From Thermodesulfobium acidiphilum (GTDB lineage Bacteria > Thermodesulfobiota > Thermodesulfobiia > Thermodesulfobiales > Thermodesulfobiaceae): a stretch of DNA of 64,000 nucleotides. Made by a program: the position numbers and the translations under genes. Shown here piece by piece: positions 1-64,000 of the stretch (its first letter is position 1; each line of letters starts with the position of its first letter). The notes beneath the pieces are model-generated. The model ran no database searches, had not been told where the DNA came from, and saw only the letters and a program-made list of their open reading frames with translations. The stretch spans positions 1,710,795 to 1,774,794 of the forward strand of contig NZ_CP020921.1 in NCBI RefSeq assembly GCF_003057965.1, read 5' to 3'.

Positions 1-589
1 TACAGGTATTATAGAGGACGTTGGCCAAATAATTTCTTTTTCTCCACAGGGGTATGGATACAAAATAAAGATTTCTTTCAAAAAACAATTTGATGATTTA
101 AAAATTTCTGATTCTATAGCAGTTGACGGTGTTTGCCTGACAGTAACAAAGATAAACGGTCAATCCTTTGAAGCTGATATCTCAAAAGAAACCGTTTCTG
201 TTACTACTTTTAAGCATTTGAAAGCTGGGATGAAAGTAAACCTTGAAAGAGCAATGAAACATGACTCGAGATTCGGAGGGCATATTGTGCTGGGTCATGT
301 AGATGGTGTAGGAAAAATTACATCTATCAAGAATGAAAAGTTGAATGCGATACTCACTATAGAATTTCCTCCTCCACTGAAAAAGTATATAGCCCACAAA
401 GGTTCTATAGCTGTAAACGGAATTAGTTTGACCATAGCTGCTGTAAAAGAAAATTCTTTTGATGTGGCACTCATACCTTTAACTATCAAGGAGACTTCTC
501 TCTCAGATAAGAAGGTGGGCTCACCCGTCAATATTGAAGTTGACGTTATATCAAGATATATTGAAAACTTGTTAAAGTATAAGGATTAA
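1..589 (+). CDS. ribE: Riboflavin synthase, alpha chain (5' end cut by window)
   Basis: This enzyme dismutates two 6,7-dimethyl-8-ribityllumazine molecules to riboflavin in the cytoplasm. The frame is open from base 2 and begins TGIIEDVG, which the family normally preceds with Met-Phe, so only about two codons are missing. Two lumazine-binding halves are visible. The first carries VDGVCLTV. The second starts near GGHIVLGHVDGVG and carries VNGISLTIAAV. The total of about 197 residues matches the usual 200 or so. An internal ATG at 218 would remove the first half and is not the start. The stop codon is directly followed by the TTG start of the next gene, so the two are probably co-transcribed. 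Confidence 0.95.
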   Translation, partial: TGIIEDVGQIISFSPQGYGYKIKISFKKQFDDLKISDSIAVDGVCLTVTKINGQSFEADISKETVSVTTFKHLKAGMKVNLERAMKHDSRFGGHIVLGHVDGVGKITSIKNEKLNAILTIEFPPPLKKYIAHKGSIAVNGISLTIAAVKENSFDVALIPLTIKETSLSDKKVGSPVNIEVDVISRYIENLLKYKD

Positions 590-1243
590 TTGACAAAAGA
601 AATTGATCTTATAAAAAGTTATAGAATTTTATATGATTTTTTGGGTCCTCAAGGTTGGTGGCCAGCCGATACACCTTTGGAAGTTGCAGTTGGAGCTATT
701 CTTACGCAAAATACCTCATGGCAAAATGTAGAAAAAGCTATCTTTAATTTAAAACAAAAAAAATTAATGAATCTAAACGCACTAGTTGAAATTAATCCAG
801 ACGAACTAGCAATGTTTATTAAACCTGCTGGATATTACAACATAAAATCCAAAAGATTAAAAAATTTTGTATCAAAAATATACAAAAATTTTAAAACAAT
901 CGAAGAAATTAAAAAATTAGAACTCATTGAGGCAAGGAGATTTCTTCTGGGAATAAACGGGATTGGATATGAAACTGCTGACTCTATTCTTCTTTATGCT
1001 CTTGAATATCCAATATTTGTAATTGACACGTACACTCTAAGATGGCTTGAAAGATTCAATATAAAGTTTTCTGGCAACAAAAGGGTTATTTACCACAAAT
1101 CGCAGGATTTTTTTATGAAGAACTTGCCCAATGAAACTAGGCTGTTCAAAGAATATCACGCTTTAATTGTGAAACTCGGAAAAGAATTTTGTAAGAAGAA
1201 ACCAAACTGCAAAAAATGCCCCTTCTTCATCAAAGCTCAATAA
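590..1243 (+). CDS. HhH-GPD DNA glycosylase, endonuclease III-like
   Basis: A base-excision-repair glycosylase of 217 residues. The N-terminal ILTQNTSWQNVE (about residues 37-48), the helix-hairpin-helix LLGINGIGYETA (about 121-132) and the catalytic Asp in FVIDTYTLRW (about 147) are typical of the endonuclease III superfamily. The C-terminus has only three clustered cysteines (C-x5-C-x2-C), and the protein ends before a fourth Cys, so the classical 4Fe-4S loop is altered or absent. The start is TTG directly after the ribE stop, with AAGG just upstream. The 3' end overlaps the convergent efflux gene by 14 bp. The substrate (oxidised pyrimidine or alkylated base) cannot be told from the sequence. 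Confidence 0.85.
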   Translation: MTKEIDLIKSYRILYDFLGPQGWWPADTPLEVAVGAILTQNTSWQNVEKAIFNLKQKKLMNLNALVEINPDELAMFIKPAGYYNIKSKRLKNFVSKIYKNFKTIEEIKKLELIEARRFLLGINGIGYETADSILLYALEYPIFVIDTYTLRWLERFNIKFSGNKRVIYHKSQDFFMKNLPNETRLFKEYHALIVKLGKEFCKKKPNCKKCPFFIKAQ

Positions 1244-2876
1244 TACTTTCTGTAGCCTTTGAATCTTCTCTATTTTTCAGTTTATCAGGTCTAGTATCTC
1301 TAATTAAAAGGCTAAACAAAGTGGCTACAATAAACAAAAAGAGTATCCAAAAAAAAGTAGTATTATAAGCCATTATAGCAGCGTGAAGATCAATGTAGTT
1401 GCTCAAAATAGCGAAGGTTTTGTCTGGCAAATCAGCAGGGGTTGAACCTGCATTTTGCATCAAAGCGCCACTTATATCTGCAAACCAGTTGCTTAGTATT
1501 GGAGATGTAGTAGCAGGACTAACCAGAGAACTCTGTGTATAAAATGGGTTATTTGTAACAATATGCTCTACCATATATGCTCTGTTTATAGTGGTGGAAT
1601 TTTCAAGCATTGTGGCAAAAACTGCTATCCCAACGCTGCCACAAACAGTTCTTATAAGATTAAAAAGTCCAGATGCTCCAAACATATACTTTCTTTCAAC
1701 AGTCATTAAAGCTGCAGTGCTTAAAGATACAAATATAAACGCAAATGCAATTCCCTGAATTAACTGAGGAATCAATATGTCCCAGGCATTGATATCTAGA
1801 TTCATTACAGTTAGAGGATAAAAGCTAATTGCAGCCAATACTGTGGCAATAAAGATCATCTTTTTCGGCCCCAAAAAATTGTATATTCTTCCAGCAAGTG
1901 GCATAGCAAAAGCCATAGCGAGACTTCTTGGCATAAGAGCTAAACCTGATTCCATAACTGAGTAACCAAGAACGCTTTCAAATAACATTGGCAATAAAAA
2001 CAAACTTCCGAAAAGTCCCATACCAAAAATGCCGCCAAGCATTGTAGCACTGGTAAAGGATAAATCCTTTAAAACTCTTAACTCTACAATAGGTTTATCA
2101 GTTTTTAATTCCCAAATTATAAACAATATAAGAGAGACTGCGCTGGTAATGGCAAGTTTTACTATAAAATCAGATTCAAACCACGAATTTTCCTGACCCT
2201 TTTCAAGCATTATTTGCAAGGTCGAAAGACCCACCGTCATCAACATAAGACCTACATAATCAATTTTGCCGGTGTGCCTTTCTCGATCAAGAGATTCTTT
2301 TAAAAAGAGAGAGATTAGTATTAGATCTAATATTATAAACGGCATATTTATATAAAAGATCCAGTTCCAGCTATAGTTATCAGTTATATACCCACCAAGT
2401 GTTGGCCCAATACCTGGCCCCAAAACAACTCCCATACCAAAAACTCCCATAGCTTTACCCTGTTCTTCTGGGGGAAACGTTTCTCTAAGAATTGCCTGTG
2501 ACATAGGAATTAGAGCACCACCACCTATGCCTTGAATAACTCTAAAAAGGATCATCGATTCCATATTCCAGGCAAGACCACACAAAAAAGAACCTACTCC
2601 AAAAATAATTACGCTAAAAGTAAAAAATCTTACCTTACCAAACAAGTCGCTTAGAAAACCAATTGCAGGCATTACAACTACGTTTGACAACATGTACGCT
2701 GTTGAAACCCAGGTTATTTCAGTAACTGACGCTCCAAGAGAACCCCTCATATTTGGTAAAGCAACGTTTACAATGCTCGTGTCAAGAGCAGCTATTAACG
2801 TGCTAATCATTATTGTAAGGGTTACCATCCATTTATTTGGCAAAGTAGTATCCTTAGGCATTATTAATAATTTCAC
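1230..2876 (-). CDS. emrB: DHA2-family multidrug efflux MFS transporter (EmrB/QacA type)
   Basis: A 548-residue inner-membrane drug:proton antiporter with about 14 hydrophobic segments, as in the DHA2/EmrB family. The early motif LDTSIVNVALP (about residues 31-41), RVIQGIGGGALIPMSQAI in the fourth to fifth helices and GVVLGPGIGPTLGG (motif C, antiporter signature) are visible. The start is given as GTG with GAGG 2 nt upstream, which is tight; an in-frame ATG five codons later has no ribosome site. It lies 106 bp downstream of an HlyD/EmrA-type gene, so the pair should form a two-part or, with a TolC-like protein encoded elsewhere, a three-part pump. A long loop between the last two helices (about residues 415-490) is unremarkable for the family. 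Confidence 0.9.
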   Translation of the reverse strand: MKLLIMPKDTTLPNKWMVTLTIMISTLIAALDTSIVNVALPNMRGSLGASVTEITWVSTAYMLSNVVVMPAIGFLSDLFGKVRFFTFSVIIFGVGSFLCGLAWNMESMILFRVIQGIGGGALIPMSQAILRETFPPEEQGKAMGVFGMGVVLGPGIGPTLGGYITDNYSWNWIFYINMPFIILDLILISLFLKESLDRERHTGKIDYVGLMLMTVGLSTLQIMLEKGQENSWFESDFIVKLAITSAVSLILFIIWELKTDKPIVELRVLKDLSFTSATMLGGIFGMGLFGSLFLLPMLFESVLGYSVMESGLALMPRSLAMAFAMPLAGRIYNFLGPKKMIFIATVLAAISFYPLTVMNLDINAWDILIPQLIQGIAFAFIFVSLSTAALMTVERKYMFGASGLFNLIRTVCGSVGIAVFATMLENSTTINRAYMVEHIVTNNPFYTQSSLVSPATTSPILSNWFADISGALMQNAGSTPADLPDKTFAILSNYIDLHAAIMAYNTTFFWILFLFIVATLFSLLIRDTRPDKLKNREDSKATESIIEL

Positions 2877-2982
2877 ATCCTCAGAATTGAATAAAGTAGA
2901 TACATAAATAAATTAAAGTTTATTTAAATCCCAGAAAGAAAGTTTTAATCTAACCTATTAAGTTTATAAAAGAATATGCCAA

Positions 2983-4068
2983 CTAAAATCCTGTATCGAC
3001 ATAAGGATTTACTGAAAGCCCAGGATAAAGAGGATGTTTCGGATCATATGGGCTATCAATTGCTATCCTTACGGGTACCCTCTGAACAACTTTGACGAAG
3101 TTTCCTGTGGCATTTTCCGGAGGCAAAAGGCTAAATACTGCTCCAGTTCCTGGTTGGAAGCTTTCAACGTGTCCCTCAAACTTAATTCCAGGATACGCAT
3201 CAACATATATGTCCACCTTTTGACCTACTCTCATCTTATCAAGTTGAGTTTCTTTAAAGTTTGCAGTAACCCATAAGTCATTTTTCTTTACCAAAATAAA
3301 TAAAGTTTGTCCGGGTACAGCATAATTTCCTACTTCTGCAAACTTTTTTGCGATATAACCATCTTCTGGCGCATAAATTTTCGTTCTTTTAACATTAATA
3401 AGAGCCTGATCTAGATTCGCTTTAGCTTCTTTAATAGCATATAAAGCTGTAACTTTTTGTGCTCTAATGGTATCTAGAGCTGCCTTTGCCCGAGTAACGG
3501 CTTTTTGAGCAGCTTTCATAGCAGCTACAGCCGTCTTTTCCTTGGTAAGATAGGTATCATAAACATCAGCAGAAACTGCATTTTGTTTATATAAGTCTTC
3601 ATACCTCACCCTCTCTTTTTGCGCAAGTTCCGCCTGTGCCTCAGCTGATGAATAATTATCCATTGCTTGTTGCAGCGCCGCCTCAGCTTGTTTTTCAGAA
3701 CTTTCAAGCTCATTGATAGTTGCTTTAGCTTTATTAAGTGCAGCCTCATTTAGATTAAGAGCATTTGTATAATCAGAGGTTTCAATTTCAGCGATAACCT
3801 GGCCCTTTTTTACTTCTTGGTATCTCTCTACATTAACTGCAACAATCTTGCCCGATATCTGAGGTGAGATATAAATATACGTACCCTCAATATATGCATC
3901 GTCTGTGCTCTGGTGAGTAAGAGAATAAACTATTTTTTGATAAGCAAAGGGAGAAAGTAAAGCGAGCACAACTAAAATAAATATAAGGAAACCTTTTTTA
4001 GAAGGCTTTTTTGGTTGTAGGAGTTTAAATTTAGTCCTGACATTATTTTCTTTAGGTTGGTCTGACAT
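2983..4068 (-). CDS. emrA: HlyD-family efflux adaptor (EmrA-like)
   Basis: A 361-residue periplasmic adaptor that links the MFS pump to an outer-membrane channel. It has a basic cytoplasmic N-terminus, one membrane anchor (about residues 28-47), a biotinyl-lipoyl half motif (ISPQISGKIVAVNVERYQEV), a long Ala-rich coiled-coil hairpin (about 105-225), the second lipoyl half (APEDGYIAKKFAEVG) and a beta-barrel domain ending in PGLSVNPYVDTGF. The start ATG follows AGGAGG at good spacing. A strong promoter with an overlapping TetR-type palindrome lies directly upstream, so this gene is the first in an inducible efflux operon with the MFS gene. Confidence 0.92.
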   Translation of the reverse strand: MSDQPKENNVRTKFKLLQPKKPSKKGFLIFILVVLALLSPFAYQKIVYSLTHQSTDDAYIEGTYIYISPQISGKIVAVNVERYQEVKKGQVIAEIETSDYTNALNLNEAALNKAKATINELESSEKQAEAALQQAMDNYSSAEAQAELAQKERVRYEDLYKQNAVSADVYDTYLTKEKTAVAAMKAAQKAVTRAKAALDTIRAQKVTALYAIKEAKANLDQALINVKRTKIYAPEDGYIAKKFAEVGNYAVPGQTLFILVKKNDLWVTANFKETQLDKMRVGQKVDIYVDAYPGIKFEGHVESFQPGTGAVFSLLPPENATGNFVKVVQRVPVRIAIDSPYDPKHPLYPGLSVNPYVDTGF

Positions 4069-4104
4069 AATTCCTCCTAAATAGTTTCTTATTGATAAAG
4101 TATT

Positions 4105-4133
4105 ATTTTAGTAAATACTGACCAATCAGTCAA
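4105..4133 (-). promoter_or_regulatory. emrAB promoter with overlapping TetR-type operator
   Basis: On the minus strand, TTGACT (4133-4128) and TAAAAT (4110-4105) are separated by exactly 17 bp, a near-consensus sigma-70 promoter reading into the efflux operon. The palindrome TGACCAATCAGTCA (4119-4132) covers the -35 box and resembles operators of TetR/AcrR repressors. The repressor gene is not next to it. Promoter and palindrome are seen directly; the regulator class is inferred. Confidence 0.65.
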
Positions 4134-4268
4134 CCACATAATTCTATGCAAAAATAGCCTAACTTCAAGGGTACAATTATTGATGTATCTAAAACGTTTT
4201 ATTGATAGTTTGTTTCTATAAATAACTAAATTTTTTGAAAACAAAAAGAATTCTAATGAAAAAAGATA

Positions 4269-4295
4269 TTTACAATGTCTTTAAAGTGATATAAT
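4269..4295 (+). promoter_or_regulatory. Possible promoter of the small Usp gene
   Basis: TTTACA (4269-4274) and TATAAT (4290-4295) are 15 bp apart, a little short, 35 bp upstream of the Usp start. The rest of the 260 bp between the divergent efflux and Usp genes is AT-rich with nothing else recognised. Confidence 0.4.
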
Positions 4296-4329
4296 TATAT
4301 TTAGTAAATAATTTAAGGAGGCGTTTGAC

Positions 4330-4746
4330 ATGGATCGGAAGTCTGTTTTGGTAGCCTTTAAGAACTTTAAGGGAGATAGATCCGTTTTGAAAGAGGCTAC
4401 AAGGATTGCAAGGTCAAATAATGCTGTCGTTTATCTTCTGAACATAGTCGAGCGCTCTAGTTTCCTTGGGGTATATAACCCGGATGCAGAAGAAGAACTT
4501 CTTAAAAGGGCAGAAAGTGAGATAGAAAAAGCGAAAGACTATCTTAAATCAGAAGGTGTCGAGGCGTTAGGACTTGTGAAATTTGGCGAAAGAAGCGAAA
4601 TTATATGCGACGTTGCAAAAAAGATAAAACCAGTAAGGATTGTAATTGGAAACAGAGGGCTTAGGGGTATAAAAAGGCTTTTATTTGGCGGGGTACCAGA
4701 AAGAGTAGTAAAAACCTCTCCTTGTCCTGTATATGTTGTAGAATAG
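4330..4746 (+). CDS. Universal stress protein, single UspA domain
   Basis: A 138-residue cytoplasmic alpha/beta nucleotide-binding protein of the Usp family. The C-terminal ATP-binding motif is present as GNRGLRGIKRLLFGG followed by VPERVVKTSPCPVYVV, with Gly in place of the usual final Gly-Ser, so binding may differ slightly. The start ATG has AAGGAGG nine bases upstream. It is monocistronic: its own promoter lies upstream and a strong terminator follows the stop. The specific stress it serves is unknown. Confidence 0.9.
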   Translation: MDRKSVLVAFKNFKGDRSVLKEATRIARSNNAVVYLLNIVERSSFLGVYNPDAEEELLKRAESEIEKAKDYLKSEGVEALGLVKFGERSEIICDVAKKIKPVRIVIGNRGLRGIKRLLFGGVPERVVKTSPCPVYVVE

Positions 4747-4762
4747 CTGAAAAACAGATTTT

Positions 4763-4790
4763 ACCCCCGAAGTGAATTTCGGGGGTTTTT
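4763..4790 (+). terminator. Rho-independent terminator
   Basis: A perfect 8-bp stem CCCCCGAA/TTCGGGGG with a 6-nt loop is followed by TTTTT, 17 bp after the Usp stop. It may also stop alaS transcripts arriving from the other strand, although the U-tract on that side is weak. Confidence 0.92.
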
Positions 4791-4794
4791 ATAT

Positions 4795-7359
4795 TTATAC
4801 GGTCTTCAAAAAATCTTTCAAAGCGTTGATAGCAAAATCAAGCTTGTTGATATCTTTAATTCCACCCTGTACAACTTTGTCTCGGCCTCCAGATCCTCCA
4901 CCTGTGACATTTGTAATAATCTTGGCTAATTCTTTTGCACTAATACCTTTTGACACCTTATCTGAAATTGACAATACAAAATTAGCACCTTGGTCGTTGA
5001 CTGAATAAATAAATAGTATCAGGTTATCAAAATGATTTCTAGCTAAATCTACAAAAAAGAGCATATCCTCTTTAGTGCAGCCATTTAAATTTTCAGAATA
5101 TAAGGAAAATTTCCCAATCTCTTCTGCAGCAAGATTGTTAGCCCTTATTCTCAAATAATTCATGGTAACTTCTTTAAGTCGTTTTTTAGTTTCATCCAGA
5201 TCTTTTATGATAGAAATAGACTTTTTCACTGGAAAACCACTTGCATCTAAAATTTTATCTATTTCATCAAGGTTTTTTCTTTTTTGTTGAAAATATTTTA
5301 AAGCTTTAATTCCAGTAAACGCTTCAATCCTTCTAACAGAACTTGCAATAGATTCTTGTTTTACAATAGCAAACATGCCAATTTCACCTGTCATTTTCAC
5401 ATGAGTGCCTCCACACAACTCTGAAGAAACGCTGTCAATATTTACCACTCTAACCTTAGATTTATACTTGTCCGAAAACAAGGCTATAGCACCTGATTTT
5501 ATTGCATCTTCAAGATTCATCTCTTGAACTGTAACTTTATAATTTTTCATTATTATTTTATTTACAGATATTTCAATATCAGATATATCCTCATCAGACA
5601 AAGCATTCGAAAAAAAGTCAAATCTTAATAGTTCATCCGAAACAAATGAGCCTCTTTGGCTAACAGCCTCACCAAATTTCTCTCTAAGAACAGCGTGTAA
5701 AATATGAGTACAGGTATGATTGCTCGAGGACAAACTTCTTCGGTTTATATCGATTTCAGCTTCTATGGAGTCCCCAGCGCAAAAACTTCCAGATTCTACT
5801 TTCCCAAAATGAAATATTGCATCCTTTTCCTTTTGCACATTTATAACTCTAAAGGTAGAATTTTTGGATACAATATAACCGATATCAGAAATTTGACCTC
5901 CGCTTTCCGGGTAAAAAGGGGTCTTATCCAAAACAATATATCCTTCTTCACCGAAAGAAAGGCTCCTTACTTCGTTATTACTTTTGTATATACCCAATAT
6001 TTTTGAACCAGTCTTAAAATTATCATAGCCAACAAATTCTGTAGTAAGAGATGTGGTTATAACCTCGTTTACAAACTGTGACCCCTGTCTGGAAAGATTT
6101 TTTCTTTGTATCAATAATTCGTTAAATCCCTCAATATCAACGCCTACATTAAATTCTGCAGCCATTTCTTTGGTTAACTCAACAGGGAAGCCATAAGTGT
6201 CATAAAGCATGAATGCAATTTCTCCAGAAACAATGCCATCTTTTCTAATTTGGGGCACTAATTTATTGAAAATGCTTAAACCATCTTTGAGACTTTGGGA
6301 AAATTTTTCTTCTTCCGCTCTTATAGCATCTATAATATATTCTTTTTTCTCAAAAAGCTCAGGATATGAATGACGGTATATATCAGAAACAGTTGGAACT
6401 GCCTTATATATGAATGGAATCTGATACCCTGACAGGTGTGAAAGGGTAAGAGCCCTTCTCAAAAGTCTTCTAACTACGTAGCCTCTTCCCTCATTTGAAG
6501 GGAGTACTCCATCAGATATTGCAAAAACAGCGCCTCTTAGATGATCAGACATAACTCGCAATGGGATAATTCCTTTCCCTTTATATTCTATTCCAGTAAT
6601 AGAAGAGATCTTTTCAATAATAGGATATATTAAATCTGTCTCATAATTTGAATCCTTTCCTTGTAAAACTGAAGCTATCCTTTCAAGACCCATTCCGGTA
6701 TCTATACCTTTTTTGCTAAGCAATGTTAAGTTAGATTCTTCATCCCTATTGTATTGCATAAAAACGAGGTTCCAAATTTCAAGGAACCTATCACAATCAC
6801 AAAGTGGAGAACAATCAGATCTCTTACAACCAAAGTTTTCTCCTCTATCATAATATATTTCAGAACAAGGACCACATGGACCTACAGGCCCAGCAGACCA
6901 AAAATTATCCTTTTCACCCGATCTATAAATCTTTTCAGCAGGTATATCTAAAGACCTCCAAATTTCATAGGACTCATCGTCATCCTTGTATATAGTTATA
7001 AAAAGTCTTTCCTTTTGTAAATGTAAAACTTCTGTAACAAAAACCCACGCAAAAGGGATAGCCTTTTCTTTAAAGTAGTCACCAAAAGAAAAGTTACCTA
7101 ACATCTCAAAGAATGTATGATGTCTAGCAGTTTTTCCCACTTCTTCAATATCATTGGTTCTCAAACATTTTTGAGAAGTTGCCGCCCTCTTAAAAGGCGG
7201 TTCTTCTCTCCCCAAAAAATATGGTTTAAACGGAACCATGCCTGCAATTGTAAACAAAATTGTTGGATCTTCCGGAACAAGCGAAAAGCTTGGTAAAACA
7301 GTATGACCTCTATCTTTAAAATAATTTAAAAAAAGGCGTCTAATATCATCTGAAGTCAA
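4795..7359 (-). CDS. alaS: Alanyl-tRNA synthetase
   Basis: An 854-residue class II synthetase that charges tRNA-Ala. The N-terminal catalytic domain starts with DIRRLFLNYFKDRGH and includes FTIAGMVPFKPYF; the Gly-rich RGAVFAISDGVLPSNEGRGY stretch follows. The editing domain has the zinc site HTCTH (about residue 560) and CGGTH (about 660), and the C-terminal DHHA1 domain ends with GGGSGGRDKVVQGG. Length matches the family (about 870). The start is TTG with AGGAGG eight bases upstream. It is the last gene of a minus-strand series that begins at lptA, though a promoter of its own upstream cannot be excluded. Confidence 0.97.
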   Translation of the reverse strand: MTSDDIRRLFLNYFKDRGHTVLPSFSLVPEDPTILFTIAGMVPFKPYFLGREEPPFKRAATSQKCLRTNDIEEVGKTARHHTFFEMLGNFSFGDYFKEKAIPFAWVFVTEVLHLQKERLFITIYKDDDESYEIWRSLDIPAEKIYRSGEKDNFWSAGPVGPCGPCSEIYYDRGENFGCKRSDCSPLCDCDRFLEIWNLVFMQYNRDEESNLTLLSKKGIDTGMGLERIASVLQGKDSNYETDLIYPIIEKISSITGIEYKGKGIIPLRVMSDHLRGAVFAISDGVLPSNEGRGYVVRRLLRRALTLSHLSGYQIPFIYKAVPTVSDIYRHSYPELFEKKEYIIDAIRAEEEKFSQSLKDGLSIFNKLVPQIRKDGIVSGEIAFMLYDTYGFPVELTKEMAAEFNVGVDIEGFNELLIQRKNLSRQGSQFVNEVITTSLTTEFVGYDNFKTGSKILGIYKSNNEVRSLSFGEEGYIVLDKTPFYPESGGQISDIGYIVSKNSTFRVINVQKEKDAIFHFGKVESGSFCAGDSIEAEIDINRRSLSSSNHTCTHILHAVLREKFGEAVSQRGSFVSDELLRFDFFSNALSDEDISDIEISVNKIIMKNYKVTVQEMNLEDAIKSGAIALFSDKYKSKVRVVNIDSVSSELCGGTHVKMTGEIGMFAIVKQESIASSVRRIEAFTGIKALKYFQQKRKNLDEIDKILDASGFPVKKSISIIKDLDETKKRLKEVTMNYLRIRANNLAAEEIGKFSLYSENLNGCTKEDMLFFVDLARNHFDNLILFIYSVNDQGANFVLSISDKVSKGISAKELAKIITNVTGGGSGGRDKVVQGGIKDINKLDFAINALKDFLKTV

Positions 7360-7419
7360 TTGATAAACCTCCTACACTACAATCTAAAAAATTAATATTA
7401 TATTATTATATAAACAAAA

Positions 7420-8058
7420 TTACATAAAGCGTAAAACTTCATTAACACTTTTACGCCTTGGCGCAGCCAAATCTTTTATCGCAGGCTTACCTAGAGGTAT
7501 AGTAGCAACAATTCTGTCGGCTTCTTGAATCCCAAGAATTTTGCCCATTTCCTTTCTTGCAATATTTGGTGCAGTCATCCAACAACTTCCATAACCTAAT
7601 ATATGTGCAGCAATTTGAAGTTGCAAAATACTTGCTGAAACGCTTTGTATTGATGCCTCATATGCAAAGGACGGTTCATCCTCTTCTACAAAATATTCGT
7701 TAATAAAGTCCATTACTGACTTATAAGGCTTCGCAATAGCAAATATTACAACGGGAGCTTCTTTGAAGAAAGTAAAATAAAAACTCGATTTTGAAATAAG
7801 TTTTATCTGTCTTGTATCTTTTTCTTTATCAAGAGTAGATGCTAGAAATTCAAGTTTTTTAAGTACTGCGTTTGCAAGTTCTTCCTTTAAAGAGTTGTCG
7901 TAAACCGCTATATATTCCCAAGGTTGAGAATTTGTAGCAGATGGGGACATAGTAGCGATATATATAATCTTTTCTATATCCTCTTTCGGGACCGGATCAG
8001 GTAAAAACTTTCTATGGGATCGACGATCTAAAAGAATGTTAATAAAGTCTTTTTGCAT
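7420..8058 (-). CDS. Nitroreductase-family FMN oxidoreductase
   Basis: A flavin oxidoreductase of about 212 residues. RRSHRKFLPDPVPKEDIEKI near the N-terminus and SPSATNSQPWEYIAV are the FMN-binding signatures of the family, and the C-terminal GYGSCWMTAP and ATIPLGKPA segments match the usual second half. Three ATG codons stand in a row at 8064, 8061 and 8058. GGGAGG touches the first and lies six bases before the third, so 8058 is the preferred start. The substrate is unknown; these enzymes reduce nitroaromatics, quinones or flavins. It follows the slipin gene on the same strand with a 69-bp gap. Confidence 0.88.
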   Translation of the reverse strand: MQKDFINILLDRRSHRKFLPDPVPKEDIEKIIYIATMSPSATNSQPWEYIAVYDNSLKEELANAVLKKLEFLASTLDKEKDTRQIKLISKSSFYFTFFKEAPVVIFAIAKPYKSVMDFINEYFVEEDEPSFAYEASIQSVSASILQLQIAAHILGYGSCWMTAPNIARKEMGKILGIQEADRIVATIPLGKPAIKDLAAPRRKSVNEVLRFM

Positions 8059-8127
8059 CATCATCCTCCCTTACATAATTTTACAAAAAAGTTACTTAAA
8101 AGATACAGGTTTAAAATTTTAAAATGT

Positions 8128-8934
8128 TTATTTATCCTCTTTTTCTACGCTTTGCAAATATGCAGGATTGAAAATATGGCTTAAAAGATTTATCGGAATA
8201 GGAAGTATGGTAGTCGTATTTCTCTCTGGCGAAATATCGGCAATTGTCTGTAAAAATCTAAGTTGAATAGTTAAGGGATTTTGTGCCATAACTTCAGCAG
8301 CCTGTTTTAACTTCTCTGATGCCTGAAATTCTCCATCTGCAATAATAACCTTTGCTCTTCTGAGCCTTTCTGCTTCAGCCTGTTTGGCTATAGCTCTTTG
8401 CATCTCTTGAGGTATTTCAACATCTTTTAGCTCAACCACGCTTACCTTAATGCCCCATGGATTGGTTTGTTCATCTATAATTTGTTGAAGTCTGTGGTTT
8501 ATAGCTTCTCTTTGTGACAACATTTCATCAAGTTCAGATTGACCAAGAACCGATCTTAAAGTTGTTTGCGCAATTTGGGAAGTAGCTCTTACAAAATTCT
8601 CAACCTTGAGCACTCCAAGTTCCGGATCTACTAATCTAAAATATACTACTGCATTCACTCTGACCGGAACATTATCTTTTGTAATGATCTCCTGTGGAGG
8701 AACGTCCATCGTAATAGTCCTCAGATCTACCTTTACCATTCTTTCAACAAATGGGATCAAGAGTATAAGACCAGGCCCTCTTACCCCTACAAACCTACCC
8801 AATCTAAAAACAACACCTCTTTCATACTCCTGAGTAATTCTTATAGCGCTTGGAAGAACTATTGCAGTTACAAGTATTACAAACAAAATAAAAATTAAAA
8901 CTGAGCTAAAAGCAAATCTAACAACCTCGTACAT
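8128..8934 (-). CDS. SPFH/stomatin-like slipin
   Basis: A 268-residue membrane protein of the prohibitin/stomatin (band 7) family. One N-terminal membrane segment (about residues 8-30) is followed by the SPFH domain, with [25 protein letters not shown] and [17 protein letters not shown], and by an Ala/Glu-rich helix ([17 protein letters not shown]). The start ATG follows GAGGAGG. The gene directly upstream on the strand encodes an NfeD protein. This slipin-NfeD pairing is a well-known conserved association, in which the NfeD serine protease is thought to act on the slipin in membrane quality control. Confidence 0.93.
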
Positions 8935-8995
8935 ATTAGCCTCCTCTCAAAGCTTTTTTTAATTAATTGAAAAGTTAATTATATAACTTAAGCTT

Positions 8996-10288
8996 TTATG
9001 TCCTTTTTACTTTAAGGACAATTCCCTCTTTACCTACTATTCTCACGGTATCACCAACCTTATAAACCTGATCATCTATTGGCTTTGCGCTCCAAAGTTC
9101 TCCATCAAAAAAAACTAAAAGTAGCTTTGCACCATCTCTCACATCTTTTACTTCAGCTTCTTTATCAATAAGATAAGAAGAATCTATAAATGGCTTTTTT
9201 CTTCTAGTTCCTAGAACAAGATAAAAAAGTATAGCTATTAATAAACCAGTCAGTATAGCTGCTGGAATTACAACTGTAAGAACTGATGGATAGCCTAATC
9301 TCTCAGAGGGTTCAAAAATCATGAACATTCCAAAAACTAAACTTATAATACCGCCAATAGTCAAAATACCAAAAGATGAAACAAAAATCTCCGTCACAAA
9401 AAGAATAACAGCAAATCCAACAAAAAGTAATCCCGTAATATTAAATGGTAGATTACCAAGCGCAAAAAATGACAACACAACACATATAAAACCAATAATT
9501 CCAGGGAAGATTAACCCAGGACTTGCCAACTCAAATATAATTCCATAAATTCCAACCATCATTAATATGCTTGCTACAGTAGGGTTTGAAATAAGATGCA
9601 AAAAATTTTCGAAAAAGGACATTTTATAATATACAAAATTTGGCTCTAAATTAAGAACTATTTTATTGTTATCAGCTATAACTGTTCTGCCATTTGCTTG
9701 AGAAACCAAAGAATCTAAATCTTTAGCCACAATATCTATTACGCCTTCTTTAATTGCCTCTGAATCGTTTAGGCTTTGGCTATTTAATACCGCGCTTTGA
9801 GCCCAATTCTCATTTCTTCCGTGAATTTTTGCAAGGCTTCTAATATATGAAGCAGCATCTTGAGTTGCCTTTTCAAGCAAAGTTTTATCGTTTCCCCCTC
9901 CAATCATCACAGGGTGAGCAGCACCTATAGAAGTATTTGGTGACATAACAGCCAGAGAAGACGCCTCTACAATAAAAGTACCCGCCGATGCAGCTCTTGC
10001 GCCAGATGGATATACAAAGCTTGCAACAGGTACCTTTGACTTTAAAATAGATTGAACTATCTCTCTCATAGACTGATCAAGACCGCCAGGTGTATCAAGT
10101 TCTATTACTACAAGTGACATATTTTTATTATTTGCGCTCTCAATACCACTCTTAACGTATCTTGCTATTACAGGATCTATTGCACCATTGACATGTAAAA
10201 CCAATATCTCTCCTGCACAAGCCTTATTAAAAAGAGAGAAAGTAAAGAGAAACAAAAACGCTATGATTGTAAAATTAAAATATCTCAT
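8996..10288 (-). CDS. nfeD: NfeD membrane-bound serine protease (ClpP-class)
   Basis: A 430-residue long-form NfeD. It has a signal peptide or anchor (about residues 5-25), a ClpP-class protease domain with substrate loop ELDTPGGLD and the serine in GARAASAGTF, several membrane helices (about 225-355) and a C-terminal OB-fold domain ending KVGDTVRIVGKEGIVLKVK. The family uses a Ser-Lys dyad and cleaves the hydrophobic tail of stomatin partners; the slipin gene follows directly. It starts two bases after the stop of the DUF3084 gene with no clear ribosome site, so translation is probably coupled. Confidence 0.93.
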   Translation of the reverse strand: MRYFNFTIIAFLFLFTFSLFNKACAGEILVLHVNGAIDPVIARYVKSGIESANNKNMSLVVIELDTPGGLDQSMREIVQSILKSKVPVASFVYPSGARAASAGTFIVEASSLAVMSPNTSIGAAHPVMIGGGNDKTLLEKATQDAASYIRSLAKIHGRNENWAQSAVLNSQSLNDSEAIKEGVIDIVAKDLDSLVSQANGRTVIADNNKIVLNLEPNFVYYKMSFFENFLHLISNPTVASILMMVGIYGIIFELASPGLIFPGIIGFICVVLSFFALGNLPFNITGLLFVGFAVILFVTEIFVSSFGILTIGGIISLVFGMFMIFEPSERLGYPSVLTVVIPAAILTGLLIAILFYLVLGTRRKKPFIDSSYLIDKEAEVKDVRDGAKLLLVFFDGELWSAKPIDDQVYKVGDTVRIVGKEGIVLKVKRT

Positions 10289-10290
10289 AA

Positions 10291-11484
10291 CTAATTAACC
10301 ACTATTTGAATGTGCAAGGGACCAATTGCGTAAGTATCTTCTGCCGCAAGAATGCTAATTTTAACGCTACCCTGATAGGACAAATTTTTAATATTTCTTA
10401 TCGCATTATAAAGAACAGGATATGATACGTTTCCAACAGTTCCAGTTAAAGGATCTGGAACAATCCCCCTTAACTTAGCAACATGATTAGTTTCCTGCAG
10501 TAAAGCGCCCAGCTTAGCAAGAAGTAAATTGCTGTCAAGATTTGGGTCTACTTCAGCAGATACTATTGTCTCGCCCTTTCTAAAAACAAGATTGTTTTCA
10601 AAAACTTGAAGAGAGGCAAGAATATGTTTCTCACCAACCACGACATTGCCTTCAGAAAGTATCCTCACTGCAAATTGAATATTATTTTTTGCCATCAAAT
10701 TAATAGAATTAATAACATTTTGCTTTGGAATAAAAAGAACAGTATCAGTATTTTGTAAACCCAATTCATTTATAAGAATAGAATTGGTTTTTTGTATAAA
10801 GTCATTTAGCTCGCTTTCACAAACTGATTTATCTCCTCCTTGTATAATTGTTTGGGCAATTATCTGATGAGCCTCAAATTGAAGTTTACCAGTTCTAAGA
10901 GATTGGATTGATGCCTTTAACTTATCCAACAAAGCTTTTGATGAACTAATATCGTTTAATAAATTCTCCTTTTCAGAATTTAAAGAAGCAATTTTTTCAT
11001 CTAGCAGAGATTTTTGATATTCCATTTCCTTTATATGAGAGAGAGCTAGCTTATTTTCTTTTTTTAAGTTTATGGTATCTAAAATTAGCTTTTGTTTTTC
11101 CCTATTAACGTTATTTAAATCAAACTTGAGATTTTTTAACTCTTTTGAACTTTTATTATATTCATGTAAAAGCCTTTCCTTTTCTTGAGTCAAATTATCT
11201 TTTTCTTTTGTAAGAACAGAAATCTCTTCCTTTAGTGTTTGAAGGCCAAAAAGAGCTACCCTTGCATTTTGAGAAAGTGACAGCATAATAACAACAGTTA
11301 TTGCAGCTATTAAAATCCCTGAACTAACAGACATAAAGGTCGCAGTATGTTTGGGCCTTAAACCAAAAACAGAAAGCTTTTTTTTACCAGCCTTTTTCCC
11401 TAATTTATCTGCAATGTAAGCAACTATCGCGCTAAGAATAAGAAGAATGGGAATAAAATAAAATCCTAATTCTAAGTGTCCCAC
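10291..11484 (-). CDS. DUF3084-type membrane protein with coiled coil
   Basis: A 397-residue protein. Two N-terminal membrane segments (about residues 7-24 and 48-68) flank a basic loop with GLRPKHTATFMSVSSG, a pattern I associate with DUF3084 proteins. A long coiled coil follows (about 83-200), then a mixed alpha/beta C-terminal domain. Function is unknown in the family. It overlaps the end of the LptF/G permease gene by 13 bp and is followed closely by nfeD, so it belongs to the envelope operon. A structural role in the envelope is inference from context only. Confidence 0.8.
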   Translation of the reverse strand: MGHLELGFYFIPILLILSAIVAYIADKLGKKAGKKKLSVFGLRPKHTATFMSVSSGILIAAITVVIMLSLSQNARVALFGLQTLKEEISVLTKEKDNLTQEKERLLHEYNKSSKELKNLKFDLNNVNREKQKLILDTINLKKENKLALSHIKEMEYQKSLLDEKIASLNSEKENLLNDISSSKALLDKLKASIQSLRTGKLQFEAHQIIAQTIIQGGDKSVCESELNDFIQKTNSILINELGLQNTDTVLFIPKQNVINSINLMAKNNIQFAVRILSEGNVVVGEKHILASLQVFENNLVFRKGETIVSAEVDPNLDSNLLLAKLGALLQETNHVAKLRGIVPDPLTGTVGNVSYPVLYNAIRNIKNLSYQGSVKISILAAEDTYAIGPLHIQIVVN

Positions 11485-12569
11485 TTGACAACCATAAATA
11501 TTCCAAAAATTGTAATTAGTATATCTGCTCCGAATGAGGCTATAAAGGGAGGAAGATAATTCATATAACCCAGAGTTGTAAATAGGCTAAAAATTAGATA
11601 ATAAAAAAGAACAGTAGTTATAGCAATGCCAAAACCTATAACAGACGACTTTCTTTCGGAAGCTATGCCAAAGGCAACACCTATACAAGCAAAAGCAAAG
11701 CATGCAAATGGAAGAGAAAGTTTGTTATATAAATCAACGTACAAAGACTTATCAACAATATCTCTGGAATTTGAAAGATAGCTCAGTAATTCAAAAAAGC
11801 TCATATCTCTAGGCTTTTTTGTAGGCAAAGCCTTTACAGTTTGAGGCAAAACCCCAAGAGGAACAATTAACTTTTCGAAATCAAGTCTGCCCATAATAAT
11901 GCCATCCTTAGAAAATTCATAAGACAATCCTTTTGATGCTACCCACCGGTTACCCGTAAATGAAAGTTTGCTAGAATATATCGTTCTTTTCAAGAATTCA
12001 TTATCAAATTCCTGGATATAAACGTCCTGTAAAGACATTGTAGCAGGTTTATATTCTTTTGCGAAGATTATAAATTTTGGTTGAGGGCTGTCAGGAGGTA
12101 ACTTAAATAAAACATTTTGTCTTTCAGTATTAAGTTCTTTTTTTAGGTCCTTTGCAATAATATATCTGCTTTTATCTAACAAAGGATAGGCTAGTTTTTC
12201 AAATGTAAAAAAAGAGACTATTGAAAAAAAAATGCCAATTATTATGAAAGGAAAAGAAAATTTAAGGACAGATAAACCTGCAGATCTTAGAGCCACAAGC
12301 TCCCAATTTGATGAAATCCTGGAAACTGCCATCAAGACTCCTAAAAGAGTTGCCATTGGGAAAGCAAAAGCTATAGAATAAGGCAATCCACATGCAGCAA
12401 GTTTTACACCTGTTAGAAATGACCCTTGATTGTCAGCAACTAATTTGATGGTTCTCATTGATTCCCCTGCCAGCATCAACCCAGAAAAAGCAAGAAGACC
12501 AAAGAAAAAAAAAGGCAAAAAATCTTTTAGTATATAAGACCAAAAAAGTTTATTTAAGAGAAGCTTCAT
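11472..12569 (-). CDS. LptF/LptG-family lipopolysaccharide export permease
   Basis: A 365-residue inner-membrane permease (YjgP/YjgQ family) of the machine that extracts lipopolysaccharide from the inner membrane. There are three N-terminal membrane segments (about residues 13-32, 55-85 and 100-125), a large periplasmic beta-jellyroll region (about 135-265) and three C-terminal segments. MATLLGVLMAVSRISSNWELVALRSAG (about 72-98) is the characteristic cytoplasmic-loop region. It overlaps lptA by 4 bp. Only one permease is here; whether it acts as LptF, LptG or both cannot be told. It supports a two-membrane envelope. Confidence 0.9.
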   Translation of the reverse strand: MKLLLNKLFWSYILKDFLPFFFFGLLAFSGLMLAGESMRTIKLVADNQGSFLTGVKLAACGLPYSIAFAFPMATLLGVLMAVSRISSNWELVALRSAGLSVLKFSFPFIIIGIFFSIVSFFTFEKLAYPLLDKSRYIIAKDLKKELNTERQNVLFKLPPDSPQPKFIIFAKEYKPATMSLQDVYIQEFDNEFLKRTIYSSKLSFTGNRWVASKGLSYEFSKDGIIMGRLDFEKLIVPLGVLPQTVKALPTKKPRDMSFFELLSYLSNSRDIVDKSLYVDLYNKLSLPFACFAFACIGVAFGIASERKSSVIGFGIAITTVLFYYLIFSLFTTLGYMNYLPPFIASFGADILITIFGIFMVVKWDT

Positions 12570-13129
12570 TGCCCTGTGCTTGTATTATTTTCTAAAAAAT
12601 TGTTCGTCTCTTTTTTTGAGGAGGCTTCTACATTGGCAGATTTTACGTTTGTTCCTTCAATCTTACCGGTTTTTAAATTTATAGAGAACTTATCACCTAT
12701 CATTTTTGAAGAAGGAGAACCAATTGAAGCGTTTCCAATTAAAGTGGCTACATCATCAGATAAAGTTAACTCATTACACGAGAAGGAATACTGCTTATAT
12801 ACGCCATCTTTAACGTCAAAAGCATCCACATTAGTTTTGTTGTCTGATTTCTTCAAAATAATTTTTTTCGCTAAAAAACTCATATCTTTACCGCTTAACT
12901 TGCCATCAAAAAGATCCAGAACAGACTTATTAGGATAATATTCTGCTTTTTCACCAGTAAACCCATAGTCCTTGTAGCTAATTACAACATTTCCTTCGGC
13001 AACCCACGTGCCTGAACCAAAATCAAGATAGACCTGGTCTGCTTTTACATTTGGCGTCTCAGCAAGAGAAACTCCTGTGAGAAAAAATAAAGTTACAAAA
13101 AAAGCTAAAAGAAATCTTATAAAATTCAA
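12566..13129 (-). CDS. lptA: LptA/OstA-like lipopolysaccharide transport protein
   Basis: A secreted protein of 187 residues with an N-terminal signal sequence (FIRFLLAFFVTLFFLTGVSLA) and an OstA-like beta-jellyroll that bridges the periplasm. YLDFGSGTWVAEGNVVISYKDYGFTGEKAEYYP and later repeats of short beta-strands fit the family. The long frame opens with TTG at 13141 inside the ribosome site itself; GGAGG lies five bases before the second TTG at 13129, so that is the chosen start. The first gene of the lpt-DUF3084-nfeD-slipin series. The promoter must lie in the 215 bp shared with the divergent feo operon, where several TATAAT-like boxes occur. Confidence 0.85.
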   Translation of the reverse strand: MNFIRFLLAFFVTLFFLTGVSLAETPNVKADQVYLDFGSGTWVAEGNVVISYKDYGFTGEKAEYYPNKSVLDLFDGKLSGKDMSFLAKKIILKKSDNKTNVDAFDVKDGVYKQYSFSCNELTLSDDVATLIGNASIGSPSSKMIGDKFSINLKTGKIEGTNVKSANVEASSKKETNNFLENNTSTGQ

Positions 13130-13291
13130 ATTTTCCTCCAAAATTAAGTATTTTAGCTTTTAAAACTACTGTTTTTGGCTATCAACTATTACATTATATA
13201 TTATAAATGAAATAAGATTAGATTTGTTTTAAAAAGTAAAAAAACAAATCAAATAAATTATAAACATCTCCGCCTTTAAATAAATAGTTGG

Positions 13292-13342
13292 TTGACAAAA
13301 GTCGATAATTATACTAAATTTTAATTGTTAGTCAAAACTAAC
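13292..13342 (+). promoter_or_regulatory. feo operon promoter and inverted-repeat operator candidate
   Basis: TTGACA (13292-13297) and TAAATT (13315-13320) are 17 bp apart. Downstream, between the -10 box and the ribosome site, is a perfect inverted repeat GTTAGT-CAAA-ACTAAC (13327-13342). A Fur-box-like GATAATTATACTAAATTTT overlaps the -10 region. Iron-responsive control is likely for a feo operon, but which regulator binds is inference. Confidence 0.55.
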
Positions 13343-13356
13343 TTTGGAGGAAAATT

Positions 13357-13533
13357 ATGGATTTTTTATTTATTTTATTGGTAGGCATTATTTCCTTTTT
13401 TGTGTTATATAAAATTTTTTCTAAAAGAAAAAGTATGTGTGACAGTTGCCCTAACAAAGTTTGTAAAACAAAAGATTTTAGCTGTTGCGATTTAGAAACC
13501 CTTCCCAAGGAGGAAAAAAATGGTTCTAAATAA
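13357..13533 (+). CDS. Small Cys-rich membrane protein of the FeoB-associated type
   Basis: A 58-residue protein. One membrane helix (about residues 2-20) is followed by a basic stretch and a cysteine cluster C-x2-C-x4-C-x6-CC (CDSCPNKVCKTKDFSCC), then an acidic tail. This matches the FeoB-associated Cys-rich membrane proteins often found beside feoA and feoB. GGAGG lies six bases before the ATG, and the 3' end overlaps feoA by 14 bp. Here it comes first in the operon rather than last. It may handle ferrous iron or sense redox state; that part is inference. Confidence 0.8.
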   Translation: MDFLFILLVGIISFFVLYKIFSKRKSMCDSCPNKVCKTKDFSCCDLETLPKEEKNGSK

Positions 13534-13747
13534 GGCTTTGAAGAACAAAAAATATAGAGTGATTGACATAAAATTGGACGAAAAGCTTGCAAGAAGGTTG
13601 CAAGAGTTGGGAATAGTAAAGGGTGGAAAAATTCACATGATAAGAAAGGCTCCTCTGGGAGATCCTATACACATCTGTGTAAACGGACAAAATATTTCAT
13701 TAAGGGATTCGGTTTGTTCAGGCATCGTTATAGAAGAAGACAAATAG
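13520..13747 (+). CDS. feoA: Ferrous iron transport protein A
   Basis: A 75-residue SH3-like cytosolic protein. LARRLQELGIVKGGKIHMIRKAPLGDPIHICVNGQNISLRDS is the typical FeoA core. The start ATG has AAGGAGG seven bases upstream. FeoA is thought to modulate FeoB GTPase or transport. It sits between the Cys-rich small protein and feoB and overlaps both neighbours. Confidence 0.95.
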   Translation: MVLNKALKNKKYRVIDIKLDEKLARRLQELGIVKGGKIHMIRKAPLGDPIHICVNGQNISLRDSVCSGIVIEEDK

Positions 13748-15876
13748 ACAATTTAAGCGAAAAAACCATAAAGATTGCATTTGTAGGAAACCCTAATGTA
13801 GGCAAATCAGCTCTCATAAATGCACTATCTGGCTCAAACCTGAAGGTTGGCAATTGGCCAGGGGTCACAGTTGAAAAAAAGGAAGCAAATATTATTATAA
13901 ATAACCAGTTGTTTTCTCTGGTAGACTTGCCAGGCGCATATTCTTTAAATCCTTTCTCTTTAGAGGAAAAAATAACCAGAGATTTTTTAATTAATGAAAG
14001 GCCAGACTTAATAGTAAACGTAGTAGATAGCAACCAACTCGAAAAAAGTCTTTTTTTAACTTTCGCGTTATCAGAATTTGAGATACCTATGATAATAGCC
14101 CTAAACTTTTTTGATGAAATGATCAAAAACAAGACAGAAATAGATCTTAAAAGGTTAAGTGATCTTTTATCAGTAGAAATAGTTCCTACATCAGGAATAA
14201 AAGGAATTGGCATAGATGAACTTAAAAGAGCAATATACAAAACTGCAAATGAAAGAAATTTGCCAAATATTCTCTTTGAAGAAGAACTTGACAAGAGGTT
14301 TAAACGTATAAAAGAGATATTATCTGACAGAAGAGAAAAATTAGGTTATCCCCTATCCTTTGTAGCTGCAAGGATTCTAGAAAACAACCAGCAAATGATA
14401 AGCGAATTAAGTGACAAAAAGCTTCTTGATAAAAGCGTTTTGGATTATGCCGTTGGCAACACAACATATATTGAATCAAGATATAAGCTTATATCTTCGA
14501 TATGTAAAAAAATTTTAAAAAGACATAAAGATAATAATGAATTAACTCAAAAAATTGATGCAATACTTTTAAACAAATTTTTAGGTTTGCCACTATTTTT
14601 TATTATGATGTTTATAGTATTTAAACTCACCTTTGATCTGTCAAAACCATTTGTAGACTTCACCGGTTATTTTATAAATGATTACGTTGGAAAGTATACA
14701 ATTTATCTCCTATGGTTTTTACCAGATATATTTAAATCTCTTATAAAGGAAGCTATCATAGGCGGTGTAGGTTCGGTAATAAGTTTCTTCCCACTAATAG
14801 GAATTTTCTTTTTATTTATATCAATTCTTGAAGAAAGTGGTTATATGACAAGAGCAGCTTTTCTTATTGACAAGATCATGAGTTCGATTGGATTAAGCGG
14901 CAAAGTATTTATTCCTCTTATACTTGGTTTTGGATGCAACGTACCTGCTATTTATGCCACAAGAGGCCTTGATTCCCAAAAGGATAGACTCCTTGCTGGC
15001 CTTATGATACCACTAATGTCTTGTTCAGCAAGACTGCCAGTATATCTTTTGTTTACTGCTGCTTTTTTCGAAAACTTCAAGGAGTTAATAATACTTGGAT
15101 TATATTTCCTGGGCGCTTTTATAGCAATAATACTTGTCATATTGTTACAAGTTTCAGTTCCCTCTTTAAAAATGGATTCTACGCCGTTTATATTAGAATT
15201 ACCGCCATACAGAATCCCTCCTTTAAAATTTCTCTTAAAACTCACAGGTTTTAGAGTAAAGTCTTTCGTAAGAAAGGCTGGTTCTGTAATACTATTCACA
15301 ATGATACTTGTGTGGAGCGTAAACTCTTTGCCGTACAACGCACCTAGTGGAGAAAGTTACCTTGCACAGGGTTCAAAAGCAATTTCATTTATATTTGCGC
15401 CTGCTGGCTTTGATAAATGGGAAGCAGTTGCAACTCTTTTGCCAAGCGTGGTTGCTAAAGAGGCAGTCATTGGAACTCTAGGACAAATACTCGAAGGAGA
15501 ACGAGTAAGTTCGGGCTCAGTAAAAGATTCAGAAGAATACAATTTTTCAAGTGATACTTTAAAAGTAATTGTAAAATTTAAAGATTCTTTTATTGAAGCC
15601 GCATCAAATCTCTTAAATTTCTTTACAATTACATCATTTCAAGAAAAAGAAAAAAATGAAGGACTCATAAACAGGTTAAAAACTTTATTTACGCCGCTTT
15701 CAGCTCTATCCTTTATGATATTCATTTTACTCTTTGTGCCGTGTATTGTTACTATTAGCGTCTTAATTCAAGAATATGGTATAAAGTGGACTATCTTTGA
15801 AATCTGTATATTATTGGTAATTTCATATAGCGTTTCTACCTTAGTTTACCAAACCGGGAAATTATTTGTACGTTGA
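13714..15876 (+). CDS. feoB: Ferrous iron transporter B
   Basis: A 720-residue inner-membrane Fe(II) transporter with an N-terminal G domain. G1 is GNPNVGKS (residues 25-32), G3 is DLPGAY, G4 is NFFD where NxxD is expected, and a SGIKGIG segment matches G5. The membrane part contains GFGCNVPAIYATRG and MIPLMSCSARLPVY, the two conserved Cys-containing gate motifs. The start is TTG, 34 bp inside feoA, with AAGGGA upstream; no later in-frame ATG precedes the G domain. The 3' end overlaps the convergent comF-like gene by 31 bp. It provides iron under reducing conditions. Confidence 0.97.
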   Translation: MFRHRYRRRQIDNLSEKTIKIAFVGNPNVGKSALINALSGSNLKVGNWPGVTVEKKEANIIINNQLFSLVDLPGAYSLNPFSLEEKITRDFLINERPDLIVNVVDSNQLEKSLFLTFALSEFEIPMIIALNFFDEMIKNKTEIDLKRLSDLLSVEIVPTSGIKGIGIDELKRAIYKTANERNLPNILFEEELDKRFKRIKEILSDRREKLGYPLSFVAARILENNQQMISELSDKKLLDKSVLDYAVGNTTYIESRYKLISSICKKILKRHKDNNELTQKIDAILLNKFLGLPLFFIMMFIVFKLTFDLSKPFVDFTGYFINDYVGKYTIYLLWFLPDIFKSLIKEAIIGGVGSVISFFPLIGIFFLFISILEESGYMTRAAFLIDKIMSSIGLSGKVFIPLILGFGCNVPAIYATRGLDSQKDRLLAGLMIPLMSCSARLPVYLLFTAAFFENFKELIILGLYFLGAFIAIILVILLQVSVPSLKMDSTPFILELPPYRIPPLKFLLKLTGFRVKSFVRKAGSVILFTMILVWSVNSLPYNAPSGESYLAQGSKAISFIFAPAGFDKWEAVATLLPSVVAKEAVIGTLGQILEGERVSSGSVKDSEEYNFSSDTLKVIVKFKDSFIEAASNLLNFFTITSFQEKEKNEGLINRLKTLFTPLSALSFMIFILLFVPCIVTISVLIQEYGIKWTIFEICILLVISYSVSTLVYQTGKLFVR

Positions 15877-16490
15877 CTTTTTTTATAGTTTTCCCAAAAA
15901 AGTGGTGAGACAGCAAAAACCAAAGAATAAACTATTTTAGAACCTGATCTGGTTAATTCTTTGTATGCACTTCTTAAAGTCGCTCCTGAAGTTATAACAT
16001 CATCAATTAATAGCACTCTTTCAGGACTTAATTCTGCTTTAAAACAGTCTTCAACATTAAGGCTTCTTTCACGAAAATACAAAAGATGCTGTTTTTTTGT
16101 CTCCCTTATCTTTTGAAATTTATATATAGGAAGTCTCTTTTCTTTAGAGATATTGCTTACAATTCTGTCAAGATGGGAGCGTCCAAACTTGTCATCAGGA
16201 ATACACGAAAGATAAAATCCATCAAATTTTTTATCTTTTAGAAATCTCAAAACTAATTTAGATATCTCTTCCATTGCTATCGAGTCTGATTTTGCTTTTA
16301 TTACTAAATCTTTAAATTTATCCTTATATATACCAATAGAAAAAGATTTTTTAAAAGGAGGATAAAAAAACTCAAAGGCTTTTTCAAACGTTGAACTACA
16401 GTTTGAACAAACATATTTAAGACTCAAATCGTCACACAAAATACAATGCCCCCCAAACAGGAGGGCAAAAAAATCTTTTAAGATTTGCAA
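15846..16490 (-). CDS. comF: ComF-family phosphoribosyltransferase-like protein
   Basis: A 214-residue protein. The N-terminus carries a CxxC...CxxC zinc-ribbon (CILCDDLSLKYVCSNC, residues about 17-32), and the C-terminal half carries the PRPP-binding motif VLLIDDVITSGATL (about 165-178). This is the ComF/GntX layout. In naturally competent bacteria ComF is needed for DNA uptake; no other competence gene is present here. It starts with TTG and has only a weak ribosome site. It overlaps feoB at the 3' side and stands 22 bp after metK on the same strand. Confidence 0.88.
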   Translation of the reverse strand: MQILKDFFALLFGGHCILCDDLSLKYVCSNCSSTFEKAFEFFYPPFKKSFSIGIYKDKFKDLVIKAKSDSIAMEEISKLVLRFLKDKKFDGFYLSCIPDDKFGRSHLDRIVSNISKEKRLPIYKFQKIRETKKQHLLYFRERSLNVEDCFKAELSPERVLLIDDVITSGATLRSAYKELTRSGSKIVYSLVFAVSPLFWENYKKSQRTNNFPVW

Positions 16491-16512
16491 GGTTAAACTC
16501 TGAATTTAAAGT

Positions 16513-17706
16513 TTAATTTAAACCCTTTTTGAGCTCATCAACCTTATCTAACTTTTCCCAGGTAACTCCCAGATCAACTCTACCCATATGACCATACGCA
16601 GCAAGTGGCCTATATATAGGGCGTCTAAGATCTAATTGATTGATGATAGACCTTGGTCTAAAATCAAAAATATCTTTAACTAGTTCTTCTATCCTTTCCT
16701 CTGGCAGATTATTAGTACCAAATGTGTCTATCATTATTGAAAGCGGATTAGCTTTTCCTATAGCATAAGACACTTGAATCTCAACTCTTGACGCAAGTCC
16801 TGCTGCTACAATGTTTTTTGCTACATATCTTGCATAATATGCACCAGATCTATCAACCTTTGTAGGGTCCTTACCAGAAAATGCTCCTCCTCCGTGTCTG
16901 GCCATGCCTCCATAGGTATCTACAATTATTTTTCTACCAGTCAAACCAGAATCTCCTTGTGGACCACCAATCACAAACCTACCAGATGGGTTAATTAATA
17001 TCTTCATTGAATCATCCCTCAAATTCTCTGGAATTACTGGCATAATAACCTTTTCTACTACCTCTTTTTCAATTTCCTCATTCTCAACATCTGGTTTGTG
17101 CTGAGTAGATATAAGAACAGTATCAACTCTTATTGGTCTAAAACCCTCATATTCTACAGTAACCTGTGTTTTACCATCAGGTCTTAAGAAAGGGATTATT
17201 CTATTTTTTCTGACAAAAGCTAACCTTTTGGCTAAATTATGGGCAAGTGTAATAGGGAGCGGCATATATTCTTCTGTCTCATCACAGGCAAATCCGTATA
17301 CCATACCCTGATCTCCTGCCCCAAGTTCTTCTTCAGGCGCACTAACTTTTTCACCACGTTTTTCCAAAGCCACGTCAACTCCATGAGCTATATCGGGCGA
17401 TTGTGGATCTATAGAAGTCAGAACTGCACAAGTTTCGCTATCAAATCCGTATTTTGCCCTGGTATAACCGACCTCTTTAATAGTCTTTCTGATAATACTA
17501 GGGATGTCTACATACGTCTTTGTAGTGATCTGCCCAACTACTAACACCAAACCTGTAGCAACAGTGGTCTCAGCTGCAACTCTCCCAGTTGGATCATCTT
17601 CTATAATTGCGTCAAGAATGGCGTCGGAAATCTGATCTGCAATTTTATCCGGGTGGCCTTCTGTAACGGATTCTGAGGTGAAAAAATAATGCTTGTTTTG
17701 GATCAA
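16513..17706 (-). CDS. metK: S-adenosylmethionine synthetase
   Basis: A 397-residue enzyme making S-adenosylmethionine from ATP and methionine. [24 protein letters not shown] opens the protein; [16 protein letters not shown] (ATP site) and [19 protein letters not shown] (phosphate loop) are intact. Length is standard. The start is TTG, with AGGAGG eight bases upstream. The 118 bp upstream are too short for an S-box riboswitch and show none of its conserved elements. The product feeds the methyltransferases and BioA/biotin genes in this window. Confidence 0.97.
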
Positions 17707-17824
17707 TTTTTGTACCTCCTGAAGATTAAATTTTAATTCACATTATCAAATATTTATAAGAAAATTGCAAGCATTACAATTCATTCGTGGCAATTTAAGA
17801 ATTATATTCAAGTAAATCCAAAAT

Positions 17825-19075
17825 TTATTCTGTTGACCAGTTATTAATAGCGTTATTTATATCGGGCCAAATTTCAGGAATCAAATCAGAAAGAACTTTC
17901 CCTTCTTCAAAGAGAATTTGCTTTCTGGTAACCCACGTTTCATTTTGATGTAGGCGAAAGGATATTTCTTTCTTTATATTGTCTGACCAAACCATTTTAC
18001 CCTCTACGTCAATAAGCTTAAAATTCACGTCCATAAGAATCTTTTTTTTAGGAGATAAAGACAAAAATCTTCCGATCCACCAGGAACCACCAAAGGATGG
18101 TAAACTCAAAAGATCAAGAACCGCTCCAGGGCTTGACGCTATTGGCTGAGGTAACAAAAGAGGTTGAGGGAAGTTTGGAACGTGAGAAATAGTTGTAACC
18201 AAAAAGAGCGTTTCTTCAGGCCTAAATCCCATTTTATCTGCTATAAAGGCCCTTGAATCAGTAGACATATCCGCAGGATTGAACGCAGCAACGTCTTGAA
18301 AGGACAAAAGCATGACATCACTTTTGTACTTTTTTAAAGAATCTACAAACATCTTCATAGGGAAAGGTGTCTCTTCATAAGAAGCAAGATATATTCCATT
18401 TTTTGCTTGAGGAGGAAAAACTATAATTGATGGCACAACTCCTAAAGTTTTTCTCCCAAGAGGATAATATGGAGCATTTAGTGCTCTAACTCCAGATAAA
18501 AACGGCTTTAGTGCAACTTTTATCTCGCTGTGTAAATATTTAAGATAGTTGACTTCTCTGAATCTTTGAGGAAATCCACCTGGTAAATATTTAACAGGGC
18601 CAGAATTAAACGTTTTTATATTCCTTTGAGCAACTCCATAAATTAAGTCCCCCGTCTTTGCGTTATAAATTCTGATTTCAAGCCAAATATTTATTTCATA
18701 CTTATCAAAAATTAAATTTGGAAGGTTAACTATATCAACAAGGTGTATAATTGGCAAGACTACTATATCATCATTATTAACATTTCCCAAAGCAAAATAT
18801 GCACAAGACATAATAAATTCTTTATTTATCCCATTAAATTTCTTTTCAAATAATTTAACATCATCAGCGTCCATATATTTAAGGGAATATCCTGGGAGCG
18901 TATTATCAAACGCTCTTATTTGTGATTCAGAATATCCGGGATCTTCATCCAAAAAAGTTGTCTCAGCAAGATAAGGAAGTATTACAGCCTTTTTCTCATT
19001 AGCAGGACTTGCATTAGCTTTTAAAACTAAAGCACAAAAAACTAAAAACGCTAGTAACAAAATTTTTAATCTCAT
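17825..19075 (-). CDS. Secreted protein of unknown function with two related halves
   Basis: A 416-residue protein that I do not recognise. A clear signal peptide (about residues 1-23, cleavage after ANA) directs export. The rest seems to be an internal duplication. Each half begins with a short beta-strand (AVILPY; SIIVFP), then a helix rich in Lys/Phe, then a hydrophobic strand (DIVVLPIIHLVDIVNLP; TLFLVTTISHVPNFP) and a strand pair of the form EIRIYNAKTGDLIYG / NFKLIDVEGKMVWSD. That resembles the lipoprotein folds that bind at the inner face of the outer membrane, but no family is claimed. No ribosome site is seen before the ATG. Confidence 0.6.
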   Translation of the reverse strand: MRLKILLLAFLVFCALVLKANASPANEKKAVILPYLAETTFLDEDPGYSESQIRAFDNTLPGYSLKYMDADDVKLFEKKFNGINKEFIMSCAYFALGNVNNDDIVVLPIIHLVDIVNLPNLIFDKYEINIWLEIRIYNAKTGDLIYGVAQRNIKTFNSGPVKYLPGGFPQRFREVNYLKYLHSEIKVALKPFLSGVRALNAPYYPLGRKTLGVVPSIIVFPPQAKNGIYLASYEETPFPMKMFVDSLKKYKSDVMLLSFQDVAAFNPADMSTDSRAFIADKMGFRPEETLFLVTTISHVPNFPQPLLLPQPIASSPGAVLDLLSLPSFGGSWWIGRFLSLSPKKKILMDVNFKLIDVEGKMVWSDNIKKEISFRLHQNETWVTRKQILFEEGKVLSDLIPEIWPDINNAINNWSTE

Positions 19076-19238
19076 ATTAGTATTTTATCAGAAAAAGTTA
19101 AAAATCAATTAAAATATATGTTAACTATTCTGAATATTTAGAAAAATTTTATTTTTTTAGTATACCAGGAGATTAGATGTTAAAATTCATTAAATATTAT
19201 AGTTAAATTATTTCATTTGAAAATCATAGGAGGAATAA

Positions 19239-20336
19239 ATGTCTTCAGAAGAAAGGTTAAAGGAAGCAATAAATTATTTTGGAGAAGAAGAGCTAAAATT
19301 ATCAAAGTTACTTACAGAAGAAGAAAAGAGATGGATATATGATTTTTTTGATAAACTTTCAAAAGAACTCGATTTCGCCGTAACAATATCCGATCCGGAG
19401 GGAACTCCTGTTATACCTCCAATAAATCATTCTGACTTGTGCGGGAAAATTATACGAGCTACAGAAAAGGGGTTCACACGATGTAAACAAGAAGCAGCAA
19501 AGCGTGGCAAAGATGCAATGGAACAAGGCAAGCCACAATATTACTTTTGTCATGCAAATATTCAAGACTTTATAGTTCCAGTTCTATTATATGGAAAAAG
19601 AATAGGAAATATTGCAGGGGGACAGTGTTTGCCCAAAGAACCCGATAAAGAAATGATAGAACACTTTAGAAAGTATTTTACTGAAATTGGGGTAGAAAAC
19701 ATAGAAGAAGCCCTTAAAACTTTAAAAACTGCCCACATAAATTCAAGAGAAAGAATAGGAAATTTTACTATAATGTTCGACGCTCTTGGGAAAATTATCT
19801 CAAATTATCTTATGTTTCAAGTCGAAGCAAAGATAGAAGAGATGAAATTATTCGAAACTATAGACAAAAACCAAAAAATATCTTCTTCCTTAACCCAAAC
19901 ACTTAACTCACTATCAGCAACTTCTGAAGAATTAGCCGCTTCAAGTGAAGAAACCGCTGCCATTGTCAACGAAGCAAGAAACAAATTGGACGAAACTGAG
20001 GCTATAAATACTTTTATCAAAAAGATTGCAAATCAAACAAGACTACTTGGTTTAAATGCTGCAATAGAAGCATCCAGAGCAGGTGTACATGGTAAGGGAT
20101 TTGGAGTTGTGGCAAGTGAAATACAAAAACTTGCTACCGAGTCTATGAAATTTGCCAATAAAATAAACGAAACATTAACTGAAATAAATATATCAGTAAA
20201 ACAAATTCTCGAAAGCTCTCAAAATATAGCTAAAGTATCGGAAGATCAAGCAATATCTATAAATGAGATATCAAAAGTAGCAGAAGAATTATATGTAATT
20301 TCAGAAAAACTTTTAAAAATAAGAAATGCTAAATAA
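19239..20336 (+). CDS. Soluble chemoreceptor with PocR-type sensor domain
   Basis: A 365-residue protein with no membrane segment. The N-terminal sensor (about residues 25-195) has the PocR pattern: [48 protein letters not shown] and [10 protein letters not shown]. Four cysteines in these motifs could bind a metal or iron-sulfur cluster. The C-terminus is a shortened chemotaxis signalling domain with the hairpin tip [31 protein letters not shown] receptor of this type would signal through CheA to the flagellar motor encoded at 25-33 kb. AGGAGG precedes the ATG. The ligand is unknown; PocR domains often sense small organic molecules. Confidence 0.88.
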
Positions 20337-20939
20337 TTATTTTTTCTCCAATTTATTATATAGTTCATGAAGTGAATCATAAAAACTTTCATTTGGATCC
20401 TTACATACCAAATTTTTCATAAATCCAGCCAGGGTACCAGCGCTTTGATCGTCGACCACGTCAACTTCATCCGGCCTATAAGCGGCTGTATACCCAAGGC
20501 CCCATATCAGGGCGTATCCTACAAGGTCGTCAGAGGTTGTATCATTTGCATCAAGGGAAGTCAAAAACGCTTTACATGTATACTGTTTTGGATTAAATAT
20601 TGCTACATCCTCACCATTCTTTGAACTTCTTACATATTTAAAAGTAAAATATTTTCTGATAAATTCAACAAAAGATGTGTTCAAATTTTGAGAGCAGCTT
20701 TCATTCAAATCATTAGCTAGAGACTTTAACATATCGCTATTCAAAGACATAAGGCTTTCATCTTTAAAAGTTAGAAAACCCCAGGCCCATAATGTCTGCA
20801 AAGCTACGCTACCAGAATCATTTGAATAGCTCTGGACAAAATCCTTACAAGTATATATGTTTGGGTCGAATCCTTGAGCAAAAACAGTAGAACTAAAGAT
20901 CAGGAAAAAAAATAAAAACAATAGTATTATCTTTTTCAT
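20337..20939 (-). CDS. Exported protein with two tandem HdeA-like domains
   Basis: A 200-residue exported protein with a signal peptide (about residues 1-21, cleaved after VFA). Two related units follow, about residues 24-100 and 113-198. Each opens F-(D/N)-P-x-x-Y-T-C-K-x-F, has a central W-(A/G)-x-G-x segment, then a second Cys and N-x-S-F, as in HdeA, whose two cysteines form a disulfide. HdeA is a periplasmic chaperone that unfolds and binds proteins at low pH. Here the two copies are fused, which would make a built-in dimer. GGGAGC precedes the ATG. The fold assignment comes from the cysteine and aromatic pattern, not a search. Confidence 0.7.
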   Translation of the reverse strand: MKKIILLFLFFFLIFSSTVFAQGFDPNIYTCKDFVQSYSNDSGSVALQTLWAWGFLTFKDESLMSLNSDMLKSLANDLNESCSQNLNTSFVEFIRKYFTFKYVRSSKNGEDVAIFNPKQYTCKAFLTSLDANDTTSDDLVGYALIWGLGYTAAYRPDEVDVVDDQSAGTLAGFMKNLVCKDPNESFYDSLHELYNKLEKK

Positions 20940-20960
20940 TTTTTGCTCCCTCTTTTGTAT

Positions 20961-21311
20961 TTACGGCTTTATATATGAAAACCCTAAATCTTGAAGTCTT
21001 ACAATCTCGGTAATACCTGCTTTAACAACCTTAGCCCAATCAAATACCACTTTCTTATCTATCTTATAAAAACTTAGAGCGTTATTGCAAAATTCAAAGG
21101 TAACCCTCTTTTCAGATAACTCTTTCATATTAAGCTCAAGTTCGCCCCTTAATTCATTTGTTAAAATTAATACACCTGCCGAGTTAGCTACAACCCTTAT
21201 ATCGAACTCACTTTCACCTGATATATCGTTAATAAAATTATTAATATTCTTTAAAGCAACTGGCCAATCTTCTAACTTTGAAACGTGAAAACATACTTTG
21301 AATAGATTCAT
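20961..21311 (-). CDS. DsrE/DsrF-like protein
   Basis: A 116-residue cytosolic protein. KVCFHVSKLEDWPVALKNINNFIND and FDIRVVANSAGVLILT fit the DsrE/F/TusD fold, and FEFCNNALSFYKI places a Cys where many DsrE proteins carry their sulfur-accepting residue. Members of this fold relay sulfane sulfur or act in sulfur metabolism. The ATG has GGAGG nine bases upstream and overlaps the end of the preceding molybdopterin-binding gene by four bases, so the two are co-translated. A sulfur-transfer role linked to the molybdenum cofactor is possible inference. Confidence 0.8.
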   Translation of the reverse strand: MNLFKVCFHVSKLEDWPVALKNINNFINDISGESEFDIRVVANSAGVLILTNELRGELELNMKELSEKRVTFEFCNNALSFYKIDKKVVFDWAKVVKAGITEIVRLQDLGFSYIKP

Positions 21312-22288
21312 CTTAACAAACCTCCGTGTCCAGAATGTCTAATCATCTCAAAGGTAATCCTCAAACCAGCAAAAGCAAGCTGTCCAAACAAGTCAAATGC
21401 CCCTGGTTCGAATCTCAGTGCACCACCAGGAATACCAAAAATTGGAATATCATTAAAATAGGCCACAAGGAACATTGCACCAGGTGAAAGTGGCGCACCA
21501 TAACTTACTACAGCTGCACCAGATCTTCTTACTCCTTCAGCAGAAACGTCATCTGGACTCATCCCACCAGTTATAATTATAACCTGAGCTTTATTTTGAA
21601 CAAACTTTAAAATAGTATTAGAAATTAAATCAGGATCATCTGGTAAACATTCCCTCATAAATACTTCAGAATTAAACTTTGCTACCTTACTCACAATTAG
21701 CGGGGTAAATGAATCCTCTTTTCTACCATAATAAATCTCTGATCCAGTAACAATCAGACCTACTTTCATGCTTATAAAAGGATGAAGAGTTAGAACTTTC
21801 CCAAGATTTTTGCACTCACCCTCAATTAATTCTATTTCTCTTTTCTTTACAACTAATCCTTGAACCTTTGCTTTTGCAACAATTCTACCTTCTTCAACTA
21901 CAGTATTGCTTTTAAGAGTAGCCACAAAGGTATCTCCTCTTGAGTTTATAGCATCGAGTTGCCTTACCCTAACTTTAAAAAGTCCCTTTTTTGTTGCAAT
22001 CACATCAGCCCAGGCTTCACCAGGCATTTTAACAATCAGATTATCGCCAGATATCGCCCTTGCAAGCCTTAAAGCAGCCTCATCTTCATGAAGTTCGTCT
22101 TCAGCAATTTTTAAATCCCATATAAAATCTTTGCCGATCTCTTTCAAAATAGGTATATCATCGGCAGTAATGACATGCCCTCTTCTAAAAACAGCCTCTT
22201 TGTGCTTGCCAGGAATAATTCTCGTTAGGTCATATCCTAGTGTCATTCCAACACTTTCTTCAATTGGCACCCTTTTAGAATGATACAC
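21308..22288 (-). CDS. Molybdopterin-binding domain protein
   Basis: A 326-residue protein starting with GTG (GGAGG nine bases upstream). The first third (VPIEESVGMTLGYDLTRI, RRGHVITADDIPIL) resembles MoeA-type substrate regions, and the C-terminal part has the MoCF-binding pattern MKVGLIVTGSEIYYG ... VIIITGGMSPDDVSAEG with IFGIPGGALRFE. It differs from true MoeA in its shorter N-terminus. It lies one base after the larger MoeA-like gene and overlaps the DsrE-like gene. It probably acts in molybdenum or tungsten cofactor assembly; exact reaction unknown. Confidence 0.85.
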   Translation of the reverse strand: MYHSKRVPIEESVGMTLGYDLTRIIPGKHKEAVFRRGHVITADDIPILKEIGKDFIWDLKIAEDELHEDEAALRLARAISGDNLIVKMPGEAWADVIATKKGLFKVRVRQLDAINSRGDTFVATLKSNTVVEEGRIVAKAKVQGLVVKKREIELIEGECKNLGKVLTLHPFISMKVGLIVTGSEIYYGRKEDSFTPLIVSKVAKFNSEVFMRECLPDDPDLISNTILKFVQNKAQVIIITGGMSPDDVSAEGVRRSGAAVVSYGAPLSPGAMFLVAYFNDIPIFGIPGGALRFEPGAFDLFGQLAFAGLRITFEMIRHSGHGGLLR

Positions 22289-22289
22289 T

Positions 22290-23453
22290 TTAAACCTCCA
22301 AAGAAAATTCGAATACCTTTACTTTAGTTCCTGTATCCTGTGGTGGGCCAGGATTTAACATAGCAATATGGGTCATATCTCTAAAACCCCTAAGAGAATG
22401 GCTGTGTTGTGAAAATTTTTTGAAATAAAATTTATTGCCAATCATAGTACCTCTTAAAAATCTTACTTCTTTAGAAGACTTATTAAAGGCCTCGCCAAGC
22501 ACGCTCTCAAAAGATTTAAACCTATAATCCTGGCCAGAAAGCAAAAATATTAAGGGCCTTATAAAAAGAAAAAATCCCAAGGCAGCAGCCCAAACGTTGC
22601 CAGACAAACCAAAGTAATAAGTTTTATGTTTCTTAAAAGCCATTAAAGACTTACCTGGTTGCATTTTTACTCTCCAAAAAATTGGATCAAATATTTTTTG
22701 GACAACAGGGAAAAGGCCGTCACTAGAATCAAATGATGCATTCCCAAAAGAAATTATAATATCTGAATCATCCAGCGCTCTCTTCAATTCATCTTCAATC
22801 TCGTAATTATACCTACATATGAGGTTTCTTTGAATTTTTATATGAGGCCTTTTTAAAATTGCTTCAAATGTTGGCGTTAAAAAATCTTTATACAAACCTT
22901 CTTCCTCACAACTTACAAGTTCTTTTCCTACTGCAAGTAAAGATACCCTAACCTTTTCAAAAACCTTTACTTTAGTCTTATTAACTCTACAAAAAGTAGC
23001 GAAATCAAAGGGAGAGATCTTCGAACCATTATAAGAAACAATTGATCCTGCTTCATACTCTTCGCTTTTTTTAAATATGTTTCTCCCCTCTAAGGGTATT
23101 TTTTTAATATAAACAATATCAGAACTTACTAAAGTGTCTTCAATCAGAACCACAGCATTGCTCCCATTTGGGAGAATTGAGCCTGTAGAAACCTTTACAG
23201 CTTCGTTTTGAGAAATTTCTCCTAAAAAGGGGCTGTCTGTTCTAGACTCACCAATTATTTTACACCTGTCACTACATGGTAGTTTTATTGCAAAACCATC
23301 CATAGCAGCCAGGTTTCTCGCTGGTATATCTTCTTCTACTTTAACATCTTCAGCTAGTATTCTGCCTATTGAGTCCCTGATAGGAACATATTCTGTTTTC
23401 AAAAGAGGAGCATTTTGCAATATTAATAATTTAGCTTTCTCAACGTCAATCAC
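22290..23453 (-). CDS. moeA: MoeA-like molybdopterin molybdotransferase
   Basis: A 387-residue protein with the MoeA arrangement: LRDSIGRIL-type N-terminus (IRDSIGRILAEDVKVEEDIPARNLAAMDGFAIKL), STGSILPNGSNAVVLIEDT and a MoCF domain. In MoeA the metal is inserted into adenylated molybdopterin. Some expected motifs are degraded: the usual GGVSVG-type segment reads SFGNASFDSSDG, and PGKSLMAF replaces the common PGKP-type core. So it may be a specialised paralogue (for example for tungsten). The start is GTG with AAAGGGA upstream. It heads a tight minus-strand cluster with the next two genes. Confidence 0.82.
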   Translation of the reverse strand: MIDVEKAKLLILQNAPLLKTEYVPIRDSIGRILAEDVKVEEDIPARNLAAMDGFAIKLPCSDRCKIIGESRTDSPFLGEISQNEAVKVSTGSILPNGSNAVVLIEDTLVSSDIVYIKKIPLEGRNIFKKSEEYEAGSIVSYNGSKISPFDFATFCRVNKTKVKVFEKVRVSLLAVGKELVSCEEEGLYKDFLTPTFEAILKRPHIKIQRNLICRYNYEIEDELKRALDDSDIIISFGNASFDSSDGLFPVVQKIFDPIFWRVKMQPGKSLMAFKKHKTYYFGLSGNVWAAALGFFLFIRPLIFLLSGQDYRFKSFESVLGEAFNKSSKEVRFLRGTMIGNKFYFKKFSQHSHSLRGFRDMTHIAMLNPGPPQDTGTKVKVFEFSLEV

Positions 23454-23500
23454 ATTAAATCCCTTTCTCTATATTTAATGATCCGATCAAAATTTTTGTT

Positions 23501-24052
23501 CTACGAACTAATTCTGTCAGATTTTTTTAATATTACGTGATAAATTGAAGGCGTTAGATCTTCCATATGAATCAGATCAAATCCTGAAAATATAAGCGTA
23601 CCCAACAATAGATCTTCCTTTACCCTAACTACAGCTGGCGGTCCAAAATCTTCTTTCCTTTCCTTTTTCCACTCAATTACCGATAGTATCCCTGTAGATT
23701 TTAACCAATTGTTTATCTTTTTCAAAATTAAAGGAGCATCTTCTAATTCGTGATATACAGACGACATTATTACAAGATCAAAATATTCTTGCTGAAACTC
23801 TAAATCTTCAAAACTCGAATTAAGAACAATTAGGTTGTTTATATTTTCACTTTTTGCACGATTTAACATTACGTTTAAAACATCAGCATTTTTATCAACA
23901 GCAAATACCGTCCCCTTAGGAAGCATCTTTGCACATGGTATAGAAATTGCTCCTACTCCACAACCAAAATCTAATACCCTTAGATCGTCTTTAATTATTA
24001 TTTCTTCTAAAACCCTATTAACGTCTATAAACTGTGATATGTCCTTGTACAA
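23501..24052 (-). CDS. Class I SAM-dependent methyltransferase
   Basis: A 183-residue Rossmann-fold methyltransferase. Motif I reads VLDFGCGVGAISIPCA, followed by the acidic VFAVDKNADVL and the post-motif LVIMSSVYHELED. No residues point to a substrate. The start is TTG with AGGAGG nine bases upstream. It is 47 bp upstream of the MoeA-like gene and may belong to the same transcript. Methyltransferases of this small size act on small molecules, metalloids or RNA; no choice can be made. Confidence 0.85.
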   Translation of the reverse strand: MYKDISQFIDVNRVLEEIIIKDDLRVLDFGCGVGAISIPCAKMLPKGTVFAVDKNADVLNVMLNRAKSENINNLIVLNSSFEDLEFQQEYFDLVIMSSVYHELEDAPLILKKINNWLKSTGILSVIEWKKERKEDFGPPAVVRVKEDLLLGTLIFSGFDLIHMEDLTPSIYHVILKKSDRISS

Positions 24053-24284
24053 TTCTAATACCCTCCTAGAAAACTCTTTAACATTATAACGCTAAAAACT
24101 AAATTGTAGTTTTTAAACAATTTATTAATAAATTTTATTACTTTATAAACAATATTCAAACCTGATTCGAGTTTTTAGAACACTTTATTACAGTCTTATT
24201 TTATAATTTAGTTATCTTATAAAGCAATCTATAGTATTATAAAATATATGATTTTTAAAATAAGATCTCTAAGGAGCTTGAAAA

Positions 24285-25106
24285 ATGGACAATTACGATT
24301 GGATTAAAAAAATATTACAGAAAATAAAAGAAAGAAAACCACTAATTCACCACATTACAAATTATGTTGCAATGAATGATAGTGCAAACGTAACGCTTGC
24401 AATTGGTGCACTTCCAATAATGGCATTGGAAGAAGTTGAATTAGATGATATTACAAATATGGCTTCAGCAGTGTTGTTAAACATTGGAACTCTAAAGCAA
24501 GATGAAATAAATCACATGCTCCTTGCCGGGAAATATGCAAATTTTAAAAATATTCCCCTGATTCTAGATCCCGTAGGAGCTGGGGCAAGCAAGTTTAGAA
24601 CAAGAACAGCAAAAAACCTCCTGAAAACTCTAAAAATAAGCATTATAAAGGGAAATTCCTTTGAGATATCAACTCTTATTGATCTGCCTGCTGAAGGTAT
24701 TGGAGTAGATGCCATTTCTTCTAATAAAAATTATGCCAATATAGCTAAAGAAGCTGCAAAGAAATATAAATCCATAGTTTTGGTAACAGGAGAAAAAGAC
24801 TTCGTGAGCGATGGCGAAAGGGTATTTGAAATTGAAGGCGGAAGTTTTTTGATGTCAAAAGTAACTGGTTGTGGCTGTATGTTAGGATCCATTGTTGCCT
24901 GTTTTGCGGCTATAGAAAGAGAAAATTTATTGATAGCTTCTCTTGGAGCAAGTATATTTTTCAAATCAGTTGGGAAATTAGCAGAACAAAGAAGTACATT
25001 GCCTGGTTCATTTAGAAATAGTTTAATAGATTCAGCATATCTAATTTCAAACGACGAGGAGAAATTAAACGCGATTTGGAGGGAAAAAAATGACCCTGTA
25101 TGCTAA
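24285..25106 (+). CDS. thiM: Hydroxyethylthiazole kinase
   Basis: A 273-residue kinase that phosphorylates 4-methyl-5-(2-hydroxyethyl)thiazole for thiamine salvage. PLIHHITNYVAMNDSANVTLAIGALPIM, LILDPVGAGASKFRT and VTGCGCMLGSIVACFAA are the family signatures; the Cys in GCGC is the usual catalytic-loop position. AAGGAGC precedes the ATG. The 230 bp upstream hold several TATAAT-like boxes but no recognisable TPP riboswitch. It overlaps the acylphosphatase gene by 17 bp. Confidence 0.95.
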   Translation: MDNYDWIKKILQKIKERKPLIHHITNYVAMNDSANVTLAIGALPIMALEEVELDDITNMASAVLLNIGTLKQDEINHMLLAGKYANFKNIPLILDPVGAGASKFRTRTAKNLLKTLKISIIKGNSFEISTLIDLPAEGIGVDAISSNKNYANIAKEAAKKYKSIVLVTGEKDFVSDGERVFEIEGGSFLMSKVTGCGCMLGSIVACFAAIERENLLIASLGASIFFKSVGKLAEQRSTLPGSFRNSLIDSAYLISNDEEKLNAIWREKNDPVC

Positions 25107-25359
25107 AGTAATAGGAAAGGTTCAAGGAGTATATTTTAGGGCTTTCACTCAAAAGGTAGCTAGAAATTTAGGGCTCAAAGGTACGGTTAGAAATCTTAGA
25201 GATGGTTCTGTAGAGGTTATAGCAGTTGGTGAAGAAGAAAAGATAAATGAGCTACTAAAAGAATTAAAGAGAGGATCCCCCGGTTCAAAAGTAATTGACA
25301 TAGAAGTGAAAAAAGACTTAAACGATTTAGATTTTAAAGACTTTAAAATCGTTTATTAA
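25090..25359 (+). CDS. acyP: Acylphosphatase
   Basis: An 89-residue enzyme that hydrolyses acyl phosphates. VIGKVQGVYFRAFTQK contains the catalytic Arg and GTVRNLRDGSVEVIAVG the catalytic Asn. The ATG has GGAGG seven bases upstream, inside the end of thiM. Length is standard. The overlap suggests co-translation, although no metabolic link to thiamine salvage is known. Confidence 0.95.
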   Translation: MTLYAKVIGKVQGVYFRAFTQKVARNLGLKGTVRNLRDGSVEVIAVGEEEKINELLKELKRGSPGSKVIDIEVKKDLNDLDFKDFKIVY

Positions 25360-25382
25360 ATATAATTAAAAAATAATTAAAA

Positions 25383-26537
25383 TTAAATCTTTTCCAATCT
25401 CTCTCTGGGGCTTATTATCTCAGTAATCCTTATACCGAAATTCTCATCTATAACTACCACTTCACCTCGAGCTATTAATTCATCGTTTATCATAACCTCA
25501 AGAGCCTCTCCTGCAAGTTTGTTTAACTCAATAACAGACCCAGACCTTAATTCTAATACCTCCTTTAGCGTCATTTTTGCGTTACCAAGCGAGACGCTAA
25601 GCTCAAGTGGTATATTTAAAAGATTTTCAATATTAATTGAATCACCCTGAGGCGATGGTTGAAGCTGTTGGAATTGAGCTTGAGAAGCTTGTATTTGTGG
25701 CTGCTGTTGATATGTAGGTGGCGGCGAATAACTATGTGGTGGTGGTGGATAATTGTAAGGATTTTGTTGCGGAGCTTGTGGTGGATATGAATAGGATTGT
25801 TGAACTCCTGACTGGTAAGTGGAAGAATTAATATTTGCAGAAGTAACAGCATTTAAATGTTGTGAATCATTTTGAAATGTCATAGTAGCGCTTTGACTTT
25901 CTGATGATGAAACTTTTGATGAATTATCATCTTGTGTTTCAAGCATAGCCTTAACCTTATTAACGGCCATTTGAGCCATTTTTTGTGCTACAGGTTCAGA
26001 TAATATCATAACCAACTTTGTTTGGAAAACGTTTTCTCCTGTAAAATCAAATAATACCTCTACAGCTTCTTTTCCTAATGCTATCTGCTTCAAGGATTCA
26101 ACAATCGGCTGTTCGTCAAAATTAATTACACTAGGAGGCATTATATTAATCCTACCACCTAAAAGGCTAGCCAGAGCCGTTGAGGCTGCCCCCATCATTT
26201 GGTTCATAGCTTCTTGCAAAGCTGACTCGGCAAGTTCATCGAATGGAAGTTCTGGATTTCCCTCCCCACCCATCATAAGATCAGCAATAATTGAACCATC
26301 AGTTTTTTTGACAACAAGCAACGAAGAACCCTCAATTTCGCCCTCATAGCCTATCATCACGCCAATAGAATTGTCTTCGAAATCAGCTGCTATCTGTTCA
26401 ATATCGCTTATGTCTACCATCGGCGAGGTTATTGATATTTTCTTATTAACCAATTGAGAAAGAGTAGTTGCAGCGGACCCCATTGCCATATTTAATACTT
26501 CACCTATTGCATCTATTTGCTCATCAGTTAGTTTCAT
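25383..26537 (-). CDS. fliY: Flagellar motor switch phosphatase FliY
   Basis: A 384-residue switch protein of the FliY type, found in place of FliN in many bacteria. The N-terminal half is CheC-like, with two phosphatase-type helices (EVLNMAMGSAATTLS and ALQEAMNQMMGAASTALASL), so it can dephosphorylate CheY. A flexible linker rich in Gln, Pro, Tyr and Ser (about residues 205-300) leads to the C-terminal FliN/SpoA domain (LLNIPLELSVSLGNAKMTLKEVL ... GEVVVIDENFGIRITEI). The first motif keeps the Glu-x2-Asn of phosphatase-active CheC proteins, and the second reads E-A-M-N. It is the last gene of the flagellar operon. Confidence 0.93.
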   Translation of the reverse strand: MKLTDEQIDAIGEVLNMAMGSAATTLSQLVNKKISITSPMVDISDIEQIAADFEDNSIGVMIGYEGEIEGSSLLVVKKTDGSIIADLMMGGEGNPELPFDELAESALQEAMNQMMGAASTALASLLGGRINIMPPSVINFDEQPIVESLKQIALGKEAVEVLFDFTGENVFQTKLVMILSEPVAQKMAQMAVNKVKAMLETQDDNSSKVSSSESQSATMTFQNDSQHLNAVTSANINSSTYQSGVQQSYSYPPQAPQQNPYNYPPPPHSYSPPPTYQQQPQIQASQAQFQQLQPSPQGDSINIENLLNIPLELSVSLGNAKMTLKEVLELRSGSVIELNKLAGEALEVMINDELIARGEVVVIDENFGIRITEIISPRERLEKI

Positions 26538-26541
26538 AAGT

Positions 26542-27513
26542 TCATTCCCTCAGCACATCAGTAATTTTTATTGCCAAATTTTTACCAACCCTTCCAGGCA
26601 CTCCTAAAAATTTCAGCTTCTTTTCTATTTTAACATCAAGCGGTTTATCAACCTTTGTATCTAACAATAGAGTGTCACCTATCCTTAAATTAATCAAGTC
26701 TCTCAAGAGAATATGCATATGACCCAAACAGACCTGTAAGTTAACTATTACGTTCAAAACGTGCTGGTAAACGTATTCTTTTTCTATATCATTTTCTGCC
26801 TTTTTCTTTACAAAAAATCTTTGAGCAGAAAGATGATTAACTATTGGCTCTAACAAACTATATGGAATTGCTAAAGACATTATACCACTAAGGTCTCCGA
26901 TACCTATATCCATAGTTATTAACACAACCATTTCGTTTGCTGGAACAATTTGTGCGAATTCAGGGTTTGTTTCTGTTCCTACGAAGCTAAGACTTACGGG
27001 ATAGACTGTTCTCCATGCCTCTTCAAGAGCTACAAGATGCCTATCAACAATCTTAGCAATCAAAGCATTTTCTATGTCAGTTGGAGCCCTTGGACTAGGT
27101 GGCGGAAGCCCAGAACCACCTAACAATCTATCCACAAGAGCTAATGTAATATTTAGATTCATTTCCAAAACCATTGAAAGTCCTGTACTTTCCCAACTAA
27201 TTATTACAATCATTGCAGGAGGAATTAGCGAGTTTATAAATTCTTCATATGGGACTTGATCTATTGCAGAAAAATCTAACCTCATACTACCTCTTACCAG
27301 GCTTGAAAGAGAAGTTGCTACCAACCTTCCATACGTTTCATGAATCAATTCAAGCGTTCTAAGATGATCCCTTGAAAATTTACTAGGTCTTTTGAAGTCA
27401 TAAGTCTTTACAGTCTTTTCTGGTTCTTTTTCAAGTAAATCAGCACTAACTTGACCTGTATTAAAGGCATTCAGGATTGCATCTATTTCATCTTGACTTA
27501 AAACATCAGCCAT
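26542..27513 (-). CDS. fliM: Flagellar motor switch protein FliM
   Basis: A 323-residue component of the C-ring. The N-terminus ADVLSQDEIDAILNAFNTG is the CheY-binding segment; the middle domain contains ALVDRLLGGSGLPP, and the C-terminal SpoA domain ends VPGRVGKNLAIKITDVL. Length matches the family. It starts on the stop codon of motA and leaves four bases before fliY. In most operons of this type, motB and fliL would sit between motA and fliM, and they do not here. Confidence 0.95.
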   Translation of the reverse strand: MADVLSQDEIDAILNAFNTGQVSADLLEKEPEKTVKTYDFKRPSKFSRDHLRTLELIHETYGRLVATSLSSLVRGSMRLDFSAIDQVPYEEFINSLIPPAMIVIISWESTGLSMVLEMNLNITLALVDRLLGGSGLPPPSPRAPTDIENALIAKIVDRHLVALEEAWRTVYPVSLSFVGTETNPEFAQIVPANEMVVLITMDIGIGDLSGIMSLAIPYSLLEPIVNHLSAQRFFVKKKAENDIEKEYVYQHVLNVIVNLQVCLGHMHILLRDLINLRIGDTLLLDTKVDKPLDVKIEKKLKFLGVPGRVGKNLAIKITDVLRE

Positions 27514-28307
27514 TATGCACTAACTCTTTCCTTTTCTTTTTGTGTTTCATATGCTAGCCTTAGCGTTGGAGGCAAAAATACCTTCAATTTTTCCTCTATT
27601 ATCCTTGGGTTATCTCCTGCCTGTATTGAGAGTATACCTTCCATTATCATTGTCTTAATTTGCGCTTCCTCCTTACTCCTTACGCCCAATTTCCCAGCAA
27701 TGGGCAAAAACACAAGATTGGCCACACCCACGCCATATAAAGTAGCTATGAAGGCACCAGCAATCGCCTGGCTGACGCCGCTTGGGTCTTCCAGATTTGC
27801 TAGCATGTGAACAAGACCCATAACAGTACCAAGAATACCTAAAGTAGGTGCAAATCCCCCTAATCCTATAAAGAAATTTTCACCCAACTTGTGTCTTGCT
27901 TCCATTATTTCTAAATCATTTTCTAAAATTGCCCTAACCAGTTCTGGATCAACAGCATCTACTACCAGTTGAACCCCCCTCTTCATAAACAGATCATCAA
28001 CACCCTCAAGCTCAGCCTCAAGGGATAATAGGCCTTCTCTCCTGGCCTTTTCTGCAAGTCTAACAATTTGATCTATAACTTTCACCGGGTTATCCTTTGG
28101 CGCAAAAAATGCCTTTCTAACTATTTTTGGGACCATTTTTAATTGATCTACAGTTGTGTTTATGACTACAGCACCAGTAGTACCACCAAGTACTAGCACA
28201 AATGCAGGCAAGCTCAGATAATGGGAAAACGAGCCACCCTCAATAATAACAGATAAAGTTATAGATCCAAAAGCAATGATAAAACCTGCAATTGTTGCTA
28301 TGTCCAT
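27513..28307 (-). CDS. motA: Flagellar stator protein MotA
   Basis: A 264-residue inner-membrane stator subunit. Four membrane helices, the cytoplasmic loop with LLSLEAELEGVDDLFMKRG and the conserved Pro region in GFAPTLGILGTVMGLVHMLANLEDPS are all present. MotA conducts protons (or sodium, as MotP) with MotB. The gene ends on the start of fliM; no motB is in the window, so its partner must be encoded elsewhere. Confidence 0.94.
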   Translation of the reverse strand: MDIATIAGFIIAFGSITLSVIIEGGSFSHYLSLPAFVLVLGGTTGAVVINTTVDQLKMVPKIVRKAFFAPKDNPVKVIDQIVRLAEKARREGLLSLEAELEGVDDLFMKRGVQLVVDAVDPELVRAILENDLEIMEARHKLGENFFIGLGGFAPTLGILGTVMGLVHMLANLEDPSGVSQAIAGAFIATLYGVGVANLVFLPIAGKLGVRSKEEAQIKTMIMEGILSIQAGDNPRIIEEKLKVFLPPTLRLAYETQKEKERVSA

Positions 28308-28310
28308 ATA

Positions 28311-28538
28311 TTAATCCTTGTTTTCAGATGTATTTTGCATCCTAGCTTTAACAAACCTTAAACCTATCTTTTTATTATAATCGATTATCTTTTCTACTAT
28401 TTCTTCGGGAGACTCCTTCACCATAAATTTTTTACCTGTAAAGAGAGTTATAGTTGTATCAGGCGAACTCTCTATAGATTCTATCAGATCAGAATTCAAA
28501 ATAAATTCTGCATCGTTTAGTTTTGTTAATTTTATCAT
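28311..28538 (-). CDS. flbD: FlbD-family flagellar protein
   Basis: A 75-residue protein. MIKLTKLNDAEFILNSDLIESIESSPDTTITLFTGKKFMV is the FlbD (SwrD-like) signature. In Bacillus, SwrD raises motor power. It overlaps the short hook-like gene by four bases and ends three bases before motA, the usual place for this gene. Confidence 0.92.
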   Translation of the reverse strand: MIKLTKLNDAEFILNSDLIESIESSPDTTITLFTGKKFMVKESPEEIVEKIIDYNKKIGLRFVKARMQNTSENKD

Positions 28539-29302
28539 ACTATAAGTCCTATTGCAGTCTTAAGCATATTATCACTCGTAGTAATGGCTTGAGCATTTAC
28601 CTGATAAGTTCTCTCGTAATCTATTAAATTGGTCATTTGGGTTGCAAGATCAGTATTTGAACCTTCTAACGCATTTTGGATTATTGAATAATTGCTACTA
28701 AGTGTTACCGGACTGCCTGAATTTATAGAAGCACTAAAATTATTTCCTCCGACGTTTATAAGAGCATTTTTATTTATAAAATCAACCACCATAATTTTTC
28801 CATCTAAAACGGATTGACCATTTGTGAAATTCGAATAAACAGAACCGTCCGGATTGACTGTAAAATTTACAAAATTTTTAGCAGTAGTATTTATATTTAT
28901 GTTGCCATTTGTGCCCTGTACATACAAACCATCGACAGTCACAAGGTTACCATTGCTATCCAGGCTAAAGGATCCATCCCTCGTGTAATAGGTTTTTGTA
29001 CCGTCAGAAACAACAAAGAAACCGCTTCCGTTGATTGCAAGATCCGTAGGGTTATTAGTTGTTAGAACTGGTCCTTGAGTAAACGAGAACGATGTAGAAT
29101 TAAGCTTAGAACCTATTCCGATTTGAAGAGGATTTGTCCTTGAGGTTGCAAATGAAAGTTCCTGTGATAAGATATCAGCAAAAGTAGGATTGCTTTCTTT
29201 GAATCCGGTCGTATTAACGTTTGAAATATTGTTTGCTACCACATCTAGGGCGCTTTGGCTGGACAAAGCGCCGCTTGTAGCGGTAAAAATAGAATTATCC
29301 AT
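28535..29302 (-). CDS. Flagellar hook-basal body protein, second FlgE/FlgG-like gene
   Basis: A 255-residue axial protein. It has the N-terminal rod-hook motif SALDVVANNISNVNTTGFKESN and the C-terminal DLATQMTNLIDYERTYQVNAQAITTSDNML with a small domain in between (LAINGSGFFVV, YTRDGSFSLD). At this length it is closer to FlgF/FlgG or a minimal FlgE than to the large hook protein that precedes it by 31 bp. It may be a second hook or hook-adjacent subunit. Confidence 0.85.
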   Translation of the reverse strand: MDNSIFTATSGALSSQSALDVVANNISNVNTTGFKESNPTFADILSQELSFATSRTNPLQIGIGSKLNSTSFSFTQGPVLTTNNPTDLAINGSGFFVVSDGTKTYYTRDGSFSLDSNGNLVTVDGLYVQGTNGNININTTAKNFVNFTVNPDGSVYSNFTNGQSVLDGKIMVVDFINKNALINVGGNNFSASINSGSPVTLSSNYSIIQNALEGSNTDLATQMTNLIDYERTYQVNAQAITTSDNMLKTAIGLIV

Positions 29303-29332
29303 AACTTTAACCTCCTAAAAATTCGCAAACTC

Positions 29333-31021
29333 CTACGGGGCAGCTTTTAACGATAATAGTTCCTGAAGCATTTGATCTGATGTAGTTATAACTCTTGCGT
29401 TTGCCTCATAACCTCTTTCGGTAGTAATCAAATTCGTAAACTGCTGAGAAAGGTCTACATTGGACATCTCAAGGGCGCTTGGAATAATTGTTCCAATACC
29501 ACCAGAACCAGCAGCACCAATTTGTGCAGTTCCAGAATTCGAAGAAGTGCTATATATGTTTGATCCGTTACTGGTTAAGCCTGATGGATTTGGGAAATTG
29601 GCAAGTGCAATCTGACCTATAGCATTTGTAAGGCCATTAGAATAAGTACCGGTAATAACACCTGACTGATCTATTGAATAGCTCTGTAAAGAACCAGAAG
29701 AATAACCATCTTGACTGGCAAAGTTCAGACTGGAAGAGCCTCCATATTGTGTCATGCCAAAAAAGTTAATTGTGGGAGTCCATGGAGTAGATGCACCAGT
29801 AGATGGATTTATTAAAAGTGTTGCTGTAGAGCTAGAAGGAGTTGGATAAGTAGTCGTAACATTTGAAAGCGAACCATTAGAGTTAAAAGTTAAGGTTCCA
29901 TAACCAGAAGTAGCATAAACATTTGACACAGGAGTAGTACCTACATCAGTAGGTACATAAGAAAAACCATTAAGCCCTGTAGCAGCACCTGTAGAACCAT
30001 CATTTTCAGTAATTTGGAGCCAGTTAGTGCCATAAGTTCCTGTTGGATCCACCAGTTTTGACTGCAGGTTAACACTTCCAGGTGTTGTAGTGCTATTGCT
30101 TGCTACAAAATAGTTCTTTAGTATTTGATCGTTATTTATAGCGTTTATAACCTTTTGTTCTATAGTGGAAGGGCTATCACCATTTTGAACCGTAATAGTT
30201 AAGTTGTATGGTACATTGTCGCCAACAATACTCTGAATTGCATAACCATTAAAAGAAAGAGTTATGTTGCCAGTTTGAGTAGCCCCTATGGGAGCAGAAG
30301 AAGCAGTCTTACTGGGAACATTAGCCGATGGAAGTGTCGTTAGAGTTCTCCACTTCCACGTGTTTTGAGCTCCAGTTGGAGTTATAACTGTAGTAACAGA
30401 GTGAGATACACCAAGAGAATCATATATTGCTCCAGATGAAGTAACGGCATATGGCGTACTGGAAGTTGAAGTGTTCGCATATTGGGATGCGTCAAGATTT
30501 CCCGTCATGGTAATGTTGTTTGACTGTTTTGCTGGCATGGATTGTCCTATAGGAATTTTTAGATCAGATACAGGACCTGAAGGATTCACTACTCCACTAG
30601 AGTCAGCTTGCCAGCCTTGAACTTTGAGACCTGCGCTGTTTACGAGATTTCCGTTTGCATCTACATTAAATGAGCCGTCTCTAGTATAGAAATTTTGAGA
30701 GCCGTTATTCACAATAAAAAAGCCGTTACCCTGTATAGCAAGATCAGTATTTACTCCAGTATTTTCAGTAGAGGAGCTGGTAAAAGGGGTAGAAATAGCA
30801 GCAATTTGAGTGCCCAAACCAATTTGCATTGGGTTAATCCCCCCCAAACCGTTTTGAGGAGCTGAAGCCCCGCTCAAAGTTTGAGAAAGCATCTGAGAAA
30901 AAGTAACTGTACTTGCCTTAAAACCAATCGTATTAACGTTTGCAATGTTGTTGCCTATAACGTCCATAGCCGTCTGGTTATTTTGTAAACCACTAACAGC
31001 AGAAGACATAGCTCTTAACAT
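29333..31021 (-). CDS. flgE: Flagellar hook protein FlgE
   Basis: A 562-residue hook subunit. The N-terminal LQNNQTAMDVIGNNIANVNTIGFKAS and the C-terminal DLSQQFTNLITTERGYEANARVITTSDQMLQEL are the paired coiled-coil ends of FlgE. The long Ser/Thr/Asn-rich middle (about residues 160-470) forms the surface domains and explains the size above the common 400-450. It lies between the TIGR02530 gene and the second hook-like gene. Confidence 0.93.
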   Translation of the reverse strand: MLRAMSSAVSGLQNNQTAMDVIGNNIANVNTIGFKASTVTFSQMLSQTLSGASAPQNGLGGINPMQIGLGTQIAAISTPFTSSSTENTGVNTDLAIQGNGFFIVNNGSQNFYTRDGSFNVDANGNLVNSAGLKVQGWQADSSGVVNPSGPVSDLKIPIGQSMPAKQSNNITMTGNLDASQYANTSTSSTPYAVTSSGAIYDSLGVSHSVTTVITPTGAQNTWKWRTLTTLPSANVPSKTASSAPIGATQTGNITLSFNGYAIQSIVGDNVPYNLTITVQNGDSPSTIEQKVINAINNDQILKNYFVASNSTTTPGSVNLQSKLVDPTGTYGTNWLQITENDGSTGAATGLNGFSYVPTDVGTTPVSNVYATSGYGTLTFNSNGSLSNVTTTYPTPSSSTATLLINPSTGASTPWTPTINFFGMTQYGGSSSLNFASQDGYSSGSLQSYSIDQSGVITGTYSNGLTNAIGQIALANFPNPSGLTSNGSNIYSTSSNSGTAQIGAAGSGGIGTIIPSALEMSNVDLSQQFTNLITTERGYEANARVITTSDQMLQELLSLKAAP

Positions 31022-31074
31022 ATTTTACCCTCCTTAAATTTTTCGAGGGCCTCCGACATGCGGTCCAGCCCATT

Positions 31075-31428
31075 TTATAATATTATTGCACTATCAATAT
31101 TTGTAAAAACATTATCCTTTAAGTTCTCTTGACTTACAGCAGTTATAATCGTTTTGCTTTTTGGATTGACTACAAAAGCCTTGTTGTCCATAAGCACAAG
31201 AGATTCTTTTGAACCCTTTTTTGCAAGCCTTTCCATAGCATAGTTCATTCTTGAAATATCTTGAGAGCTAAGGCTTATACCCCTTGATTCAAGGCGCTTT
31301 GAGGCATGATTGGTAAAGTTTATACTGCTAATTTCGTTATTTAATATCTCAGCAAAACTTGAATCTGACTGAAGTTTTGTAAAACTCTTATTTGAAATGC
31401 CTTGTCCTTGAATTTTGTCTATCTTCAT
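31075..31428 (-). CDS. Flagellar operon protein of the TIGR02530 type
   Basis: A 117-residue protein found between flgD and flgE in many Gram-positive-like and deep-branching flagellar operons. FTNHASKRLESRGISLSSQDISRMNYAMERLAKKGSKESLVLMDNKAFVVNPKSKTIITAV is typical. Its function is unknown; location suggests a role in hook assembly. It overlaps flgD by four bases. Confidence 0.88.
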   Translation of the reverse strand: MKIDKIQGQGISNKSFTKLQSDSSFAEILNNEISSINFTNHASKRLESRGISLSSQDISRMNYAMERLAKKGSKESLVLMDNKAFVVNPKSKTIITAVSQENLKDNVFTNIDSAIIL

Positions 31429-31844
31429 AAAACGCTTACTATGTTAGAAAGATTTATAGTAGAACCGTTATCTAAAACTAAAGATGGATTGTTATTACTT
31501 ATAGTTACCTGAGTAACTGTAGCGCTTTGTGTGCTGTTGTCAGCAGCTGTATATTGAATTTTTTTACCTATTAAGCTAGTAGCATATAGGTTATTTATGT
31601 TTACCACAGATTCTTGAACAGCATTACTCATGTTTGTCATCTGTTGTGTGGTAGTAAGAGCTGATAACTCATTCATAAATTCACTTGTACTCATAGCATT
31701 AAGTGGATCTTGATTTTTTAGTTGAGCAATCAAAAGAGTCAAAAAAGCATTGGTGTTTGCCAGGCTATTAGCGCTTGAACTTGAACTAGAATTAGAACTT
31801 GTACTGACATTATTACTCGTCGAACCAACGCTTGAAACTGACAT
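31425..31844 (-). CDS. flgD: Flagellar hook capping protein FlgD
   Basis: A 139-residue hook-cap protein. An N-terminal Ser/Asn-rich stretch leads to NAFLTLLIAQLKNQDPLNAMSTSEFMNELSALTTTQQMTNM, the conserved cap region. The C-terminal Ig and Tudor-like domains of longer FlgD are reduced to a short SLIGKKIQYTAADNSTQ...NLSNIVSVL stretch, as in the short type seen in other bacteria. The upstream gene is fliK. Confidence 0.92.
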   Translation of the reverse strand: MSVSSVGSTSNNVSTSSNSSSSSSANSLANTNAFLTLLIAQLKNQDPLNAMSTSEFMNELSALTTTQQMTNMSNAVQESVVNINNLYATSLIGKKIQYTAADNSTQSATVTQVTISNNNPSLVLDNGSTINLSNIVSVL

Positions 31845-31862
31845 TTCAATACCTCCTTTTTC

Positions 31863-33512
31863 TTATACTCTTATATCAACACCGTCTTTAAGACTTTGAA
31901 TACCCGTTATAAGTGCAGTATCTAAAGAAACGTTATTATTATTATTTAAAGGATAAATTACATGACTGAAATTCTGGTTAAACCCCTGGTCCTTCTGGTC
32001 GGAATTTATATAGACATTTACATTATTTGGCGCAAAGCCATTTGATTGTAAAATCTGTCTAAAATCTTGCATATTCGATAAAATAGCGTGTTTTGCAAGA
32101 TCGTCTACAACAAAAAAGGTCATGTTTACGGAATTTGTAGCCCTATCAAGTGATACGTTTAGCTTTACTTTACCCAGATCTGGTGGTTCTAGTAAAAATT
32201 CTATGTCTTTTGGAGAATTAAATCTCAAATCCTGCATCATGTTCTGGATCTTTTGATATGCGTCCAGTGAAATGGAATGATACGACATGCTCTGGTTTGG
32301 CGTTACAATATTATTGATTATTGACAATTGGGGACCTAGCAAATTTGAAGAGATAGCTTCATTGGCATCTGTTAATTTGTTTTCAGATGAGTTAGACAAA
32401 GAATTTGCCTGATTAAAACCAGAGGCTATTTGCCCAGAGAGAAGGTTAGCAACCGTAATTTGAGAGTTCACAGAAGAAGGGATACTTAGGTTACTGAGTA
32501 TCTGAGAAGTTATAGTGTTTGAGATATTTTGTGCTACAGACTGATTCTGATAATTAAAAGCTTGTTGATTTAAGTTCTGAGAAGATGTTAGAGTTCCTGT
32601 AATAGAGCTTGATAAATTTGGTTGATTTATAAAGACTTGAGAATTTAATGCTAACTGTGAAGTACTAAATGATTTGTCAGAAATAGTCTGCAAATTTTGT
32701 GAAAGATTTGACAAAGTATTTAAAGAACTAGAGTTTATTAAAGTAGTATCATTTTCTCCAGAATTATCCTGAGAAATATTTGTAGAGCTTTGCAAAGCCT
32801 GAATAGAGTTTAAATTAAAAGGAGTGCTATTCTGAGCTAACTGACTAGAAGGGGTTAAATTAGCAGTTTGAATAAGTGTGCTTTGAGACGTTGATTGTGC
32901 TTGAGGAACAGTTAATTGAGATTCTAATAAGAAGGGGCTTTGAGTATTTGTTTGTATAGTACTTAATACATTAGAGTTATTCTGAATATTGATTGCACCG
33001 TTACTTGCTTGAGAACTTAAGACAGGAGAAGAATTTAAAATATCAGCTAACTGTAGAGGAATTATTTGAGCATCTTGCAATGGCCCCAAGATTTGGATAT
33101 CTGGTTGAGTTAGAGTAGGGTTGCTTTTGTTAGTTTGATCTTTTAAAGCACTTTGAGCGCTATTTTGATCCTGAGACAAATTTAAACCCAAAACAACAGG
33201 GATTTGACCTGACAAATTTATAACAGGCATCTGATTTGGCATCTGAATAAGTACCAAAGAAGATTGTATTTGGCCAGAAACGCTTTGATCGCTACTTTCA
33301 CTTCCTGGTTGTAATTGAGATTTTGGATTAGTAGTTTGGATATTAATTTGTGAGCTTTGGGCTGTATTGACTTCGTTTTGGGCAAATTCGCTAACAAGTT
33401 GTTCTAAAATTGAAGAAAAAACCTCATCTTGCGAGATAGATGATTGATTCGGATTCGGCACAGAATTGCCCGACTGCAATATAGGTAGATTTGCCAAAGG
33501 CGAAGAGTTCAA
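31863..33512 (-). CDS. fliK: Flagellar hook-length control protein FliK
   Basis: A 549-residue secreted ruler. Most of it (about residues 1-410) is low complexity, rich in Gln, Asn and Ser. The C-terminal domain is the FliK core: DLRFNSPKDIEFLLEPPDLGKVKLNVSL, MTFFVVDDLAKHAILSNMQDFRQILQSNGFAPNNVNVY. The start ATG has AAAGGAGG upstream. It is the first gene of the flagellar operon and has a possible sigma-28 promoter in front. Confidence 0.9.
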   Translation of the reverse strand: MNSSPLANLPILQSGNSVPNPNQSSISQDEVFSSILEQLVSEFAQNEVNTAQSSQINIQTTNPKSQLQPGSESSDQSVSGQIQSSLVLIQMPNQMPVINLSGQIPVVLGLNLSQDQNSAQSALKDQTNKSNPTLTQPDIQILGPLQDAQIIPLQLADILNSSPVLSSQASNGAINIQNNSNVLSTIQTNTQSPFLLESQLTVPQAQSTSQSTLIQTANLTPSSQLAQNSTPFNLNSIQALQSSTNISQDNSGENDTTLINSSSLNTLSNLSQNLQTISDKSFSTSQLALNSQVFINQPNLSSSITGTLTSSQNLNQQAFNYQNQSVAQNISNTITSQILSNLSIPSSVNSQITVANLLSGQIASGFNQANSLSNSSENKLTDANEAISSNLLGPQLSIINNIVTPNQSMSYHSISLDAYQKIQNMMQDLRFNSPKDIEFLLEPPDLGKVKLNVSLDRATNSVNMTFFVVDDLAKHAILSNMQDFRQILQSNGFAPNNVNVYINSDQKDQGFNQNFSHVIYPLNNNNNVSLDTALITGIQSLKDGVDIRV

Positions 33513-33578
33513 ACTTTCACCTCCTTTCTATCTTCAAAATTATATATTTCCTTATTAGAAAATATCTTCTCTTATGAT

Positions 33579-33606
33579 TTATCGACAAAAATACTAATTT
33601 TATTTA
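33579..33606 (-). promoter_or_regulatory. Possible sigma-28 flagellar promoter
   Basis: On the minus strand, TAAA (33606-33603) and GTCGATAA (33586-33579) are 16 bp apart, close to the TAAA-N15-GCCGATAA consensus of FliA, about 70 bp upstream of fliK. Late control by FliA would be unusual for hook genes, so this is tentative. Confidence 0.4.
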
Positions 33607-33629
33607 AAAAGGGGTAGAAATCTAAAAGG

Positions 33630-34220
33630 TCAGGCAGATTTTGAGGTAAGGATCTTTTCAACCATGTCACAGATTATGTGCTCAATCATAATATGACATT
33701 CCTGTATTCTTGGAACGTTTTTTGACGGAACGCTTATACAGATATCAGATAGTTTTTCCATTTCATTTCCAGCCATACCTGTAAGCGAGATTGTGCTTAT
33801 ATGATAAAGTTGAGCAATTCTTAGCGCCTTTATTAAATTTTTAGAATTCCCACTTGTCGAAATGGCAAAAAAGACGTCACCCATTTCACCTAGCGCTTCA
33901 ATCTGTCTTGCAAAAATGCTTTCATATCCAAAATCATTTGAAATAGCTGTAATAATTGAAGTATCAGTAGTAAGGGCTATAGCTTTTAGAGCTTTCCTTT
34001 CCAACAAAAATCTACCAACAAACTCTGCTGCAATGTGCTGTGAATCAGCAGCACTACCACCATTTCCCGCAATCAAAAGTTTTTTCCCAGACCTTAGCGC
34101 TGCAGATATAACTTTAACGCTCATTTTAACAGTTTCTAAAAATCTATCATCAGAAAGCAACTTATCTTTTAACTCCAGGGCTTCAGATATTGCTTTTCTG
34201 ATTTCATCCTCTACAATCAT
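33630..34220 (-). CDS. gmhA: Phosphoheptose (sedoheptulose 7-phosphate) isomerase
   Basis: A 196-residue SIS-domain isomerase that starts heptose synthesis for lipopolysaccharide core or glycosylation. SGKKLLIAGNGGSAADSQHIAAEFVGRFLLERKALKAIALTTDTS is the characteristic active-site region, and the Glu-His pair near the C-terminus (QECHIMIEHIICDMVEK) is kept. It overlaps the glycosyltransferase gene by four bases, which points to a common role in sugar attachment at the cell surface. Other heptose genes (gmhB, hldE, waaC) are not in the window. Confidence 0.92.
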   Translation of the reverse strand: MIVEDEIRKAISEALELKDKLLSDDRFLETVKMSVKVISAALRSGKKLLIAGNGGSAADSQHIAAEFVGRFLLERKALKAIALTTDTSIITAISNDFGYESIFARQIEALGEMGDVFFAISTSGNSKNLIKALRIAQLYHISTISLTGMAGNEMEKLSDICISVPSKNVPRIQECHIMIEHIICDMVEKILTSKSA

Positions 34221-36604
34221 TTACTTTTCCTTTCAAAAAAGTTGAGCATCTCTTTAGAAAAATTTTGGATAGAAAACTTTTCCATGACAAAAGCTCTTGC
34301 CCTTTCTCCAAGTTCTCTGGCAAAATCTCTATCTTTAGCCAATTTCAACATTGCACTATACAATTCATCTTCATCAGGGAGAGCCCACTCCCAATCTGGA
34401 TTATATCCCGAGCTATTTTGACCTATTTTTTCGAACTTATAATTTAAAAGTATAGAATTGTCTTTATTCATAAACTCAAGGTTACCACCGTATGCTGTAG
34501 CAATAACTGGTTTTCCAAGCCACATAGCTTCTATTAGAGGAAGGGCCATGCCTTCACAACTGTGCGGAGAAACGTATGCATCTGCAGCATTTAATATAGT
34601 AATATATCCATCTCTGTTCGTAGTCTCATCCACAAATACAACGTTGTCAGTAATACCCAATTCTTTAATGTATTTTGCGAGTTTTACTTGATTTTCAGAA
34701 TATTTTGCAGCCTGAAAGGTCTTAAATATTAAATATACATCGCTATATTCTCTTACAACCCTCGAAAGAGCCCTTAAAAGCAAAAACGGTCTTTTTCTGT
34801 CAAAATCTCTGAAAAAGTCCAGTATAAACATAAAAACAAAAGAGTCATAAAAACCAAAGGTTGCTCGAAGATTCTTTCTGTGTTGTAATATTCTCCAATC
34901 GTAAGTGAATGGATACAAAAACTTATATACCTTTTTCCCTCCCGCTTTAATTAAAGCGCTTTTTACAAAATCTGAATAACACATAACTTCATCTACCAAA
35001 GAAAAGGCCTTAGGGTCATCAAAATACCTATCAAATTCCCAGTTCCAGATTGCAGATGTTCTGCCTTTGAAAATATTGCTTGATATATCTTTAAGATAAG
35101 CCAAATCTTCTGAATTAATAAAAAATATTGTGTTATTAAATGATAGATTATTAACGTTAAAACAAGCAATATTTTTAATTTCCTCTTCAGAAACTCTCAA
35201 ATTTGATGTAACGGGCAAAAAGAAAAGCGAACACGGAATACCCAGTGAAGATGCCTTTCTAAAAAAGGATCTTGCTTGAACCCCAAGCCCAATCTTCGAT
35301 TCAAAAAACCCAACGATGTTTATTCCAAAAGGGCTATGCTCAATACGAGATGTATCAGTAAGGTTGTAATTAACCCTTAAGATATCCTTCAATGTTACAG
35401 TACTTATTATGCCAGTCATAGAAAAAGTCAAGCGTAAATCCAGTCTTGACTCAATCACACATCTTGCAAACCTACTTATAGAGCTGTATTTTGTGTGCAG
35501 AAAAGAAAGTATTGCCCTTACATTTTCTCTGTCAGGTAAATATGGATTCCTAAATCTCTTAAATATTTCTTCTGAATATCTTCTTCTTACTTCAAGAGGT
35601 ATCCTAATTCTTGTTAATGGAAGGTACTCAAAATAATATGGTAATTCCTCAAATTTTCTTTTATTTTGGAAAAAACTTTTGTTATAGTACTCGTTTACTA
35701 ACTTTATATACGATTTATTTATTGATCCAAAAAAGCTTACGTGATCGAATAGAAATAAATCATCCAGATAAAACCCACTAAATTCAAAAAGTGATATCTT
35801 CTTGAGAAGATTTTTTCTATTTACAAAATAATTAGATTCTTTAAATATGATATCTTCTTTTTTAACATTATAAAAGGTCAGAGTATACTGCAAATCATCT
35901 AATTCAAGATATTTTAGCTTTGATATCTCTTTCCTGTGAAAATAGGAGATATTAGCTTCAGTATTTTTTAAAGCAAATATCGATTCTTTGAAACGAATTA
36001 CATCATAATCATCCAAAAGATCGTATAAGCCCTTTACATCAGAAAGGCAGAAGATATTTTTCGATAAGTACAAACTTTTTTTAAATCCAACATAAGCAAA
36101 ATATTCAAAAACATATGACAAAATCCAGTTTTTCGACTCATCCTTAGTAGATGTCCAAAGAACTTTATGCATATCCCTACATGAAATTTCTGACAAAAGT
36201 TCACACAAAAAGAAAAATTTAATACCTCTAGATACCAATTCGTTAAAGAGTCTAAATTCTCTAATATCCTTTAAAAGGTCTACAACTACAACTACAAATT
36301 CAATGTCTGGATTGTTTTTTAGAAAACTATCCCTTAAATTTAGGGCATAGTGCATTTCGTCTTTGTTAATTATAGTAAACGCAACATCTTTGTGTTGAAC
36401 AGGAATCTTGGGAGAATAGTCAAAATTTATCTTAACGACTCTTAGATCTTCCCATAAATCCTTTGCTTTAAAAATCTCATATTTTATCTTTTCTAATCCC
36501 TTGCTTAACGAAGAAGCAAACCCCTTTTTCTGATAATTTTTTAAGGACTTTCTAAACGAAATATATCTTGAGAGCGAACTTTTAAATAACGTGTTTTTAA
36601 ACAT
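34217..36604 (-). CDS. Large two-part glycosyltransferase
   Basis: A 795-residue protein. The first part (about residues 60-330) has DVAFTIINKDEMHYALNLRDSFLKN and resembles the N-terminal region of nucleotide-diphosphate-sugar transferases. The second part (about 415-795) is a GT-B glycosyltransferase of the GT4 type: FGINIVGFFESKIGLGVQARSF, KTFQAAKYSENQ, NAADAYVSPHSCEGMALPLIEAMWLGKPVIATAYGGN. It may use two sugar substrates or the first part may recognise the acceptor. It sits between gmhA and the tandem UGA genes, with only one base to the latter, and follows the flagellar operon, so flagellin or surface glycan modification is likely inference. Confidence 0.82.
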   Translation of the reverse strand: MFKNTLFKSSLSRYISFRKSLKNYQKKGFASSLSKGLEKIKYEIFKAKDLWEDLRVVKINFDYSPKIPVQHKDVAFTIINKDEMHYALNLRDSFLKNNPDIEFVVVVVDLLKDIREFRLFNELVSRGIKFFFLCELLSEISCRDMHKVLWTSTKDESKNWILSYVFEYFAYVGFKKSLYLSKNIFCLSDVKGLYDLLDDYDVIRFKESIFALKNTEANISYFHRKEISKLKYLELDDLQYTLTFYNVKKEDIIFKESNYFVNRKNLLKKISLFEFSGFYLDDLFLFDHVSFFGSINKSYIKLVNEYYNKSFFQNKRKFEELPYYFEYLPLTRIRIPLEVRRRYSEEIFKRFRNPYLPDRENVRAILSFLHTKYSSISRFARCVIESRLDLRLTFSMTGIISTVTLKDILRVNYNLTDTSRIEHSPFGINIVGFFESKIGLGVQARSFFRKASSLGIPCSLFFLPVTSNLRVSEEEIKNIACFNVNNLSFNNTIFFINSEDLAYLKDISSNIFKGRTSAIWNWEFDRYFDDPKAFSLVDEVMCYSDFVKSALIKAGGKKVYKFLYPFTYDWRILQHRKNLRATFGFYDSFVFMFILDFFRDFDRKRPFLLLRALSRVVREYSDVYLIFKTFQAAKYSENQVKLAKYIKELGITDNVVFVDETTNRDGYITILNAADAYVSPHSCEGMALPLIEAMWLGKPVIATAYGGNLEFMNKDNSILLNYKFEKIGQNSSGYNPDWEWALPDEDELYSAMLKLAKDRDFARELGERARAFVMEKFSIQNFSKEMLNFFERKSK

Positions 36605-36605
36605 A

Positions 36606-36881
36606 TTAAGTTACCACTATAAGTTCTTTGAAAAATAAAAATTTTTTCAAACCAATTCTTGTCTTATTTTTAAGATTTAATTCTTTAGGTATATAAATTT
36701 CTATTCCCTCCTGTTCAAAAACTTTATATGCTATTCCTTCCAAAGGCTCTCCAACTCTAACTGAAGGAGGTAAAGGGACCCTGCTTCAAGAAAAGCAAGA
36801 CGAAGCATTTATAAAAAAAATCTTTGATCCCTTTGATTTTATGTATTCTTTAGCCTCTTTATCAAATTCAAATTTAGGCAT
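36606..36881 (-). CDS. Probable selenoprotein with C-x-x-U motif, copy B
   Basis: A 91-residue protein if TGA at 36788-36786 is read as selenocysteine (residue 32). Before it comes FDKEAKEYIKSKGSKIFF and Cys29, giving C-F-S-U. After it come PPSVRVGEP (PSVR at residues 39-42), IEIYIPKEL and a hydrophobic C-terminus FFKELIVVT. It aligns without gaps around the motif with the preceding gene. From memory it resembles the HesB-like or CC/Se-motif small (seleno)protein family; no search was possible. The ATG has GGAGG five bases upstream inside the end of copy A, which it overlaps by 8 bp; the stop is one base before the glycosyltransferase. A decayed gene is the alternative, but conservation beyond the TGA argues against it. 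Confidence 0.72.
36749..36769 (-). other. bSECIS-like hairpin of copy B
   Basis: Starting 16 nt after the TGA, CTCC-TTC / GAG-TT-GGAG form a seven-pair stem (one wobble, TT bulge) with loop AGTTA. The loop begins exactly 23 nt after the TGA and has G at its second position. Both match the published bacterial SECIS rules (loop 16-37 nt away, G in its first two bases). Thermodynamic folding was not run. Confidence 0.6.
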
Positions 36882-37176
36882 TTTTACCTCCATCTAAAGC
36901 ATATATAAAAATATATTCCTTACCATAGGAACTTGTCTTTGCATCGATCACAAGATCTTTATCGTAAAAAAAATTTTTCGGCACATATACAACAACATCA
37001 TCAAAAAATATACAATTATATTTATCAAATTCTTTCTTAGGTCTTCCCCATCTAACTGATGGTATTCCTGAACCAGTCCCTCAAGTGCTACACAACAAAT
37101 CCCTCGATGGCAAGACATATATTTCTTTGCCACTCTTCTCAATTAATTTAATTGCCTTTTTAGTTAAAGATATCAT
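36874..37176 (-). CDS. Probable selenoprotein with C-x-x-U motif, copy A
   Basis: A 100-residue protein if TGA at 37083-37081 is read as selenocysteine (residue 32). The N-terminus LTKKAIKLIEKSGKEIYVL matches copy B in pattern. Cys29 gives C-S-T-U, then GTGSGIPSVRWGRP (PSVR at residues 39-42), VVVYVPKNF and YGKEYIFIYAL. A standard reading stops at the TGA and leaves the rest unexplained. Sec-containing C-x-x-U motifs usually act in thiol redox or metal chemistry. The ATG has no clear ribosome site, so initiation may be weak or the mRNA nearly leaderless. It is first in a series with copy B, the glycosyltransferase and gmhA. Confidence 0.72.
37048..37062 (-). other. bSECIS-like hairpin of copy A
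   Basis: CCATC / GATGG form a perfect 5-bp stem with loop AGTTA. The loop begins exactly 23 nt after the TGA and has G at its second position, the same geometry and loop as in copy B. Confidence 0.6.
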
Positions 37177-37314
37177 TATATATCATATATATTAAATCAT
37201 ATTAACATTTAAGAGTGAAGACCCAAAAGATATCATTAACACAAATTTATACACAAATTTTAAAAAATAAGATAATATTTATAAAGTTAGTAAATAAAAA
37301 TTTTTGGAGGAATT

Positions 37315-38184
37315 ATGTCATTAACCGATTACAAAGAAAAGCTTCAAAATGCTGTTGACCTAGTAAATAAGAACGAGCTTGACCAGGGAAGAAAAGTATT
37401 ACAAGAATTAATTGATGAGCTTCATGAAAATCAAACAAACGAAGAAAAAGATATCCTTGCAACCGCACTGGATATACGAAGCCTTATTAGAGCCTATGGT
37501 AGAGATTTTGAGGGTTCCATGAAGGACCTTGACGAATCGATTGCTCTTAGGAAATTTCTTTTTAGCGAAAAGTTTAGTAAAAATCAGGAAGACATTGCGA
37601 GACTATTAACTCACAAGGGAATAAACCTAGGACAAATAGGTAAGCTTGACGAAGCCCTCTCTCAAATCAAGGAAGCAATTAATTTGTATGAAGAGTGTTA
37701 TAAAGATGGTTCGCTTTCCAACACTGGACTCTATACCCATGCCCTAAATCAACTCGCAATTACACAAAAAAATATGAACAATTTCGAATCTTCCTTTGAA
37801 GCTTTCAACAAAGCTATTGATATTTTAGAAAAGGAAGTAAAAGTTGATAACTCTCTTAACTTAGACCTTGCTGTAACTTATATGAACAGGGGCATAAACA
37901 ATGTAGAAACATCAAAAACTCAGGACTCAATCGACGATTTTAGGAAAAGTATTGACATTGTTATAGATTCACTAAAAGAAAGGCCAGAACTTGTCGGACT
38001 TTACTCGAGGCTGGTATATTACTCCATTCTTTCAATGGCAAGATCAGGCCTTATATTGCCAGATAAGTTGGAAAAATTTAAAACAGAATCAGAATACGTG
38101 TTTAATACATATGGCATGACTGAGGAAGCAGAGTTTTGGATGACTAAAATCGGTGAACTATTTGCCCCACCACAAAGTTCTTGA
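37315..38184 (+). CDS. TPR-repeat protein of unknown function
   Basis: A 289-residue cytosolic protein made of helical repeats. Several TPR-like pairs are visible, for example IDEALSQIKEAINLYEECYK-type (residues about 112-133), FESSFEAFNKAIDILEKEVK and IDDFRKSIDIVIDSLKE. GGAGG lies five bases before the ATG. It is divergent from the UGA genes across 138 bp and has a strong terminator after it, so it is monocistronic. TPR proteins mediate protein contacts; no partner is evident. Confidence 0.8.
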   Translation: MSLTDYKEKLQNAVDLVNKNELDQGRKVLQELIDELHENQTNEEKDILATALDIRSLIRAYGRDFEGSMKDLDESIALRKFLFSEKFSKNQEDIARLLTHKGINLGQIGKLDEALSQIKEAINLYEECYKDGSLSNTGLYTHALNQLAITQKNMNNFESSFEAFNKAIDILEKEVKVDNSLNLDLAVTYMNRGINNVETSKTQDSIDDFRKSIDIVIDSLKERPELVGLYSRLVYYSILSMARSGLILPDKLEKFKTESEYVFNTYGMTEEAEFWMTKIGELFAPPQSS

Positions 38185-38195
38185 GGCCCAGGTTG

Positions 38196-38212
38196 TTAGA
38201 CCCTTGGTCTAA
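38196..38212 (+). terminator. Short hairpin after the TPR gene
   Basis: A perfect 7-bp stem TTAGACC/GGTCTAA with a 3-nt loop, 12 bp after the stop. It lacks a strong U-tract and may act with the hairpin that follows. Confidence 0.5.
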
Positions 38213-38229
38213 GGGTTTGTTTAGGGTAC

Positions 38230-38265
38230 AAAAAAAGGAAGAGAGAGATTTCTCTTCCTTTTTTG
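38230..38265 (+). terminator. Strong bidirectional-looking terminator
   Basis: Perfect 14-bp stem, AAAAAAGGAAGAGA against its complement ending in TTTTTT, with a 6-nt loop. A run of A before and T after makes it work on either strand. Confidence 0.92.
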
Positions 38266-38319
38266 TTACTATAAGACTATTCTTGACGTATTCTATAAAA
38301 AGGTTTATGGAGGTAAAAG

Positions 38320-38991
38320 ATGTATCATCTATATAATAGAAGATCCTTTATTAAAAAGCTCATTTATAGCTTAATTGCCTTCAAATTGATGTTATATAAT
38401 TCCAATTCGCTTGCAGAATCCTCTACTGAAGTTTGGGGGCAATGCCCAAGAGGGCTTCAATATGACCCATATCCTGGTAAGTGTTCAAGGTATATAGACA
38501 CAAACAACGACGGCTATTGTGACTATTCAGAACCTCCTCCAAAAACCAAATCAAGTTTAAACTCATATGTTTCCAAAAAAGCTGAAAATTTCAATAACAC
38601 AAAGCCATTATTTGGTGATGATATAGCTGAAGCAGCAGATCGAAAAAGAAGGCGTTCAATTACTGAAAGTTATAATACAGGAACACTGTCCATACTAGCA
38701 ATTCTTTTTTCCTTAATATCCGGTCTTCTGGTAAGGAAAAAAGTAATAAAAAAACAAACGCTTCTAAAAATATGTAACTTTGTCTTAGCATTATCTTTTG
38801 TAGTATCTGCAGTCCTTGGAATGATCTTATCACTTAAATACGACGGCCTTATCAAACTTCCTTTGCCATCTTGGGTTTTGTTTTTGCATGTAGAATTTGG
38901 AATAGTTTTTTGCTTCTTAGCAATTCTACACTTAGCATTAAATTGGAAATCTATGCTTTATTTGTTCAACCTTAATGGTAAAAAAAATTAG
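38320..38991 (+). CDS. DUF4405-like membrane protein with Tat-type signal
   Basis: A 223-residue protein. The N-terminus NRRSFIKKLIYS matches the twin-arginine pattern and precedes a hydrophobic stretch. The exported part has WGQCPRGLQYDPYPGKCSRYIDTNNDGYCDYSEPPP, a Cys/Asp motif of the type that flanks iron-sulfur or haem proteins in sulfate reducers, with an EF-hand-like DTNNDGYCD. Three C-terminal membrane helices (about residues 115-215) include His in LHVEFGIVFCFLAILHLALNW, where DUF4405 proteins are thought to bind haem b. A membrane electron-transfer role is likely inference. GGAGG precedes the ATG. Confidence 0.72.
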   Translation: MYHLYNRRSFIKKLIYSLIAFKLMLYNSNSLAESSTEVWGQCPRGLQYDPYPGKCSRYIDTNNDGYCDYSEPPPKTKSSLNSYVSKKAENFNNTKPLFGDDIAEAADRKRRRSITESYNTGTLSILAILFSLISGLLVRKKVIKKQTLLKICNFVLALSFVVSAVLGMILSLKYDGLIKLPLPSWVLFLHVEFGIVFCFLAILHLALNWKSMLYLFNLNGKKN

Positions 38992-39024
38992 TCTTACCTG
39001 TTCTCTCTCAAGGCAAGACTAATT
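38986..39024 (+). terminator. Hairpin at the end of the DUF4405-like gene
   Basis: AATTAGTCTT/AAGACTAATT (10 bp) extended by CC/GG, with the stop codon inside the left arm. No U-tract follows; a terminator or mRNA-stabilising hairpin. The next 150 bp hold nothing recognised. Confidence 0.55.
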
Positions 39025-39172
39025 ATAGTTAAGGGGTGTACTTTAACAGTATTTGGTTTTATAGTAATAACATTTCTATTATAGACCCAATTACCATAAA
39101 ACAATATTGCTTTTTCAAAAACAATAGTTATGAATACATTTAATTTATTAATGACAAATCAAGTTAAAAAAA

Positions 39173-40498
39173 TTATTTAATTTTATCCTTTTGAGCAAAA
39201 TAGCTAAAAATAAGATTTATTATTGGTAAGATCCACAAAAGAAATGCAAAGTGTATATAATACATTGGCTTAACTCCCAGTAAAATTGCACATATTTGAG
39301 CCAGTAGATTCCAAGGAACAATTCCCGGAAAAACATGTGCACTATCTGCAATAACTCTTGATAAAAGAGAAAGTTTAAAGTTCCTCCTCCATTCATTTCT
39401 TAATTGCTGTGCGGCAAGCATCAGAGGCAGGGCTTGATTACAAAAAAGCATTGAAGATATAAGGTTGAGAACTATCACCCTAAAAACTGATTGACTGTAA
39501 CTTTTAGGATTTATAATTCTCTTCACAAGAGAATCTAAAATCCTACTCTTTTGAAGCAGTGAATTAAACGCAGAAGAAACACAAACAAGTGCTACCAAGG
39601 GCAACATAGAAAAAATACCGCTCAAGTGGTTAAATGGCCAAATGTTTATTCCATAAAAAATGTGGTATATAAGATTTATACTAGAATTTACATCGCTTAT
39701 AAAGAGAGCAAATATAGATGAAAAAAGAAAAGAGAAAAAAAGTGGCACTTTTTTTATAAACAAAACAAACAAAATTAAAATAGGAAATAACTTAAAATAG
39801 TCAACTTTTATCAAGTAATCACTGGTTATGTGAACAGAATTGATATGAATTTCAAAAAAAATAGGTAAAAAAATTGAGTAAACAATTAAAATTAAAATGA
39901 CTGCAACTATTGTTGTAGGTAAAATTGCCATAAAGTGAGTTTTAACATCAATTCCTACACATATCGCAGTCAGTCTAAGAGCAGAAGAAAAAATAGAGGA
40001 TCTATCTCCTAACATCGCACCAGAAACGAGAGCTCCTGCAACTATATACGAGGGATAGTGTACGCTATTTGAAAGTGCCATTATTGGAGCAGAAAGAATA
40101 CATAAAGTCCCAGTGATGCTACCAATAATCAAAGAGAGGATCGATGCAAATACAAAAGAGAAAAAAGCCAAGTACTTAGGATTTAAAGTAAACATAAAAA
40201 TATTAAGTATTTCATTTAAAGTTCCAGATAGTGCAAATGAGGGAAGCATTATCCCAACACCTATAAGTATTCCCACTACTTCTTTCACCATAAATATCCC
40301 TTTTAGTGAAATAAAAATTAATTGGCTAAAATTATTCTTTAAAGTTAAAAGATATATAAATAACATGCAATATGCAGGTATCAATCCTAAAAAAAGTGGC
40401 AAGGAAAAAGATATGCATATACCTAATCCAAAAAGAATAAATAAAATTAAGGCAAGTAAGATAAATTCTGATTTATAATTGTTAAATATTTTAAACAT
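39173..40498 (-). CDS. NhaC-family Na+/H+ antiporter-like membrane protein
   Basis: A membrane protein of 441 residues with about 12 helices. GAMLGDRSSIFSSALRLTAICVGID occupies the place of the conserved GD...S region of NhaC-type antiporters, and a second symmetrical region reads RVIADSAHVFPGIVPWNLLAQI. The open frame could begin at 40633, but the first 45 codons have no membrane or family character and run over the bioA promoter; ATG at 40498 is preferred. Ion and substrate are not certain: NhaC relatives carry Na+, K+ or organic acids. Divergent from bioA across 59 bp. Confidence 0.78.
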   Translation of the reverse strand: MFKIFNNYKSEFILLALILFILFGLGICISFSLPLFLGLIPAYCMLFIYLLTLKNNFSQLIFISLKGIFMVKEVVGILIGVGIMLPSFALSGTLNEILNIFMFTLNPKYLAFFSFVFASILSLIIGSITGTLCILSAPIMALSNSVHYPSYIVAGALVSGAMLGDRSSIFSSALRLTAICVGIDVKTHFMAILPTTIVAVILILIVYSIFLPIFFEIHINSVHITSDYLIKVDYFKLFPILILFVLFIKKVPLFFSFLFSSIFALFISDVNSSINLIYHIFYGINIWPFNHLSGIFSMLPLVALVCVSSAFNSLLQKSRILDSLVKRIINPKSYSQSVFRVIVLNLISSMLFCNQALPLMLAAQQLRNEWRRNFKLSLLSRVIADSAHVFPGIVPWNLLAQICAILLGVKPMYYIHFAFLLWILPIINLIFSYFAQKDKIK

Positions 40499-40557
40499 AT
40501 GAATATTATAAATCTTATAAACTACTACAATACTTATATTGTATAGGAGGTTATCTG

Positions 40558-41880
40558 TTGATACAAATTTGGCATCCTTGTACACAGATGAAAGATCACG
40601 AAAAATACCCGTTAATAAAAATAAAAAACGCAAGGGGGGTTTATCTTTACGACTTTAATGGTAATTCTTACATTGATGGAATATCTTCCTGGTGGGTAAA
40701 CCTCTTTGGGCATTCCAATGAAAGATTAAACAGAGCTATTTCTAATCAGATCGCTTCACTTGAACAAATAATTTTTGCTGGCTTTACGCACGAAAAAGCT
40801 TTAGAACTAGCAAAGCTTCTTTCTGAGGTTGTTCCAGACAATCTTTCTAAAATGTTCTTTGCAGAAACTGGTTCAAGTGCAGTAGAAATTTCAATTAAGA
40901 TGAGCTATCACTATTTTCAAAACATAGGACAAAGAAAAAGAAAAAAATTTGTATCTTTAAAAAATGGTTATCACGGCGAAACTATAGGCGCACTTTCTGT
41001 TAGCGGTGAAGATTTGTACAAAAAAGCTTATAAAAGTATTTTGCCAAAAAATATTGTATCCTTTTCTCCAGATTGTTATAGGTGTAAATTTGGGCATTCA
41101 AGAGAGTCTTGCAACACAGAGTGCTTTTCAGATATTGAAAAAATATTGATATCAAACGGCGAAAAGATATGCGCAGTAATAGTTGAGCCCATAGTACAGT
41201 TTGCTGGCGGCTTCAAAATTTATCCGCCTGAGTATTTAGTAAAGCTAAGAAATCTCACTTCTAAGCTTGGAATTCATTTAATCCTTGACGAAATAGCGAC
41301 TGGCTTTGGGAGAACTGGTAAGATGTTTGCGTGTGAATGGGCAGATATTAAACCTGATTTTATGTGCCTATCGAAAGGAATAACAAGCGGCTATCTGCCT
41401 CTTTCAGTAGTGCTTACAACTGATGAAGTATACAGGGCTTTTTATGATGATTACACAACTCTTAAGGCATTTCTGCACAGTCACAGTTATAATGGTAATG
41501 CCATATCCTCAGCTGTAGCTGTTGAAACCTTAAAAATATTTAAAGAAGAGAATGTGTTGGAAAAAAATAAAGAAAAATACAAATATATGAGAAATCTTAT
41601 AGAAAATAAATTCTGTGAACTGCAACACGTAGGAGAAATCAGACATATTGGATTTATTAGCGCTGTGGAAATTGTAGAAAATAAAAAAACAAAAAAGCCC
41701 TTTAACTGGAAAAAAAGAACTGGATTCAATATTTACAGAGAAGCGCTTAAGAGGGGGGTATTGCTCAGAAACTTAGGAGATATAATCTACTTTCTCCCAC
41801 CGTATATAATAGAACCTCATCAAATTGAGTTCTTGGTAAAGGCAGCACACCAATCATATTTGGAGGTGTTAAAGAAGTGA
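40558..41880 (+). CDS. bioA: Adenosylmethionine-8-amino-7-oxononanoate aminotransferase
   Basis: A 440-residue PLP enzyme of biotin synthesis, converting 8-amino-7-oxononanoate to diaminopelargonate with SAM as donor. WHPCTQMKDHE opens it, GISSWWVNLFGH is the substrate region, and DEIATGFGRTGKMFACE followed by LSKGITSGYLPLS contains the PLP Lys. The start is TTG with AGGAGG upstream. It overlaps bioD by four bases. Confidence 0.96.
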   Translation: MIQIWHPCTQMKDHEKYPLIKIKNARGVYLYDFNGNSYIDGISSWWVNLFGHSNERLNRAISNQIASLEQIIFAGFTHEKALELAKLLSEVVPDNLSKMFFAETGSSAVEISIKMSYHYFQNIGQRKRKKFVSLKNGYHGETIGALSVSGEDLYKKAYKSILPKNIVSFSPDCYRCKFGHSRESCNTECFSDIEKILISNGEKICAVIVEPIVQFAGGFKIYPPEYLVKLRNLTSKLGIHLILDEIATGFGRTGKMFACEWADIKPDFMCLSKGITSGYLPLSVVLTTDEVYRAFYDDYTTLKAFLHSHSYNGNAISSAVAVETLKIFKEENVLEKNKEKYKYMRNLIENKFCELQHVGEIRHIGFISAVEIVENKKTKKPFNWKKRTGFNIYREALKRGVLLRNLGDIIYFLPPYIIEPHQIEFLVKAAHQSYLEVLKK

Positions 41881-42443
41881 TTCTTTTTATAAGCGCTACA
41901 GATACTGGAGTAGGTAAAACTTATTTTTCTTATCTATTAGCAAAAAAATTCTTAATTGAGGGGAAAAGAACAAAATATATTAAATTAGTTCAGACTGGCT
42001 ATCCTAAAGACAATGATAGTGCCTTTGTCTCAAAATCCAAAGTAGAAGCAAAAACCTTATATTTTGGAAAAGATCCTCTAGCTCCTTGCTTTATTTTTGA
42101 AAATTTCCCTATAGAAGAAGCAATAAGTCGAATTAAAACAGAGGAAGTAGATTATACAATTGTAGAAGGCTCTGGCGGTCTATTAGTGCCTTTAGACAAA
42201 AATAACTTTATAGTCGATATACCAAAAAGAATGAGCTTAAAAACTATAATAGTGGTACCGAATAAACTTGGGTGTATAAATCAAACATTATTAAACTTAT
42301 ACTATTGCGATAAGGAAGGTATAGATTTATATGGTTTTGCACTAAATGATTTTTTCAAGGAAACATTTGACAACTTCGACATTTTAAGTAAACTTACTGG
42401 CAAAATAAAATATAGATTCAAAAATGAAATAATAACAATATAA
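41877..42443 (+). CDS. bioD: Dethiobiotin synthase
   Basis: A 188-residue ATP-dependent carboxylase. LFISATDTGVGKTYFSYLLAKKF holds the P-loop, TKYIKLVQTG follows, and VEGSGGLLVPLDK is the second signature. A little short compared with the usual 220, with a trimmed C-terminus. The GTG or ATT-type start lies on the bioA stop; GGAGG is 12 bases upstream. Confidence 0.92.
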   Translation: MILFISATDTGVGKTYFSYLLAKKFLIEGKRTKYIKLVQTGYPKDNDSAFVSKSKVEAKTLYFGKDPLAPCFIFENFPIEEAISRIKTEEVDYTIVEGSGGLLVPLDKNNFIVDIPKRMSLKTIIVVPNKLGCINQTLLNLYYCDKEGIDLYGFALNDFFKETFDNFDILSKLTGKIKYRFKNEIITI

Positions 42444-42451
42444 AGGTTAGG

Positions 42452-43084
42452 ATGAACAAAATGAGAAGAAAGGAATTTCTAATTTCCGATTCTAAAGAAA
42501 TATGTAACATACTGAACAATTTAGAATATGGAGTCTTGTCTTTAGTTGACTTGAACAATAAACCTTATTCAGTACCACTAAACTTCTTTTATTATGAGAA
42601 CAGCATTTTCTTTCATAGCGCAACTGGTGGTAAAAAAGTTGATATTATAAGAAAAAATCCAATAGGTAGCTTTTTGGCAGTAAAACCCTTTTCTTTTTTG
42701 CCATCTTATTTCAAAAATGAAAAAAACGCATGTTTTGCTGGGCAATTATATGCCTCAATTTATTTAGAAGGAGAAATAACTGAAACAAAGGATAATCTTA
42801 AGAAATGTGAATATTTGAATCTTTTAATGAAAAAATATCAGCCCGAAGGGGGTTTTAATCCTATTGGTATAGATAATATAATTTACCTAAAGGCTATAGA
42901 AAATGTATTATTATTTGAGTTAAAAGTCTCTTTTGTTAGCGCTAAATTTAAATTCGATCAACACAGAAGCTATAAAGACAACAAAGATACAATTGAAAAG
43001 CTAAAAAAGAGAGGCACAAAAACCGATTTAGAAACAGTAAAAATGATAGAAAAATTTTCTTTAAACAATTTTTATCATTTATAA
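42452..43084 (+). CDS. Pyridoxamine 5'-phosphate oxidase-like flavoprotein
   Basis: A 210-residue split-barrel FMN protein of the PNPOx/NimA type. YGVLSLVDLNNKPYSVPLNFFYYENSIFFHSATGGKKVDIIRKNP is the FMN-binding core. It lies eight bases after bioD, so it is transcribed with the biotin genes, and overlaps the convergent bioC by 10 bp. Its function is unknown; members of this family act on nitroimidazoles, flavins or haem. An AAAGG lies just before the ATG; a second ATG four codons later is possible. Confidence 0.82.
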   Translation: MNKMRRKEFLISDSKEICNILNNLEYGVLSLVDLNNKPYSVPLNFFYYENSIFFHSATGGKKVDIIRKNPIGSFLAVKPFSFLPSYFKNEKNACFAGQLYASIYLEGEITETKDNLKKCEYLNLLMKKYQPEGGFNPIGIDNIIYLKAIENVLLFELKVSFVSAKFKFDQHRSYKDNKDTIEKLKKRGTKTDLETVKMIEKFSLNNFYHL

Positions 43085-43842
43085 AAACCAGCAATAAGAT
43101 AACTGTAAGTTGCATATATTTTATTTTTAATCTTAAAATTCTTTTCATAAAAATCACAAAACTTTTTAAACTTCTCTTTAGAACAAAGTGAATCAAAGCT
43201 TGTAAATCTTGCACCAGAAGCTTTATGAAACCTCAAAAATTCAATTGGATTTTGAAAGTATAGTTTCTTGGTACAAACGTATTTATAAATCAAATTTAAA
43301 TCTTTGAAAATATCCAGATAAAAGCCTTCGTCTTTGAGTTTCATTGTAGAACCGAAACCAGAAAAAATGTTAGTTAATTGCATTTCTTTAAAAGTGGGCT
43401 CAATAAAAACTCCAAAATGTATTTGGCCTGTTTCTTTCAAAAGAGATATAAAATTTTTTAAAGTTTTTTCAGGATAAAGAAACCATTGTATAGAGGAAGA
43501 AGATAAAATTAAGTCAAATTGTTTCCCGGAAAAGTCGTAATTTTCAGCATCGCCAATTACAAAATCAAAACCATCTTGACCTTTAAGTTTACTTTTTAGT
43601 TTATTTAAGGCTTTTTCTGAAATATCAATACACGTGTAATTATTGAAGCTAATTGTAACTGATTGAGTTAAACGCCCTGTTCCCGCACCAACCTCTAAAA
43701 CGCTTTCAAAATATTCTGATCCAATATTTAGTGAAATCAAATGTGCTATCTCCTTCTGAATAGGAGTATAGTTTTCATAAAAAAGGGCTCTATCAAATGA
43801 ATTCCTGGTAAAATTTTTTATAGATTGTATTTTTTGGGTCAT
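43075..43842 (-). CDS. bioC: Malonyl-ACP O-methyltransferase BioC
   Basis: A 255-residue methyltransferase that starts pimelate synthesis by methylating malonyl-ACP. Motif I is VLEVGAGTGRLTQS, and FDLILSSSSIQWFLYPEKTLKNF is the BioC-like post-motif. SIKNFTRNSFDRALFYENYTPIQKEIA at the N-terminus also fits. It overlaps the esterase gene by four bases, in the order bioF-esterase-bioC. Confidence 0.9.
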   Translation of the reverse strand: MTQKIQSIKNFTRNSFDRALFYENYTPIQKEIAHLISLNIGSEYFESVLEVGAGTGRLTQSVTISFNNYTCIDISEKALNKLKSKLKGQDGFDFVIGDAENYDFSGKQFDLILSSSSIQWFLYPEKTLKNFISLLKETGQIHFGVFIEPTFKEMQLTNIFSGFGSTMKLKDEGFYLDIFKDLNLIYKYVCTKKLYFQNPIEFLRFHKASGARFTSFDSLCSKEKFKKFCDFYEKNFKIKNKIYATYSYLIAGFYK

Positions 43843-44423
43843 ATGTTTTCAAAAATAATCCTTTCCAAAATTTTTTCTTCAACATAATGATTTGAATATA
43901 GTTTAATAACACTTCCAAAAATCTTTTTTTGAACGTCCATAAAGGCTTTGAGAGGCAAAATTCTATCAATTGTTAAGGCTATAATCAAAATATTTTTATC
44001 ATGAACATACTCTTTAAAATTATTTCTCTTTTTAAGAAATATTAGACCCTCTTTAAGAGAACTGTTTATTTTCGTTTTTACATCCTTTTTAATGCCTATT
44101 CTAGCCCAAAAATCATTAACGCACTTTTCTCTATCCCTTTCAAAAGCTCGAATCATAAGGTCTACAATTCTTTCGTTAACGTAATCAGTGAAATTCAAAA
44201 AGGGAGCTATAAGAATTATTCTTTTTGCATTTAATTTATCAATATCTTTTAAAATTAAGTTTGCCCCCAACGACCATCCTACAAGCATATCTTCTTCCTG
44301 TTTTATTTCATCTAAGTACCATTCCGAAAAATTTGGATCTTGAAATGGAACAATGAACTTATACTTTTTAGATATTTCAGGATATATTTCGCTAAAGCCA
44401 CTCCAGCCGGACAAAAATATCAA
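43839..44423 (-). CDS. Pimeloyl-ACP methyl ester esterase, BioG/BioH-like
   Basis: A 194-residue alpha/beta hydrolase. The nucleophile Ser lies in MLVGWSLGANL (about residue 50), the acid Asp in TIDRILPLKAF and the His in YSNHYVEEK. The opening MIFLSGWSGFSE resembles BioG. It should cut the methyl ester from pimeloyl-ACP after chain extension, completing the pathway begun by BioC. It is bracketed by four-base overlaps with bioF and bioC, which supports this role more than the sequence alone. BioG, BioH and BioV cannot be told apart here. Confidence 0.8.
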   Translation of the reverse strand: MIFLSGWSGFSEIYPEISKKYKFIVPFQDPNFSEWYLDEIKQEEDMLVGWSLGANLILKDIDKLNAKRIILIAPFLNFTDYVNERIVDLMIRAFERDREKCVNDFWARIGIKKDVKTKINSSLKEGLIFLKKRNNFKEYVHDKNILIIALTIDRILPLKAFMDVQKKIFGSVIKLYSNHYVEEKILERIIFENI

Positions 44424-45571
44424 ATTTTTCCTGCCAGTAAGGTAAATGCTTTCTTTATAAATTCAACTTCATCTATGTTTAAGTCGGATCTTAGAGAGAT
44501 TCTGAGTCTTGCTAAATTCTTTGGTACAGTGGGCTCTCTTATAGCTGCTACAAACAAGCCTATATCAAACAATATTTCTTGGGCCATCAAAGTCTTCTTG
44601 CTATCGCCCAATACAACAGGAATAATTTGGGAAGATGAATTTAATGTATTAAAACCTAAAGACTTTAAGTAATTTCTCACATTGTCAGATATCTGAAGAA
44701 GTAACGCCCCGCAAGATGGGTTTTCTTTGACAAATTTTAGCGCTGCAAGATTGGCAGCTATAACAGATGGTGGAAGAGCAGTTGTATATATCAAAGACCT
44801 TGCAAAATTAATAAGATATTCAATTACGACTTTATCTCCAGATAAATATCCGCCTAAGCTTCCTAACGCTTTTGAAAAAGTTCCCACATTAAGGTGAACG
44901 TCATTGTCCAAAGAATATTCGTGTGCTAAACCTCTCCCATTTCCAAATATTCCAGTAGCATGAGCTTCATCTAAAATTAGAAAAGCATCATATTTTTTTG
45001 AAAGTTCAACTAAATTAACCAAATCACATTTGTCTCCATCCATACTAAATATACTTTCCGTAACAACCACCCTATGATTATCTGAACTCTTTAGCATCCT
45101 TTCAAGGTGATCTAAATCGTTATGTCTAAACCTATGAAATCTTGTTCCTATAAGAATAGCTCCATCTATCAGACTTGCATGACAAAGCCTATCCATAAAG
45201 ACTTCGCAATTTTTTGCAATAGATAAAGCTGCAAGATTTGCACAATATCCGCTATTTAATACCAAAGACTTCGCTTTATTTTTAAAATCAGAAATTTCTC
45301 TTTCAAGTTCATCATATAAAATGTTGTTACCAATAATAAGCCTTGAAGAAGATATGCCTGTACCAAACTTCTTTATCCCTTCGATTGACATATTTTTTAT
45401 TATTTCATTATTTGTTAAGCCTAGATAGTTGTTAGATGCCAAATTAAGAAGTTTTTTACCATTTATATTTATATATTTTTCAGCACCATTTGAAATAGGC
45501 CTTATGGATCTGAAGTTGAACTGTGACTTTAGATCTAAGATTTTGTGCTCAAGAAGCTTTAAAAACTCCAT
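44420..45571 (-). CDS. bioF: 8-amino-7-oxononanoate synthase
   Basis: A 383-residue PLP enzyme joining pimeloyl-ACP and alanine. NLASNNYLGLTNNEIIKN, FGTGISSSRLIIGNN, LDEAHATGIFGNGRGLAHE and TFSKALGSLGGYLSG (PLP Lys) are all intact. It is the first gene of the minus-strand biotin arm. The upstream ndk gene ends three bases before its ATG, so it may share that transcript. Confidence 0.95.
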   Translation of the reverse strand: MEFLKLLEHKILDLKSQFNFRSIRPISNGAEKYININGKKLLNLASNNYLGLTNNEIIKNMSIEGIKKFGTGISSSRLIIGNNILYDELEREISDFKNKAKSLVLNSGYCANLAALSIAKNCEVFMDRLCHASLIDGAILIGTRFHRFRHNDLDHLERMLKSSDNHRVVVTESIFSMDGDKCDLVNLVELSKKYDAFLILDEAHATGIFGNGRGLAHEYSLDNDVHLNVGTFSKALGSLGGYLSGDKVVIEYLINFARSLIYTTALPPSVIAANLAALKFVKENPSCGALLLQISDNVRNYLKSLGFNTLNSSSQIIPVVLGDSKKTLMAQEILFDIGLFVAAIREPTVPKNLARLRISLRSDLNIDEVEFIKKAFTLLAGKI

Positions 45572-45574
45572 ATG

Positions 45575-46033
45575 TCATTCTAAATTTTCATATATGTCTC
45601 TATCGATTATTCTTTCATACTCAAGCACTTCGTCTTCTTCGAAAAAGATCTTAATTTCTCTTTCAGCTGAATATACAGAGTCAGATCCGTGTATTACATT
45701 TCTGCCAAGATCCATTGCAAAATCTCCCCTAATAGTGCCTGGAGCAGCATCTCGAGGATTCGTTGTCCCCATCATAGTTCTCACCACAGTAACTGCATCT
45801 TTCCCTTCTAATACTATAGCTACTATTGGACTAGAAGTAATAAAAGAAACAAGATTATCAAAAAATGGCTTTTTCTTATGTTCCGCGTAATGTTCCATCG
45901 CCTTTTCTTTAGAAAGCTGCATAAGTTTGAGGCCAACTATCTTTAAGCCTTTATCCTCAAATCTTGCAAGTATTTTACTTGTTAATTGTCTTTTTACAGC
46001 GTCAGGTTTAATTAACACTAAAGTTCTTTCCAA
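45575..46033 (-). CDS. ndk: Nucleoside diphosphate kinase
   Basis: A 152-residue enzyme exchanging phosphate between nucleoside triphosphates and diphosphates. TLVLIKPDAVKRQL begins it and the catalytic His is in GRNVIHGSDSVYSAEREI. The C-terminus is about 15 residues longer than in the common 137-residue type, ending in EDEVLEYERIIDRDIYENLE. GGAGG precedes the ATG. Confidence 0.96.
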   Translation of the reverse strand: MERTLVLIKPDAVKRQLTSKILARFEDKGLKIVGLKLMQLSKEKAMEHYAEHKKKPFFDNLVSFITSSPIVAIVLEGKDAVTVVRTMMGTTNPRDAAPGTIRGDFAMDLGRNVIHGSDSVYSAEREIKIFFEEDEVLEYERIIDRDIYENLE

Positions 46034-46072
46034 ACTTTTTCCTCCTTAATTAAATTATAAAATTATTATAAA

Positions 46073-46972
46073 TTAATCCTCGAGCCCAAAAATACTAAAA
46101 ATCTTTTCGACAAGATTGTTGAGCTCCTCCTTAGAGTAAAACTCGATGACAAAACGTCCAACATTACCGGAGAATGATATATGAACTGGAGTTTTAAGTT
46201 TTTTTGAGATTTCAATTTCAATAAACTTAAGCTCTTCATCTTGTTCCACCTCTTTTTGACTTTTTAAAGGCTTACATTTGTCTTTAATACTTTTAGAAAA
46301 ACTTTTAATACTTTTCTTATTTGAAAGAAATTCTATTCTTAACTCTTCGGCAACCTTTACCGACAAGTTATCCTTCACAATTCTTCTTGCAAAGTTTAAT
46401 ATTTCTCTCTCATCCTTTAATGAAAGTAGTACCCTTCCATGAGCAGGACTCAAGCTATTGTTCTCTATATATTTTATTACTTCATCAGGCAGTTGAAGAA
46501 GTCTAATTGTATTTGTTACATATGATCTCGATTTCCCAACGGAATTCGCTATCTCTTCATGAGTCATAGAAAATTTATCTTGAAGTTCAAGATATGCTCT
46601 TGCCTCATCAATTGCAGAAAGATTTTCCCTTTGTAAGTTCTCCACTAAAGCAAGTATAGCCATCTGATCATCGGTTACCTCTTTAACTATTGCAGGTATT
46701 TCTGAAAGTCCTATTTTTTCACAGGCCTTAACCCTTCTCTCACCAGATATCAACTCGTAGAATTGACCTTTTTCTCTTACCACTATTGGTTGGAGTACCC
46801 CGTGTTCCTTTATTGATTCAGATAGTTTGAAAATGCTTTCTTCGTCAAACACCTTTCTTGGCTGATAAGGATTTGGAAGTATCTTTTCAAGCAAAACAAA
46901 TTTTAAAACTTTATCAGAGTTATCGTCTCCCAACAAGGCATCAAGACCTCTGCCCATACCTCTTTTAGACAT
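46073..46972 (-). CDS. parB: Chromosome partitioning protein ParB (Spo0J)
   Basis: A 299-residue CTP-dependent DNA clamp. RGMGRGLDALL opens it; QPIVVREKGQFYELISGERRVKACE (CTP-binding GERR) and ALVENLQRENLSAIDEARAY are present, with the HTH in MTHEEIANSVGKSRSYVTNTIRLLQLP and a C-terminal dimer domain. It overlaps parA by eight bases. A parS-like palindrome is at 48676-48699. Confidence 0.96.
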   Translation of the reverse strand: MSKRGMGRGLDALLGDDNSDKVLKFVLLEKILPNPYQPRKVFDEESIFKLSESIKEHGVLQPIVVREKGQFYELISGERRVKACEKIGLSEIPAIVKEVTDDQMAILALVENLQRENLSAIDEARAYLELQDKFSMTHEEIANSVGKSRSYVTNTIRLLQLPDEVIKYIENNSLSPAHGRVLLSLKDEREILNFARRIVKDNLSVKVAEELRIEFLSNKKSIKSFSKSIKDKCKPLKSQKEVEQDEELKFIEIEISKKLKTPVHISFSGNVGRFVIEFYSKEELNNLVEKIFSIFGLED

Positions 46973-47717
46973 TTTTTTCTATCTCCTGTAAAAGGTCTCT
47001 AAACGCACTGCTAACTACTGATTTAGGGTCAAATATTATCATTGGTTTACCAAAGCTTTGCGATTCTACCACTCTCACACTTCTTGGGATCAGCGCATTA
47101 AAAACTTTATTTTTAAAGTGCATCTTTAAATCGTTTAAGACTTCATTTGAAACAACAAGCCTTTGCATAAACATATTAACCAAAATGCCCAGCAAATTGA
47201 GTTCAGGATTAAGCCTGGATTTAATTCTCTCATAGGTATTAATTATCATGCTGAGACCTTCCAGGGCATAAAATTCAGCCTGCATTGTGATAATTAAATC
47301 TCTTGCTGCAGAAAGTCCATTAATGGTCAATATACCTAAAGATGGCGGGGTATCAATAATTATTACGTCAAAATTGTTATAATATTCCAATTTTTTTCTC
47401 AATTTTAAATTTCTATCAGTATCGTCAACCAGTTCAACTTCTGCACCAGCAAGATCTGGATGTGAACAGATTATCTTAAGATTCTCAATACCTGTATCAA
47501 CTGGTTCAACAAATTCTTTCGTTACCAAAAGTTCATACGTCGAAGATAATAGTTTTCTTTTATCGATCCCCAAACCAGTAGTAGCATTACCTTGAGGATC
47601 TAGATCTATTATAAGGGTGTTTTTGTTTATTTCAGCATAGGAAGCGGCTAAATTTACTGCACATGTAGTTTTTCCTACACCACCCTTTTGATTTGCAAAT
47701 ACAATAATTCTTTTCAA
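46965..47717 (-). CDS. parA: Chromosome partitioning ATPase ParA (Soj)
   Basis: A 250-residue deviant-Walker ATPase. KGGVGKTTCAVNLAASYAE (signature Lys), DLDPQGNATTGLG and DVIIIDTPPSLGILTING are present. There is no N-terminal HTH, so it is the chromosomal Soj type. It overlaps the NIF3-like gene by four bases, an unusual partner; parAB more often lie beside rsmG, which is 14 kb away here. Confidence 0.96.
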   Translation of the reverse strand: MKRIIVFANQKGGVGKTTCAVNLAASYAEINKNTLIIDLDPQGNATTGLGIDKRKLLSSTYELLVTKEFVEPVDTGIENLKIICSHPDLAGAEVELVDDTDRNLKLRKKLEYYNNFDVIIIDTPPSLGILTINGLSAARDLIITMQAEFYALEGLSMIINTYERIKSRLNPELNLLGILVNMFMQRLVVSNEVLNDLKMHFKNKVFNALIPRSVRVVESQSFGKPMIIFDPKSVVSSAFRDLLQEIEKNV

Positions 47718-48664
47718 CGTTTTACTCTACAAAGTCCAGAGGTAGGAATAATATTAACACCATTTTTTTCTATTTCATCAAGTATAAAGTTCATCCCAAT
47801 TGAATCTGATGGCATATGACCAGCAATAACAACATTTATACCAAACTTTTTGGCTTCCTCAAGATGATCTTCCTTCATGTGCATTCCCACTATAGTTCCA
47901 ATACCAGCAACAGATAACTTTTCATAAGCATTTTTGCTCCCAGAGGTTCCACCAGTCATGTCTACCCAAATTTTCCCGCAACGATTTTTTTCTGATCCAT
48001 TTACTATTTTTGGCCCAAAATTATGTGCTTGCGCATCCTGATATTCAGGAATTTCAAGCAAGATATCTACAATTTCACCAATAGTTTCAGGCTTCTTTTC
48101 AGCAAAAAGTTCAGTTAGAAATTTTGTAACAATGTTATCGGCCGGAGTATGAATGTTCATAAAGGCAAAACCCAAAAGTTTTGCTGCATCTACAGCTCTG
48201 TTGTGATTAGCAGGATGAACAGAGCGAGAAACTTCAGCAATTCTATTTCCCATAAGATTTTCAGCCAGATTTATTGGTATGCCTTGTGAAAAAAGTATGT
48301 CTTCTTGTATGTGCATAACCCCTTCCAAACCCGGCAAAGATTTTCCTTCAGGATGGTGAGCAAGTATTAGATCTATTCTTTCTCCTTTTTCCCTCAGCTT
48401 ATCAGCAAGAACGATTTCAGGAACTTCCATATCAATTCCAACAAGAATACCTTTTATTATCTGATCTTCTTTTCCATTAAGGATTCGGCTATCGGAGTAT
48501 GGATTTTCCAGAAGCTCTTTGTCAAACCTTGCCTTCTTCTTTTCGTTTAATTCTTCATAATCCTTTTTGATCTTTTCAAGATATCTAAAAACTTCTTCTT
48601 TCCCCCTGGGATCGGCTTCAATGCCCATATTAATAGCTAACTTATAAATCTCGCCTAGTTTCAT
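47714..48664 (-). CDS. NIF3-family metal-binding protein
   Basis: A protein of 316 residues of the NIF3/YbgI type as annotated in thermophiles. LILAHHPEGKSL (metal site His-His), SVHPANHNRAVDAAKLLGFAFMNIHTPADN and VIAGHMPSDSIGMNFILDEIE (C-terminal His and Asp) are the family landmarks. The fold binds two metals; the substrate is unknown. A TTG two codons upstream is possible, but GGAGG is six bases before the ATG at 48664. It overlaps parA, so the two may be expressed together. Confidence 0.82.
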   Translation of the reverse strand: MKLGEIYKLAINMGIEADPRGKEEVFRYLEKIKKDYEELNEKKKARFDKELLENPYSDSRILNGKEDQIIKGILVGIDMEVPEIVLADKLREKGERIDLILAHHPEGKSLPGLEGVMHIQEDILFSQGIPINLAENLMGNRIAEVSRSVHPANHNRAVDAAKLLGFAFMNIHTPADNIVTKFLTELFAEKKPETIGEIVDILLEIPEYQDAQAHNFGPKIVNGSEKNRCGKIWVDMTGGTSGSKNAYEKLSVAGIGTIVGMHMKEDHLEEAKKFGINVVIAGHMPSDSIGMNFILDEIEKNGVNIIPTSGLCRVKR

Positions 48665-48675
48665 AATCAACCTCC

Positions 48676-48699
48676 AAAATGTTTCTCAAGAAACATTTT
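48676..48699. promoter_or_regulatory. Perfect 11-bp palindrome; parS-like or terminator
   Basis: AAAATGTTTCT-CA-AGAAACATTTT. The core TGTTTC...GAAACA has the arms of parS (TGTTTCACGTGAAACA) but the centre TCAA differs from ACGT. It lies 0.96 kb upstream of parA, between two minus-strand genes, where it could instead end transcription of the Usp gene. Confidence 0.45.
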
Positions 48700-48721
48700 T
48701 ATGATAAAACAAAAAATGATA

Positions 48722-49546
48722 TTAATCAAATAGTATAGGAACTCTTGTGTGAAACAATAGATATTCAGCTACGCTCCCCAAAAAAAGTCCTTCAAAGAAA
48801 CCCAGCCCTCTTCTACTCATAATAATCATAGAAATGTTTTCTTTTTCAACAATAGAATTGATTTGTTTAGCGGGGTTTCCTTCTAAGACTAGATATCTGG
48901 CATTCACATTATTTTTTACTAAATCTAAAGTAAGCTTTTCTATAGCTTTATTTGCACCAGATGCCTCTTTTATCAAAAATTTTGGGTCAGATGGCTTTAG
49001 GACATGAACTAAAAGAACTTCATTTATAGCTGAAGAGATCTTTTTTAAAAAATCAAAGGCTTTCATTGAGCTTTTAGAAAAATCAGTGGGGAAAAGCACT
49101 TTCTTTAACCTATTTTCTGGTAATAGAAAGGCACTCTCGGTTTTATAAAACCTTTCAACATAAATAGGTCTTTTTATAGTTCTTATAAAATTAAGCAAGT
49201 TACTTCCGACGAATATATCTTTAAAAAATCCCTCTCCATGTTCTGACGCAAAAAGTAAATTTGCATTGATTTCATCACAATAATCTCTAATTTGCTCAAC
49301 GACGTTCCCAATAAGAATTTCTAAAAAAACATTAACTCCTTCCGAAAGATAGTTATTTATATATGAACTAAAGTGATCAGAAGCAATTTTAACAATCTCC
49401 TTATTCACTTCCAAGATATTTGGGTTTACAACATGAACAAGATGAATTTCACTAATGCCAAACCTTTTAAAGTCGTTGACAGCATTAAAAAGCTTTGAAG
49501 ATTGCTCTGAAAAATCAAGAGCAACTACTACTCTTTCTATTTTCAT
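48722..49546 (-). CDS. Universal stress protein with two Usp domains
   Basis: A 274-residue protein of two Usp units (about residues 1-130 and 150-274). Both start with a VVALDFSEQS/VLFPTDFSKSS strand and end with the nucleotide-binding loop (ASEHGEGFFKDIFVGSNLLNFIRT; MSRRGLGFFEGLFLGSVAEYLL). The second unit keeps the G-x-x-G-x9-G-S pattern best. The ATG has GGAGG upstream. It is separate from the single-domain Usp at 4330. Confidence 0.92.
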   Translation of the reverse strand: MKIERVVVALDFSEQSSKLFNAVNDFKRFGISEIHLVHVVNPNILEVNKEIVKIASDHFSSYINNYLSEGVNVFLEILIGNVVEQIRDYCDEINANLLFASEHGEGFFKDIFVGSNLLNFIRTIKRPIYVERFYKTESAFLLPENRLKKVLFPTDFSKSSMKAFDFLKKISSAINEVLLVHVLKPSDPKFLIKEASGANKAIEKLTLDLVKNNVNARYLVLEGNPAKQINSIVEKENISMIIMSRRGLGFFEGLFLGSVAEYLLFHTRVPILFD

Positions 49547-49663
49547 CTTTCACCTCCAAAAAATGATTTACTAGAATTTATTGTAAACTATAAATATACA
49601 TATACATTAGTAACTCTTTAATAAATTAGAACAAAATAAAAAATTATCTAAACTTGCCTACGT

Positions 49664-50345
49664 GTTGCCTCATTTAAAAACCTAAAGGAAGTTGTATTCG
49701 TTGCCTCACTTAAAATTCTAAACATAACCATAACATATTTTATCTTTATCTTTGCTAATCTTTTTAATAGAATTTCTTACTTCTTCCTTTATGGATATGT
49801 CTTCTAGTAATCTTTTTTGAAGTTTTACTATTTCTCTTTGAAGTTCAGCTGGATTTAATTTTGTATACTGTTCTCTTAACTTTTCTTTATCTATTTTTTC
49901 TACACCAAGATTTTCTAATATTCTTTGATAAGGAGTTCTTGCTTTATCATATTTTTTTGTAACTTTACTTTCATATTCTTTCTTTTGAGATTTATTTCAT
50001 TACAGGCTGAAAAAAGTTTATATATAACTTTAAGCTTTAATAAAGCTTTTTTAAAGTCATTAGCTCAACTTCTCTATCATATCTAAAATAACCAACTTAC
50101 TATCTTCTCGTGACTAGCTAAAAAAACATGCATAACTACGATTGTATCCAGTCAAAGCTATTAGATCATCTAAAATAATGCCTTTTTGTTTCTTGTTTGC
50201 TTTTTTATATCTTTTTGCAATTTCACTCACCACTGCTTTTCTTTCCTTCATCGTTAACCCCATTTCTAGCCTCCAGAGTTATAGTAACTACTATTCTAAG
50301 AGACTTTTTATTTTCATTTAGATTTTTGATGAAGCAATTCGAATA
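49664..50345 (-). mobile_element. Decayed insertion sequence with terminal repeats
   Basis: The left end carries TTGCCTCATTTAAAA (49665-49679) and a near-identical direct copy (49700-49715). The right end carries the inverted form, TTTTTGATGAAGCAA (about 50331-50345). The interior holds fragments of a transposase with an internal deletion. The type resembles integrase-like (IS1202/ISNCY) elements. This accounts for the 880 bp between the Usp gene and trpE. Confidence 0.6.
49718..50263 (-). pseudogene. Remnant of an integrase-type transposase
   Basis: The N-terminal piece (from ATG 50263, with GGAGG upstream) reads MGLTMKERKAVVSEIAK then DLIALTGYNRSYACFFS and hits a stop. The C-terminal piece, ending at 49718, reads RTPYQRILENLGVEK then LREQYTKLNPAELQREIVKLQKRL. 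These are the two ends of integrase-core transposases with a DDE domain; the catalytic middle (roughly 250-300 codons) is missing and the middle section contains stops and frameshifts. The element is inactive. Confidence 0.7.
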
Positions 50346-50346
50346 G

Positions 50347-50374
50347 TTGACACAATACATTTTTTTGTTATCAT
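50347..50374 (+). promoter_or_regulatory. trp operon promoter candidate
   Basis: TTGACA (50347-50352) and TATCAT (50369-50374) are 16 bp apart, about 70 bp upstream of trpE. CTTAG-A-CTAAG (50405-50415) lies downstream and could be an operator. The -35 box abuts the right end of the insertion-sequence remnant. No Trp-rich leader peptide is seen. Confidence 0.5.
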
Positions 50375-50445
50375 AAAGAAAGTTAATTAATTAAAGTTAT
50401 TTAGCTTAGACTAAGGTAAATTAGATGAGAAGAGAGGAGAGAAGT

Positions 50446-51897
50446 ATGTCAAAACTACTCGTCAGATCTTATTGTGCCGATTCACAAACTCCCATAAGTT
50501 TGTATGAAAAGTTAAAAAATCTGCCTTATTCCTTTTTGCTGGAAAGTAAAACCTTTAATAAGCTCTCAAGATATTCATTTTTAGGAGCTTTCCCAAGATT
50601 TATAATTTCTACGGATACAGAATCCACAAGAATAATCGCGGATATGGATCTTGAAAATATTGGGATTAAAAACACGTATACTACAGATTCGCTTATAGAC
50701 GTCTTAGAAAATGTATTCAAAAAACTACCAAAAGTTGACGCAATATGTCCTTTTAGTTCAGGAATAGTCGGTTACATTGGCTATGAATGTGTAAGATTTT
50801 ATGAAAAATCCCTAAAATTTGATAAACCAGCGATATTTCCTGATGCAATGCTCTTTTTCCCTGGCTTAATCATTGCATTTGATCACTTTACCGATACCAT
50901 TTATCTTATGAGCCATGCTCTTTATAAATCAGATGAAAAGAGGGCAGAATTTTTTATTAACGAGGGTGAAAAATTTATTCAATCAACAAACAATTTAAAT
51001 TCAGCGAGTAAAAGCTGTTTACCTAATCAAGATCTTTCGCAAGGTGAAGGTGAAGACAGTAACAGTAATAGCATAAAAAGTCACATAAAAAAAGCAGATT
51101 TCGAGAATGCAGTAAGAAGGATTAAAGAGTATATAAGAAATGGCGACACTTTCCAAACAGTTCTTTCCCAAAGACTCTCTTCAAATTTTTTTGGTAACCC
51201 CTATGAATTTTATAGAAACTTAAGAAGATTAAACCCATCCCCTTACTTATTTCACATAAAATTAAACGATATTGTAATATCAGGCTCATCGCCCGAGACT
51301 TTCCTTACATTAAGAGATGGGAAACTTTTTTCAAGACCCATAGCTGGGACCAGAAAAAGGGGGAAAGATCCTGTTGAGGACAAAAAACTTGCGAAAGAAC
51401 TCTTATCTGATCCGAAGGAATGCGCAGAGCACGTTATGCTAGTAGACCTAGCAAGAAACGACCTTGGTAGAGTTTGCGTTCCATCATCTGTAAAAGTTGA
51501 GGAATTTATGAAAGTTGAAAACTACTCTCATGTAATGCACATCGTTAGCGAGGTTACAGGAATATTAGACAAAAATATAAGCCCCCTAGAAGCGTTCTTC
51601 GCTTCATTCCCAGCAGGAACGGTGTCTGGTGCTCCAAAAATTAGAGCAATGGAAATAATAAATTCCATAGAAAGCGAGAGAAGAGGACCATATGCTGGAG
51701 CAGTCGGTTATTTTGATTTAAGTTCAAATTTCGATACTTGCATAGCAATAAGAACAGCTTTTTTTAAAGGTAATAAAATTTACTTACAAGCAGGCGCAGG
51801 TATAGTTGCAGACTCAGATCCGTCTAGCGAATATCTAGAAACAATTCATAAGGCAAAGGCTCTTTTATCTATTGTAAACAAAGGAAACAACCTATGA
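50446..51897 (+). CDS. trpE: Anthranilate synthase component I
   Basis: A protein of 483 residues making anthranilate from chorismate with TrpG. LLESKTFNKLSRYSFLGAFP near the N-terminus belongs to the Trp feedback site; the catalytic core contains QTVLSQRLSSNF, SSPETFLTLRDGKLFSRPIAGTRKRGKDP, LVDLARNDLGRVC and FPAGTVSGAPKIRAMEIIN. The open frame can begin at ATG 50425, but that ATG lies within the purine-rich ribosome site; ATG 50446 has AGAGGAGAGAAGT just upstream and is preferred. First gene of a complete trpEGDCFBA operon. Confidence 0.96.
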   Translation: MSKLLVRSYCADSQTPISLYEKLKNLPYSFLLESKTFNKLSRYSFLGAFPRFIISTDTESTRIIADMDLENIGIKNTYTTDSLIDVLENVFKKLPKVDAICPFSSGIVGYIGYECVRFYEKSLKFDKPAIFPDAMLFFPGLIIAFDHFTDTIYLMSHALYKSDEKRAEFFINEGEKFIQSTNNLNSASKSCLPNQDLSQGEGEDSNSNSIKSHIKKADFENAVRRIKEYIRNGDTFQTVLSQRLSSNFFGNPYEFYRNLRRLNPSPYLFHIKLNDIVISGSSPETFLTLRDGKLFSRPIAGTRKRGKDPVEDKKLAKELLSDPKECAEHVMLVDLARNDLGRVCVPSSVKVEEFMKVENYSHVMHIVSEVTGILDKNISPLEAFFASFPAGTVSGAPKIRAMEIINSIESERRGPYAGAVGYFDLSSNFDTCIAIRTAFFKGNKIYLQAGAGIVADSDPSSEYLETIHKAKALLSIVNKGNNL

Positions 51898-52484
51898 GAG
51901 AGAGACTTTTGATTGTTGATAACTTTGATTCCTTTACTTACAACTTAGTTCAGGGATTCGCTAAAATTAGAAGAACAAAAAAGGATATGTTAGTATTAAG
52001 AGACAATGAACCATTCAAAAAGGTCCTAGAATTCAATCCTGAGAGACTAGTAATATCGCCCGGACCTGGACACCCAAAAGATTGTAATCTTTCTTCAAAA
52101 GTATTTGAATATGCAGTAAAAACTAAAAAACCGCTCTTAGGAGTTTGCCTTGGTCACCAATTGATTGGGTACCTTTCTGGAGCTAAGGTTGTCAGAGCAA
52201 ATAATCTAATGCACGGAAAAACTAGCATGATTAATTTTGTAGATGATCCTATCTTTTCAGGATTAAAAAAACCATTCCAGGCAATGAGATACCATTCGCT
52301 GTGCTTAGACGAAAAAAGTTTACCAAAAGACCTTACAATACTTGCAAAAAGTTCTGACGACAACATAATAATGGCACTAAAATATAAAGATTTACCTATT
52401 TATGGGCTTCAGTTTCATCCAGAATCAATTATGACTTCTGTTGGCCAAAAAATTCTCAAAAATTTTTTAAATTTAAAAACATAA
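51894..52484 (+). CDS. trpG: Anthranilate synthase component II (glutamine amidotransferase)
   Basis: A 196-residue class I glutaminase that supplies ammonia to TrpE. LIVDNFDSFTYNLVQGF, ISPGPGHPKDC, LLGVCLGHQLIGY (catalytic Cys) and YGLQFHPESIMTS (His-Glu) are complete. The ATG overlaps the trpE stop (ATGA). It is not fused to trpD. Confidence 0.96.
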   Translation: MRERLLIVDNFDSFTYNLVQGFAKIRRTKKDMLVLRDNEPFKKVLEFNPERLVISPGPGHPKDCNLSSKVFEYAVKTKKPLLGVCLGHQLIGYLSGAKVVRANNLMHGKTSMINFVDDPIFSGLKKPFQAMRYHSLCLDEKSLPKDLTILAKSSDDNIIMALKYKDLPIYGLQFHPESIMTSVGQKILKNFLNLKT

Positions 52485-52512
52485 AAACAAAAAGATGAGA
52501 GGAGAGAGACAG

Positions 52513-53526
52513 GTGGTAAAAGGTATTTTAGACAAAATTTTAAATAATAAACACCTTTCAGAAGAAGAGGCAAAAGATCTTATGGACAATATAATGGATG
52601 CAAGATTTACACAAAGTCAAATCAGTGCAATTCTTGTCGGACTCAGGATGAAGAGAGAAACTCCAGAAGAGCTAACTGGTTTTGTAAAATCAATGAGAGA
52701 ACACGCAAAAAAAATCAAAACTAGACACTCGATTGTTGTCGATACTTGTGGAACTGGAGGTGATGGTCTCAAAACGTTTAACATCTCTACTGCAAGTGCC
52801 TTTGTAGTTGCAGGAGCAGGAATTCCCGTAGCAAAGCATGGCAATAGGAGCGTCTCAAGCTCTTCTGGTTCTGCAGACGTTTTAGAAAGATTGGGTTTTA
52901 ATATAAATCTTAATACTCAAGCAATAGAAGATTGTCTTAATCACATAGGGATAGCCTTTTTGTTCGCACCGCTACTTCATCCTTCAATGAAAAATGTAGC
53001 CTTAACAAGAAGAGAACTTGGCATTAGAACGTTCTTTAATATCTTAGGACCGCTTACCAATCCAGCCGGGGTAGACAATCAAGTAATAGGGGTATTTGAC
53101 AAATCAATAATGCCAACATTAGCCGAAGTAATAAAAAACCTCAATCCAAAACATATCTATTTAGTCCACGGTGCAGGAGGAATGGATGAGCTATCACTAG
53201 AAGGTCCAAATTATGTAATCGAAATTAGAGGGAATAAATCAAGAGAGTTCTTTTTAGACCCTGAGCAATACAATTTTCAAAAAGTTTCATCATCAGAATT
53301 TGTAGTGAAAAATTCCGAAGAAAGTGCAAAAAGGATAATAAAAATTCTAAGAGGTGAAAAGAGTTTTGACAAGGATATAGTAGTCTTAAATGCTGCTATA
53401 GCAATAATGGCTTCAGATTATACTTCAGATTTCAAGGAAGCAATTATGATGGCAAAGGATTCAATTGACTCAAAATTAGCTCTATCAAAATTTGAAACTC
53501 TAAAAACTTACACAAATACGTTATGA
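52513..53526 (+). CDS. trpD: Anthranilate phosphoribosyltransferase
   Basis: A protein of 337 residues. DTCGTGGDGLKTFNISTASAFVVAGAGIPVAKHGNRSVSSSSGSADVLE (PRPP site) and RRELGIRTFFNILGPLTNPA are conserved. The open frame begins at ATG 52495, but that codon is part of the purine-rich ribosome site AGGAGAGAGACAG; GTG 52513 is eight bases after AGGAG and gives the usual length. It overlaps trpC by four bases. Confidence 0.95.
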   Translation: MVKGILDKILNNKHLSEEEAKDLMDNIMDARFTQSQISAILVGLRMKRETPEELTGFVKSMREHAKKIKTRHSIVVDTCGTGGDGLKTFNISTASAFVVAGAGIPVAKHGNRSVSSSSGSADVLERLGFNINLNTQAIEDCLNHIGIAFLFAPLLHPSMKNVALTRRELGIRTFFNILGPLTNPAGVDNQVIGVFDKSIMPTLAEVIKNLNPKHIYLVHGAGGMDELSLEGPNYVIEIRGNKSREFFLDPEQYNFQKVSSSEFVVKNSEESAKRIIKILRGEKSFDKDIVVLNAAIAIMASDYTSDFKEAIMMAKDSIDSKLALSKFETLKTYTNTL

Positions 53527-54317
53527 ACATCTTAGAAGAAGTTTCAAAAAGGGAAATAGAAGAGTTCAATCAAAGAAGGGAATTTCTAAGTTTACTTAAA
53601 AAATACGGAAGAATATATCCTGTTATATCATTTTCTAACGCCCTTACACCAATAAGTATTATAGGAGAATTCAAACCAGCTTCACCTGTAAAGGGGACCT
53701 TTATAAAAGATCCTAAAAAAGAGATTAGAAATTTTATTGATGTCTACCAAAACATTGGCTGCAAAGCTATTTCAGTTTTAACAAACAAAAGAGATTTTAA
53801 AGGAGATCCGTTATACATTTCCTACATAAAAACATTTTGCAATCTCCCTATTTTGTATAAAAATTTCATTCTTTTAGAAGATCAAATAGAAGAAGCCTTT
53901 TTATTAGGTGCTGATTGTGTACTACTTATAGTATCTATTTTAGGAGAAAAAAGATTAAGAGATTTATATACTTTCGCCAATAAGCTTGGTCTTGATTCTT
54001 TAATAGAAATTCACGATGAAAGAGAATTACAGGTAGCTCTAGAAATAAAACCAAAAATAATTGGCATTAATAATAGAAATCTAAAAACTTTTGAAGTTGA
54101 TATTAATAATACCTTTAGGCTATCAAAAGCTATACCTGCTGAAATCAAAATAGTTTCAGAATCAGGAATAAAGTCTTTAGAAGAAATTGATAGACTTCTT
54201 AAATATGGTATTTCAGGAGCTCTTATAGGAGAAACAATGGTAAATCTAGTCCACAAAACTGATTATTTAAAGCTTAAAAATTTTTTAACAAATAATAAAG
54301 CTAAGAATGCTTATTAA
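53523..54317 (+). CDS. trpC: Indole-3-glycerol phosphate synthase
   Basis: A 264-residue TIM barrel closing the indole ring. IGEFKPASPVKGTF (catalytic Lys), ISVLTNKRDFKGDPLYI, LIEIHDERELQVAL, IIGINNRNLKTFEVDI and VSESGIKSLEEIDRL are the expected barrel motifs. It overlaps trpF by 11 bp. Confidence 0.96.
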   Translation: MNILEEVSKREIEEFNQRREFLSLLKKYGRIYPVISFSNALTPISIIGEFKPASPVKGTFIKDPKKEIRNFIDVYQNIGCKAISVLTNKRDFKGDPLYISYIKTFCNLPILYKNFILLEDQIEEAFLLGADCVLLIVSILGEKRLRDLYTFANKLGLDSLIEIHDERELQVALEIKPKIIGINNRNLKTFEVDINNTFRLSKAIPAEIKIVSESGIKSLEEIDRLLKYGISGALIGETMVNLVHKTDYLKLKNFLTNNKAKNAY

Positions 54318-54930
54318 AATCTGTGGCATTAGAAATCTCGAAGATGCAATTGTATCAAGCTCATTTAATCCAGATTATTTGGGTTTAATATTTTGCGATA
54401 GCCCTAGAAAAGTTGATATAGCAACAGGTAAAAAGATAGTAAACAGCTTAAGCAATAAAAAATTTATAGGAGTCTTTCAAAATAACCCCATAGAAGAAGT
54501 ATTAGAAATTGCAAAAAGTTGCAATCTATTCGGCGTTCAACTCCACGGAGAAGAAGATCCAAGGGATATTGAGATTGTCAAGGAAAATAAATTTATAGCA
54601 ATAAAGGCGTTTAGAATAGAAAATAGTCTTCCTAAAAACCTTTCAGAATATAAGCCTGATTATTTTCTGTTTGATAAAGTAAAAGGAATAAAAAATTTAA
54701 ATACCGACGCTTTAAAGGATTACAACTTAAATATTTTATTCCTTATTGCTGGTGGACTAAGTAGTGAAAACGTTTTAGATATAATAACAAAAATCTCAAA
54801 GCCTCAGTTTTGCGGAGTTGATCTGGCATCTGGTGTTGAAAGGGGAAACAAAAAAGACCCTGTTCTCTTAAAAAATTTTTTTAGTGCGCTTAAAAAACAA
54901 ACTCTTTTTGGAGGTCAAAAAGTTGAATAA
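54307..54930 (+). CDS. trpF: Phosphoribosylanthranilate isomerase
   Basis: A 207-residue TIM barrel. [13 protein letters not shown] (catalytic Cys), [27 protein letters not shown] and [14 protein letters not shown] are intact; the second catalytic residue is Asp in [10 protein letters not shown]. It overlaps trpB by eight bases. Confidence 0.95.
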
Positions 54931-56116
54931 AACTTTAAATGGAAATTTTGGTAAATTTGGTGGTGCTTTTGTCCCAGAAACCCTTATATATGCTCTTGAT
55001 GAATTAGAAAATTATTACAACAAAATTAAGGGAAATAGAGATTTTTTCAGAGAATTTAATAACTTGCTAACAGAGTATGCAGGAAGGCCAACACCACTAA
55101 CATATGCCCCTAATTTTTCCCGAAGATTTGAAATTAATACATATTTAAAAAGAGAAGATCTGTTACACACAGGAGCTCATAAACTAAATAATTGTCTTGG
55201 ACAGGGTTTGATCGCCAAAGGATTGAATAAAAAAAGAATTATTGCTGAAACGGGAGCAGGCCAACATGGCGTAGCCACAGCTACAGTTTGTGCATTTTTG
55301 AAGATACCCTGTGAAATATACATGGGTTCGATTGATTATGAAAGGCAAAAGTTAAACGTATTTAGAATGCAACTTCTTGGCGCAAGAGTAAATAAAGTCG
55401 AGAGCGGTTCAAAAACTCTAAAAGATGCAATGAACGAAGCCTTGAGAGATTGGGTAACAAATATCAATACCACACATTATATGATTGGATCAGCCGCTGG
55501 CCCACACCCTTTTCCGACTATAGTTAGAGATTTTCAAAGAGTAATTGGTGAAGAAGCAAGATCTCAAATCTTTAAAAGCACAGGTTCACTTCCTGACGCG
55601 ATCTTTGCTTGCGTTGGAGGCGGTAGTAATTCTATAGGTCTATTTAAAGCCTTTGTTCAAGATGAAAACGTCAAAATTTTTGGCGCAGAAGCAGCTGGCA
55701 AGGGTATACAAACTGGTCTGCATTCAGCCACTCTTTCAGCAGGTAGGCCGGGTGTACTACACGGTTCGCTTAGTTATCTTTTACAAGATTCTGATGGGCA
55801 GGTAAAAGAAGCTCATTCTATTGCTCCTGGCCTAGATTACCCTGGAGTTGGACCAGAGCATTCATATCTAAAAGAATCAAGAAGAGCTATATATGAGGGG
55901 ATAACTGATGATGAAGCATTAGAAGCACTTGAAATTCTTGCAAAAGAAGAGGGGATAATTTGTGCTCTTGAGAGCGCACACGCTGTAGCTCTAGCAATAA
56001 AAAAGGCAAAGGAATTAGGAAAGGGTAGCACAATTATTATAAGTCTATCTGGCAGAGGAGATAAAGATATGCAAACAATTATGAAGAGTCTGGAGGCAAA
56101 GGATGAGCAAAATTAG
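54923..56116 (+). CDS. trpB: Tryptophan synthase beta chain
   Basis: A PLP enzyme of 397 residues that joins indole and serine. [39 protein letters not shown] (PLP Lys), [26 protein letters not shown] and [12 protein letters not shown] are complete. The long frame opens at 54884 inside trpF, but TTG 54923 has GGAGG eight bases upstream and gives the family length. It overlaps trpA by 14 bp. Confidence 0.96.
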
Positions 56117-56861
56117 AGAGATTTTAAAAGAAAAGAAAACTTTGATTCCTTTTTTACCTGCTGGGTATCCGTCACTAAATGCCACCAAACAGTTTGTTGA
56201 AGTATTAGTAGAATGTGGAATAAAAGCAATTGAAATTGGTATTCCGTTTTCAGATCCAGTTGCGGATGGCCCTACTATTACAAACAGTTATTCTTTCGCT
56301 ATAAAAAATGGAATAAAAAGTGAAGACGTTTATCTTTTATCAGAAGAATTAAAGGAAAAATACAAGATTGCAATTATTCCGATGCTTTATTATAATTTAA
56401 TCTATAATAAGGGGGAAGAAAATTTCGCAAAAAGGATCTCTTCCTTTGCAGATGCAGTAATAGTACCAGATCTACCCTTCAGAGAGTCTCATAGACTAAG
56501 ACCTCATCTTGAAAAATTTAACATCTCTTACATTCCTTTTGCAACGCCAAATATAAGGGAAGAGGATATCAAAACTATCTCAAAATATACAAACGCGTTT
56601 ATATATGCTGTAACAGTTTTTGGCATTACGGGTGCAAGATCTAGTTATAGCAAAAACACCTATAATTATTTAGAGTACGTAAAAAAGATCAGTTCAAACT
56701 ATGTAGCCGCTGGATTTGGGGTTAGTTCAAAAGAGCAATTTGAAAAATTACCAACTGACGCGGTAATTATAGGAAGCGCTTTAATTAAGCAAATTGATCC
56801 TGATAATATTGGAAAGAGTAAGGAAAATATTAAAAAACTAATAAATAGCATAATTATTTAA
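56103..56861 (+). CDS. trpA: Tryptophan synthase alpha chain
   Basis: A 252-residue TIM barrel releasing indole from indole-glycerol phosphate. [43 protein letters not shown] (catalytic Glu and Asp), [11 protein letters not shown] and [13 protein letters not shown] are complete. Last gene of the trp operon; a TTCCT/AGGAA hairpin (56888-56900) follows but lacks a clear U-tract. Confidence 0.95.
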
Positions 56862-57054
56862 ATTGTTTCTTGATAAACATTTATTTATTCCTATAAGGAA
56901 ATAAAGAGTTAAGAAGAAAACGTACAGAGAATTTTAATTTATTTAGGATGAATTTAATAAATGTTCTTTTATACAATAAAATAAAATTCTTATGTACTAT
57001 AGAGCATAAATATTAGTATAATACACAAAAGTATAAACAAATTTCGGAGGAAAT

Positions 57055-58893
57055 TTGACAAACAAAAATTTAAAAAACAACTTAACCATTTTTCTTCAAA
57101 ATCTTGACAACATACCTTTTGTAGACAAAGTAAGAACAAAGGAGGCAAAAAGGTATCTTTATGTCCCAGTACTAATAGGAATTGCAGTTGGTATCTCAGC
57201 CGTAGCGTTTTTATTAGCTTTACATTATACCTCTGTTGTTTTCTTGAATATGCTGGTTGGCTATTATCCACCGGAAGTTACAGGAGAAGGTGGGAACCCA
57301 GAATTATATCATATTATTATTGCAAGACCCTATTTATTTCCAGTAAGCGTTGCGCTTGGCGGTTTAATATCAGGATTATTAATATATAAATTTGCACCAG
57401 AAGCAAGTGGTGCTGGAACAAACGCAGCTATAAAAGCATATCATTTTGAAAAAGCAATAATTAATATAAAAACAACTTTTATAAAACTTCTAGCTTCAAC
57501 ACTAACAATTGGTGCAGGCGGAACCTCTGGAAGAGAGGGGCCAATGTCTTTAATTGGTGCAGGGCTGGGTTCTTTTATAGCACAAAAATTAAATTTAAGT
57601 GAAAGAGAAAGAAGAATAGCCCTAGCAGCAGGATTGGGGGCTGGGCTTGGGGCAGTCTTTAGAGCACCTCTTGCCGGAGCCATAGTAGGCGCTGAAGTAT
57701 TTTATAAAAAAGACTTTGAAATACAATCTATGTTAAGTTGCTTTATTGCAGCAATAATTGCATATACGTGTGTGGGCCTTACCTTTGGGTTTGAACCATT
57801 GTTTTACGTTCATGTAGATGCATATAAAAACTTTAAAATAGTAGTACTACTTCAGTATATAATACTTGGGTTAGCCTGTATGTTAGTTGCAAAATCTATA
57901 ATGACATCATTTTTCTTATCAAAAAAACTTGCAGACATATTGCCAGTACCTAAATATATGATTCAACCAATAGGAGGATTCGTTACAGGATCAATTGGGA
58001 TTATAAGTCCTGTGGTTATTGGCAGTGGTTATGGTTGGATCCAGCTCATTACAGATAAAAGGATTGATATCATAACGCCTCAATTTACAATTATTGGAAT
58101 TATTGCAATGATATTAGCATTAGGCTTTACTTTAGGTTTCAATAGCCCAGGAGGCGTATTTGGTCCATCGCTTGTCTCAGGCGGACTTACAGGGTTTGCT
58201 GTTAGCAATTTTCTATCAAACATAATTTCAAACAATAATCTTGATATCACGTCATTTACTATAGTAGGAATGATGTCAGTTTACGCAGCAGTATCAAAAG
58301 CTCCATTATCAACAATAGTTATGGTTGCGGAAATGAGCCACGGTTATGACCTACTTATCCCTTCAATGATTTCTGTATTTATAGCTGACTTTTTCTCAGG
58401 GCATCAAAGTATATATAGCGCTCAAGTAGAAAGAAGGATCGATTCACCAGCATATCAGGACGAGTGTATATCTCACTATTTAACCCATATAAAGATTAAG
58501 GAAGCAATGCAAAAACCCCTCACAGCTAGCCCAGATCTAAAAGTATCTGAAATTGAAGACATTATGACAAAAAATATCTACACAGGCATTCCAATTACCG
58601 ATAATGGCTTTTTAGTTGGAATGATAACCAAAACTGATCTATGGAAAGCAAGAGGACTCGATAAAAACAAAATCTATGCAAGGGATATAATGACAAAAAA
58701 TTTAATAACATTAACTCCTGATGATTCATTGTACGACTTTATGAAAATAATTGTCTCAAAGGGTATTGGAAGAGTACCAATAGTCAAAGATAAAATGAGT
58801 AATGAATTAGTTGGCATAATTAGCAGATCAGACATTGGAAGAATTATGAGAGAAGAAACAAGTGAAGATATTCTCTCTACTACAGGAGTATAA
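57055..58893 (+). CDS. CLC chloride channel/antiporter with CBS pair
   Basis: A 612-residue membrane protein. The CLC part has about ten helices with GAGGTSGREGPMSLIGAGLG (filter and gating Glu) and FNSPGGVFGPSLVSGG. The C-terminal CBS pair (about residues 480-600) is DIMTKNIYTGIPITDNGFLVGMITKTDLW and DIMTKNLITLTPDDS...GIGRVPIVKD. The gating Glu suggests a Cl-/H+ exchanger or a fluoride or acid-resistance type is possible. The start is TTG with GGAGG four bases upstream; no tidy promoter is visible in the 193 bp after trpA. CBS domains often sense nucleotides. Confidence 0.92.
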   Translation: MTNKNLKNNLTIFLQNLDNIPFVDKVRTKEAKRYLYVPVLIGIAVGISAVAFLLALHYTSVVFLNMLVGYYPPEVTGEGGNPELYHIIIARPYLFPVSVALGGLISGLLIYKFAPEASGAGTNAAIKAYHFEKAIINIKTTFIKLLASTLTIGAGGTSGREGPMSLIGAGLGSFIAQKLNLSERERRIALAAGLGAGLGAVFRAPLAGAIVGAEVFYKKDFEIQSMLSCFIAAIIAYTCVGLTFGFEPLFYVHVDAYKNFKIVVLLQYIILGLACMLVAKSIMTSFFLSKKLADILPVPKYMIQPIGGFVTGSIGIISPVVIGSGYGWIQLITDKRIDIITPQFTIIGIIAMILALGFTLGFNSPGGVFGPSLVSGGLTGFAVSNFLSNIISNNNLDITSFTIVGMMSVYAAVSKAPLSTIVMVAEMSHGYDLLIPSMISVFIADFFSGHQSIYSAQVERRIDSPAYQDECISHYLTHIKIKEAMQKPLTASPDLKVSEIEDIMTKNIYTGIPITDNGFLVGMITKTDLWKARGLDKNKIYARDIMTKNLITLTPDDSLYDFMKIIVSKGIGRVPIVKDKMSNELVGIISRSDIGRIMREETSEDILSTTGV

Positions 58894-58905
58894 GTAAATT
58901 GTCAA

Positions 58906-59577
58906 TCAATGTTCAACAGGGGTTTCTTTTATTATTTTCCCAGAAGAGATATATAAAATTCTGTCTCCAATTCTTTTAGCTTCTTCATGATCGTGAGTTA
59001 CAAGCAAAAAAGGAATTTTAAAATCTTTTTGAAAAGATCTAAGCTCATTGCCAAGCTTTAGCCTAATCTCATAGTCTAAAGCAGAAAGAGGTTCATCAAG
59101 CAGAATAAGATTTGGTTCTGTCATTAAGGCTCTTGCCAAAGCCACCCTTTGCCTTTCTCCACCAGAAATTTTTAAAGGAAATAAATTTCTCAAATGTTTT
59201 ATATTAAACTTTTCCAATAATTCTTCAGCCCGTTTAATAGTCTCTTTATCTTTAGAATTCTTTACACCATAAATAATATTATTAAAAACGCTCATATGAG
59301 GAAATAGTGCATAATCTTGAAACATCATACTAAACTTTCTCTCTTGAGGCTTAACAAAAATTTTTTTGTCAGTATCATCAAAAATTTTGCCATCAAAACA
59401 AACATACCCTTTATCCATTCTCTTTAAACCTGCAATAATTTTAAGCGTTGTCGTCTTTCCACATCCAGAAGGCCCAAAAAAAACTAAGATCTCATTAGAA
59501 ACATTAAATTCCAAATTAAGGTCAAAATTAAACAGTTTTTTAAAAATATTACAGCTTAACATTATTTTTTTCTTCAT
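58906..59577 (-). CDS. modC: Molybdate/tungstate ABC transporter ATP-binding protein
   Basis: A 223-residue ATPase. Walker A FGPSGCGKTTTLKII, signature ISGGERQRVALARAL, Walker B NLILLDEPLSALD and switch His in LLVTHDHEEAKR are complete. The C-terminal MOP regulatory domain of longer ModC is missing. It overlaps modB by 29 bp. Confidence 0.93.
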   Translation of the reverse strand: MKKKIMLSCNIFKKLFNFDLNLEFNVSNEILVFFGPSGCGKTTTLKIIAGLKRMDKGYVCFDGKIFDDTDKKIFVKPQERKFSMMFQDYALFPHMSVFNNIIYGVKNSKDKETIKRAEELLEKFNIKHLRNLFPLKISGGERQRVALARALMTEPNLILLDEPLSALDYEIRLKLGNELRSFQKDFKIPFLLVTHDHEEAKRIGDRILYISSGKIIKETPVEH

Positions 59578-60241
59578 TTCTATAACTTAATTTGTTTTTT
59601 GACCATCTATTAGATAAAAATATTAAAAATAAATTGATTATACATATTATTAGAACATAAATTCCAGCACCTTTAATGTCTCCGTTTTCAGTTGCAAAAA
59701 ATATCTGAATAGGTATTGTATTGGTCTTTCCAGGAATATCACCTGCTACCATAATTGTTGCACCAAATTCACCAAGTGCTCTCGCAAAAGCTAAAATAAA
59801 TCCTGATATTAGTCCAGGTAAAGAAAGGGGCAAAGTAATTGTAAAAAAAATTTTCCAATTACCAGCTCCAAGAGTTCTTGCAGCATCTTTAAGATTTTCG
59901 TCTACACCTTCAAAAGCAGATCTAGCGCTTTTATACATCAAAGGAAAAGCCACCAAAAAAGAGGCTATAGAAGCAGCATAAATAGTAAAAACAATAGATG
60001 TATTAAAAAGTTTTTCTAAAAGCATTCCAATGGGCCCATATTTACCTAATAAAACAAGCAGTATAAAACCTATAACAACAGGAGGTACCACCAATGGTAA
60101 AATCAAAAAACCTTCTACTAAATCCTTACCAATAAAATCAACTTCTGACATAAATTTTGCAACCAAAATGCCAAAAATAATTAAAAAAAAGGATGCAATC
60201 CCTGCTGCTTGCAAAGATAAAATTATTGGTACAAAATCCAT
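59549..60241 (-). CDS. modB: Molybdate/tungstate ABC transporter permease
   Basis: A 230-residue permease with six helices. EGFLILPLVVPPVVIGFILLVLLGKYGPIG and the EAA loop DAARTLGAGNWKIFFTITLPLSLPGLISGFILAFARALGEFGAT are the ModB signatures. It lies between modA and modC. Confidence 0.94.
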   Translation of the reverse strand: MDFVPIILSLQAAGIASFFLIIFGILVAKFMSEVDFIGKDLVEGFLILPLVVPPVVIGFILLVLLGKYGPIGMLLEKLFNTSIVFTIYAASIASFLVAFPLMYKSARSAFEGVDENLKDAARTLGAGNWKIFFTITLPLSLPGLISGFILAFARALGEFGATIMVAGDIPGKTNTIPIQIFFATENGDIKGAGIYVLIICIINLFLIFLSNRWSKNKLSYRNEEKNNVKL

Positions 60242-60265
60242 AAATTTAACAACAAATAACTATTT

Positions 60266-61051
60266 TTAATTAGGCGGTAAAAAACCGTATTCACTAAATA
60301 TTTCTTGTGCTTTTTTGCTTAAAAGAAAATTCATAAATTCTTTTGCTTCAGTTGGATATTTTGTCGAACTGACAACAGCAGCATAGTATAATATGGGTTT
60401 ATGAATTGAATCTAAAACAGTATATGCTATCGTCACTCCCTTTGAGGTAGCAGCATCAGTTCTATAAACAAAACCAGCATCTACATTTCCAGTATTGACG
60501 TATTCTAAAACTTGTATAACGTCCTTACCGTAAACAAATTTTGATTTTAAATTGTCAAATATCCCAACTTTTTCAAGACTTTCCTTAGCATAAACACCTG
60601 CTGGAACGCTAGGAATTGAACCAATAGCAATTTTTTTTACATCTGATTTTTCCAAATCTTCTAAGCTTTTTATATCAAGCAAATTTCCCTTTGGGACAAT
60701 GAGTACCAGAATATTTTTTGCGAAAACGACTGAATTAGATGGATCAACAAGCTTCTCTGATTCCAGAGTTTGTAAATCTCGTACTGAAACGGGTAAAAAT
60801 AAATCAACTTTTGCACCTTGTTCAATCTGTTGTCTTAAAGCACCCGAAGCACCATAATTAACGCTAATTTTAATATCTGGATGCTCCTTTTCAAAAATAT
60901 CAATAATCTTATTTAAAGAACTAGTAAGACTTGCAGCAGCAGAAATAGTAAGATTTATTTTTTTACTTTCACCAGAAGAACAACCAGATATAAGTGGAAG
61001 AACCAAGACAAGAAGCAAAAAACTAAACAAAACAAAAAAGGTTCTTTTCAC
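60266..61051 (-). CDS. modA: Molybdate/tungstate-binding lipoprotein
   Basis: A substrate-binding lipoprotein of 261 residues. The signal (FFVLFSFLLLVLVLP) ends in lipobox ISGC. LTISAAASLTSSLNKII, YGASGALRQQIEQGAKVDLFLP and NTGNVDAGFVYRTDA are ModA motifs. The long frame begins at 61099, but GTG 61051 directly follows GGAGGAAAAGC and starts the signal, so that is the chosen start. Molybdate and tungstate cannot be separated by eye. Supplies metal for the MoeA genes at 21-23 kb. Confidence 0.94.
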   Translation of the reverse strand: MKRTFFVLFSFLLLVLVLPLISGCSSGESKKINLTISAAASLTSSLNKIIDIFEKEHPDIKISVNYGASGALRQQIEQGAKVDLFLPVSVRDLQTLESEKLVDPSNSVVFAKNILVLIVPKGNLLDIKSLEDLEKSDVKKIAIGSIPSVPAGVYAKESLEKVGIFDNLKSKFVYGKDVIQVLEYVNTGNVDAGFVYRTDAATSKGVTIAYTVLDSIHKPILYYAAVVSSTKYPTEAKEFMNFLLSKKAQEIFSEYGFLPPN

Positions 61052-61078
61052 GCTTTTCCTCCTTTTCAAAAGTGTGAA

Positions 61079-61138
61079 GGCATGCTCGTTTCCAAACATA
61101 CCCCGTGAGTATAAAAACTCAGGCTACCTGTCATGACA
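61079..61138 (-). promoter_or_regulatory. Structured leader upstream of modA
   Basis: On the minus strand a 10-bp palindrome TGTCATGACA (61129-61138) is followed by a hairpin CC-TGAGT/ACTCA-GG (61103-61123) and a second hairpin GGTATG/CATGCC with a 12-nt loop (61079-61102). It ends 28 bases before modA. No known riboswitch is recognised; the sequence is too short for the Moco RNA. Confidence 0.45.
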
Positions 61139-61169
61139 TAACGTTTTAGACAAAATAGCTCGGAGACCC

Positions 61170-61250
<81 letters not shown>

Positions 61251-61252
61251 AA

Positions 61253-61328
61253 TGGGGTGGATGAGGGGACTCGAACCCCCAACAACTGCAGCCACAGTGC
61301 AGTGCTCTGCCTTTGAGCTACATCCACC
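61253..61328 (-). tRNA. tRNA-His, anticodon GUG
   Basis: Acceptor GTGGATG/CATCCAC with the extra 5' G opposite C73, the mark of tRNA-His. Anticodon stem CTGCA/TGCAG, loop CTGTGGC (GUG). CCA is encoded. Six bases separate it from tRNA-Arg, so both are on one transcript. Confidence 0.96.
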
Positions 61329-61342
61329 ACTCTGTCTTATAC

Positions 61343-61372
61343 ATTTTATTTTAAAAACTTTATAATTGTCAA
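61343..61372 (-). promoter_or_regulatory. tRNA promoter candidate
   Basis: TTGACA (61372-61367) and TAAAAT (61348-61343) are 18 bp apart, directly upstream of tRNA-His, at the end of rsmG. Confidence 0.65.
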
Positions 61373-61373
61373 A

Positions 61374-62000
61374 TTAAAGTTTAATCAACAAAAATTTTCT
61401 TGTTCCAAACTTTTCTGGCAAAGCGTAATTAAATGTTTCATAATCAAGCTTATTTAAAACAGAACTATCAAAAGATTTCCCAAGCCATAAAGCTAAAGTA
61501 AGATTTCTTCGATCTTTCAAAATTGATATCATTTTTTTTAAAGGAAAGGTTGCCCTCGAAGTAACTTTTTCAGGAATTTCTCTTATATCTTCAAGTCTTT
61601 CTTGTAGAACAATAACATTTTTTATACCAAGTTCTAAAATTAATCCTTCAAGAAAAACAACTCTTTTATATTTTGGCTCCAATAATACCCATAAACTTTC
61701 AGGAAAACAGATTGACAAAATCAAACCAGGAATTCCTGCACCAGAACCAATATCAAGAAATTCTTTTGCATTAAAAAAAGTTGGACATAACAAAGTTGGT
61801 AACAAAGAATCATATACATGTTTAAAAAAAAATTCCTCAACAGTATTAAACGAAACTAAAGAGTGTCTTTTATTATATAAAAAGAGTTTTTCTGAATATA
61901 TACTAATCTTATCTAAACATTCAGTAAAATTTGGTAAATACTTCATAAATAATAAATCAAATTTTCGACTATCGAATAATATTTCATCTTTTTTTGTCAT
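61374..62000 (-). CDS. rsmG: 16S rRNA (guanine-N7) methyltransferase
   Basis: A 208-residue enzyme methylating G527 of 16S rRNA. FLDIGSGAGIPGLILSICFPE is motif I, and VTSRATFPLKKMISI the RsmG post-motif. It overlaps jag by 17 bp, in the usual origin-proximal order. Confidence 0.95.
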   Translation of the reverse strand: MTKKDEILFDSRKFDLLFMKYLPNFTECLDKISIYSEKLFLYNKRHSLVSFNTVEEFFFKHVYDSLLPTLLCPTFFNAKEFLDIGSGAGIPGLILSICFPESLWVLLEPKYKRVVFLEGLILELGIKNVIVLQERLEDIREIPEKVTSRATFPLKKMISILKDRRNLTLALWLGKSFDSSVLNKLDYETFNYALPEKFGTRKFLLIKL

Positions 62001-62625
62001 TATTTAGCGGTTCAATTACTATATGTCTATTTCTACCTACACCAACACTATAAACAGCTAAATCGTTACGTTTTGAAAGATAAACGTGAATTACTTTTCT
62101 TTCATGAGCTGGCAGTGGCAAAAATTCAACCTTTTTCTTATATTTAATACACTTTTTTACAAGTTTGTCGGATAACTCATATAAAAATGAAATTCTATCT
62201 TTCCAATAATTATTAATATCAAGATTAACCTGATAGTTATTAAAATTAACTTTTGCAATTCTATTTAATAAAAACTCTATAGATTTTAAAATTAATCCGT
62301 GTCTACCTATAAGGCAGCCTAAGTTTTCACCCTTTACTTCGACATAAAGGACATTTTCATTAAGATTAAAGTCTATAGAAAAGCTGCTATTTGGGATTTC
62401 CTTTATTAAAGACTCCATTACTTTAGAAATTAACTCATCAATAGTGGGTGAATATCTTAAAATTATCTTTGCTTCTCTTGACCCTATACCCAAAAGCCCT
62501 TTTTTTGGAAGCTCTAAAACCTCAAAATCATATTTAGAATCCTCATCAATACCAAGTAGTTCGAGTCCTTTTTTAATAGCCTCTTCTTTACTTTTAGCAC
62601 TAACGACTATTTCTTTAATCATCAT
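61984..62625 (-). CDS. jag: Jag/KhpB RNA-binding protein
   Basis: A 213-residue protein with Jag_N (AKSKEEAIKKGLELLG...KGLLGIGSREAKI), a KH domain (GENLGCLIGRHGLILKSIEFLLNRIAKV) and an R3H domain (LPLPAHERKVIHVYLSKRNDL). The KhpB/Jag role is in RNA binding and cell-envelope growth. ATGA overlap with yidC. Confidence 0.95.
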   Translation of the reverse strand: MMIKEIVVSAKSKEEAIKKGLELLGIDEDSKYDFEVLELPKKGLLGIGSREAKIILRYSPTIDELISKVMESLIKEIPNSSFSIDFNLNENVLYVEVKGENLGCLIGRHGLILKSIEFLLNRIAKVNFNNYQVNLDINNYWKDRISFLYELSDKLVKKCIKYKKKVEFLPLPAHERKVIHVYLSKRNDLAVYSVGVGRNRHIVIEPLNNDKKR

Positions 62626-63266
62626 GCATGCTTTCTCATTACAATAAATGATTGTATAATACCAATTATATTAGAAACGTTCCAATAAATTAATATTCCT
62701 GCGGGAAATTGAATAGATATAAATCCCAAAAAAAGTGGCATTAGCAAAAGCATTTGTCTTTGCATTTTATCAGCTGTATTTGTAGTAATTTTTTGTTGGA
62801 TATAAGTTGTTATCATCAATAAAGCAGGCAAAATATAAAATGGGTCCTTTTCAGTTATATCACTAATCCATAAGAAGTTAACTGCAGAATGTGTTTGTTC
62901 GATAATGCTTTTTAATTCGGGACTAAGTAAAAAATAATAAAAAGCAATAAGAATGGGTAATTGAATAAGCATTGGCAAACACCCGCCAAAAGGATTTATT
63001 TTGTTATTTTTATAAAAAGCTACCATTTCTGTTTGTAATCTTTGGGGGTCTGATTTATATTTTTCTTGAAGCTCCTTTATTTTGGGCTGTAGTTTTTGCA
63101 TCTTTTTCATCTGATCAAGAGATATGTGATTAAGAGGCCACAATAAAGCTCTAATTAAAAGAGTAATAAGAATAATAACCAAACCAAAATCATGTAAAAA
63201 ACCTAATAAAGAATAAAAGATAGGATGAAAAACGTTAGTATCTAACCAGCTAAAAAAGGAATTCAC
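62622..63266 (-). CDS. yidC: Membrane protein insertase YidC (short form)
   Basis: A 214-residue insertase with five helices. LIRALLWPLNHISLDQMKKMQKLQPKIKELQEKYK is the characteristic first helix and hairpin with the key Arg. The large periplasmic domain of Gram-negative YidC is absent, as is a signal peptide, so it is close to the minimum. GTG start overlaps the yidD stop by one base. Confidence 0.95.
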   Translation of the reverse strand: MNSFFSWLDTNVFHPIFYSLLGFLHDFGLVIILITLLIRALLWPLNHISLDQMKKMQKLQPKIKELQEKYKSDPQRLQTEMVAFYKNNKINPFGGCLPMLIQLPILIAFYYFLLSPELKSIIEQTHSAVNFLWISDITEKDPFYILPALLMITTYIQQKITTNTADKMQRQMLLLMPLFLGFISIQFPAGILIYWNVSNIIGIIQSFIVMRKHA

Positions 63267-63520
63267 TATTTTATTTCTCCTCTCGAACTAATAATTTTCT
63301 CTGGAACCGGATCGTAACCACCTCGATTAAAAGGGTGACATCTCAATATTCTTTTCATTGCTAAAAAACTACCCTTTAAGGGTCCGAATCTTGAAATAGC
63401 TATAATTGCATATTCGGAACAGGTAGGATAAAATATACAACTACTTCCCTTTATAGGAGAAAGAAATCTCTGATAAAATTTTATCAAAAAGATTAAGAAG
63501 TAACATATATACTTTTGCAT
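63266..63520 (-). CDS. yidD: YidD membrane-insertion factor
   Basis: An 84-residue protein. [28 protein letters not shown] (three Cys) and [14 protein letters not shown] are the family signature. It helps membrane protein insertion with YidC. Overlaps rnpA by 28 bp. Confidence 0.96.
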
Positions 63521-63834
63521 AATTCTTCTAACTCTTTTAAAACCTCACTTTTATTTTTTCTAGAAAAAGGCTTTTTCACTAAGAATATCATATCAAAAAA
63601 GTCCTTCTTTTCATTCTTATATAAAAATTCTTTCACAAAAAAACCTTTAATAAATCTCTTCATATAATTTCTCTTTACAGAACTTTTTGCAACCTTTTTA
63701 GACACAATAACACAAATCCTAAAATATTCAGAAGGACTGTAAAAAAGGGTGAAAAAAAAGCCTTCTATTCTCTTAGAATTAAATGTCTTCGCTATTCCCT
63801 GTGGGTTATTTAGTAAAGCTCCTTTACTTAGCAC
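63493..63834 (-). CDS. rnpA: Ribonuclease P protein component
   Basis: A 113-residue protein aiding the RNase [33 protein letters not shown] contains the RNR motif. GTG start at 63834 lies inside rpmH by 11 bp; no later start fits the family length. Confidence 0.92.
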
Positions 63835-63970
63835 TAACAGTAAGCCTGTGCCTACCTTTCATCCTTCGCGCTTTAATAACCTTTCTACCAGCCTTAGTGC
63901 TCATTCTGTTAAGAAAGCCATGCACTCTGAATTTTTTTCTAACTTTTGGTTGATAAGTTCTTTTTGACAC
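63824..63970 (-). CDS. rpmH: Ribosomal protein L34
   Basis: A 48-residue protein starting with GTG (GAGGTG upstream): [22 protein letters not shown] is typical, ending [10 protein letters not shown]. It overlaps rnpA, which resembles the fused rpmH-rnpA arrangement of Thermus. dnaA would be expected just beyond the window. Confidence 0.96.
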
Positions 63971-64000
63971 AACTATCACCTCAAACTTAATTTTTAAAAT

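Follow-up and report, generated by a model that had tools for sequence, protein, structure and literature searches.

Two overlapping genes on the minus strand of the window, by which I mean the whole stretch of 64,000 nucleotides of Thermodesulfobium acidiphilum DNA that was analysed, very probably encode selenoproteins that belong to, or stand next to, the curated family NF041239. The original prediction, that this region holds a pair of C-x-x-U selenoproteins, is backed by matches to that family, by conserved TGA codons, and by the selenocysteine (Sec) machinery of the genome.

Two Overlapping Frames with In-Frame TGA

The two tandem genes were first proposed for positions 36606 to 37176 with no strand named. 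Both frames, here called A and B, lie at those coordinates on the minus strand.

36874..37176, minus strand: gene A, 100 codons (100 aa) with TGA as codon 32 and TAA as stop; divergent CC/Se-motif subfamily, motif C-x-x-U
37081..37083, minus strand: in-frame TGA of gene A (putative Sec32), kept in four species
36606..36893, minus strand: gene B, a 95-aa frame with TAA as stop and motif C-x-x-U; member of NF041239
36786..36788, minus strand: in-frame TGA of gene B, codon 32 counted from 36881 or codon 36 counted from 36893, kept in four species
36887..36891, minus strand: Shine-Dalgarno sequence GGAGG of gene B, 5 nt 5' of the inner ATG at 36881 and inside the end of gene A, as read from the sequence

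Gene B probably starts at the inner ATG at 36881, giving a protein of 91 aa. Counted from there, Cys29, U32 and PSVR39-42 are common to A and B, so that these residue numbers and the two frames of 100 and 91 codons hold as predicted, with 95 codons as the alternative for B if it starts at 36893. The frames overlap by 20 bases with the outer start of B or by 8 with the inner one, and their translation is therefore probably coupled. No Shine-Dalgarno sequence is evident for gene A, whose start codon is GTG in two of the four species of the genus.

With standard stops, the region from 36606 to 37176 contains ORFs of 64 aa at most, in keeping with its described non-coding appearance, and A and B are open only when TGA is read as a residue. 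Translation of the plus strand of the region yielded nothing. The pair is far from being a chance pattern. Over 86 aligned columns the two proteins are 27% identical (E = 1e-5, a single comparison), and each of the four genus genomes keeps both, as befits the divergent tandem pair that had been described.

Relationship to a Known Family

Gene B matches the full length of the NCBIfam HMM NF041239 with 59.4 bits (cutoff 40; E = 2.8e-16). Gene A reaches 36.2 bits over residues 2-80 (E 4.8e-9), 4 under the same cutoff, and to judge by its sequence is a homologue that formally represents a related subfamily beside NF041239. The CC/Se-motif family named at the outset was thus well chosen, with B above the cutoff and A just below it. 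The claim that standard gene callers will miss both genes is partly true: it fails for B, since the annotation library of NCBI holds a model that B passes, and it stands for A, 4 bits short. With A narrowly missing a curated cutoff and both frames seeming non-coding under standard translation, the pair illustrates how selenoproteins can drop out of annotation.

NF041239 (Moor_selen_rel) is described as a CC/Se motif family (seleno)protein, and A and B resemble it in the CxxU motif and in a length of about 91 aa. A 2026 review (PMC13188914) lists the family with the motif CxxU, present in both A and B, describing it as hypothetical and as a prediction from Moorella thermoacetica; the Moorella prediction also appears in a 2022 review (PMC9312934). 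Since the family is both curated and reviewed, this kind of selenoprotein is already known, though functionally uncharacterised. A and B depart from it in that A scores under the curated cutoff and was found only in the genus, and in that the two form a tandem, overlapping pair. The new elements, among them the tandem arrangement and the fold assignment discussed below, are modest. Also added here are the divergent subfamily represented by A, restricted to the genus among the sampled genomes, and the presence of four paralogues in each genome of the genus.

The family was found in seven of 386 sampled genomes, four of the seven being those of the genus. No A-type relative outside the genus was found in the 386, the sole match there being a fragment of 27 residues. 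In each of the four genus genomes there are four proteins that belong to the family or are closely related to it: A, B, a form with Cys in place of Sec (L021-L024), and a longer protein with the motif CGxU. The genus is therefore suited to comparing Sec and Cys versions, offering a tandem pair of CxxU forms alongside a single Cys form and a longer CGxU form. The Cys form of T. acidiphilum (L021, G000:C1:1065489-1065764, plus strand) scores 90 bits, has Cys at the Sec column and otherwise no motif Cys, and is kept in all four species.

Searches of Pfam gave no family for either protein, and those of the PDB no chain matching either by sequence. A tblastn search of plasmids with B gave no match. 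One further candidate, L035, is a match of 14 residues in a high-GC genome with nothing outside that segment, and was dismissed as chance.

Conservation of the Genes and the Meaning of Their UGAs

Both genes are kept in the four genus genomes examined together with both TGAs, the gene order and the neighbours on either side. Synonymous change in A and B amounts to about 0.5-1.9 per site in the more distant species pairs. No indel occurs in A or B in any of the four species, and indels are present in the intergenic region upstream of A. Purifying selection acts on both genes beyond the TGA: the dN/dS ratio there is 0.12-0.28 for gene A and 0-0.10 for gene B, comparable in size to the ratio 5' of the TGA. 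Relatives were checked for frame-breaking change in this part, and what they show is conserved, not random, sequence.

The selenocysteine machinery of T. acidiphilum is established by computation. Its genome, one contig of 1.77 Mb, has a tRNA-Sec with a score of 77.5 bits (Rfam cutoff 47), directly adjoined by the gene for SelB, and SelA and SelD both score above their cutoffs. The four genes for which a search had been proposed (selA, selB, selC and selD) are thus all present.

The gene selD (L018, G000:C1:1501951-1502874) has an in-frame TGA of its own near the start, within a CAGU motif, and SelD is likely itself a selenoprotein. It is among the selenoprotein families listed in PMC13188914.

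Computation likewise establishes the equivalence of Cys and Sec at the column in question. Cys stands there in the relatives that have no TGA, both in the same genomes (L021-L024) and in another phylum (L036). The Cys-form relatives L071-L073 share the motif NTC with these. Sec relatives from another phylum (L038-L041) have C-x-U, with TGA at the same column. The gene B of each of three sister species (L025, L026, L028) has one TGA inside, as Sec, and another as its terminal stop, immediately ahead of the ATG that opens the next gene. TGA is therefore also an ordinary stop in the genus, and its recoding depends on context. Sec is presumably inserted at the UGAs of A and B.

Two other readings of these codons may be set against this evidence. 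Were the genes decayed or truncated, the TGAs would be true stops and the remainder pseudogene or untranslated sequence. Standard translation does stop before the TGA codon, and the hairpin of gene B that might direct recoding is weak, but the same TGA position, the lack of indels and a dN/dS far under 1 beyond the TGA recur in four species, the gene order is conserved, the Sec machinery is complete, and relatives have Cys at the Sec column. I consider decay very improbable; a pseudogene or a sequencing error, in particular, is ruled out by the conservation across four species. Even less probable is that UGA is read by some other route, through reassignment to Trp or through general readthrough. 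This would equally leave the frames open, given that an open frame with TGA as a residue leaves the identity of the residue unspecified. Against it, TGA serves as a stop elsewhere, at the end of gene B in the three sister species, the relatives carry Cys and not Trp at the Sec column, and tRNA-Sec, SelA, SelB and SelD are present. TGA as Trp is ruled out by the Cys of the homologues and by the use of TGA as a stop.

Hairpins Downstream of the UGAs

The bSECIS model quoted in PMC13188914 calls for an apical loop of 3-9 nt whose first positions contain G[G/U], located 16-37 nt after the UGA, and a minimum free energy of -7.5 kcal/mol or lower. The scan used here tolerates bulges; an earlier version that required an uninterrupted stem missed the hairpin of gene B.

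37043..37064, minus strand: hairpin of the bSECIS type in gene A; its apical loop AGUUA (37057-37053) lies 23 nt 3' of the UGA
36749..36769, minus strand: putative hairpin of the bSECIS type in gene B; its loop AGUUA (36762-36758) lies 23 nt 3' of the UGA, and the structure is weak in the T. acidiphilum genome

In both genes the loop AGUU(A/C), with G in its second position, begins 23 nt 3' of the UGA and is kept in sequence. The hairpin of gene A agrees with the model in all four species (-7.7, -11.3, -12.3 and -10.7 kcal/mol), the best loop being displaced by one base in the species at -10.7 kcal/mol. That of gene B reaches the limit of -7.5 kcal/mol in two of four species, both at -7.9 kcal/mol, and stands at -6.8 in a third. 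In T. acidiphilum it falls short of the limit, and the structure preferred by the scan is a weaker hairpin at another place, at -5.3 kcal/mol. As a random control, 2.8% of 1000 TGAs from the window reach -7.5 kcal/mol. When codons were shuffled synonymously, 2% to 39% of the shuffles were as stable as the real hairpins, a modest excess. Since the loop coincides with the PSVR codons, constraint on the protein and constraint on the RNA are inseparable there. The SECIS element of gene A may be called good and that of gene B marginal.

Predicted Fold and Possible Mechanism

The products of A and B are likely, on the strength of structural models, to be small single-domain proteins with a fold of the IscA/SufA/HesB type. 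The AlphaFold2 model of A has a pLDDT of 80 and that of B one of 81, and in both the CxxU loop has low pLDDT. With model A as the query of Foldseek, the nine best rows consist entirely of IscA, SufA, further putative Fe-S-biosynthesis entries and AQ_1857 of A. aeolicus (best E 5.7e-3). Z values from VIA-align are 9.5 for IscA, 9.3 for SufA and 8.2 for DsrR with model A, and with model B 8.8 for IscA and 8.2 for DsrR, within a range of 7.5-8.8 over IscA/SufA/DsrR; these values are barely above what the tool terms the "common" range, yet nearly all of the rows listed represent one fold. When the A/B family was aligned by hhalign with 11 PF01521 proteins, two HesB-like Cys forms included, the two were collinear over 82 columns and Sec fell on the conserved Cys35 of HesB/IscA, in a match that is weak (probability 5%, E 0.008, single comparison). 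The HMMs of PF01521 and TIGR01911 do not match A or B, and NF041239 is their sole match up to E = 10.

The predicted fold is common to A, B, IscA/SufA (PF01521) and DsrR. In contrast to IscA/SufA, with which they share about 10% identity, A and B have Sec for Cys35 and an additional Cys three residues ahead of it, and they lack, in the alignment, the C-terminal C-G-C or any Cys pair there. The HesB-like selenoproteins (TIGR01911) and their Cys forms share with A and B the predicted fold, the placing of Sec or Cys in the corresponding loop, and a length of about 100 aa, but their motif is UxGP rather than CxxU. An IscA/HesB fold for the CC/Se motif family was not found in the available text of PMC9312934 or PMC13188914. 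The predicted fold, with Sec in the loop of Cys35, provides a testable structural hypothesis for the CC/Se family and a link to the HesB-like selenoproteins.

Given a match to the IscA-type fold, the absence of the CGC and a poorly predicted CxxU loop, I propose a redox-active CxxU site, with carriage of a soft ligand or of sulphur as the main alternative. The internal UGA of each gene is probably decoded by the SelB/tRNA-Sec system of the cell itself, guided by the hairpin just 3' of it. Sec would then sit in the loop that in IscA bears the ligand Cys35, with the second Cys three residues earlier. Its selenolate would attack an electrophile such as a disulphide or persulphide, and the Cys would resolve the attacked state, forming a selenenylsulphide. 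A redox site of this kind on a HesB-like scaffold seems, judging from the models, the most likely mechanism, by a modest preference.

The alternative, somewhat doubtful but well worth consideration, is that A and B carry a ligand (an Fe-S cluster, a metal or persulphide) in place of the A-type carrier that the genus lacks, and have no part in redox catalysis. The match to the IscA/SufA/DsrR fold and the alignment of Sec with the column of IscA Cys35 would suit such a role, as would the lack of any PF01521 match in the four genus genomes (G000-G003). Against it stand the missing C-terminal CGC motif and the CxxU pair, typical of redox sites according to PMC13188914. Many sampled genomes without PF01521 are, moreover, also without NF041239, so that replacement is only a lead. 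Roughly weighed, redox use comes out somewhat ahead of carrier use. The products of A and B may form a hetero-oligomer. The more specific proposal of an obligate A:B hetero-oligomer, which would have an IscA-like scaffold, bear two selenolates at its interface and provide a Sec-based replacement for the absent A-type Fe-S/sulphur carrier, is improbable.

Surroundings of the Pair and the Longer CGxU Paralogue

Downstream of gene B lie two genes in conserved order.

34217..36604, minus strand: glycosyltransferase gene, encoding a 795-aa protein whose group 1 glycosyltransferase domain is C-terminal; begins 1 nt past the stop of B
33630..34220, minus strand: GmhA-like sugar isomerase (SIS domain), overlapping the end of the glycosyltransferase gene

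Flagellar hook genes follow beyond the isomerase. Among these neighbours (the glycosyltransferase, the GmhA-like isomerase and the flagellar hook genes) there is no clue to a substrate of A or B.

The longer paralogue of T. acidiphilum (L058, G000:C1:1443874-1444215, minus strand) also has an in-frame TGA. It is about 114 aa in length, with the motif CGxU and a longer C-terminus, and it is kept in all four genomes, its orthologues being L031, L032 and L033. The last of these scores 24.8 bits with NF041239, under the cutoff of 40, and its kinship is weak. L031 lies between genes that, judged by eye, are PhoU-like and universal-stress-protein-like.
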